Shown: piece by piece, positions 1-28,764 of the stretch
Layout of the letters: every line of letters starts with the position of its first letter
How positions within the stretch are numbered: position 1 is the first letter of the stretch
Source: a virus
Direction: 5' to 3' (one strand)
DNA: 28,764 nucleotides
Virus record (IMG/VR): IMGVR_UViG_3300005518_000034
Location: 1-28,764 of that record
Notes under the pieces: model-generated
Told to the model about the DNA's origin: nothing
The model's database searches: none
The model's input: the letters and a program-made list of their open reading frames with translations, nothing else
Translations under genes and position numbers: made by a program

Positions 1-2719
1 CCTTGCCGACCTTGACCGCGACCCCGATCTCCAGCCCGCCCATGCTAGCCACGGGCTGCCTCATGGCACTCGTGAGCCTCGCAACTGCCTCTCCAAGGCA
101 CCTCGCATGAACCTCCAGCAGGATGCTGTCATGGATGAGCGCGCGAATCGGCGATGCACCCGGCCCGAGGCCTCTGATGTCCCAGGGGCCCTCTTCGACG
201 AGCCGCAGTGCCGCCTCCTTGATGATGCCAGCAGCAGCAGACTGCGGATAGAAGGCAACCACCCGCTTTGAGTCAGCACCTAGCCTCCATTGGCCACTCC
301 GGCCGTCATAGGTGACTACGTCCCAGAACCAGTGCTTGTAGTTGAAGGGGTGGTCCGCACCCCCCAAGAATCCCTGCTGCCCCGCCCTGCGCCGGACCGC
401 CGCATGCCACTCCTTGAGCTTGGGACACAGCTCGTAGAGCAGCCCCTGATTCGCTGCCGCAGCCTTCCTAGTCGGGAATAGCTCTGGGTAGGTGCTCTGG
501 AGCCCCACGTCCGACATCCCATACAGCGTCCCGTAGATCGTCCTCTTGCTCTTGTCGTACTGGAGGACCTTCCCCGAGACCTTCTTGTCATGAGCCTTGA
601 CGAGCTTGAAGTGGGCCGCAAGCTCCTCGTCCCCCCAGGCGAGATCCGCAGGCATCCCCAGGACCTGCCCGGCGTGATACGCATGGATCCCTAGCTTGGC
701 CAGCCTGATGAAGTTGGGGTCACCAATGAAGTACCCAGTGAGCACAGCCTCGATGCTGCTGAAGTCTGCCTCTACGAGGAAGCAGTCCGGTGCCGCTACG
801 ATGCAGCGCCTGAAGCCAGAGGCCACCGAGGCCTCCCCTCCCTCCCCTTCCCGCTCCCCGACCACGTTGGTCAGGTTAGGATTGATGCAGCTGAGCCGCA
901 TGGTGCTAGGGGTGTGCATGTACTGGGCATGCACCCGCCCCGCCGCATCCATCCGCCGCTCAGAGCCCTCAACATAGGTCCCCCGCACCTTGCTCACTGC
1001 CCTGTAGTCGAGCAGCAGCTTGTAAAAGGGGTCCTTGGTGCTCCTCGCCAGCCCCTCCAGCGTCTTCTTGTCCACGCTGGGGTCGTCCGTCTTCTTCTTC
1101 TTGGCCCTCCCTGCCTTGTGCCCCTTGGACTGCAAGTACTTTAGGACTTGGGGAGGGGAGGCCGGATTGAAGGGCTCGCGGACGAAGAACCTAGGAACCG
1201 CCCTCCACTCCTGCTGGAGAGTCTTGCACTTGTGGCTCTTAGCTACCTCGACTGCCCCGCAGGTGACGCAGACGTTGACCAGCCGCTCAACTGCGATCTC
1301 CTCGATGTCCTCACGGGGATAGGTGACCGTCAACGTCTCCTCACCTCGCCCGAACTTGACCTCCTTGACCCCCTCAGGGCGGCGAGCCCAGCCCTCCGCA
1401 GGGTGCAGCTCCAGCAGGGCCGCCGGGTAGGCCTCAGCGAGCTTCCCCTTTAGCCCCTCCTCCCTCTCCAGCAGCTGCTTCTTGAAGTCCCCTAGCCGTG
1501 TCTTGTCGACTTGGAGCCCGGCTGCCTCCGCCGGGTGGAGGACCTTGGTGTCGAGCTCGTAGACATGCCTCCTGAAGACTCCCCACTGTCCTTGCTTGTC
1601 AAGGTCTCCAGCAATTCCGAAAGCGCACCGAAGTGTCTGGACAGCGTCGAGAGCAGCATAGCGGCCTGGGTCAGCTCCTGAGAGATGCTTCCATGCCCCG
1701 TAAGATGAGTAGAAAGGGGCAACAAAGCCGAGGCCTCTAGGGAGGTCTGACTGGAGGACATGCCAGGCCCACATGAAGTCAAGAACGGGCTCAGCGACCT
1801 TGCATCCAGCGCCTCGGAGGCGAGGCACGTCGAATCGCGCGTTCCAGAAGCACTTGACCCCATGTGCATTAAGTAGGCGATGCACTCCGGGCAGGTAAGC
1901 CGCTTCCCAGGGGACGGTGACTCCCTCGTCGAGTCTGCACGCAAAGTTGATCCTGATGATGCTACCCGCGACTTCCTCAAGCTCATCCTCCTCCGCCCCT
2001 AGCTTATGCTCAGTTTCGATATCTACTGCGAGCCAAGGGTCCTTGTCCCCGCCCAGCAGACTCCTGATGTACTCGTCGACCCAGGCCTCGAACCAGGCCA
2101 CCGGGGGGTCTACGACGAGGGCTGGCTCATCAGGAACCCACCCCTGCTCCGCGACCTGCACCGCGCGCTTCAGGTCGAAGCAGGCAGTCCCTATCAGCTT
2201 CTGGTTGCCGCGCAGCAGGAAGCTGGGGTGGAACGTCGGGATCACCCAGCGCCCTAGGGCATCCTTGGTCGGGCACCCATGCCAGTTGTTGATCTTGAAG
2301 CCCCGCTTAGGGAGGGACAGCAGACGCCGCGTAGCGCTGCCCCCGGCGGCAAGGGTAGCCCTCTGGCCCTCCCTAAGCGTGACCTCCAGATACTGTGAGC
2401 AATGCTGGAGCGCAGCCTGTTCCCAAGGGGCCCCATCCAGCCAGTTCCCAGGGGGCTGGCAGCGGACGCAGTTGTCGATCCGGAGGGTCTCGCGGCCCAG
2501 CCCCACGAGCCGGAGGAGCCTGTTCAGCATCCCCCCAGCGCGCCCCACAAACGGCTCCCCTCGGCGCGCTTCGTCCTCGCCGAGGGCCTCTCCGACGATC
2601 AGGAGCCTGGCTCCTGGGGGGCCTACCGCTGGCGCGTACCCTGTCCCCTTGGTCTGTAGCTGGCATCCCGCGCAGCCTGGGGGCTTGACTAGGATGCCTT
2701 GGCCCGCTCCAGCATCGCC
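1..2719 (-). CDS. Uracil-DNA glycosylase (family 4) fused to family A DNA polymerase with 3'-5' exonuclease; C-terminus cut by window edge
   Basis: The frame is open from just after an in-frame TAG (2722-2720) to the window edge, about 906 codons. Residues 1-215 look like a family 4 UDG: CAGC at 16-19, GEALGEDEARRGEPFVG from 43, and PTFHPSFLLRG with His near 164; further Cys lie between, consistent with a 4Fe-4S cluster. Next comes a DnaQ-type exonuclease: VDIETE (Asp233), FWNARFD (293-297), YAALD (354-358). The polymerase palm follows: motif A ADFSSIE (Asp652), motif B SKRTIYGTLYG (Lys725, Tyr729), motif C IHDS (Asp864). A C-x2-C-x8-H-x-C insert sits at 484-498. Phage SPO1 polymerase is a known UDG-like/PolA fusion. 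It should replicate phage DNA and perhaps handle uracil. No ATG, GTG or TTG precedes the Fe-S cysteines, so the start is unknown and 2719 is only the open limit. Confidence 0.93.
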
Positions 2720-2841
2720 CTACGTGCCTTCAGTTCCAGCAGGCTGCGCCCTGCGAGCCAAGCTAGGGGAACCCCTGCCCCCTCTAGCTCAGCCCTAAGC
2801 CTCTTCTTCTCCTGCTTGTACTGCTCCAGCAGGCGAGCCAT
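2689..2841 (-). CDS. Small charged, probably helical protein (50 aa)
   Basis: A 50-residue protein, MARLLEQYKQEKKRLRAEL..., rich in Lys, Arg, Glu and Leu with heptad-like spacing, likely an alpha-helical or coiled-coil peptide. It overlaps the 3' end of the 112-aa gene upstream and ends with TAG (2691-2689) inside the 5' end of the UDG-polymerase frame, which is -1 relative to it. An in-frame GTG at 2868 follows AAGGAG by 10 bases and would add nine residues. No family recognised. Because the polymerase frame has no usual start, this gene may be read through by frameshift into the polymerase, or it may couple its translation; neither is shown. Confidence 0.6.
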   Translation of the reverse strand: MARLLEQYKQEKKRLRAELEGAGVPLAWLAGRSLLELKARRAMLERAKAS

Positions 2842-3133
2842 GGCCTCGACTTGAGCCGCCGCTGCCACTAGGCTTGAACTCCTTCTCCAGCTGCCTTAGC
2901 CTCTCGCCTAGTCTCACAGGCCCTGCAACCACAGCCTTCCTTGGGACTAGGCGTTGCCACTGCCCGTCCGAGTCCAGCTGCAAGGTAACCACCGCCCCCT
3001 TGCTGCTCCTGATGGTCATCTCGTGCACGCCGAACGGGTGCGTCACCGGGTTCTCCGTATACCCTGAGGCCATTTCCTGCCTCTCGACCTCGGACAACCA
3101 CTGCTGGCTCACCGCCCCTAGGCTGCTCCCCAT
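2795..3133 (-). CDS. Hypothetical protein (112 aa)
   Basis: Starts MGSSLGAVSQQWLSEVERQ and ends GEEEA. A strong ribosome site (AAGGAG, 7 bases before the ATG) fixes the start at 3133. The middle, about residues 25-75, reads like a small beta-rich domain (VHEMTIRSSKGAVVTLQLDS); the C-terminus is a charged helix then a Gly/Ser tail. Third-position base use fits coding in this frame. About 263 bases overlap the C-terminal extension of the DUF6378-like frame. Function unknown. Confidence 0.7.
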   Translation of the reverse strand: MGSSLGAVSQQWLSEVERQEMASGYTENPVTHPFGVHEMTIRSSKGAVVTLQLDSDGQWQRLVPRKAVVAGPVRLGERLRQLEKEFKPSGSGGSSRGHGSPAGAVQAGEEEA

Positions 3134-3437
3134 GCCCCTTCTCCTTCCTTCCCCTTGCCGCCCGCTCCACTTCCACGCGATGAGCACAGGAAGCGTAGCC
3201 AGCAATATCCACAAGGTTATCTCGCTTTCTCTGGTGCGTCTGCCTAGCGACCTTGCGCAGGATCTCAATGAGACCAATGTCCTCTGCCTCAAAGGCTACC
3301 CCCGGCCTCAGCTTGTGAGTGAAGGCCGCCGAGATGAGCGCGGCCTCCTTGGAGAAGTTGTCGAGGGGGTGGCCGTAGGACTCCTGCCTATCCCCCTCGG
3401 TGAGCCTGGTGGCCTCGGCGAGGATGCTCTCGGGCAT
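2868..3437 (-). CDS. DUF6378-like protein
   Basis: Residues 1-85 (MPESILAEATRLTEGDRQESYG, then KRDNLVDIAGYA) match what I know of DUF6378: a G-D-R-x-x-x-Y-G-H-P motif followed by a K-x-x-R...D-x-x-x-D-x-x-G-Y signature. The biochemical role of the family is not established. Members are common in phages and small. The ATG at 3437 lies one base after the stop of the 26-aa membrane peptide, so translation is probably coupled. Beyond about residue 90 the frame continues without a stop for 80 or more Arg/Gly-rich residues while another gene with its own strong ribosome site runs in a different frame. The true protein may therefore carry a low-complexity tail. Confidence 0.8.
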   Translation of the reverse strand: MPESILAEATRLTEGDRQESYGHPLDNFSKEAALISAAFTHKLRPGVAFEAEDIGLIEILRKVARQTHQRKRDNLVDIAGYASCAHRVEVERAARGRKEKGHGEQPRGGEPAVVVRGREAGNGLRVYGEPGDAPVRRARDDHQEQQGGGGYLAAGLGRAVATPSPKEGCGCRACETRREAKAAGEGVQA

Positions 3438-3438
3438 G

Positions 3439-3519
3439 CTAGCGCCCCCGCCCAGGTCCACCACCCATGCGCCAGCAGAGCCACACGGCGAGCGCCAGGA
3501 CGATCCCCACTTCAACCAT
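3439..3519 (-). CDS. Membrane mini-protein (26 aa)
   Basis: ATG at 3519, TAG at 3441-3439, product MVEVGIVLALAVWLCWRMGG... of 26 residues: a single hydrophobic helix of about 14 residues followed by a Gly/Arg tail. The start lies two bases after the stop of the 205-aa gene and the stop one base before the next ATG, with GGAGGA about 10 bases upstream. This exact fit between two real genes is the main evidence. Function unknown. Confidence 0.5.
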   Translation of the reverse strand: MVEVGIVLALAVWLCWRMGGGPGRGR

Positions 3520-3521
3520 GC

Positions 3522-4139
3522 CTACTGCCCTCCTCCACCCGCAGGCCCAAAGTTCTCCAGCTCAGGGAAGCACCTGAGACTCGCCCCGTGCTCGTCGGTG
3601 AACTCCTCCAGGAACTTCCCATCCGCCCCCCTCGGGATCGGCTTCGTCTCGGCCCCGGTCTTCTTGTTCAGGTAGGGACGGGTCGAGTACCGCTGCCCCG
3701 TGTCCTTGTTGCGCGCCGTCCAGATCAGCTTGGCGCTGAAGGTGCCACCAGCAGCATCCACGAGAGCCCCACCGAAGTCCCGGTTGCTGACCAGCTTGCC
3801 ACCGTAGCCCAGGCCATGGCCCAGCAGGTTCGCCAGGCCGCTCGGCCTGGAGCCCATGGGAGTGTTACTGACCGACCAGTTCAACTTCTGCCCGCTGGTC
3901 ATCGTCAGCCTGCGGTCTTGCTCCGGCCCAGTCTCCTTCGGCCACCTGAAGTTCGCCTTCAGCCTCAGCACGCCCCCGATCTCGATCTCCTCGATCGCTC
4001 CCTTGATGTCGGCAGGGAGTGCGAAGTCATAGCGCCCAGGCTGCGGCAGCTCGAAGCCACCCCCGAACTGCTCAGGCAGCGTATCCAGGTCCACCTCTTC
4101 CGGCAGCGCCTCACCACTTAGTGCATTGATATCGACCAT
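3522..4139 (-). CDS. Hypothetical protein, possible ssDNA-binding/recombination accessory (205 aa)
   Basis: Starts MVDINALSGEALPEEVDLDTL after AGGAG 9 bases upstream, and ends in a Gly-rich GPAGGGGQ. The body contains alternating beta-type segments (GRYDFALPADI, GGTFSAKLIWTARN) and a lone Cys near the C-terminus. It follows the annealing-protein-like gene directly. Phage recombination cassettes often place an ssDNA-binding protein there, and a beta-rich core with a flexible tail is compatible. I see no OB-fold signature I can name, so this role is inference from context. Confidence 0.75.
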   Translation of the reverse strand: MVDINALSGEALPEEVDLDTLPEQFGGGFELPQPGRYDFALPADIKGAIEEIEIGGVLRLKANFRWPKETGPEQDRRLTMTSGQKLNWSVSNTPMGSRPSGLANLLGHGLGYGGKLVSNRDFGGALVDAAGGTFSAKLIWTARNKDTGQRYSTRPYLNKKTGAETKPIPRGADGKFLEEFTDEHGASLRCFPELENFGPAGGGGQ

Positions 4140-4152
4140 AAGACCCTAGCTC

Positions 4153-4866
4153 CTAGTTCTTGTTGAACGAGACCGGGGGAGCTGCGGGTGGCAGCTTGCG
4201 CCTCGGTCTGGTATCTGCTGTCTGGTTGTTGACCGGGACCGCATCCACAATCGGTGCAGGTCCTGGCCCAGGATCGATGGTCCTAGGTCCCTCCCGCGGG
4301 GGCCCATAGCTAGCCTCTGGGGCCGCCATGTGCCACACCTCGGTCTCATCCGGCATGCCCAAGCCGCGCATCGAATAGGTCACGCGCCTCTTGGCCTTCG
4401 TGGTGCACTTCATGATCGCGTCAGCCCTGTCCGTCCCCCCAGGGGGCAGAAAGACAGTGCCAAGGTCCTCATCAGAGCGCCCTTCACGGTCTGTGCAACG
4501 CACCTTCACGCAGAAGATGTTCTCGTCGACCTTGTCCCCTAGGGGGAGTGGGCCGCTGTAGAGGATCTCCAGCTTCAGTCCATCGATCCTCCTAATCTGC
4601 TCCGCCGCCCCCTTGTTCGCGTACAAGACCTTGCGGCCGTCCTTGGTCTTGATGATGTCGAAAGGCTTGGTGGTGGGGTCTAGGCCTTGCCGCTTAGCAA
4701 AGTGCCACAGGTACTGGTTCGCCTGTTCTGCTGTCAGCTTCCCCACATCCATTTGCAGCAGGGCCTCGATCTGCTGGGCCCTGGCGCTAGCCTCCTCGAA
4801 GTCAGCAATCTTGCCGCCCTCGACGACGGCTAGCGACGCCTCGTCCTTGTTGCTCTCGTCTGCCAT
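4153..4866 (-). CDS. Phage recombination protein, putative single-strand annealing type (237 aa)
   Basis: Recognisable by QYLWHFAKRQGLDPTTKPFD, KVLYANKGAAEQIRRIDG and MKCTTKAKRRVTYSMRGLGM followed by PDETEV. This pattern recurs in a phage family near recombination genes that I associate with single-strand annealing proteins; the assignment is by resemblance. The C-terminal 60 residues are Pro-rich and probably disordered. The start at 4866 is set by AAGGAGG three bases upstream; an in-frame ATG at 4896 sits exactly at the predicted transcription start and would add ten residues. The likely partner is the PD-(D/E)XK nuclease gene upstream at 5714. Confidence 0.7.
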   Translation of the reverse strand: MADESNKDEASLAVVEGGKIADFEEASARAQQIEALLQMDVGKLTAEQANQYLWHFAKRQGLDPTTKPFDIIKTKDGRKVLYANKGAAEQIRRIDGLKLEILYSGPLPLGDKVDENIFCVKVRCTDREGRSDEDLGTVFLPPGGTDRADAIMKCTTKAKRRVTYSMRGLGMPDETEVWHMAAPEASYGPPREGPRTIDPGPGPAPIVDAVPVNNQTADTRPRRKLPPAAPPVSFNKN

Positions 4867-4902
4867 TGTCCTCCTTGAGCCCCTGGTCAGGGGCATGGGG
4901 AG

Positions 4903-4931
4903 AACTTAGGCTTTGGGCCCCGGGTTGTCAA
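4903..4931 (-). promoter_or_regulatory. Promoter P1 (TTGACA-17-TAAGTT)
   Basis: On the minus strand, TTGACA (4931-4926), a 17-base spacer, then TAAGTT (4908-4903). Transcription should begin near 4897-4896, giving a leader of about 30 bases for the recombination gene. That leader starts with the near-perfect inverted repeat CCCCTGACCAGGGG. The TAA of the -10 is also the stop codon of the 58-aa gene. It shares TTGACA, the 17-base spacer and a CCTA(G/A)NTT block with three other sites. Confidence 0.75.
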
Positions 4932-5082
4932 GGGGTTTTGAAGGGCACCCCTGAATGACAAGGGCCAGGTTCAGGCCCATGAAGAGGAGGCAGCTGGACA
5001 CGACCCAGGGCCTTCCCTCCGCAACAGCGCACCCAGCCGTGAAGGCCATGAGCAGGGCGCCGACGAGATTAAGCCAGCGCAT
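4906..5082 (-). CDS. Small membrane protein, two hydrophobic segments (58 aa)
   Basis: MRWLNLVGALLMAFTAGCAV... then SCLLFMGLNLALVIQGC: two hydrophobic stretches at about residues 4-20 and 28-46, and a Pro-rich tail ending DNPGPKA. The ATG at 5082 overlaps the end of the 159-aa gene, with AAGGAG seven bases upstream. Its last nine codons contain promoter P1, and its TAA stop is part of the -10. The first segment could be a lipoprotein-type signal (AFTAGC), but two membrane helices are equally possible. Function unknown. Confidence 0.6.
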   Translation of the reverse strand: MRWLNLVGALLMAFTAGCAVAEGRPWVVSSCLLFMGLNLALVIQGCPSKPLDNPGPKA

Positions 5083-5548
5083 GCTCCCTCTCCTTCTCCG
5101 GCTTCAGGCTCTCCAGGGCCGCAGGCTCCTCGACCGAGGCCAGGAGGGTCTCCAGGGTGGGCTTGGGGGGCAGGGCTTGGGCCTCGACTACGGGCTCAAC
5201 CGGCTTCTGCCGCATCCCCAGCCTCCACTCATGCTCCTCAACCCAGTCCGCGATCCTCTCCCTGGTCCACTGGAGCATGTCGTTGAGGAAGACGACCACG
5301 TCGAGGAGCCTGGCATCACCGATGGTACGCCCTTCCCATGATGGGGGACGGGGACAGGCTACGGCATGGTTGTTGTAGTGGAACCAGGGGGCCGCGGCCA
5401 GCCCTGTCGTGGTGCACCGCCCCACCCGGTAGCCAGCCCCCTCAGCAGCCGCCCCAAGGGCGCACGTGCGGCCATCGAGTTCCTTGACGGTCCAGAAGGC
5501 CTGCCCCGTCAGCTTACTCCCCGCCCTGATCGCGTCACTTAGCAGCAT
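5069..5548 (-). CDS. Hypothetical protein (159 aa)
   Basis: The start MLLSDAIRAGSKLTGQAF is set by AGGAGG four bases before the ATG at 5548. The first 95 residues contain Cys at several positions (RTCALG, GRCTTT, VACPRP) and a compact globular pattern; IADWVEEHEWRLG forms a helix, and a Pro/Glu-rich tail follows. The ribosome site overlaps the stop of the Cys-rich gene upstream, suggesting coupled translation. No family recognised. Confidence 0.8.
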   Translation of the reverse strand: MLLSDAIRAGSKLTGQAFWTVKELDGRTCALGAAAEGAGYRVGRCTTTGLAAAPWFHYNNHAVACPRPPSWEGRTIGDARLLDVVVFLNDMLQWTRERIADWVEEHEWRLGMRQKPVEPVVEAQALPPKPTLETLLASVEEPAALESLKPEKEREHALA

Positions 5549-5556
5549 GAAACCTC

Positions 5557-5727
5557 CTATTGATGCCATACTTGCCCCTTCCCAGTCTCTGGGCACTGCT
5601 CGGGGGCTGAGCAGCTACCGCAGCGGCAGCACTCGAAAGCGCAGCCATCGTCGAAGCAGTCGAAGTCGTCTCGGACACCCTTAGCACACTCCTCTGAGCA
5701 GTAGACATGCGGGTCATCCTTGATCAA
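5557..5727 (-). CDS. Cys-rich small protein, putative zinc binder (56 aa)
   Basis: Reads MIKDDPHVYCSEECAKG, then CFDDGCAFECCRCGSCS and EQC: ten Cys in 56 residues, arranged in close pairs as in zinc-binding or disulfide-knotted proteins. Start TTG at 5727, with a G-rich ribosome site (GGGGGGTGAAG) just upstream, overlapping the last 14 bases of the nuclease gene. The TAG stop (5559-5557) runs into the ribosome site of the next gene. Function unknown; a regulator or inhibitor is possible. Confidence 0.65.
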   Translation of the reverse strand: MIKDDPHVYCSEECAKGVRDDFDCFDDGCAFECCRCGSCSAPEQCPETGKGQVWHQ

Positions 5728-6925
5728 ACTTCACCCCCCTCTCCATTGCCTGTCTCAACTCCGGCTCGTGATGCGGCACCCGCGCCTTGTACTTCCCTGC
5801 CCCCAGCGGGTCATCCCAGCCCTGGTTCTTGAAGCAGATGTCATAGAATTGACAGCGGCTGGCTCCAAACTTCCCGTGGCAGTTGTAGCTGCGAGGGATG
5901 ACCCGGCTAAGATAGCTCTGGAACTCAGGGCTTGCCCAGCCGAACTTCTGCTCGATCTCGTAGAGATCCCAGAGTCTCCCCTTCCAGCGGTCCTCCTCAG
6001 CCACCATGGTCTCAAAGTACTGCCCAATCATGTGCTCCTGGCGCCGGTAGGGGCCGATGACGATGAACTGCTCCGAGACTAGCTCATAGGGCAGCTGCTC
6101 TAGGACCCACTCACGCGGTGTCCATGAGACCCAGGCTGGAGTCTTCGAGTAGGCTCTCCCCAGCGTGTGCCCCTTGCCATCACTTCCCTTGTACCTCCAC
6201 TGCGGTTGCCAGTCCTCGGCGACTAGGGGCGGATTCCCAGGCCTCCTGTACCCGTAGGCCAGCACAGTCTGCTGCGTCTCAGGGCCATCGTAGGCCCCAG
6301 ACTCAGGGTTGTAGTCAGCTCGCCTGCCTCCCTTCAGCAGCACATCGACCTCGTACATGGTCACGGGCTCCCCAAGGACGCTCTCGACCGCCTTGGTCCC
6401 CGCAGCCATCTGCACCGACTCCCTGTACTCCTCGACATAGCCAGCATTCACCATGCTAGCCGTCTTGAAGTCCCTGATCCTGAGTGCCCTTGTGCCCTTG
6501 TGCCTGACCACGAGGTCAGGCCTGGTCATCTGGACGATCCCTGGGGCGGCCTCGTACTCGAACTCACGCTCGACGGCGACGATCTCGTAGGCCGCGAGCA
6601 GTCCAGGCAGCACCACTCGGTACCATCCCCAGACCAAGGCCTGCACCAGCCAGACCTGCTCATCGACAAGGGCCTGTCCCCCGAGGGTCCCAGCAAAGGG
6701 CTTCAGCTTGACTTCAGCGACGTACTCTGCTGCCACCCCCTCGATGATGGCCGCAGCCGTCTCCTCCTTGCATCTCCCAGCCCCCTTGGTCTCCTCTAGG
6801 CAAGCCTCGATGATCCTAGCCAAGGCAAGATGCACGTAGGTGCCAGTCGCCAGCGGCACGCTCAGCCCCTCGCGCTGGATCCCATAGCCATCTGGCCCAG
6901 CGTGATACCCCAGGTATCTCGCCAT
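5714..6925 (-). CDS. PD-(D/E)XK nuclease, Cas4/RecB-like
   Basis: Core nuclease motifs: RPDLVV near residue 140, RIRDFKT (the D-x-K pair) near 153, and a downstream helix with Gln (ESVQMAAG). Near the C-terminus YNCHGKFGASRCQFYDICF gives three Cys that, with one N-terminal Cys, hold a 4Fe-4S cluster in Cas4/AddB relatives. That N-terminal Cys appears only in an upstream in-frame extension (FVLGLQQCQMARYLGYH, open from 6994) with no usual start. The ATG at 6925 is thus the first canonical start but probably not the real one. Expected role: exonuclease that exposes ssDNA for the annealing protein encoded downstream. Confidence 0.85.
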   Translation of the reverse strand: MARYLGYHAGPDGYGIQREGLSVPLATGTYVHLALARIIEACLEETKGAGRCKEETAAAIIEGVAAEYVAEVKLKPFAGTLGGQALVDEQVWLVQALVWGWYRVVLPGLLAAYEIVAVEREFEYEAAPGIVQMTRPDLVVRHKGTRALRIRDFKTASMVNAGYVEEYRESVQMAAGTKAVESVLGEPVTMYEVDVLLKGGRRADYNPESGAYDGPETQQTVLAYGYRRPGNPPLVAEDWQPQWRYKGSDGKGHTLGRAYSKTPAWVSWTPREWVLEQLPYELVSEQFIVIGPYRRQEHMIGQYFETMVAEEDRWKGRLWDLYEIEQKFGWASPEFQSYLSRVIPRSYNCHGKFGASRCQFYDICFKNQGWDDPLGAGKYKARVPHHEPELRQAMERGVKFDQG

Positions 6926-6987
6926 CTGGCACTGCTGGAGCCCAAGGACGAAGCGGGAGCGGTCAGTGAACCAGACGGGCGGGGGGG

Positions 6988-7242
6988 CTATGACTCATCC
7001 CCGTCGTCGCTTGGCCCTTCAATCTCCTCCACGATGATCTTCGGCTTGCTATCCACCCAGGCCTCAGCGAAGGCCCTGACGAAGAGCGGCCCAAAGACCC
7101 CAGCTCCCACGATCCAACCCCAGTGCGCTGGCCTCAAGCCCCAACCCTTCGTCATGGCTAGGACATAGAAGCCAACAACCATGGCGTATCCCAGCAGCAA
7201 GATGCCCCAGCGCTTAAGCAAGAGGGGCCTCCTGGTGCTCAT
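6988..7242 (-). CDS. Small two-helix membrane protein (84 aa)
   Basis: Two hydrophobic segments, WGILLLGYAMVVGFYVLAM (about 12-30) and WIVGAGVFGPLFVRAF (about 43-58), with a positively charged N-terminus (STRRPLLLKR) and an acidic tail ending DDGDES. This predicts a hairpin in the inner membrane with a cytoplasmic acidic tail. It overlaps the preceding gene by 29 bases. Holin-like size and charge are noted, but it sits far from any lysis gene, so function is unassigned. Confidence 0.7.
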   Translation of the reverse strand: MSTRRPLLLKRWGILLLGYAMVVGFYVLAMTKGWGLRPAHWGWIVGAGVFGPLFVRAFAEAWVDSKPKIIVEEIEGPSDDGDES

Positions 7243-7435
7243 GCGGCCCAGCCTTCACGCAAGGGAAGACACCACCGATCCTGTAAGGGCACGGGCCCGA
7301 GTCCCTCAGCTCCTTCTCCAGCAGCTGCAACGCCAGCTCTCGCTCCTCGGTGTCTTCGATCCTCAGCAGCAGTCTCGCTGCCTCTTCCACTACCTTCAGG
7401 AACTCGTCAGTAGGCTCGCTCAAGGCGGCCTCCAA
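7214..7435 (-). CDS. Small helical protein, first gene after promoter P2 (73 aa)
   Basis: TTG start at 7435 with AGGAG four bases upstream, about ten bases after the predicted transcription start of P2. Residues 1-45 (DEFLKVVEEAARLLLRIEDTEERELALQLL, read in parts) are a strongly amphipathic helix; the tail has two Cys (CPYRIGGVFPC) and His residues that could bind metal. It heads the recombination operon. No family recognised. Confidence 0.7.
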   Translation of the reverse strand: MEAALSEPTDEFLKVVEEAARLLLRIEDTEERELALQLLEKELRDSGPCPYRIGGVFPCVKAGPHEHQEAPLA

Positions 7436-7452
7436 TGGCTCCTGAGTGGTAC

Positions 7453-7481
7453 AATCTAGGCCCCAGGCCTCAGGGTGTCAA
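7453..7481 (-). promoter_or_regulatory. Promoter P2 (TTGACA-17-TAGATT)
   Basis: Minus strand: TTGACA at 7481-7476, 17-base spacer, TAGATT at 7458-7453. Predicted start near 7446, followed by a short leader with AGGAG and the TTG start at 7435. It drives the operon starting at 7435 and running left. The -10 block and flanks match P1, P3 and P4. Confidence 0.75.
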
Positions 7482-7542
7482 GGGGTCAGGGGAGAGAAGC
7501 ACTATGCTCCTTCCCAACCTCCCTGCTACATCGTCAGCTTCC

Positions 7543-7728
7543 CTAGCATCCAAAGGCATCAAGCCAGGCCGCGGCGTAACCCGCAGCCCACGTGCTCAAG
7601 GGCCAGTCGCGCACGCAGTTCCTAATCGCGTGCATCCCCCACTTCCGCTCCCCCAGGTTGATCCCGTACTTGAAGGTGCGAGCAATGAACTCGTAACCGT
7701 CAAGCCACTTCCTCGCCTCTGCATCCAT
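7543..7728 (-). CDS. Hypothetical protein (61 aa)
   Basis: MDAEARKWLDGYEFIARTF..., aromatic and positively charged, ending AAAWLDAFGC; probably three helices. GAGGTGG lies six bases before the ATG at 7728. Its ATG overlaps the ATG of an oppositely directed small frame within a CCATGG palindrome. No family recognised. It stands between promoter P2 and the + strand ATPase promoter. Confidence 0.6.
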   Translation of the reverse strand: MDAEARKWLDGYEFIARTFKYGINLGERKWGMHAIRNCVRDWPLSTWAAGYAAAWLDAFGC

Positions 7729-7900
7729 GGCCGACCACCTCTCTAAGGACGCACGCCGCCGCGTCAGCGCCGCCGGGGGCCGGGGCCGGGCCCTGCGCTG
7801 CCCCGCCGCGCGGCTCTCCGCCATTGGTAAGGCTGCCGCGCTCCGCCGCTGGCACCCCGAGCTAGCAAAAGCTCTTGACAAGCAGTCTTCGACTGCCTAG
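7727..7900 (+). CDS. Possible small basic protein (57 aa)
   Basis: MADHLSKDARRRVSAAGGRG..., basic and Ala/Arg-rich, with ARLSAIGKAAALRRWHPEL resembling small phage DNA-binding-type peptides. Arg is mostly CGC/CGG, unlike the AGG of the neighbours. No clear ribosome site. Promoter P3 lies in its last codons, and its TAG stop doubles as the -10, the same arrangement as the 58-aa gene at P1. The opposite strand here is also open, so this could be a shadow. Confidence 0.4.
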   Translation: MADHLSKDARRRVSAAGGRGRALRCPAARLSAIGKAAALRRWHPELAKALDKQSSTA

Positions 7901-7903
7901 CTT
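7875..7903 (+). promoter_or_regulatory. Promoter P3 (TTGACA-17-TAGCTT)
   Basis: Plus strand: TTGACA 7875-7880, 17-base spacer, TAGCTT 7898-7903. The expected transcription start falls at about 7910, exactly the TTG start codon of the ATPase gene, so the message is probably leaderless. Confidence 0.75.
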
Positions 7904-7909
7904 CTAGCC

Positions 7910-8866
7910 TTGGAGGCGCCCCTGACGGACAGCATTGACTTTAGCAGCTTCGGCACCCTTGTTGACACTGTTCCCAGGGATGTGACCTGGGTCTGGGACC
8001 CCTACATCCCTGACGGCAGCCTCACTCTGCTCTCCGCCTTCATGAAGGTGGGCAAGAGCACCTTTGTGGCGCCGCTCGCCGTGGCCATCGCCTCCGGCTC
8101 TCCCTTCATGGGCTACCCCACCAAGGGCTGCCCCGTCGCCTATATTGCCATTGAGGAGCACGTCAGGGACGTCGTCAACCGCTTCGACTCCTTCGGGGCC
8201 GAGGCCGTCAGGGACAACATCTACTTCCACAGTGCTCCAGTCGATCCCACAGCCGCCATCTACAGCCAGATCAAGACCTTCATCCAGGCCAAGGGAGTCG
8301 GCCTCGTCATCCTCGACACCCTGGCCTCCTGGTGGAGGGTGGAGGACGAGAATGATAATGCCCAGGTCAAGAGGGCGGTCCTCCCATGGCTCGCCATGGC
8401 CCGGGAGACCGGGGCCGCAGTCCTCCTCATCCACCACACAGGGAAGATGGAGCAGGAGGGGGGCAAGGCGATCCGGGGAGCCAGCTCCCTCTTTGCCCTA
8501 GTCGATCAAGCCCTAGTCCTCAGGCTCACCCCCGCCGGCAAGCGCTCGACCAAGCGAGTCCTTGAGGTGGAAGGCCGCTACGAGCAGACCCCAGCGAGGA
8601 CTGTCATCGAGCTTGGCCCCGACGACATCTACAGGGTCGTCAGCAAGGATGGGCTTCTCAGTGAAGCCTACGTGGCCTCGATCACAGATGCCCTAAGGCA
8701 GGCCCCCGAGCCCGTCTCAGCCCAAGCCCTCGTAGCCCTCACCGGCATCACCCTGCGCCAAGTCTCCCGGCATCTGCGTGAAGTACCAGGACTTATCACG
8801 CAGGGCAAGGGCGTCAAGGCCGACCCGTTCCTCTACAGCCTGCCCAAGCAGCTCCTCCTGCCCTAG
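7910..8866 (+). CDS. RecA-fold ATPase/helicase, RepA/DnaB-like (AAA_25 type)
   Basis: Walker A FMKVGKST at about residues 44-51, Walker B VGLVILDTLAS near 130, and LLIHHTGK (sensor-like His pair) near 173: the layout of hexameric RepA-type replicative ATPases. IAIEEH follows Walker A as in this family. The C-terminal 70 residues contain a winged-helix-like part (ALTGITLRQVSRHLREV). At 318 residues it is the usual length. It likely loads or unwinds DNA during phage replication. It is the only well-supported + strand gene left of 21900, transcribed from P3 and opposed to the minus operons. TTG start at 7910; no ATG precedes Walker A. Its stop shares CTAG with the facing gene. Confidence 0.88.
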   Translation: MEAPLTDSIDFSSFGTLVDTVPRDVTWVWDPYIPDGSLTLLSAFMKVGKSTFVAPLAVAIASGSPFMGYPTKGCPVAYIAIEEHVRDVVNRFDSFGAEAVRDNIYFHSAPVDPTAAIYSQIKTFIQAKGVGLVILDTLASWWRVEDENDNAQVKRAVLPWLAMARETGAAVLLIHHTGKMEQEGGKAIRGASSLFALVDQALVLRLTPAGKRSTKRVLEVEGRYEQTPARTVIELGPDDIYRVVSKDGLLSEAYVASITDALRQAPEPVSAQALVALTGITLRQVSRHLREVPGLITQGKGVKADPFLYSLPKQLLLP

Positions 8867-9480
8867 CAGGAGCACGAGAAGAAGTTCGTTGCCCGCTGGT
8901 GTGGGATCCTCTTCCCAGTCACCACCTCGTAGGCTGCCCAGAAGCGGGCCGCGGGGAAGTCGGCTCGCCAGGACTCAGACCCCATCTGCACGTGGTAGTC
9001 CTCGTAGGCCAGCCACTCCTCGGCTGCCGCCATCAGCCTCTCATAGGTCATGGGGCGCCAGGGACCGTAGTACTGCTCCTCGTCCCCCGAGGACGCCCCG
9101 TCCCCACCCATCTCTCTGGCGATCTGCTCGATGACGGCCTTGGCAGCAGCTACAGTGTCCCCCACGGAGCCCTCTTCCAGCCCCCCAGGCCCCTCCTTGA
9201 AGCTCGGGTGCGTCCAGTGGTGCCTCAGGCTGGTGATGCTCCCAGGGAGCAAGTAGAGCCAGAAGCGGTCGCCCGCCCGCACGAAGTCGTCCAAGAATGG
9301 GTCGACGATGCCTACCCGGGGTGCCGCACCAGAGGCCCTGCCGTCCTCCAGGACCCCCACGAAGTCCCCTGGAGCCAGCTCCGTGGCCGCAACCACAGGC
9401 ACCACAGCGATATGTACGGCATCCCGCTGGGCACCCTCCGGTGCCAGCTTCCCTAGCATCTTCAAGGTCTCATCAGCCAT
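8863..9480 (-). CDS. Conserved hypothetical phage protein (205 aa)
   Basis: Residues 1-85 (MLGKLAPEGAQRDAVHIAVVPVVA, then VGIVDPFLDDFV, RFWLYLLPGSITSLRHHWTHP) follow a pattern I recall from many environmental phages with no known function. A second half (YERLMAAAEEWLAYEDYHVQMG...FWAAYEVVTGKRIP) looks like a short helical domain. It ends CSC. GGAGG precedes the ATG by six bases. The tail meets the ATPase gene tail, the two stops sharing one CTAG. Confidence 0.82.
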   Translation of the reverse strand: MADETLKMLGKLAPEGAQRDAVHIAVVPVVAATELAPGDFVGVLEDGRASGAAPRVGIVDPFLDDFVRAGDRFWLYLLPGSITSLRHHWTHPSFKEGPGGLEEGSVGDTVAAAKAVIEQIAREMGGDGASSGDEEQYYGPWRPMTYERLMAAAEEWLAYEDYHVQMGSESWRADFPAARFWAAYEVVTGKRIPHQRATNFFSCSC

Positions 9481-9497
9481 CCGCCCCCTCCAATTCG

Positions 9498-9535
9498 ATG
9501 CTGGACATCTTATATATACCCCCTATGACCAGAAT
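9498..9535. repeat. 38-bp imperfect palindrome, copy A
   Basis: Arms ATGCTGGACAT (9498-9508) and ATGACCAGAAT (9525-9535), 9 of 11 paired, around a 16-base AT-rich core (CTTATATATACCCCCT). A second copy in reverse orientation lies at 9658-9695. Probably an operator or recombination site; no transcript is implied. Confidence 0.7.
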
Positions 9536-9569
9536 CCTTGGGGACAGCTTCACTGTCTGTCCCCCAAGG
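9536..9569. other. Strong hairpin between the two palindromes
   Basis: CCTTGGGGACAG (9536-9547) pairs with CTGTCCCCCAAGG (9557-9569) with one bulged base and a 9-base loop. No T-run follows on either strand, so it is not a classic intrinsic terminator. It could attenuate or process the minus transcript between the genes at 9640 and 9480. Confidence 0.6.
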
Positions 9570-9639
9570 GAGGAGAGACGGAAGGGTGACCTCCGAGGTC
9601 GAGGGGGGTCGAGCTAGTACCAGTTGGGAGGTGCAGCCG

Positions 9640-9870
9640 CTAGCTGCCCTCCCAGGAATTCTGGACATGGTGTGTATATCTAAGATGTCCAGAATAGCAT
9701 TTGGGGCTCTCAAGGGCCGGTAGTACCACCCAACTGCCCCATTTGGGGCAGCAGAGGAAGTGTGCTGCCAGCCAAGCCCGAACGTCCTTATACTGCTCCC
9801 CCAGCCTCTCCTGCGGCCACCCCTGCTCGCAATAGCCGCACCAGGCAACTACATCCTCTGGTCTCTCCAC
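9640..9870 (-). CDS. Small zinc-finger-like protein (76 aa)
   Basis: Start GTG at 9870, seven bases after GGAGG. VAWCGYCEQGW then AAHFLCCPKWG gives a C-x2-C...H-x3-C-type putative zinc site. The last 20 residues (KCYSGHLRYTHHVQNSWEGS) are encoded by palindrome copy B, so the natural end may have been altered by the repeat. It overlaps the 80-aa gene upstream by 22 bases. Function unknown. Confidence 0.68.
   Translation of the reverse strand: MERPEDVVAWCGYCEQGWPQERLGEQYKDVRAWLAAHFLCCPKWGSWVVLPALESPKCYSGHLRYTHHVQNSWEGS
9658..9695. repeat. 38-bp perfect-armed palindrome, copy B
   Basis: Arms ATTCTGGACAT (9658-9668) and ATGTCCAGAAT (9685-9695), 11 of 11 paired, around a 16-base core that on the minus strand reads CTTAGATATACACACC. 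It is copy A turned around, 160 bp away centre to centre. It lies inside the 3' end of the 76-aa gene. Confidence 0.75.
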
Positions 9871-10091
9871 GGCAGCACCTCCAAGCTCGCCCAGGCCCTG
9901 AGCTGGCAAGCGACCTGCTCAGCGTCCCAGCGAGGGTCGATTAGGACCGTGTAAGCCCCCCAAGCCTTCTTGCTGAAGACCTGCGCCACCCCAGGCAGGG
10001 ACTCAAGTTCCTTGAGCATCTCCGGCTCACACCAGATCCTGAGGCTCTTAGGGTAGATCCCCTTTTCGACCACTATCGGTAGGTGTTCCAT
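9849..10091 (-). CDS. Hypothetical protein (80 aa)
   Basis: MEHLPIVVEKGIYPKSLRIW..., with a beta-alpha-beta-like pattern (SLRIWCEPEMLKELESLPGV, then YTVLIDPRW). The predicted order suggests a small ferredoxin-like fold, which is speculative. ATG at 10091, or TTG three bases earlier; ribosome site weak. It overlaps both neighbours, consistent with operon reading. Ends at TAG 9851-9849. Confidence 0.62.
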   Translation of the reverse strand: MEHLPIVVEKGIYPKSLRIWCEPEMLKELESLPGVAQVFSKKAWGAYTVLIDPRWDAEQVACQLRAWASLEVLPWRDQRM

Positions 10092-10506
10092 CAAGAGTGA
10101 AGTTATGCCAGGAGGCGCCTAGACGCAACCCTGTCACCACGATGCGGCCACCCCAGAGGAGCCAGCGAGGGGCGTGGAGGCGCTGAAGGGCGAGGTCTAA
10201 GGCTACTGAGGCGACCCAGAGGCCAGGACCCAGGCTCCCTGACTCACGAGTCCCGGGCAGCCTTAGGGCCCTGTAGCTGCTAGCCAGGTCTAGCCCGTAG
10301 AGCCCTGTGTGGAGGGCTAGGGGCACTTTCCAGCTCACGGCCCCCCTCCTGAAGCCCTCTGGGAAGGCCTGTGGGGCCCCAGGAGCTACGATCCGCCTCG
10401 ACGTGGTCTCCAGCCTTGTCCTGAGCCTCTCCGAGGCTCCTAGGGGCTCCTGGAGCCCTTGGGCCCCAAGGGTCAGCACCCCAGCCAACGCTGCCTCAGC
10501 AATCAT
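10048..10506 (-). CDS. Probable membrane protein (152 aa)
   Basis: Hydrophobic segments at about 1-17 (IAEAALAGVLTLGAQGL), 60-75 (VPLALHTGLYGLDLAS), 95-108 (GLWVASVALDLAL) and 117-130 (WLLWGGRIVVTGLRLG). GLDLASSYRALRLPGTRES resembles a signature of small phage and bacterial integral membrane proteins of unknown role. The start ATG overlaps the upstream stop (ATGA). Ends TAA. A four-helix membrane protein is likely; function unknown. Confidence 0.7.
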   Translation of the reverse strand: MIAEAALAGVLTLGAQGLQEPLGASERLRTRLETTSRRIVAPGAPQAFPEGFRRGAVSWKVPLALHTGLYGLDLASSYRALRLPGTRESGSLGPGLWVASVALDLALQRLHAPRWLLWGGRIVVTGLRLGASWHNFTLDGTPTDSGRKGDLP

Positions 10507-10949
10507 GGCTTCCTCTTCCTCTTGCCCTTCTCCTTGGCCAGCTCATAGGCATCCTTCAGCCTGGCCTCGGCGACATCGAAGTTGTCCCTCTGGACAGCCC
10601 CGTTGAACTCGTCGGGCATGCCACCCCCAACTCTTGCGATCTGCACCCAGAAAGCGGTCCCCTTACTCCGCAGCCACTCCCCAGCCCTCCCACTCCCGTG
10701 CGCACCGCCCCCCGGCCCCAGCTCCTCTAGGCCAAACGCCTCCCCAATGGCGCACCGGTTCCAGTAGTAGGCACGCACCCGGTCCTCCGGGGAGAAGCTG
10801 CCACGGGCCCGAGCCTGCTGAATCCTGCCCCACCACTCCCCTTGCTTGTACTCCTCTTCCCCCACCGGCTCCCGCTCGGGGGCCACTGCGAGATCAAAGA
10901 AGTCCTTCCCCTGGCCCTTGGTCTCCTTCTCCAGCACCTTCGCTGCCAT
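10503..10949 (-). CDS. Hypothetical protein (148 aa)
   Basis: MAAKVLEKETKGQGKDFFDL..., charged at both ends: Glu-rich N-terminus and KEKGKRKRKP tail. The centre (RVRAYYWNRCAIGEAFGLEEL and GTAFWVQIARVGGGMPDEF) looks globular. Preceded by AGGAG. The stop TGA overlaps the next ATG. No family recognised. The 69 bases upstream hold a GGGGGG/CCCCCC hairpin without a T-run. Confidence 0.75.
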   Translation of the reverse strand: MAAKVLEKETKGQGKDFFDLAVAPEREPVGEEEYKQGEWWGRIQQARARGSFSPEDRVRAYYWNRCAIGEAFGLEELGPGGGAHGSGRAGEWLRSKGTAFWVQIARVGGGMPDEFNGAVQRDNFDVAEARLKDAYELAKEKGKRKRKP

Positions 10950-11018
10950 CGCAGACCTCTCCTGTAACGCTGGGGGGCCTCTCCAAGCACCCCCCTAGCA
11001 CACTTCCCTTGTCCACTG

Positions 11019-11288
11019 CTAGCCCTTCTTCCTCCCTGCCTCCTCGGCTGCCACCAAGGCCTCAACTGATTGCCTCGCGAGCCCGAAGTAGCTGCCCAGC
11101 CTCACCACAGCCTCCCCAGGCCTCCTCAACTCCCAATGCTCCCCCTTGGTGTGCTCGTCGAGGCACCAGACGGTGGCCTGGGGCCAAACCCTCTGCGCCA
11201 TCTTGCTCAAGAAGCCGTCCGTCCTGGCTAGGGGAGGGCTAGGATCCCCCCTACCCCCCTCGGCCTCCCTACTGCTGCCTGTCGCCAT
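11019..11288 (-). CDS. Hypothetical protein (89 aa)
   Basis: Start MATGSSREAEGG, fixed by GGGAGG five bases upstream. Core: WPQATVWCLDEHTKGEHWELRRPG in parts, then a helix ARQSVEALVAAEEAGRKKG. It overlaps the upstream zinc-finger gene by 20 bases. No family recognised. Confidence 0.7.
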   Translation of the reverse strand: MATGSSREAEGGRGDPSPPLARTDGFLSKMAQRVWPQATVWCLDEHTKGEHWELRRPGEAVVRLGSYFGLARQSVEALVAAEEAGRKKG

Positions 11289-11655
11289 TCCGGCCTCCCT
11301 TGGACTTGCTGAGTGCATCCCCGGGCAGCAGCACGACCCCCTGGGGCTTCTGCTTGCTCGCCATGGCAAGCCTGGTCGCCGTGCGCCGTTGAGGACTCCT
11401 GTGCTCAGGGCACCATTTGGTCCCTGCCCGCCTCGCCGTGAACTTGGCCCCGCAAGGGGGGAAGAGGCATGTGTAGGTGTACTTCACGTAAGTCGGTCTC
11501 GTCCTCCTCCCCCCTCTCCCCTTCGTCCCTTCCTGCGCTCCCTCCACGCCTTCCTGCAAGCCCTTGAGCATCTTGATGGCACTGATGTACCCCTGGTGTG
11601 CATTCAAGGCCTCTTCGGCCCGCTTGGTCAGAAGTTGGACGATGCGCTTGTACAT
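11269..11655 (-). CDS. Zinc-finger protein (128 aa)
   Basis: An N-terminal helix (YKRIVQLLTKRAEEALNAH) leads into a classical-looking finger: CLFPPCGAKFTARRAGTKWC then PEH, i.e. C-x4-C-x13-C-x2-H. The rest is basic and Gly/Ser-rich. AAGGAG 11 bases before the ATG lies in the loop of a GGCGC/GCGCC hairpin. Likely nucleic-acid binding; target unknown. Confidence 0.75.
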   Translation of the reverse strand: MYKRIVQLLTKRAEEALNAHQGYISAIKMLKGLQEGVEGAQEGTKGRGGRRTRPTYVKYTYTCLFPPCGAKFTARRAGTKWCPEHRSPQRRTATRLAMASKQKPQGVVLLPGDALSKSKGGRNGDRQQ

Positions 11656-11735
11656 GTGTCTTGGCGCTCCTTTGCGCCGAGGGGCAGGGGAAGCTAGCCC
11701 CTGCCCCTGTAGTGGGGCCTAGGCTAGTCCTAGGC
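11656..11735 (-). promoter_or_regulatory. Tandem hairpins in intergenic leader
   Basis: Three consecutive inverted repeats: CCTAGG-type (7 bp, loop CTAGT, within 11717-11735, overlapping the upstream stop), an 11-bp perfect stem AGGGGCAGGGG (11680-11690 with 11698-11708, 7-base loop), and GGCGC/GCGCC whose loop AAAGGA holds the ribosome site of the next gene. No T-run follows, so RNA processing, stability or translational control is likelier than termination. Confidence 0.65.
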
Positions 11736-12191
11736 TTGCTGCTTCGGCGGCAGGACCCAGCGGCCCTTCTGGATCTCGGAGCCGCAGCCGTTCCCTGAGC
11801 CGTCGTCGGTGCACTCCATGCCCTCCATGTCCGGCGTGATGGGCCTCTTGAGCTTCATCACGGAGTGCCTGGGGCAATAGCAGGCACTGGGGGACGACTC
11901 CGTGTGATCGACCCAGTAGGAGAGAAGGGCGGGGTCGGGAGGGGCAGCAGTGGTCCCAGTCTCGTCCTCCTCTTGCTCCCGGAACTCGGCCAAGCGTCCC
12001 TCCTTGACGGCCTTAGCCAGCCCCTCCAGCCTCTCCTGGATCTCCTGGAGCCCCTGCCCACCCTTGTCGACGATCTTGCCCAAGACCGTCAAGGTCATCA
12101 TGACCTTGGCCTGCTCGGCCTTGAGCAGCTTGATCGTCTCGGCTAGCGTGTCGAACTCCTCGTGCAGCGCCTTGCTAAGCGCTTCGTCCAT
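11730..12191 (-). CDS. Coiled-coil protein with C-terminal putative zinc site (153 aa)
   Basis: Start MDEALSKALHEEFDTLAETI after AGGAGG. Residues 8-85 are a long heptad-patterned helix with few helix breakers. The C-terminal third has CYCPRH and MECTDDGSGNGCGSEI, four Cys plus His able to hold zinc. It overlaps the AAA+ ATPase end by 17 bases, so the two are co-translated, and it may be an adaptor or substrate receptor for that ATPase (inference). Confidence 0.78.
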   Translation of the reverse strand: MDEALSKALHEEFDTLAETIKLLKAEQAKVMMTLTVLGKIVDKGGQGLQEIQERLEGLAKAVKEGRLAEFREQEEDETGTTAAPPDPALLSYWVDHTESSPSACYCPRHSVMKLKRPITPDMEGMECTDDGSGNGCGSEIQKGRWVLPPKQQA

Positions 12192-13758
12192 GCCCACGCC
12201 CCTCCTCGGCGTGCCCGTTGCCCGTGGTCCTCGCTTCGGCCAGCCCTGCGAGCGCCTCGGCCACCACCCCATGTCCCTCGCGGTGCAACTGCGCCGCCGC
12301 GATGATGGGATGGACTTCCTTGGGGGTCTCGCGGTTCAGCAGCGCCAGCTGGTTCTTGATGCTGTTGCTGGCCACGTAGACATCCTCGGCGTGCAGCACG
12401 AGATGCTTGGTGTCGCCTGCGGAGCGGCGCAGCGCACTCAGCTTGCTGCGCTCCACCACCTCCCTGATGACCGCCGGGATCTGCCCTTCGAGGCTGATGC
12501 CCACGGGGCCCAGGTCCTCGCCCGCGGCCAGCAGCCCCTGCGAGTACAGCCTCACCAGCTCCGCCGCCGCCTTCGCGTCGGGCGGGTCGAAGTGGATGCA
12601 GACATCGATGCGCCCAGGCCTCAGCATCGCCTGCTGGATCTCGTCCACGTTGTTGCTGGTGAAGACCAGCATCAGGTCCTGGTGCTTCGTCTCGATGCCG
12701 TCGAGGATGTTCAGCATGCGGTCGATGGAGAGGGTGCGCTCACCCGCGGTGATCCGGTCGATGTCCTCGCAGACGACCATCGCCGGGGAGTACTGGAGCG
12801 CGAACTTCACGACCTTCTCGAAGTCGTTGGAGTTCTCGCAATAGACCACCGTGATCCCCTTCTTGGTCGCCTTCTTGGCCCCGACCATCATGGTCATGGT
12901 CTTGCCGGTGCCCGGCTTCCCCTCGAAGAGGAGACCACGCTTGCCAGGGAGACCCAGGCTGAGTGCCTCCTTGCGGTAGTCGATGTAGGTGAAAAAGTAG
13001 TCCTCGATCTCTCGGTCGAGCTGCTCCGAGAACCGCAGCTCCTCGGCATGCACCTTGGAGAGGTCCAGGAACTTCGGGGTGATGTTGTTGATCTTCAGCG
13101 CCTGCCCCTCCTCGTTGGTGAACCGGATCTTGATGGCCTGACCCCTGTAGATCGAGTGCTCCCTCAAGTACTCCCTGGTCTTCTCGGCGAGCGCCTTGAT
13201 GTTGGGCTCGTACATGCGCCGGACGGTGGCCCCGATCTGGAACTTCAAGGCCTTCCCGGCTTCCCCAGCCACCTCGGTCATGATGTACCCCTTGACCCCG
13301 GGGATCTGGAGCTTGCCCCAGGGCACATTCACGAACTCCCCGGGCGCGCACTCGACGCTGATGAGGCTCGGAGGCTCATCGCCGAAGAAGGTCTGAATCG
13401 GGACCTGCTTCGCGTACCCGTACTCCTCCTCCATGACCTTGTACAGGGCGTAGGCCCCATCCCAGGGGAACGCCTCGACGGTCTCCGTGATGTTGACCTG
13501 CTGCTCCTCGTACTCCAAGAGCCCCTTCAGGTTGTCGATGACGTCCTTGAGGGGCATGACGTCGGGGGCCGGGAGGATGACCTTGATGCCCTCCCTGATG
13601 ACCTCCGGCTTGAACACCTTGAGCGACTCGGTGGGCTTGGTTGCCATTGCCTTCTTCTCTCCCTGAGGCCTTAAGGCCCCTTGCTTGTTGCTTTCCTGCT
13701 TCGAGGGCCCCACAATCGTGGCCCTCAGAACGTCGATGAAGCTACCCTTTCCTGCCAT
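12175..13758 (-). CDS. AAA+ ATPase, classic (Cdc48/proteasomal-ATPase-like) clade
   Basis: Walker A FEGKPGTGKT near residue 287, Walker B MVVCEDID near 330, sensor 1 FTSNN near 366, and the second region of homology with arginine finger MLRPGRID near 378. The 250-residue N-terminal part (EGEFVNVPWGKLQIPG-like beta segments) precedes the ATPase and may bind substrate. A 527-residue single-ring AAA+ motor fits protein unfolding or complex remodelling. ATG at 13758 has AGGAG nine bases upstream; an internal ATG at 13647 (MATKPTESLKVF) with GAAGG is an alternative. The next gene encodes a coiled-coil putative zinc protein, a plausible partner. Confidence 0.9.
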   Translation of the reverse strand: MAGKGSFIDVLRATIVGPSKQESNKQGALRPQGEKKAMATKPTESLKVFKPEVIREGIKVILPAPDVMPLKDVIDNLKGLLEYEEQQVNITETVEAFPWDGAYALYKVMEEEYGYAKQVPIQTFFGDEPPSLISVECAPGEFVNVPWGKLQIPGVKGYIMTEVAGEAGKALKFQIGATVRRMYEPNIKALAEKTREYLREHSIYRGQAIKIRFTNEEGQALKINNITPKFLDLSKVHAEELRFSEQLDREIEDYFFTYIDYRKEALSLGLPGKRGLLFEGKPGTGKTMTMMVGAKKATKKGITVVYCENSNDFEKVVKFALQYSPAMVVCEDIDRITAGERTLSIDRMLNILDGIETKHQDLMLVFTSNNVDEIQQAMLRPGRIDVCIHFDPPDAKAAAELVRLYSQGLLAAGEDLGPVGISLEGQIPAVIREVVERSKLSALRRSAGDTKHLVLHAEDVYVASNSIKNQLALLNRETPKEVHPIIAAAQLHREGHGVVAEALAGLAEARTTGNGHAEEGRGHGRSA

Positions 13759-13809
13759 TACTGCTTGCTCCTAGGGCCCTCTTGGCCCGCACCTCCAGAC
13801 CTGACGTTC

Positions 13810-14115
13810 CTACCTTCCCGCCCAGTTTCTTCTGCAATGCGGGTCCACGCAGCCACCACGTGCAGGACCCTCGCCTGCGCACTCACGGCAGAGCCCGTAG
13901 TGCAGGAGATAGAGATCGTCGCAGCTGAAGTCGAAGTTGGAGTGGGTGATAGGGGCCCCTGCTGCCCAGCGGTCCAGCTCGCGCTCCGTGAAGTAGAGGT
14001 CATCCTGGTCCTCATCTGGAGTCTCTCTGCAACCGCAAGCAAGGCAGTCGAAGCTCATGTAGGTGTCATACTCCTGGCCCACAGGAACCAGCTCCACCCT
14101 AAACCGCTTGCTCAT
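13810..14115 (-). CDS. Cys-rich putative zinc protein (101 aa)
   Basis: MSKRFRVELVPVGQEYDTYM leads into FDCLACGCRETPDEDQDD and, after an acidic middle, GLCRECAGEG...GGCVDPHCRRN: two CxxC-type pairs plus further Cys/His. GGAG lies seven bases before the ATG at 14115, which overlaps the stop of the gene upstream. Likely one zinc-ribbon domain; function unknown. Confidence 0.75.
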   Translation of the reverse strand: MSKRFRVELVPVGQEYDTYMSFDCLACGCRETPDEDQDDLYFTERELDRWAAGAPITHSNFDFSCDDLYLLHYGLCRECAGEGPARGGCVDPHCRRNWAGR

Positions 14116-14386
14116 CCCCTCGCTCCAGCTCAAGCTGCAACCGCGCCCGCAAGAGCTTCTCCAGGTGCACTCTGGCCTCCGGCGGATGGGCAGCAGCACA
14201 CGCCTCAGCGAGCCCCTTCGCCCTCGCCTCCCCAACCCACTTCCGCATCTGCATGTAGACCCTGAAGGCCCTCCTCCCCATGTTGATGTGATGCCTGAAG
14301 GACCAGTAGTGGGCGATCTTGGCGCCCCTACGCCCAGCACTCCCAGGCTGGCTCCGCTTCTTCTCCTGCGCCTTGGTCTGTCCCAT
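14099..14386 (-). CDS. Basic helical protein (95 aa)
   Basis: MGQTKAQEKKRSQPGSAGRR..., Arg/Lys/Ala-rich, with a long C-terminal helix (EARVHLEKLLRARLQLELERG). Predicted pI high, so nucleic-acid contact is possible. It follows the 109-aa gene by six bases and overlaps the next gene by 17. No family recognised. Confidence 0.7.
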   Translation of the reverse strand: MGQTKAQEKKRSQPGSAGRRGAKIAHYWSFRHHINMGRRAFRVYMQMRKWVGEARAKGLAEACAAAHPPEARVHLEKLLRARLQLELERGDEQAV

Positions 14387-14392
14387 GGCTGC

Positions 14393-14722
14393 CTAGTTCC
14401 CCCTTCCCTTGACTTTCCTCGCCGCCTCGTAGTCGACCAGGTCCTGCTTCAGCTCCACCGCAGTCTCCGAGGTGACTGCTGGCGTGATTGGGGCGCCAGC
14501 GAGACTCGCCTCGTCCATGAGAGCCAGAGCGCACTTCAGGCAGATCTTCTTGGTCTGAGCAGGGGCATGGGGCCTGTGGTAGACCTTGACCCCGCACTCA
14601 GCGCAGTTAGCCTCCAAGCTGTCTCTCCGAGTCGTGAGGTCTGAGCAGACCCAGATAGAGCCCTCTTCGACCTCAGCCGCCGGGACCACAAGGAAGTCCT
14701 TGGGAAACTCAGGGGGCTTCAC
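14393..14722 (-). CDS. Small protein with Cys4 zinc-ribbon pattern (109 aa)
   Basis: Start GTG at 14722 overlaps the TGA of the phosphoesterase gene (GTGA), the coupling style used elsewhere here. The protein begins KPPEFPKDFLVVPAAEVEEG; NCAECGVKVYHRP and KICLKCALAL give two CxxC pairs 22 residues apart. A C-terminal helix ends KVKGRGN. Probably a single zinc ribbon; function unknown. Confidence 0.72.
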   Translation of the reverse strand: MKPPEFPKDFLVVPAAEVEEGSIWVCSDLTTRRDSLEANCAECGVKVYHRPHAPAQTKKICLKCALALMDEASLAGAPITPAVTSETAVELKQDLVDYEAARKVKGRGN

Positions 14723-15408
14723 AGGAGCACCACTAGGGGCTGACGAGTCACCTTGTAGCTGAGGTCGCAGTTGGCCGCATTGACGAAGCAAGTCGCCCCT
14801 GCGACCTGGACCCCAGGGCTCTCGTGCACATGCCCGAACAGGTGCAGCTGGGGTCTCAGCACCTGCACCACCTTGCGCAGCTCAGGGCACCCGACGCGCT
14901 CCTTCTGCCTCACCCCAGCGACCAGGATGTCGTCCTCGATGGCATCCAGGATCCCCCTTGGGGGCCCGTGGGTGAGCAGGACATCAAGGGAGCCTTGGGC
15001 GGCCACGTAGTCGTGAAGGCGACTCCAGCGCTGGGCTGCATGGGCTTGGGAAGTCAGCTGGAAGGCCCAGCCAGAGCCGAAGGCTGGGGTCCAAGGGGAG
15101 CCGTAGAAGTTGAGGCCCCGCAGGCTGACTCCTGAGTCCTCAAGGTAGACCACCCCATTGAAGCCATCCCCTAGGCATGCCTTGGCAACCCCAGGATCCT
15201 TCTCCAGCCCCTTGTCGTGGTTGCCCCCAATGACAATCTTGTGCTGGTAGTCTTGCTCCCCGAGCCAGACTGAGAACTGTGCCATCTCTGCTAGGGTGCC
15301 CCCATTGGTGAAGTCCCCGAGGTGCAGCAAGATGTCGCCTGGAGGCATCGTGAGCGAGTCATGCTTCATGTGGGTGTCGGAGATGATGACGAGCCTAGTT
15401 CCCCCCAT
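14719..15408 (-). CDS. Calcineurin-like metallophosphoesterase (229 aa)
   Basis: The five metal-binding blocks are in order: ISDTHMKH (10-17), LHLGDFT (about 29-34), IGGNHDK (about 60-66), LLTHGPPRG (about 144-152), LFGHVHES (about 194-201). The D-x-H, GD, GNHD, H, GH-x-H set is complete, so the enzyme is probably active on a phosphodiester or phosphomonoester; the substrate is unknown. Length fits small single-domain members. The stop overlaps the next start (GTGA). Confidence 0.9.
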   Translation of the reverse strand: MGGTRLVIISDTHMKHDSLTMPPGDILLHLGDFTNGGTLAEMAQFSVWLGEQDYQHKIVIGGNHDKGLEKDPGVAKACLGDGFNGVVYLEDSGVSLRGLNFYGSPWTPAFGSGWAFQLTSQAHAAQRWSRLHDYVAAQGSLDVLLTHGPPRGILDAIEDDILVAGVRQKERVGCPELRKVVQVLRPQLHLFGHVHESPGVQVAGATCFVNAANCDLSYKVTRQPLVVLL

Positions 15409-15691
15409 GCTCCCCTCCCCCTGCGGCCTGGACCAGCTTCTCCACCAGCCCCGCCAGCATGGCCTCCTGGGTGATCCTCATGGCCTTCCCTTGCAGCTCC
15501 ACATAGAGACCGTAGATGATCTTCGCCGCGGTCAGCTGCAAGAAGTTGTCCGCCCTGCCCTCGATCAGGGCCCTCATGAGAACCTTGGAGTCCGGGATGG
15601 CGACCCCGACTGGAAGGGCATTGAAGGCATCGATATCGGCCTCCACGATGGCAAAGAAGCGCCTGATCGACTCCTCGATTGGGTCCTGCAT
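15395..15691 (-). CDS. Hypothetical helical protein (98 aa)
   Basis: MQDPIEESIRRFFAIVEADI..., mostly alpha-helical, ending VEKLVQAAGGGEHGGN. ATG at 15691 with AGGAGG nine bases upstream. It overlaps the phosphoesterase start by 14 bases, so translation is probably coupled. No family recognised. Confidence 0.72.
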   Translation of the reverse strand: MQDPIEESIRRFFAIVEADIDAFNALPVGVAIPDSKVLMRALIEGRADNFLQLTAAKIIYGLYVELQGKAMRITQEAMLAGLVEKLVQAAGGGEHGGN

Positions 15692-15704
15692 TCTTGGGGA
15701 CCTC

Positions 15705-16178
15705 CTAGTCCCTGAGGCCAGCGGCCTCTCTGAAGGCTCTGAGGACACGGCGCTTGGTGTTACCCTCGATGTCGTTCCAGGTGATGACATCGTTGGTGCC
15801 CCCATCTGGGGAACGGAAGATATCGTAGTCTGGCCCCCCAGGAGAGGTCCGGCGCTGGACGACAGTCCCGAGGAGATTGATTGCCTCCACCTCCACGGAT
15901 CGCTTACCCATGGTGACCCCATCTGATGCTTCCCTCAGAGCCCCAACGGAACAGTAGCCGCCCTCGTAGTCCGCGTACTCCCCTTGGATCCAGCGCCCTT
16001 TCTCCAAGACTTTGATGGCCTTGGCGAGGAGGAGTTGGGCTGGAGAGAGGTGCTTCGCTGGCTTCCTCTTCCTCTTGCTCCCCCGCCGCGGCCCCTTCGC
16101 CAGCAGCTTCTCCAGCTTCGCCTTCTTGACCGGGTCAAGGGCAACACGGTCTTCGGCAGTCATTGTGGGTGCAGTCAT
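15705..16178 (-). CDS. DUF6197-like protein (157 aa)
   Basis: Residues 45-157 fit DUF6197: a leading helix (LLLAKAIKVLEKGRWIQGEY), G-x-C-S-x-GAL (GGYCSVGALREAS), a WND motif (VITWNDIEGNTKRRVL) and a final R-E-A-A helix. The N-terminus is a basic extension (PRRGSKRKRKP). The family's function is not known. AGGAGG lies five bases before the ATG at 16178. Confidence 0.82.
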   Translation of the reverse strand: MTAPTMTAEDRVALDPVKKAKLEKLLAKGPRRGSKRKRKPAKHLSPAQLLLAKAIKVLEKGRWIQGEYADYEGGYCSVGALREASDGVTMGKRSVEVEAINLLGTVVQRRTSPGGPDYDIFRSPDGGTNDVITWNDIEGNTKRRVLRAFREAAGLRD

Positions 16179-16187
16179 CTAAGCCTC

Positions 16188-16355
16188 CTAAGCCTTCTTC
16201 AGCGCCCTCACGAGGAAGCGGTAGAAGCTGCTGTGGGAGACCACCTTGATCAGACGCCCTTTGCGCTTGACAGCCTTGGGCGGCTCCCCCCTCTTCCACT
16301 CCACGCTCTCCCCGTTCTCCAAGAGCAGCTTGTGGTGCGTAAGTTGTGCCGGCAT
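16188..16355 (-). CDS. Small basic protein (55 aa)
   Basis: MPAQLTHHKLLLENGESVEW..., then KRKGRLIKVVSHSSFYRFLV and a Lys tail ALKKA. Short beta-type then helix pattern with strong positive charge. AGGTGAGG precedes the ATG; the stop is nine bases before the DUF6197-like start. No family recognised. Confidence 0.65.
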   Translation of the reverse strand: MPAQLTHHKLLLENGESVEWKRGEPPKAVKRKGRLIKVVSHSSFYRFLVRALKKA

Positions 16356-16375
16356 TGCCTCACCTGCCTTCCTAG

Positions 16376-16675
16376 CTAGCGGAACCAGCCGAGATGCTCG
16401 GGGAATGGCTCCAGGTCCTTGTAGTCTGCTCCCTGCCCCCCATCACTCACCATGAAGCCGTAGTAGCTGAGCTGGTAGAGCACGATGTGGGTGTGATCGA
16501 GGTCAGCATGCAGCCTCGCCTGCTCAAGGGCCCTGGGCAGCAAGGTGCTCAGGATCTCCAGCATCAGGGGCCTCTCACGCCCCTCTGCCTCCTCGTTCCC
16601 TATGCTGATCCGCCAGCCACAGGTGCGGCAGCGGGCACTGAAGGCCTCCCTGTAGAGTCTAGGGCTTGTCTTCAT
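16376..16675 (-). CDS. Hypothetical protein with one CxxC (99 aa)
   Basis: MKTSPRLYREAFSARCRTCG..., then a helix (LMLEILSTLLPRALEQARLH) and HTHIVLYQLSYYGFMVSDGG. Its ATG overlaps the TGA of the protease gene (ATGA). A single CxxC could pair with the His residues or with a partner for zinc. Function unknown. Confidence 0.72.
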   Translation of the reverse strand: MKTSPRLYREAFSARCRTCGWRISIGNEEAEGRERPLMLEILSTLLPRALEQARLHADLDHTHIVLYQLSYYGFMVSDGGQGADYKDLEPFPEHLGWFR

Positions 16676-17370
16676 GGCCGCAGTGCCCGGATCCCTAGCC
16701 TCTTCGAGTAGAGTCTCGGGTCCAACCCCAGCACCTTGACACCCATGTCGAAGAGCAGCCTGCTCGCATGAGTGCCTTCAGTGGCCGCAGGGACACCAAG
16801 GAGCCCAGAGTCATACCCTGAGAGCCTCCCCTGAGGATCCAATGGCATCACTCCAAGCTCCCTTGCAACCGCCTCCCACTCTGGCGTGTGCTCGGTGTTG
16901 ACTGGTGGCGGGTCCCCTGGCTTCGCCCCTGCGGCCTCGATGACCCGCAGGTTATGCAAGACATGACTCAGCTCATGCCTTATGACCCCCGCCTTGAACT
17001 TCTCCTGCTCCTGAATCTCCGAGCACACCCTGTTGTTGATGATGATCCAGGGCTCCTCGGCAAGGGCTCCTGCGGTCAGATCCCACTTGAGGATCGCCAT
17101 TGCAGCGCACCCCTCAAGCCTCTCGATGACCGTGAAGGTGACTGGGAGGACTTGAGGGAACTCCTTTGCGACCCGCCTCGTCTCCTCCTCAGCGAGATCC
17201 AGGAGCCGCTCTGGGAGCATCGGGGGTGCTGGCTCTGGCATCCCAAGCAGCCTTGAGAGCACTTTCAGCATCGCGTCCCCCTTGGGTTCTGGGAGCAGAC
17301 TTGGTGTGGTCGTGTGGATGTTCTCGCTGCTCACCAAGCCAGCCATCCAGTCGCTAGGAGGCTTCCCCAT
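16672..17370 (-). CDS. SprT-like zinc metalloprotease (232 aa)
   Basis: The zincin motif GVIRHELSHVLHN (HExxH near residue 130) is followed about 30 residues later by NTEHTPEWEAVARELGV, the third His/Glu region placed as in SprT-like proteases. A strand with WIIINNRV precedes the active helix, also typical. SprT/Spartan relatives act on DNA-bound proteins; the phage target is unknown. No signal peptide, so cytoplasmic. The N-terminal 60 residues are not conserved-looking. Confidence 0.85.
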   Translation of the reverse strand: MGKPPSDWMAGLVSSENIHTTTPSLLPEPKGDAMLKVLSRLLGMPEPAPPMLPERLLDLAEEETRRVAKEFPQVLPVTFTVIERLEGCAAMAILKWDLTAGALAEEPWIIINNRVCSEIQEQEKFKAGVIRHELSHVLHNLRVIEAAGAKPGDPPPVNTEHTPEWEAVARELGVMPLDPQGRLSGYDSGLLGVPAATEGTHASRLLFDMGVKVLGLDPRLYSKRLGIRALRP

Positions 17371-17375
17371 GTCCC

Positions 17376-17690
17376 CTACTCCCTTGTCCTTGAGTCCAAG
17401 GCAGCCACCACTGCATCCTGAGCCTCCAAGTAGGGCTCCTCCATGGCATCAGTCAGCATCTCGCGAGCCATCCACGAGTGCATGGCCTTGGCCTTGGCGA
17501 GGCACTTCTGAGACCTGAGGTCTCGGCCATGGTACCTCGCGATCGGCCTCCCCCACTTGTCCTTGCCCCCCGTCTTGATCGCGGCTTGGAACTCCAGCTC
17601 CTTGATCAAGCGAGAGCACGACTCCTCCGGCAGCTGCGTGAGGTCTACAAGGACCCCCGCAATCTCGATCGTCGTCACCAGCCTTGGCAT
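17376..17690 (-). CDS. Hypothetical protein (104 aa)
   Basis: MPRLVTTIEIAGVLVDLTQL... followed by a helical middle (ESCSRLIKELEFQAAIKTG) and a helical C-terminus ending LDSRTRE. It is the first gene after the large RNA and its terminator, so it probably has its own promoter between 17691 and 17741; I cannot identify one with confidence. AGGGAG precedes the ATG. No family recognised. Confidence 0.75.
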   Translation of the reverse strand: MPRLVTTIEIAGVLVDLTQLPEESCSRLIKELEFQAAIKTGGKDKWGRPIARYHGRDLRSQKCLAKAKAMHSWMAREMLTDAMEEPYLEAQDAVVAALDSRTRE

Positions 17691-17740
17691 GGCTCAACTC
17701 CCTGCGGCCCCTAGCCGCTCTACCTGGTGTTTTCTGGATA

Positions 17741-17816
17741 CAAAAAATGGGCCAGACAAGGCATGCAAGAGGGTTTGCTCGCCCAGCAAAAAGCTCCCTC
17801 ACGCCCTGTCTAGCCC
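17741..17816 (-). terminator. Intrinsic terminator ending the structured RNA
   Basis: Minus strand: GGGCTAGACAGGG (17816-17804) pairs fully with CCTTGTCTGGCCC (17761-17749), 13 bp with two G-U pairs, followed at once by A and six T (17747-17742). The inner part forms GAGGG/CCCTC and TTTGCT/AGCAAA. It faces the minus direction only. Confidence 0.8.
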
Positions 17817-18400
17817 AAGCAGTTGAAGACCCTCAGAGCACAGAAGGCTCTGAGCACCTCGCATCTCGTGGCCCCTGCGGCCCCGCTCTAAGGGTCCTCA
17901 AGGGATGGCTCGATGGAGGGCAAAGACTGAGGTGGAGGGCACCTCAATAGGGCCAGGTTGCCTTGGCTCCCCTCCTACGAACCATCCCTTCAAGACCCTG
18001 CGGCTGAGAGCTGGGGCTAAGCTGAAGCCCTAGTGGTCTCTGTGCATGTCTCAGCACCCACAGTCGCCGCCCCAAGCTCTCAAGTGAAGGCAGCACGCTT
18101 GCAGAACAGGTGGTCTGGGGGCCTCCAGCAGGTAGCAACCCTGCCATCAACAGCCCGCCAGCTCCGATCACCTGGTGGAGGACGTGGAGAGTAGTGGGTC
18201 CACTCTCCTAGGGGTAATCCTCCCGTGCTGCCCTCGCTTCAGAGCTGAGAGCCCCAAGGGAACACCGTTAGTGCTTGAGCGGTTAGCTACGAGCACGGTG
18301 CCTACACTCTCCGCTGCCGCCGTCCCTTGGAGCCCTCAATGCTGCCCACAAGGCGAACTACCCCTGCCTCATGAGCAGCTCTCAGGGTTCCCTAGCTGCT
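17741..18400 (-). ncRNA. Putative large structured non-coding RNA (about 660 nt)
   Basis: No convincing gene here, but many nested stems. In minus-strand order: 7+4 bp hairpin (18374-18400); 15-bp stem (18323-18337 with 18247-18261) enclosing a CACC/GGTG hairpin; 7-bp stem (18186-18192/18202-18208) inside GGAGGA/TCCTCC; a three-tier stem (18166-18174/18107-18115); 12-bp stem (18069-18081/18006-18017); 18-bp stem (17982-17999/17891-17908) closing a junction of GGAGGG/CCCTCC with two hairpins; 8-bp stem (17847-17854/17832-17839); terminator. Five G-U pairs form only if the minus strand is the RNA; two favour the plus strand. Size and setting recall the phage RNAs GOLLD and ROOL, but I cannot match it to either. 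Confidence 0.72.
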
Positions 18401-18500
18401 ATCTGCCTCTTGGTCTCTTAGCCTCAGCAGTAATCTTGACGATCCAGTAGCACGCTGGGCCTGCGACCAAGATGGCCGCGATCCAGCCTAAGCATCCCAA
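18399..18500 (-). CDS. Membrane mini-protein (33 aa)
   Basis: TTG at 18500 to TAG 18401-18399: MGCLGWIAAILVAGPACYWI then VKITAEAKRPRGR, one transmembrane helix with a positive tail. It lies directly downstream of the 56-aa gene, in the same frame after its stop, and directly before the structured RNA. The ribosome site is weak, so translation may rely on coupling. Could also be a chance frame. Confidence 0.4.
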   Translation of the reverse strand: MGCLGWIAAILVAGPACYWIVKITAEAKRPRGR

Positions 18501-18518
18501 AGCGACACCTGCTGTCTC

Positions 18519-18689
18519 CTAGTCCTCTGCTGTCCTCAGCCATGGCTTCGCCAAGAAAGCACATCGTGCTGCAATCTTGGCAGCCCTGCCAGCAAGCTCC
18601 GCGGGCAGCCCGTCCGTGGTGGCTAGCTTACAAGCTAGTCTCCCATGCTTCACCGCCTCGCTGAGCATCTTGTCGTGGTGGTTCGCCAT
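18519..18689 (-). CDS. Small hypothetical protein (56 aa)
   Basis: MANHHDKMLSEAVKHGRLAC..., helical, ending FLAKPWLRTAED. Start chosen at 18689 because AGGCAGGA lies four bases upstream. An in-frame ATG at 18755 would add 22 residues and would use most of the otherwise empty 18690-18828. No family recognised. Confidence 0.62.
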   Translation of the reverse strand: MANHHDKMLSEAVKHGRLACKLATTDGLPAELAGRAAKIAARCAFLAKPWLRTAED

Positions 18690-18828
18690 CAAGTCCTGCC
18701 TCTCGATTGAGGGATCGGGGGGCGCGTTGGCCCGGACATCCCTACCTGCCTTCATTGGGGACCAAGGGGAGCAGGATTGCCCCTCTTGGTCCACGTCTAG
18801 GTGAACGGCATGCTGGACCGCCTTTCTA

Positions 18829-19101
18829 CTAGGACCAGGCGTGACTGCACTGGTCGTAGTCGAGATAGGGGGTGTGGACCCAAGGCTTGGTCTCACTCAC
18901 ATAACGCCCCATGACCATGAAGACCTCCCTGTGGCACTTGGCATGGAGGTAGCCGTTGGTGAGGACTAGACCGAAGTGGAGGGCCTTGGTGACTCCGTGT
19001 GGATGCACATTGATCACGAGCCTGCCCCCAGGCTGCCGGCACCAGCCGCAGCAGGGAGCTTGGTAGTCTCCAAGGACGCTAAGCCAGATGCTTGAACCCA
19101 T
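18829..19101 (-). CDS. Cys/His-rich putative zinc protein (90 aa)
   Basis: MGSSIWLSVLGDYQAPCCGW..., with CCGWC, then NGYLHAKCHREVF and YDQCSHAWS: C-x2-C...H-x2-C-H...C, a plausible one- or two-zinc fold. It overlaps the upstream gene by 23 bases. Part of the run of small zinc-ribbon-like proteins from here to 21495. Confidence 0.7.
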   Translation of the reverse strand: MGSSIWLSVLGDYQAPCCGWCRQPGGRLVINVHPHGVTKALHFGLVLTNGYLHAKCHREVFMVMGRYVSETKPWVHTPYLDYDQCSHAWS

Positions 19102-19351
19102 AGCTCCCCTTGCCCCCGTTGTCCCTCTCGTACCAGCCTACGACTGGCGTAGGATGGTACTGGATGTCCCCCATGGCACCCTCAAGCTCCCTAGGAGTCG
19201 TAGCTAGCACCAGCATGGGCACCAGCAGCGCCTCTAGGGCTGGCCTGGGCAGCTTGTAGCACCTGTACTGAGGCAGCATCTCGTCTGCGATGGCCTCAAG
19301 ATCGCCGAGAGCAAGCCCTGCGATCTCCCTTGCCGCCTCCTCGTGCCTCAT
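19079..19351 (-). CDS. Hypothetical protein (90 aa)
   Basis: MRHEEAAREIAGLALGDLEA..., helical N-terminal half; C-terminal part YHPTPVVGWYERDNGGKGSY looks like a beta hairpin. The ATG overlaps the stop of the zinc-ribbon gene upstream (ATGA), with GGAG eight bases before. No family recognised. Confidence 0.74.
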   Translation of the reverse strand: MRHEEAAREIAGLALGDLEAIADEMLPQYRCYKLPRPALEALLVPMLVLATTPRELEGAMGDIQYHPTPVVGWYERDNGGKGSYGFKHLA

Positions 19352-19563
19352 GGCTTCTCTCCCCAGGCAATCGCGCCATCGACCAGGTCGTTGTAGTAGT
19401 TCCTGGCCGCAACAGGGTCTTCTTCGACTGGCTCCGAGCACAAGGGGCAGCTGTCAATGTCATGAGTCCCGCGCCAGTGCTGGTGGCACTTTGTGCAGAC
19501 CACGAAGAACTTGCAGCCCGAGACCAGCTGGCGTACCAGCTCAGCCCTCGCCTTCTCGTTCAT
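19348..19563 (-). CDS. Zinc-ribbon protein (71 aa)
   Basis: MNEKARAELVRQLVSGCKFF then VCTKCHQHWRGTHDIDSCPLC: two CxxC pairs separated by 14 residues, a textbook zinc ribbon, followed by an acidic helix. Start set by the ATGA overlap with the 116-aa gene. Likely binds nucleic acid or a host protein; target unknown. Confidence 0.75.
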   Translation of the reverse strand: MNEKARAELVRQLVSGCKFFVVCTKCHQHWRGTHDIDSCPLCSEPVEEDPVAARNYYNDLVDGAIAWGEKP

Positions 19564-19910
19564 GACGGTAACCCCCAAGCTGCACAACGCCAACACGTCT
19601 TGTCCTGCCAGGTCAGCCAGGTACGACACATGGGGCAGTCTCGGTTGGCAGTGGGAGGGAGGGGTGGGGGCTCAGACAAGACTGGCACATCGCTGTAGAG
19701 CTTTGCACCAACTGCCCTCTGCGCCTCCGCCCAGTCCCTCTCCACCCCCTTGGGCCCCCACCACTTCGGCCAGGCCTTAGCCACATGCTCTGGAGTCCAT
19801 GGCTTCCCGATCTTGAGATCCATGTTTAGCTCGGTGTTAGGCCAGGAGGCAGTCCCGTACTCCCCTTTCCGCACCTTGGCCCGCAGCCAAGCGTCGAAGT
19901 CGAGCGCCAT
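19560..19910 (-). CDS. Trp-rich protein with C-terminal zinc ribbon (116 aa)
   Basis: An N-terminal part rich in Trp (FDAWLRAKVRKGEYGTASWP, WTPEHVAKAWPKWWGPKG), a Pro linker, then DCPMCRTWLTWQDKTCWRCA: two CxxC pairs. The final residues (CWRCAAWGLPS) resemble the ends of the proteins encoded at 20117 and 20362 (C-x2-C-x-E-x-GLEA), suggesting a shared ribbon module. ATG at 19910 has AGGG five bases upstream. Confidence 0.75.
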   Translation of the reverse strand: MALDFDAWLRAKVRKGEYGTASWPNTELNMDLKIGKPWTPEHVAKAWPKWWGPKGVERDWAEAQRAVGAKLYSDVPVLSEPPPLPPTANRDCPMCRTWLTWQDKTCWRCAAWGLPS

Positions 19911-19919
19911 GAGAGCCCT

Positions 19920-20087
19920 CTAGGCCACCAGCTTGGCCAGCATGGCGCCCACGGCACGCCGAGCTCGCAAGCAAGCCAGGGCCTCGGTCGCGATGAAGTG
20001 CCTGGGCTTGCCAAAGACCACCAGCTTGCACTTACGGTCCCTCTTGGCCCTACGCACTTTCCTGTACAAGTCCTTCTTCGCTCGCAT
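19920..20087 (-). CDS. Small basic protein (55 aa)
   Basis: MRAKKDLYRKVRRAKRDRKC..., strongly basic, then VVFGKPRHFIATEALACLRA. Ribosome site GAGGAG. A 21-base block covering that site and the start codon (20084-20104) is exactly repeated at 21607-21627 before another small gene, supporting both starts. Possibly nucleic-acid binding. Confidence 0.68.
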   Translation of the reverse strand: MRAKKDLYRKVRRAKRDRKCKLVVFGKPRHFIATEALACLRARRAVGAMLAKLVA

Positions 20088-20116
20088 CTCTCAGCTCCTC
20101 TCTTAGGCTAGGACCC

Positions 20117-20365
20117 TTAGGCCTCTAGCCCCATCTCCTGACACCAACGGCAGCCCCGGACCCACTTAGGGATCCAGCCTGGCGTGAAGTCCTTGCTGTC
20201 CTGCCTCGGGAACCCACAGAGCTCGCAAGTCTTGATGTAGGTGTCAAGTGCAGCCTCTGGGCTCCAGCAACGGCAGGGGCCACAGCAGCAGCAACCAAGG
20301 AGGTTATGGCTCCCCATCCTGTGCCCACACAGCTTGCATGGACTTGCCTCCGTGCTCGTCCTCAT
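20117..20365 (-). CDS. Cys-rich putative zinc protein, paralogue 1 (82 aa)
   Basis: MRTSTEASPCKLCGHRMGSH, LLGCCCCGPCRCW, KTCELCGF, GCRWCQEMGLEA: about 13 Cys in 82 residues, enough for three zinc sites. The same order (CxxC, H-N-x-x-G-x-C-C, C-x-C-W, CxxC, CxxC-x-E-x-GLEA) is found in the next gene, so the two are tandem paralogues. ATGA overlap with that gene sets the start. Function unknown. Confidence 0.76.
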   Translation of the reverse strand: MRTSTEASPCKLCGHRMGSHNLLGCCCCGPCRCWSPEAALDTYIKTCELCGFPRQDSKDFTPGWIPKWVRGCRWCQEMGLEA

Positions 20366-20631
20366 GCCTCCAAGCCCCACTCAATGCACGTTCTGCACTT
20401 CCAGGGCAGGTAGGACTCAGGGCCTGGGACTGGACCTAGGCACATTGGGCACTTGCCGCTAGAGTAGCGCATCTTCTCCAGGTTCAGGCACCAGCACTTG
20501 GGCATCATACCTGGGACCACTGCGGGCAGTCCCTCACAGCAGAGCCCATAGCCATTGTGGTTGTAGAGTGGGTGCTTGCAGTGCTTACACGCGGGGCCCC
20601 TGTCCTGAGTGATTACCAGCCTCGTGCTCAT
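20362..20631 (-). CDS. Cys-rich putative zinc protein, paralogue 2 (89 aa)
   Basis: MSTRLVITQDRGPACKHCKH, NGYGLCCEGL, KCWCLNL, KCPMCLG, KCRTCIEWGLEA. It mirrors the protein encoded downstream in Cys order and in its final C-x2-C-x-E-x-GLEA. AGGAGG lies nine bases before the ATG at 20631. Divergence outside the Cys positions is large, so the duplication is old or under selection. Confidence 0.76.
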   Translation of the reverse strand: MSTRLVITQDRGPACKHCKHPLYNHNGYGLCCEGLPAVVPGMMPKCWCLNLEKMRYSSGKCPMCLGPVPGPESYLPWKCRTCIEWGLEA

Positions 20632-20694
20632 GCCCCTAAGCCTCCTAAGCTCAAGAGAGGCCACAAGGGAAGCCCCCTTGCGCCTCTCCTCAGG

Positions 20695-20865
20695 CTAGGA
20701 CCCCTCCAGCTCCTCTGCCTCCGCTGGAGCCCACGCCTCGTTCCAGCTGGTACTGGTCTCGGGGAGGCCAGCAATGACAATGGCGTCCTCGGCAGTCTCA
20801 GCCAAGACCTCTGCGGTGTACTCGCAGTTGTGTCTCACGAGGAACTTCCTCAGGGGCTTGCTCAC
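20695..20865 (-). CDS. Small hypothetical protein (56 aa)
   Basis: GTG at 20865 overlaps the upstream TGA (GTGA). Product SKPLRKFLVRHNCEYTAEVL, then AEDAIVIAGLP and an acidic tail with WNEAW. The strand-helix pattern resembles small proteins with a V-x-A-x-x-x-x-x-A-I-x-x-A repeat of unknown role. Ends TAG. Confidence 0.65.
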   Translation of the reverse strand: MSKPLRKFLVRHNCEYTAEVLAETAEDAIVIAGLPETSTSWNEAWAPAEAEELEGS

Positions 20866-21260
20866 GAGGGCCTCCCCAAGCTCATCCGCCCCAAGCTCAC
20901 CCTCCCAGGCATGGCCATGAGGCAGTCGACATAGGACCTCAGTGCCTCCTGCCCCCCAATGCGCTGGAGCAGAACCCTCTCCGCCTTCATGAAGTCCCCG
21001 ATGGTCCTGTCCCCGCCCAGCTCCTGGATGTTGATCTCGTCCACGTCGTCATTGAGCCTGTGGCACTCAGCGTCACTGAGACCCCCACAGTCAATGACTG
21101 AGAACTGCTCTCTGCAACAGCAGTCCTTGTCGGGGCTCACCTGCACCGTCACCCCCTCGATGGTCAGGGTCTTGAGCCCATTGGGCTGGGTCTCCACCCT
21201 CTCCGGCACCATCTTGGCGATCTCGTTCGCGAGTCTCGCCAGCAGCTCTCTCTTAGTCAC
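20862..21260 (-). CDS. Hypothetical protein (132 aa)
   Basis: GTG start, MTKRELLARLANEIAKMV..., GGGAGG five bases upstream. A beta hairpin (LKTLTIEGVTVQVSP) is followed by DCCCREQF and an acidic segment rich in Asp/Glu. The tail has a short tandem duplication (SLGRMSLGRPS, 15-base DNA repeat). No family recognised. Confidence 0.74.
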   Translation of the reverse strand: MTKRELLARLANEIAKMVPERVETQPNGLKTLTIEGVTVQVSPDKDCCCREQFSVIDCGGLSDAECHRLNDDVDEINIQELGGDRTIGDFMKAERVLLQRIGGQEALRSYVDCLMAMPGRVSLGRMSLGRPS

Positions 21261-21495
21261 CCTTGCCTCCCTTCCCCTTGCGCCTTCCCTTGTCCCCTAG
21301 GTGCAGCCTATGAGACCTCCCTGAGAAGCGATCGAGGCGCCTGAGGTAGTCTCCAAGCTCCAGAGCGCTCTTCAGCTGCACCCTGTACCACCAGGAGCTA
21401 CATGCGCCACAGAGCTTGCCCCCAGGAGTCACCTCCCAGCAGCTCTGCATGGGACATGGCATGAGCTTCTTCTTGCGAGTCTTAGGAGCAGCCAT
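21253..21495 (-). CDS. Small basic zinc-ribbon protein (80 aa)
   Basis: MAAPKTRKKKLMPCPMQSCW..., CPMQSC then LCGACSSWW: a C-x4-C / C-x2-C site, flanked by Lys-rich termini (DKGRRKGKGGKGD). Probably binds DNA or RNA. AGGAGG precedes the ATG by about ten bases. It ends TAA, overlapping the next start by eight bases. Confidence 0.73.
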   Translation of the reverse strand: MAAPKTRKKKLMPCPMQSCWEVTPGGKLCGACSSWWYRVQLKSALELGDYLRRLDRFSGRSHRLHLGDKGRRKGKGGKGD

Positions 21496-21610
21496 TGGCC
21501 CCTTCCCTCCTCAAGGCCTCCCTTGCAGCCACGATGCTGCAAGCCTCAGCCCAAGGCCAGCCTGCTCCTGCTAGGAACAGCAGCCTCCCTAAGACTGTCC
21601 CCTGTTGCAT
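21482..21610 (-). CDS. Hydrophobic mini-protein (42 aa)
   Basis: ATG at 21610 to TAA 21484-21482: MQQGTVLGRLLFLAGAGWPW then a charged helix (AAREALRREGANGCS). Supported by the 21-base ribosome-site block identical to that before the 55-aa gene at 20087. It overlaps the next gene by 14 bases and is the most upstream gene of the array that I accept. Confidence 0.5.
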   Translation of the reverse strand: MQQGTVLGRLLFLAGAGWPWAEACSIVAAREALRREGANGCS

Positions 21611-21905
21611 CTCTCAGCTCCTCTCTTGCACCCAAGGTGCATTGGGGACACCCAGCCTGCACTGAGTGCCCCCAGGATCCCCTAGCTCGGGGCCATTACA
21701 GCCCCCTGCCCATAGCCCACCTCCCTTGCTCCAAGCATGGTCTAAGGTTGGTCTTAGGTTGGTTCTCAGCAACGCCTCTAAGTGCCCCCATCGGGGCCTG
21801 GTTTGGGCCCAGTTTGGCCCGCCGTGGCCGAAACGCACCCTCCCCACGCCGGCAAACCGCTACATGACCCCTAGGTAGACAGCGCTGCCCCCTACCATCT
21901 TGCAC
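21611..21905. other. Divergent intergenic region with short repeats
   Basis: Between the left-going array and the right-going terminase operon. It holds AGGTTGGT twice (21745-21752, 21756-21763), GTTTGG-type repeats (21800-21821) and a GGGGC/GCCCC hairpin (about 21689-21705). A minus promoter for the array should lie here, but no site matches the TTGACA/TAGNTT pattern. An origin or operator is possible. No gene is convincing. Confidence 0.45.
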
Positions 21906-21934
21906 TTGACAAGCACGACTCTAGCCCCTAGATT
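21906..21934 (+). promoter_or_regulatory. Promoter P4 (TTGACA-17-TAGATT)
   Basis: TTGACA 21906-21911, 17-base spacer, TAGATT 21929-21934. The predicted start at 21941-21942 coincides with the ATG of the terminase small subunit, so the message is probably leaderless. Confidence 0.78.
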
Positions 21935-21941
21935 GCACAGA

Positions 21942-22445
21942 ATGCAGCCCCCCGCCCTACCAGGGGCCCAGCACCAGCCCCCGAATCCCCTGGTCGACTA
22001 CATCACCAACATGGCTAGCCCAGCTGGTGTGAAGCTGACCCCCAAGCGTAGGTCTTACCTAGCAGCCTACTTCGGCCCAGCCAAGCAGAGTCCTACTGAG
22101 GCCGCAAGGATTGCTGGCCTTCCCAACCCCAATGTCAGTGGCGCACAGTACAAGAAGCGCCTACTCCATGTCATTGATGCCCTGACGCTTAAGGCCCTGG
22201 AGGTAGGGTGCCTAGGGGCCCAAGAGGTGATCCAGGAGGTGAGCCTGATCGCCAAGAATGATCCCTCGACCTCTAACCGCCTCAGGGCACTAGAGATGCT
22301 GGCCAAGATCCACGGGTTGCTGACGGACAAGGTGGCTGTCACTCTAGATCGCAAACAGCTAGAGATCGACATCGCAGCTAGCGTGGGGAACCTAAGGCGG
22401 GATGTGGCACCACAGCTGCTAGAGAGGGATGCTAATGCGGATTAG
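21942..22445 (+). CDS. terS: Terminase small subunit
   Basis: After a Pro-rich start (MQPPALPGAQHQPPNP), KLTPKRRSYLAAYFGPAKQS and PTEAARIAGLPNPNVSGAQY form the DNA-binding helix-turn-helix typical of small terminase subunits. A helical oligomerisation region (QEVIQEVSLIAKNDPSTSNR, LRALEMLAKIHGLL) follows. 167 residues is the usual length. It recognises the packaging site and recruits the large subunit. An upstream TTG at 21900 is in frame but lies before the promoter, so ATG 21942 is the start. Confidence 0.88.
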   Translation: MQPPALPGAQHQPPNPLVDYITNMASPAGVKLTPKRRSYLAAYFGPAKQSPTEAARIAGLPNPNVSGAQYKKRLLHVIDALTLKALEVGCLGAQEVIQEVSLIAKNDPSTSNRLRALEMLAKIHGLLTDKVAVTLDRKQLEIDIAASVGNLRRDVAPQLLERDANAD

Positions 22446-22466
22446 CATGAGGAGTCTGGACTCTCA

Positions 22467-22522
22467 GTCGCACCAGGAGCAGCGATAGTTAGCAGACCCT
22501 GTCGCACCAGGGGGAGCGCTAG
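22467..22522. repeat. Two 22-bp direct repeats after terS (candidate packaging site)
   Basis: 22467-22488 and 22501-22522 share 19 of 22 bases (GTCGCACCAGG...AGCG-TAG), one every 34 bp. Small-terminase binding sites often lie in or next to terS as direct repeats, so this is a candidate pac/cos subsite. The rest of 22446-22689 shows no gene I accept. Confidence 0.5.
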
Positions 22523-22689
22523 GGGTGAGAACTCTGCATGCGACTTGGGGATGGACTAGGGCTGGAGAGTGGGGAGGACTAGGCCAGGGCGGGGCTATCG
22601 TTAATGCATGCATGGCCGCTTGCGCTTCCCGGCGCACCCCCCTTGCGTCTCTTCTGCACAGGGCAATGGCGCCCTGGTGGAGGTTTCAA

Positions 22690-23094
22690 ATGGGACTGCA
22701 AGGCAAGGCCGCGGAGATGCTGGCGAAGCTGAAGAGTCTGCGGGCCGCGACGGCCGCGGGCAAGACCGTGAAGGAGGGTGGGCTGACGATCAGCGAGAGC
22801 ATTTACCAGCCCCCGCCCAAGGGCGGCAAGGTGCAGCCCGCCGTGGCGACCATCGTCGTGGAGAACGCGACCCACGGTGACCGCGTGCTCCGGCGCTTCA
22901 CGTTCGGTGCGACCCGGGCGGAGAACGTGTACGGGTTCATCGATCAGGCCGCGGACTTCGCGAGCAGCACGGGCCTCACGGTCCAGGGGTTCACCGGGGA
23001 TCAGCTGGCGGTCATGCGGGAGCATGCGGAAGCGATCTTGGAGCGGGTCGCCAGCATCGCGGAGCGCGGGCTGAAGGGGACGGGCACGGAGTAG
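22690..23094 (+). CDS. Hypothetical protein with atypical codon use (134 aa)
   Basis: Start MGLQGKAAEMLAKLKSLRAA, six bases after GGAGG. Residues 40-65 look beta-rich (QPAVATIVVENATHGDRVLR) and the C-terminus is helical (AVMREHAEAILERVASIAER). Arg is CGC/CGG with no AGG, unlike neighbouring genes, which suggests high expression or recent arrival. It stands between the terminase genes. A virion or DNA-binding role is possible, but nothing identifies it. Confidence 0.75.
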   Translation: MGLQGKAAEMLAKLKSLRAATAAGKTVKEGGLTISESIYQPPPKGGKVQPAVATIVVENATHGDRVLRRFTFGATRAENVYGFIDQAADFASSTGLTVQGFTGDQLAVMREHAEAILERVASIAERGLKGTGTE

Positions 23095-23106
23095 TGAGCT
23101 AGGCGT

Positions 23107-23202
23107 GGGGGAGGGAGCAGTCCTCCCCCCGCCGACCCGAGGCTAGGGGGGCGCGGCCCGTACAGGGCTAGCGGAGCCAATGCGGTAAATGCCCCTAGCC
23201 TC
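23107..23202 (+). promoter_or_regulatory. Hairpin pair between small genes
   Basis: GGGGGAGG/CCTCCCCC (23107-23114/23122-23129, 7-base loop) is followed by an 11-bp perfect stem GAGGCTAGGGG/CCCCTAGCCTC (23139-23149/23192-23202) enclosing 42 bases. There is no T-run. It may stabilise or separate the messages of the flanking genes. Confidence 0.55.
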
Positions 23203-23245
23203 CGGCCGGCGCAGGCGACTGCGTCTCTAGGGTGGGAGGTAAGAC

Positions 23246-23464
23246 ATGGAAGAGCAGGGGATGACACGCTGGGCGCTCGACAGGGAGCGGGCGAGGACAG
23301 CGGCTGCGGAGCGGGTGCCCAGGGCCCCGAGAGTCAACATGCTGAGGCAGCATCCAGTCGGTTGGGGGGTGGGGTGCTACAACTGCGAGCTCGACTCTGA
23401 TGGCGTGCTGGTCATCAGCATGCTGGCCAGCGATCCGCTCGCAAAGCTAGTCTGCGAGGACTAG
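23246..23464 (+). CDS. Small hypothetical protein (72 aa)
   Basis: MEEQGMTRWALDRERARTAA..., basic N-terminal helix, then GWGVGCYNCELDSDGVLVIS with one CxxC and a short beta pattern. GGGAGG lies six bases before the ATG. An intrinsic terminator follows ten bases after the stop, so it ends the terS transcription unit. No family recognised. Confidence 0.65.
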   Translation: MEEQGMTRWALDRERARTAAAERVPRAPRVNMLRQHPVGWGVGCYNCELDSDGVLVISMLASDPLAKLVCED

Positions 23465-23473
23465 GGCTGTAAG

Positions 23474-23515
23474 GCAGCAGGGGGGTGCCCGAGAAGGTAC
23501 CCCCTGGCTGCTTTT
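23474..23515 (+). terminator. Intrinsic terminator after the terS unit
   Basis: GCAGC-A-GGGGGGT (23474-23486) pairs with ACCCCCT-G-GCTGC (23499-23511), then TTTT (23512-23515). Plus-strand orientation. It separates the terS unit from the large subunit and portal unit. Confidence 0.72.
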
Positions 23516-23626
23516 GCCGGCATACCTTCTGCCTAAGCCGCGCCACCTCGTGTCTATGCCTGCCGTAGACTGCATACCCCTCTGTTTCCTTGGTACCATC
23601 TAGGAGACTCTAAGTACCTGCTCCTC

Positions 23627-23656
23627 TTGCGGTGGGCCCCAGAAAGCGTGTAGCAT
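23627..23656 (+). promoter_or_regulatory. Possible promoter for the terL-portal unit
   Basis: TTGCGG (23627-23632), 18-base spacer, TAGCAT (23651-23656). Weaker than P1-P4, but a promoter is expected between the terminator at 23515 and the next gene, and nothing else in 23516-23685 resembles one. Confidence 0.3.
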
Positions 23657-23685
23657 GCTTGCCGTGGTCGAGGAGCCACAAGAGC

Positions 23686-24087
23686 ATGCTGAACCACCAT
23701 CACAGCCACAGGCGCCGCGTCCACCTGCTCAGGTTGCAGATCATGGACATCTCGGATGGGGAGTTGAAGCAGGGGGAGGTGCTGGAGGGGCAGGATGCAG
23801 AGGCGGTGCTAGAGGTGATCGAGAGCCTGAAGAAGAACAAGCGGGAGGCTGCTAGGCAGGCTGAGGCAGAGTTCCTGGTCGCCAGTGCCGAGAGGGTAGA
23901 GGTCTTCGCTGAGAAGGTCAACGAGGCCCTGACACACCCAGCGCTGGCCCCCTTGCTCATGCAAGCAGGGAGTGATAGCGGGAGGTACTTCTATAGGGGC
24001 TTGGAGTTCAGGGCGGCCAGTAAGGGACCTGTAGGCTTGGGGCAGCTATCTGATGGTGGCACATTCCCGCCAGTGCCTGATGCCTAA
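23686..24087 (+). CDS. Hypothetical helical protein before terL (133 aa)
   Basis: From ATG 23686 (AGGAG 11 bases upstream) the product starts MLNHHHSHRRRVHLLRLQ; an internal ATG at 23743 (MDISDGELKQGEV) is the alternative and begins the better-conserved-looking part. The middle is a long charged coiled-coil-like helix (VLEVIESLKKNKREAARQAE). The stop overlaps the terL start region. Small coiled-coil genes before terL are common in phages; function unknown. Confidence 0.72.
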   Translation: MLNHHHSHRRRVHLLRLQIMDISDGELKQGEVLEGQDAEAVLEVIESLKKNKREAARQAEAEFLVASAERVEVFAEKVNEALTHPALAPLLMQAGSDSGRYFYRGLEFRAASKGPVGLGQLSDGGTFPPVPDA

Positions 24088-25711
24088 GCTCCCCTCCCTC
24101 AAGGATCTGATGCTGGACCCCAGCCTCATCAAGAGGCTGACGACCCCGCAGTTGCTGCTGCTGAAGGAGCAGGCGGATGCCCTACTCCCCAAGAAGACTC
24201 TAGGGGGGATCCCTGCGAACCCTGCTGACTTTGCCATGCAGATGAGCAAGGGGAGGTGGTGGGAGGCGAGGCATCTCAGGGTCATTAGCAAGCTCTTGGC
24301 TGAGGCGGTGGCGGGGGTGAAGCCACGGGTGCTGCTCAGCACGCCACCTCGGCATGGCAAGAGCGAGCTGACCAGCTACTGGTTCCCCTTGTGGTTCCTG
24401 GCTAAGAACCCGACCAAGAAGGTGATCTTGTGCTCCTACGAGGCAGACTTCGCTGCGCATTGGGGCAGGAGGGTGCGGGATGCGATCAACCTGATGGGTG
24501 GGGAGCTGGGGTTGGAGTTGGATGGGAGCACTACGGCTGCGAACCGCTGGCAGTTGACGACGGGGGGCGGGATGATGACGGCGGGAGCGGGGGGGCCGAT
24601 TACGGGGAAGGGCGCGGACCTACTCATCATCGATGACCCCATCAAGAACGACGAGGATGCGAGCAGCGAGGTCCTAAGGGAGAAGCTGTGGGACTGGTGG
24701 CAGACGACTGCGATGACCAGGCTGGAGCCTGGGGGTGCTGTGGTCATCATCGGGACCCGGTGGCACCAGGATGACTTGATTGGGAGGTTGGAGAGGGAGC
24801 AGAGGAATGAGGGGCTGGACTGGACGGTGATCAAGTTCCCGGCGATTGCTGAGGTCGAGGACCCGCTGGGGAGGCTGCCGGGGGAGCCGCTTTGGCCTGA
24901 GAGGATTCCGCTCAGCATGCTTGAGGAGCGGAAGCGGGGGATGAGTCCGTACAACTTCTCGGCGCTGTATCAGCAGAACCCGACGCCCGAGGAGGGAGGG
25001 GGGATTCCGAGGAGGTGGTGGAGGTTCTACTCGGTGCCGCCAGCAGAGTTTGACCAGGTGATTCAGAGCTGGGACCTGGCCTTCAAGGACTTGAAGACTA
25101 GTGACTACTGTGTGGGGCAGGTGTGGGGGAGAAAGGGGGCGGAGTTCTACTTGCTGCACCAGGTCCGGGGGCACATGAACATGGTGGATGTGATGCAGGC
25201 GATCAGGGCTATGCAGAGCCAGTTCCCGAGGGGGATCGCCAAGCTGATCGAGGAGAGCGCGAATGGGGCGGCCATCTTGCAGATCATGCAGCACGAGGTC
25301 AGGGGGATGATTCCTGTGAAGACCAAGGGGCAGAGCAAGGACCAGAGACTGGAGGCGGTGAAGCCCTTGGTGAATGCGGGGAATGTGTACCTGCCGGAGA
25401 ACTCGGATGGGAGCAAGGCGCCTTGGGTTTGGGAGTTCGTTGAGGAGTGCGCGGCGTTCCCACATGGGACCCATGATGACCAGATGGATGCTATGACGCA
25501 GGCGCTGAAGTACTTGCAGCCGGAGGGGTGGCTCACGTTGGCTAGAGAACGAAGGGAGCAGGCCGCTGGGGCGGGGCTGGCGGGGTCGACTGAGGAGCTA
25601 GCGAACAGGCGCTTCTCGGCCTGGTACAAGAAGCAGATCAAGCTGAGTGACAGGCGGATCGAGCAGAGGGCAAGGGAGATCAGCAGGATGGTCTTGGGGA
25701 GGGGCAGGTAA
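24080..25711 (+). CDS. terL: Terminase large subunit
   Basis: ATPase: STPPRHGKSELTS (Walker A, about residue 88), LLIIDDPIKND (Walker B with catalytic acidic residue, about 184), GTRWHQDDL (coupling motif). Nuclease: SWDLAFK (first Asp, near 336), EESANG, and HDDQMDAMTQAL (final Asp pair, near 464). It packages DNA into the prohead and cuts concatemers. 543 residues is normal. ATG 24080 overlaps the previous stop; an ATG at 24053 would add nine residues. The closest family by motif spacing is Terminase_6/Terminase_6C. Confidence 0.95.
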   Translation: MPKLPSLKDLMLDPSLIKRLTTPQLLLLKEQADALLPKKTLGGIPANPADFAMQMSKGRWWEARHLRVISKLLAEAVAGVKPRVLLSTPPRHGKSELTSYWFPLWFLAKNPTKKVILCSYEADFAAHWGRRVRDAINLMGGELGLELDGSTTAANRWQLTTGGGMMTAGAGGPITGKGADLLIIDDPIKNDEDASSEVLREKLWDWWQTTAMTRLEPGGAVVIIGTRWHQDDLIGRLEREQRNEGLDWTVIKFPAIAEVEDPLGRLPGEPLWPERIPLSMLEERKRGMSPYNFSALYQQNPTPEEGGGIPRRWWRFYSVPPAEFDQVIQSWDLAFKDLKTSDYCVGQVWGRKGAEFYLLHQVRGHMNMVDVMQAIRAMQSQFPRGIAKLIEESANGAAILQIMQHEVRGMIPVKTKGQSKDQRLEAVKPLVNAGNVYLPENSDGSKAPWVWEFVEECAAFPHGTHDDQMDAMTQALKYLQPEGWLTLARERREQAAGAGLAGSTEELANRRFSAWYKKQIKLSDRRIEQRAREISRMVLGRGR

Positions 25712-26064
25712 TGGCTTGGGGTAGGTGCCGTGGGTGTGAGTCTAGGGATCACATGTTGACTACCTTTCAGGCCCTGCTAAACTCGCTGAGGTCTGAAGCA
25801 CAAGACCTTAGGGATGAGATGCGGAAGCTCGATGAGAGGCACGCGGGAGAGACGAGGGCGCTGGTTGACAGGGTTATGGCCTTGACGAGCCCTGCGGCTG
25901 CCCTTGCGATGCACCCTAGGGTGCCTAGGGAGCAAGTGCGCCAGGGGGTGATTAGGCCGCAGTTTCCTGGGTTTGAGCCAGACCTGAGGCCACCGAGTCC
26001 GAAGAAGCAGGATCCGTCTGCACCTGTAGGCGCCATCCCAAGCCAGGATAAAAAGACCCGCTAG
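25711..26064 (+). CDS. Small coiled-coil protein (117 aa)
   Basis: MAWGRCRGCESRDHMLTTFQ..., with CRGC at the start and a long heptad-patterned helix (LRSEAQDLRDEMRKLDERHA), then a Pro-rich tail. Its ATG shares a base with the terL stop (TAATG), so it is translationally coupled. Possibly a head-assembly accessory. No family recognised. Confidence 0.75.
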   Translation: MAWGRCRGCESRDHMLTTFQALLNSLRSEAQDLRDEMRKLDERHAGETRALVDRVMALTSPAAALAMHPRVPREQVRQGVIRPQFPGFEPDLRPPSPKKQDPSAPVGAIPSQDKKTR

Positions 26065-26081
26065 AGGGATCAGCTAGGATC

Positions 26082-28764
26082 TTGAGCAACTCAAACCAGC
26101 GCCGCTTCAAGCCCCCCGCCTTCGGTGCCAGTGACACGGAGCTTCTGGACTACCGCGACCGCTACTTCAACTTCAAGAGCGTGTGGCGGTGCAGGGTCAT
26201 GGACAGGATGGCCAAGGCCAACTACTACCAGATTGGGAGGCAGTGGATCGAGCTGGATGTGGATGTGCTCTTCGATAACAGTCGAGGGTTCGCCTTCAGG
26301 GACATGGTGCCCTCGGATGGGGCCCAGATGCCGCGGCCGGTGCTGAACTATGTGACGGCCTCGGTCGAGATTGAGCTGAGCGCCCTAGGGAGAAGGCAGC
26401 TGGTGCCGGCCGTCCTCACCACGAGCACTGACCCCAGGCTAGAGGCTGCGGCCAAGGCCGCCAAGGAGATCCTTGAGCACAGGCTGAAGGAGAATAATTG
26501 GCCTGAGGTCAGGGAGCTGGTGACCTTCTTGACCATTGTGTGTGGGGTGGGGTGCCTCAAGAGCTACTGGGACGAGACCTGGAACTCCATGGTTGAAGAG
26601 GGGTTGGAGGGGGGCATGGCTTGCCCCAGCTGCGGCTATAGCGAGGCCCCGCCACAGGCGGCCCCTTTGCCCGGCGAGGCAGCCGCTCCCGGCTCCCCTC
26701 CAGCTCCTCTTGAGCCAGAGACCCCTGAGGCACCCGCAGTCGACATGACTGAGGGTGAGGCTGCTGCTGCACCCCCAGTCCCCCCAGGCTCCTGCCCCAC
26801 CTGTGGCCTCCCCATGGAGCCAGTCGAGCCCGAGCAGGCCCTAGAGATGGGCAAGGACTCGGTTGGGAAGCCGATGACCCAGCTGAGACCGAAGGGTAAC
26901 CCAAGGCTTGAGGTGGTCAGCCCCTTTGATCTCTTCCCCCAGAACTCCGGCGTGGATGTCACCCCAGACACTTGCAAGGTCTGGGGGCAGGCGAGCGTGA
27001 GGAGTATGGACTGGCTGGAGGAGCACTACCCGGACAAGGCTGGCGAGGTCATGCCAGATGAGCCGAGTGAGCTGCTCCAGTACCATCCGCTGCTTGGGGA
27101 GTGGAGCATTCTGGGGAGGTTCGATTCGGCCCTGGACAGCGGCATCTACGCTGACCACGTCAGGGTCTTCGAGGTCCACGGGGAGAAGACCTACGAGTTC
27201 CCTGAGGGCTGGAGCTTGGTGATTGCTGGGACCGCAGGGAACGCCAAGGTCATGTTCCACGGGCCGCTCTACAGGACCGTGCAGACTTCCCAGGGGCCGC
27301 TCTCGGTGCCCCTAGTCAAGTACACAGCGGCCCGGTGGAAGTACAGGCACAAGGACTTCTGGGGCCAGAGCCTAGTTGATGACTTGATCAGCCCTCAGAA
27401 CATGCTGAATGGGCTGGTCTCGCAGGTGGTTGAGGCCAGGCAGAGGATGGGAGGGCCTAACCTGCTCGCCTCTGAGGCCATGGAGCTGAGTGGGCCTGAG
27501 TGGAACGAGGGCTACGGGGTCGGGAAGATCATGCGGTACCAGACGGATCCGCTGAATCCCAACGCACAGCCTGTCCCCTTCGGCGGGCAGACGATGCCGG
27601 CCGAAGTCTACATGGAGTTCGACAAGCTGCTCCAGGCCATGAGGGACATCGCGGGGCCTCAAGATGTCGAGGTGGGGGAGGCACCGAGGAATGTGACCAC
27701 GACTGGGGGCCTTCAGCTGCTGAGTGAGAAGACTGAGGCTCGGAGGGCACCTAGGGAGCGCGCTCTGGTCGCCATGTACGAGAAGGCCTGGGAGCACCAG
27801 CTGATGCTGGAGTGGGCCCTGCGCACCGAGCCCGACAGCTACGAGATCGAGACCCCCGAGGGCAGCTGGGAGAGGCACGAGTACACGCGGGAGATGATCG
27901 CCGGGCAGACCAAGATCAAGATCGAGAAGCAGGCCTTCATCGACAAGAGCTTGTTCCAGAAGGAGGCGGCCCGGGAGGCGCAGGTGGATGGGCTGTATGT
28001 GCTGGACTCGCAGCTGGCCAAGAAGAGGCTGCTAGAACTGCGCGGGCTGCCCACGGATGTGAACCCTGACCTCAACCGCCAGGTCGACCTAGGGAAGAGG
28101 CAGTGGGTCGACTACGTCGACAACGGACGCATGCCCGTCATCGACCCCTCCATCGACGACTTCAGGATCCGGTTCCAGACCCTAGCCACCATGCTCATGG
28201 AGGACGAGGGCAAGGAGCTTGAGGAGGCGGTGAACTGGGACGGGGTGAACAAGCTGATCAGGGGCTGGGAGCAAGAGCTGGGCCAGATGGAGATGCAAGA
28301 GATGGCTGCGCTCCAGTTCTATGGGGCTCGACTCCCCATGGAACAGGCCATGCCCATGTACCAGCAGGGCATGCAGGTGTTCCAACAGCAGAGCGCCGAG
28401 TTCGAGAAGACGAGTGCGCTGGAGGAGAAGGCTGCGGCCAATGGGGCACCCCCAGCGATGGCGACGCCGCCTCCCCAAGCCCCACCGCCCCCTATCTTCC
28501 TCCCCGCTGCCAAGGAAGACCGCATCTACATGCTGTGGAAGCAGATGATGATGAGGCAGGGAGTGCAGGTGGTGCCACCCTCTGGGGGCCTCATCACCGA
28601 AGATCCCTCCATGATGCTGCCCCCCGAGTTCGCCTCCAAGCAAGACAACTTCCTCAAGTTCAGGGCCGTCATCGATGCTTACAAGCTCCTCGCCGAGCAG
28701 AAGGAGATGCAGAGCATGATGGCTATGATGCCGCCAGCCGCCTCCCCAGGGACTCCTGAGGGGA
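26082..28764 (+). CDS. Portal protein, podovirus/P22-like type (partial, at least 894 aa)
   Basis: TTG start at 26082, 18 bases after the previous gene; no other start nearby. The core ARWKYRHKDFWGQSLVDDLI and PQNMLNGLVSQVVEARQRMG match portal proteins that form the dodecameric DNA channel. RDRYFNFKSVWRCRVMDRMA at the N-terminus also fits. Residues 181-241 hold an insertion: CPSC, a Pro/Ala/Glu linker of about 53 residues, then CPTC, predicting one zinc site formed across the linker. The C-terminal 150 residues are Met/Gln/Pro-rich. It runs off the window; already longer than P22 gp1 (725 residues). Confidence 0.88.
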   Translation, partial: MSNSNQRRFKPPAFGASDTELLDYRDRYFNFKSVWRCRVMDRMAKANYYQIGRQWIELDVDVLFDNSRGFAFRDMVPSDGAQMPRPVLNYVTASVEIELSALGRRQLVPAVLTTSTDPRLEAAAKAAKEILEHRLKENNWPEVRELVTFLTIVCGVGCLKSYWDETWNSMVEEGLEGGMACPSCGYSEAPPQAAPLPGEAAAPGSPPAPLEPETPEAPAVDMTEGEAAAAPPVPPGSCPTCGLPMEPVEPEQALEMGKDSVGKPMTQLRPKGNPRLEVVSPFDLFPQNSGVDVTPDTCKVWGQASVRSMDWLEEHYPDKAGEVMPDEPSELLQYHPLLGEWSILGRFDSALDSGIYADHVRVFEVHGEKTYEFPEGWSLVIAGTAGNAKVMFHGPLYRTVQTSQGPLSVPLVKYTAARWKYRHKDFWGQSLVDDLISPQNMLNGLVSQVVEARQRMGGPNLLASEAMELSGPEWNEGYGVGKIMRYQTDPLNPNAQPVPFGGQTMPAEVYMEFDKLLQAMRDIAGPQDVEVGEAPRNVTTTGGLQLLSEKTEARRAPRERALVAMYEKAWEHQLMLEWALRTEPDSYEIETPEGSWERHEYTREMIAGQTKIKIEKQAFIDKSLFQKEAAREAQVDGLYVLDSQLAKKRLLELRGLPTDVNPDLNRQVDLGKRQWVDYVDNGRMPVIDPSIDDFRIRFQTLATMLMEDEGKELEEAVNWDGVNKLIRGWEQELGQMEMQEMAALQFYGARLPMEQAMPMYQQGMQVFQQQSAEFEKTSALEEKAAANGAPPAMATPPPQAPPPPIFLPAAKEDRIYMLWKQMMMRQGVQVVPPSGGLITEDPSMMLPPEFASKQDNFLKFRAVIDAYKLLAEQKEMQSMMAMMPPAASPGTPEG

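Follow-up and report, generated by a model that had tools for sequence, protein, structure and literature searches.

A candidate large structured non-coding RNA on the minus strand of a phage genome

A long stretch without coding signal between two minus-strand genes

A region of about 760 nt at 17.74–18.50 kb of a phage genome is, on its modelled fold and its setting, fairly probably a genuine gene for a large non-coding RNA (ncRNA) on the minus strand. The window, by which we mean the whole stretch of DNA analysed here, is an IMG/VR virus record of 28,764 bases (IMGVR_UViG_3300005518_000034) and represents an incomplete genome. A preliminary description of the window had proposed a large structured minus-strand ncRNA that could be a divergent GOLLD or ROOL; the former part of this proposal is well supported by single-sequence evidence, whereas the latter found no counterpart in searches with the models of these families. 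The candidate, its two neighbors, and the genes that orient the genome are the following.

17741..18500, minus strand: candidate large structured ncRNA, about 760 nt, with an approximate 5' end and the 3' end at the T run
18519..18755, minus strand: upstream small gene, about 78 aa with an uncertain start codon, inside the open reading frame 18519-18896; coding score 0.41 (18601-18750)
17376..17690, minus strand: downstream gene, 104 aa; coding score 0.43-0.47
2-2548, minus strand: DNA polymerase, in the minus-strand replication block
12175-13758, minus strand: AAA ATPase, in the same replication block
24053-25711, plus strand: large terminase (TerL), followed by a portal-like protein

The candidate is located in the longest run of the window that lacks a coding signal, about 870 nt at 17.64–18.51 kb, made up of the two overlapping non-coding runs 17641-18000 and 17941-18510; the runner-up is 390 nt long. 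When codon usage was scored with 14 clear genes of the same phage as the training set, values were near zero or negative in all six frames of this run. Every open reading frame (ORF) of at least 30 aa inside the gap scores no higher than 0.04, compared with about +0.1 to +0.8 for most of the adjoining genes, in agreement with the earlier statement that 17741-18400 holds no convincing gene. The two genes that flank the gap are both on the minus strand, as is the candidate RNA, and the 104-aa protein encoded downstream was assigned to no family by PHROG or Pfam. A search for a sigma-70-like promoter ahead of the candidate RNA returned none, and the phage may rely on other promoters.

The minus-strand fold is stable and well defined

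The minus strand of 17741-18500 has a minimum free energy (MFE) of -393.9 kcal/mol, compared with -330.8 ± 8.0 kcal/mol in 60 dinucleotide shuffles, which corresponds to a z-score of -7.9 (-6.0 in a run with 20 shuffles) for a region that had originally been chosen for its structured look. The plus strand of the same region gave a z-score of -4.6, and two coding controls from the same phage gave -2.0 and -1.3. When 760-nt windows on both strands were ranked after correction for base composition by regression over 140 background windows, the candidate came out on top (residual -4.3 sd), and ranks 2 and 3 were taken by windows overlapping it. Bases in pairs with a probability (P) above 0.9 make up 49% of the candidate versus 22 ± 11% in the shuffles, with none of 50 shuffles reaching that fraction, and the ensemble diversity of the candidate is below that in all 50. 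Because the MFE is extreme, high-probability pairs are many, and ensemble diversity is low, the minus-strand fold is stable as well as well defined, and the impression of a structured region given in the preliminary description is confirmed.

Modular architecture and strand assignment

The fold can be described as the following series, given 5' to 3' on the minus strand. Six modules (P1, P2, P3, P4, P6, and P8) were folded singly; their limits were set at helix ends, so that the module z-scores listed here, for the minus strand and then for the plus strand, are inflated.

18385..18498, minus strand: P1, an interrupted long hairpin, the 5' module and the weakest (z -2.4 and -2.1); helices with P of 0.83-0.99, except one small helix at 0.30
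18341..18379, minus strand: P2, a 17-bp hairpin with a GUAG loop (z -5.3 and -3.5); stem arms 18362-18379/18341-18357
18247..18337, minus strand: P3, a perfect 15-bp stem (18323-18337/18247-18261; two G-U pairs on the minus strand, mean P 0.92) with an ill-defined apical part (z -3.7 and -3.4)
18075..18246, minus strand: P4, a three-way junction with a 21-bp closing stem (arms 18224-18246/18075-18097) and two further arms (18177-18223 and 18107-18174); helices with P of 0.81-1.0 (z -6.3 and -3.7)
18006..18074, minus strand: linker holding the hairpin P5 (18063-18040, mean P 0.77)
17868..18005, minus strand: P6, a three-way junction with a 28-bp stem (arms 17968-17999/17891-17922, mean P 0.97) and a small hairpin (z -6.1 and -4.1)
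17825..17860, minus strand: P7, a 14-bp hairpin (mean P 0.54)
17742..17817, minus strand: P8, in the form of an intrinsic terminator, with an outer stem of 18 bp (17800-17817/17748-17765), inner stems of 5 and 6 bp, and T6 at 17747-17742 (z -6.5 and -3.4)

The 15-bp stem reported previously (in P3) pairs fully on the minus strand, as had been stated, and stems of 17, 21, and 28 bp and the terminator hairpin were recovered there as well. Two points needed revision. The terminator does consist of a stem followed by six T, but the stem is 18 bp and not 13 bp long. The 3' end of the region at the T run holds, whereas the upstream limit of 18,400 falls short by about 100 nt, the structured part probably beginning near 18,498; because P1 is outside the range first described, the probable start of the RNA is at about 18.50 kb.

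Unpaired spacer between the modules is scant, and the long-range helices that would close the whole structure are poorly supported, with P of 0.06-0.42. The segment 18013-18004 is complementary to 18385-18376 and also to 18082-18071, which allows alternative pairings (inverted repeats I5 and I9). Kissing interactions were dropped as a line of evidence, as the best loop-loop complementarity was under the shuffled mean, with no excess. The 12-mer GGGGCCGCAGGG (minus strand) occurs at 17873-17884 in P6 and at 17700-17711, a short way ahead of where the 104-aa gene starts, and its core of the first nine bases, GCCGCAGGG, has a third copy at 17996-18004.

In all six modules tested the plus-strand z-score is weaker than that of the minus strand, and none prefers the plus strand; the earlier remark that two stems mildly favor the plus strand therefore has no support at the module level. 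Among strand-neutral stems read on the minus strand, G-T outnumbers A-C by 17 to 6 at best (p = 0.09), which is not significant at any preset threshold, and in the four strongest and longest of these stems, a subset picked afterwards, the count is 14 to 2. Module folding, terminator, and the orientation of the neighboring genes all point to the minus strand.

Comparison with known large RNAs

GOLLD and ROOL are large phage-borne RNAs, often found near tRNAs, that assemble into cages made of RNA only and exceeding the ribosome in size (PMC12286853). Searching the window with the covariance models of GOLLD (RF02032) and ROOL (RF03087) yielded 0 matches at E ≤ 10, a cut-off above which no control genome scored either. 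All 4227 Rfam families, run at gathering and relaxed thresholds, produced only chance matches resembling microRNA hairpins, none of which reached threshold. The assignment to a divergent GOLLD or ROOL is thus not borne out by the models at this cut-off, which no positive control passed, nor does any other Rfam family take its place.

The candidate resembles GOLLD in being encoded by a phage (GOLLD is found in phages and prophages, is often longer than 800 nt, and forms a cage; PMC12286853), in being non-coding, and in having many stems and junctions. It resembles ROOL, whose function is unknown and which also makes an RNA-only cage (PMC12286853), as a large multi-stem phage RNA. It differs from both in giving no match to their models and in lacking tRNAs nearby: ARAGORN found 0 tRNA or tmRNA genes in the 28.8-kb window of this incomplete genome, so that the tRNA-island neighborhood, which is common but not necessary for GOLLD and ROOL, is absent here.

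The most abundant transcript of the Vibrio phage ICP1 is about 800 nt long and comes from an ORF-less gap of about 1 kb in a phage without tRNAs; its discoverers likened its length to those of GOLLD and ROOL (PMC7567579). The lncRNAs of phage K are another precedent (PMC9241854). Like the candidate, the ICP1 lncRNA is located in a coding-free gap within a leftward row of genes in a phage without tRNAs (PMC7567579). The two differ in that transcription has been shown for ICP1 and is predicted for the candidate, and they share no sequence match in the blastn search of phages. In the same folding test the ICP1 gap reaches a z-score of just -2.4, little above chance, so that strong folding is not required of a real phage lncRNA; the candidate is far more structured. 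By analogy of setting, the ICP1 gap appears to be a nearer parallel than GOLLD or ROOL. The general marks of a large structured phage ncRNA, namely a long non-coding stretch and a stable, defined fold on one strand, are both found in the candidate.

Search for relatives and the phage lineage

We found no homologue of the candidate RNA in the phages, plasmids, and IMG/VR or GTDB contigs searched. At the DNA level, phages and plasmids gave no match to the region, comparison with 40 related records gave nothing but chance matches of 14-25 bases, and a DNA pattern derived from P4 had two matches in the IMG/VR and GTDB scans, both due to chance. Single-sequence covariance models of P4 (R1) and P6 (R2), run on 49 records, matched only the window itself, together with weak matches on its opposite strand that are expected from inverted repeats. 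We also used the neighboring proteins as baits (the ATPase, the 104-aa protein, TerL, a phosphoesterase, an SprT-like protein, and the portal) in the IMG/VR and GTDB contigs, which, apart from one close record (L044), recovered only distant relatives that do not share the gene order, and a pattern for a conserved ATPase motif recovered distant phages only. L044 is the closest record, with TerL 85% and the portal 91% identical; its 4.7 kb stop short of the RNA locus.

The best matches among known phages have at most 44% identity in TerL and 27% in the portal-like protein, the latter a partial match. Judged from these protein comparisons, TerL and the portal-like protein (24053-28763) mark an isolated phage lineage. 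The AAA ATPase (12175-13758) belongs to phrog_10440 and shares about 40% identity with proteins annotated as FtsH-like metalloproteases in Schitoviridae and other phages. The relatives of the ATPase and those of the DNA packaging genes point in different directions, and at the level of sequence similarity the genome is a mosaic.

Alternative explanations

The start codon at 17690 of the 104-aa gene follows the terminator by about 52 nt, and one rival reading makes the region an attenuator or long structured leader for this gene, in which case the RNA would be the 5' part of the mRNA and the terminator would be conditional. An antiterminator can be sought in 17959-17968, which is complementary at 9 of 10 positions to part of the 3' arm of the terminator (inverted repeat I12), and alternative pairings exist around 18004-18013. 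However, 10-nt matches present in two copies are many and this complementarity may be a chance one, a terminator with so long and nearly completely paired a stem would be hard to disrupt, and the riboswitch, T-box, and leader families in Rfam give no match. To our knowledge, there are no attenuating leaders as long as about 700 nt, which also counts against this reading, and we consider it unlikely. An equally unlikely explanation is that the region is not one RNA but a row of unrelated hairpins that may include a terminator, sites of RNA processing, and what is left of decayed genes or of small inverted duplications. The predicted fold does consist mostly of adjacent local stem-loops, and this explanation gains weight from the low probabilities of the long-range helices that would close the structure; the loop-loop complementarity at chance level and the lack of a homologue in the collections searched are also in line with it. 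Against it are the preference of all six tested modules for the minus strand, the two three-way junctions predicted with high probability, and the scant spacer between modules. In addition, compact phage genomes seldom retain 800 nt lacking a use.

It is very improbable that the inverted repeats work in DNA, as a replication origin or a packaging or recombination site. Their long arms could make cruciforms or single-stranded DNA hairpins, and folding above chance is seen on the plus strand too (z -4.6), but the arms are imperfect with mismatches that lean to G-U on one RNA strand, and the window offers better candidates for an origin or operator in the skew switch near 22 kb and the AT-rich inverted-repeat element at 9.5 kb. 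Least probable of all is a diverged GOLLD, ROOL, or other Rfam member that the covariance models missed. Size, phage origin, and the coding-free gap would fit such a member, whereas the GOLLD and ROOL searches, in which no positive control came above the cut-off, gave 0 matches at E ≤ 10 and the 4227 families gave chance matches only.

Proposed function and significance of the candidate ncRNA gene

As an ncRNA gene, the locus would produce a stable RNA of about 760 nt, read leftward along with the small minus-strand genes of the phage. The 18-bp hairpin of P8 and the T run would end transcription at 17742, and the transcript is predicted to fold into eight stems set closely in a row, of which two would be three-way junctions. 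By analogy with GOLLD, ROOL, and the transcript of about 800 nt from ICP1, the RNA would accumulate during infection. It would then work through its folded shape, probably serving as a scaffold of a structural or oligomeric kind, and not by coding or short antisense pairing. Transcription, stability, function, and an oligomeric state are what we infer for this locus; a scaffold function in particular, which is suggested by comparison with the cage-forming RNAs, is possible but doubtful.

The modelled fold may belong to a new class of large structured phage ncRNAs with no other member to date. That it is an undescribed class of large ornate phage RNA, with no detectable relation to GOLLD, ROOL, or Rfam, that assembles itself into an RNA-only complex during infection is rather unlikely. 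Few large structured phage RNAs are known to us, and their functions are unknown. A further, unrelated class, if true, would mean that phages have reached such RNAs more than once and would provide a new object for work on structure and function. With one genome as its basis, the candidate is clearly bounded, ends in a terminator-like hairpin, and is built of modules open to testing one at a time.

Other structured and non-coding regions in the window

A second strongly structured patch is located at 9480-9780, where the 200-nt fold has a z-score of -10 on the plus strand and -7 on the minus strand. This patch contains TATATATA and, at about 9659-9694, a 10-bp inverted repeat, TTCTGGACAT...ATGTCCAGAA; the half-site CTGGACATCTTATATATAC recurs at 9501. 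The patch may be an operator/promoter pair or a replication origin. A 12-base stretch of P3, TGAGAGCCCCAA (plus strand; 18246-18258), is the reverse complement of approximately 9703-9715 in this patch, a match that may be due to chance in a genome with many matches of 12 to 13 bases. Two further non-coding gaps, 21421-21810 and 22381-22710, flank the position near 22 kb at which the cumulative GC skew turns and the gene direction changes from minus to plus, and they are likely a divergent promoter or origin region.
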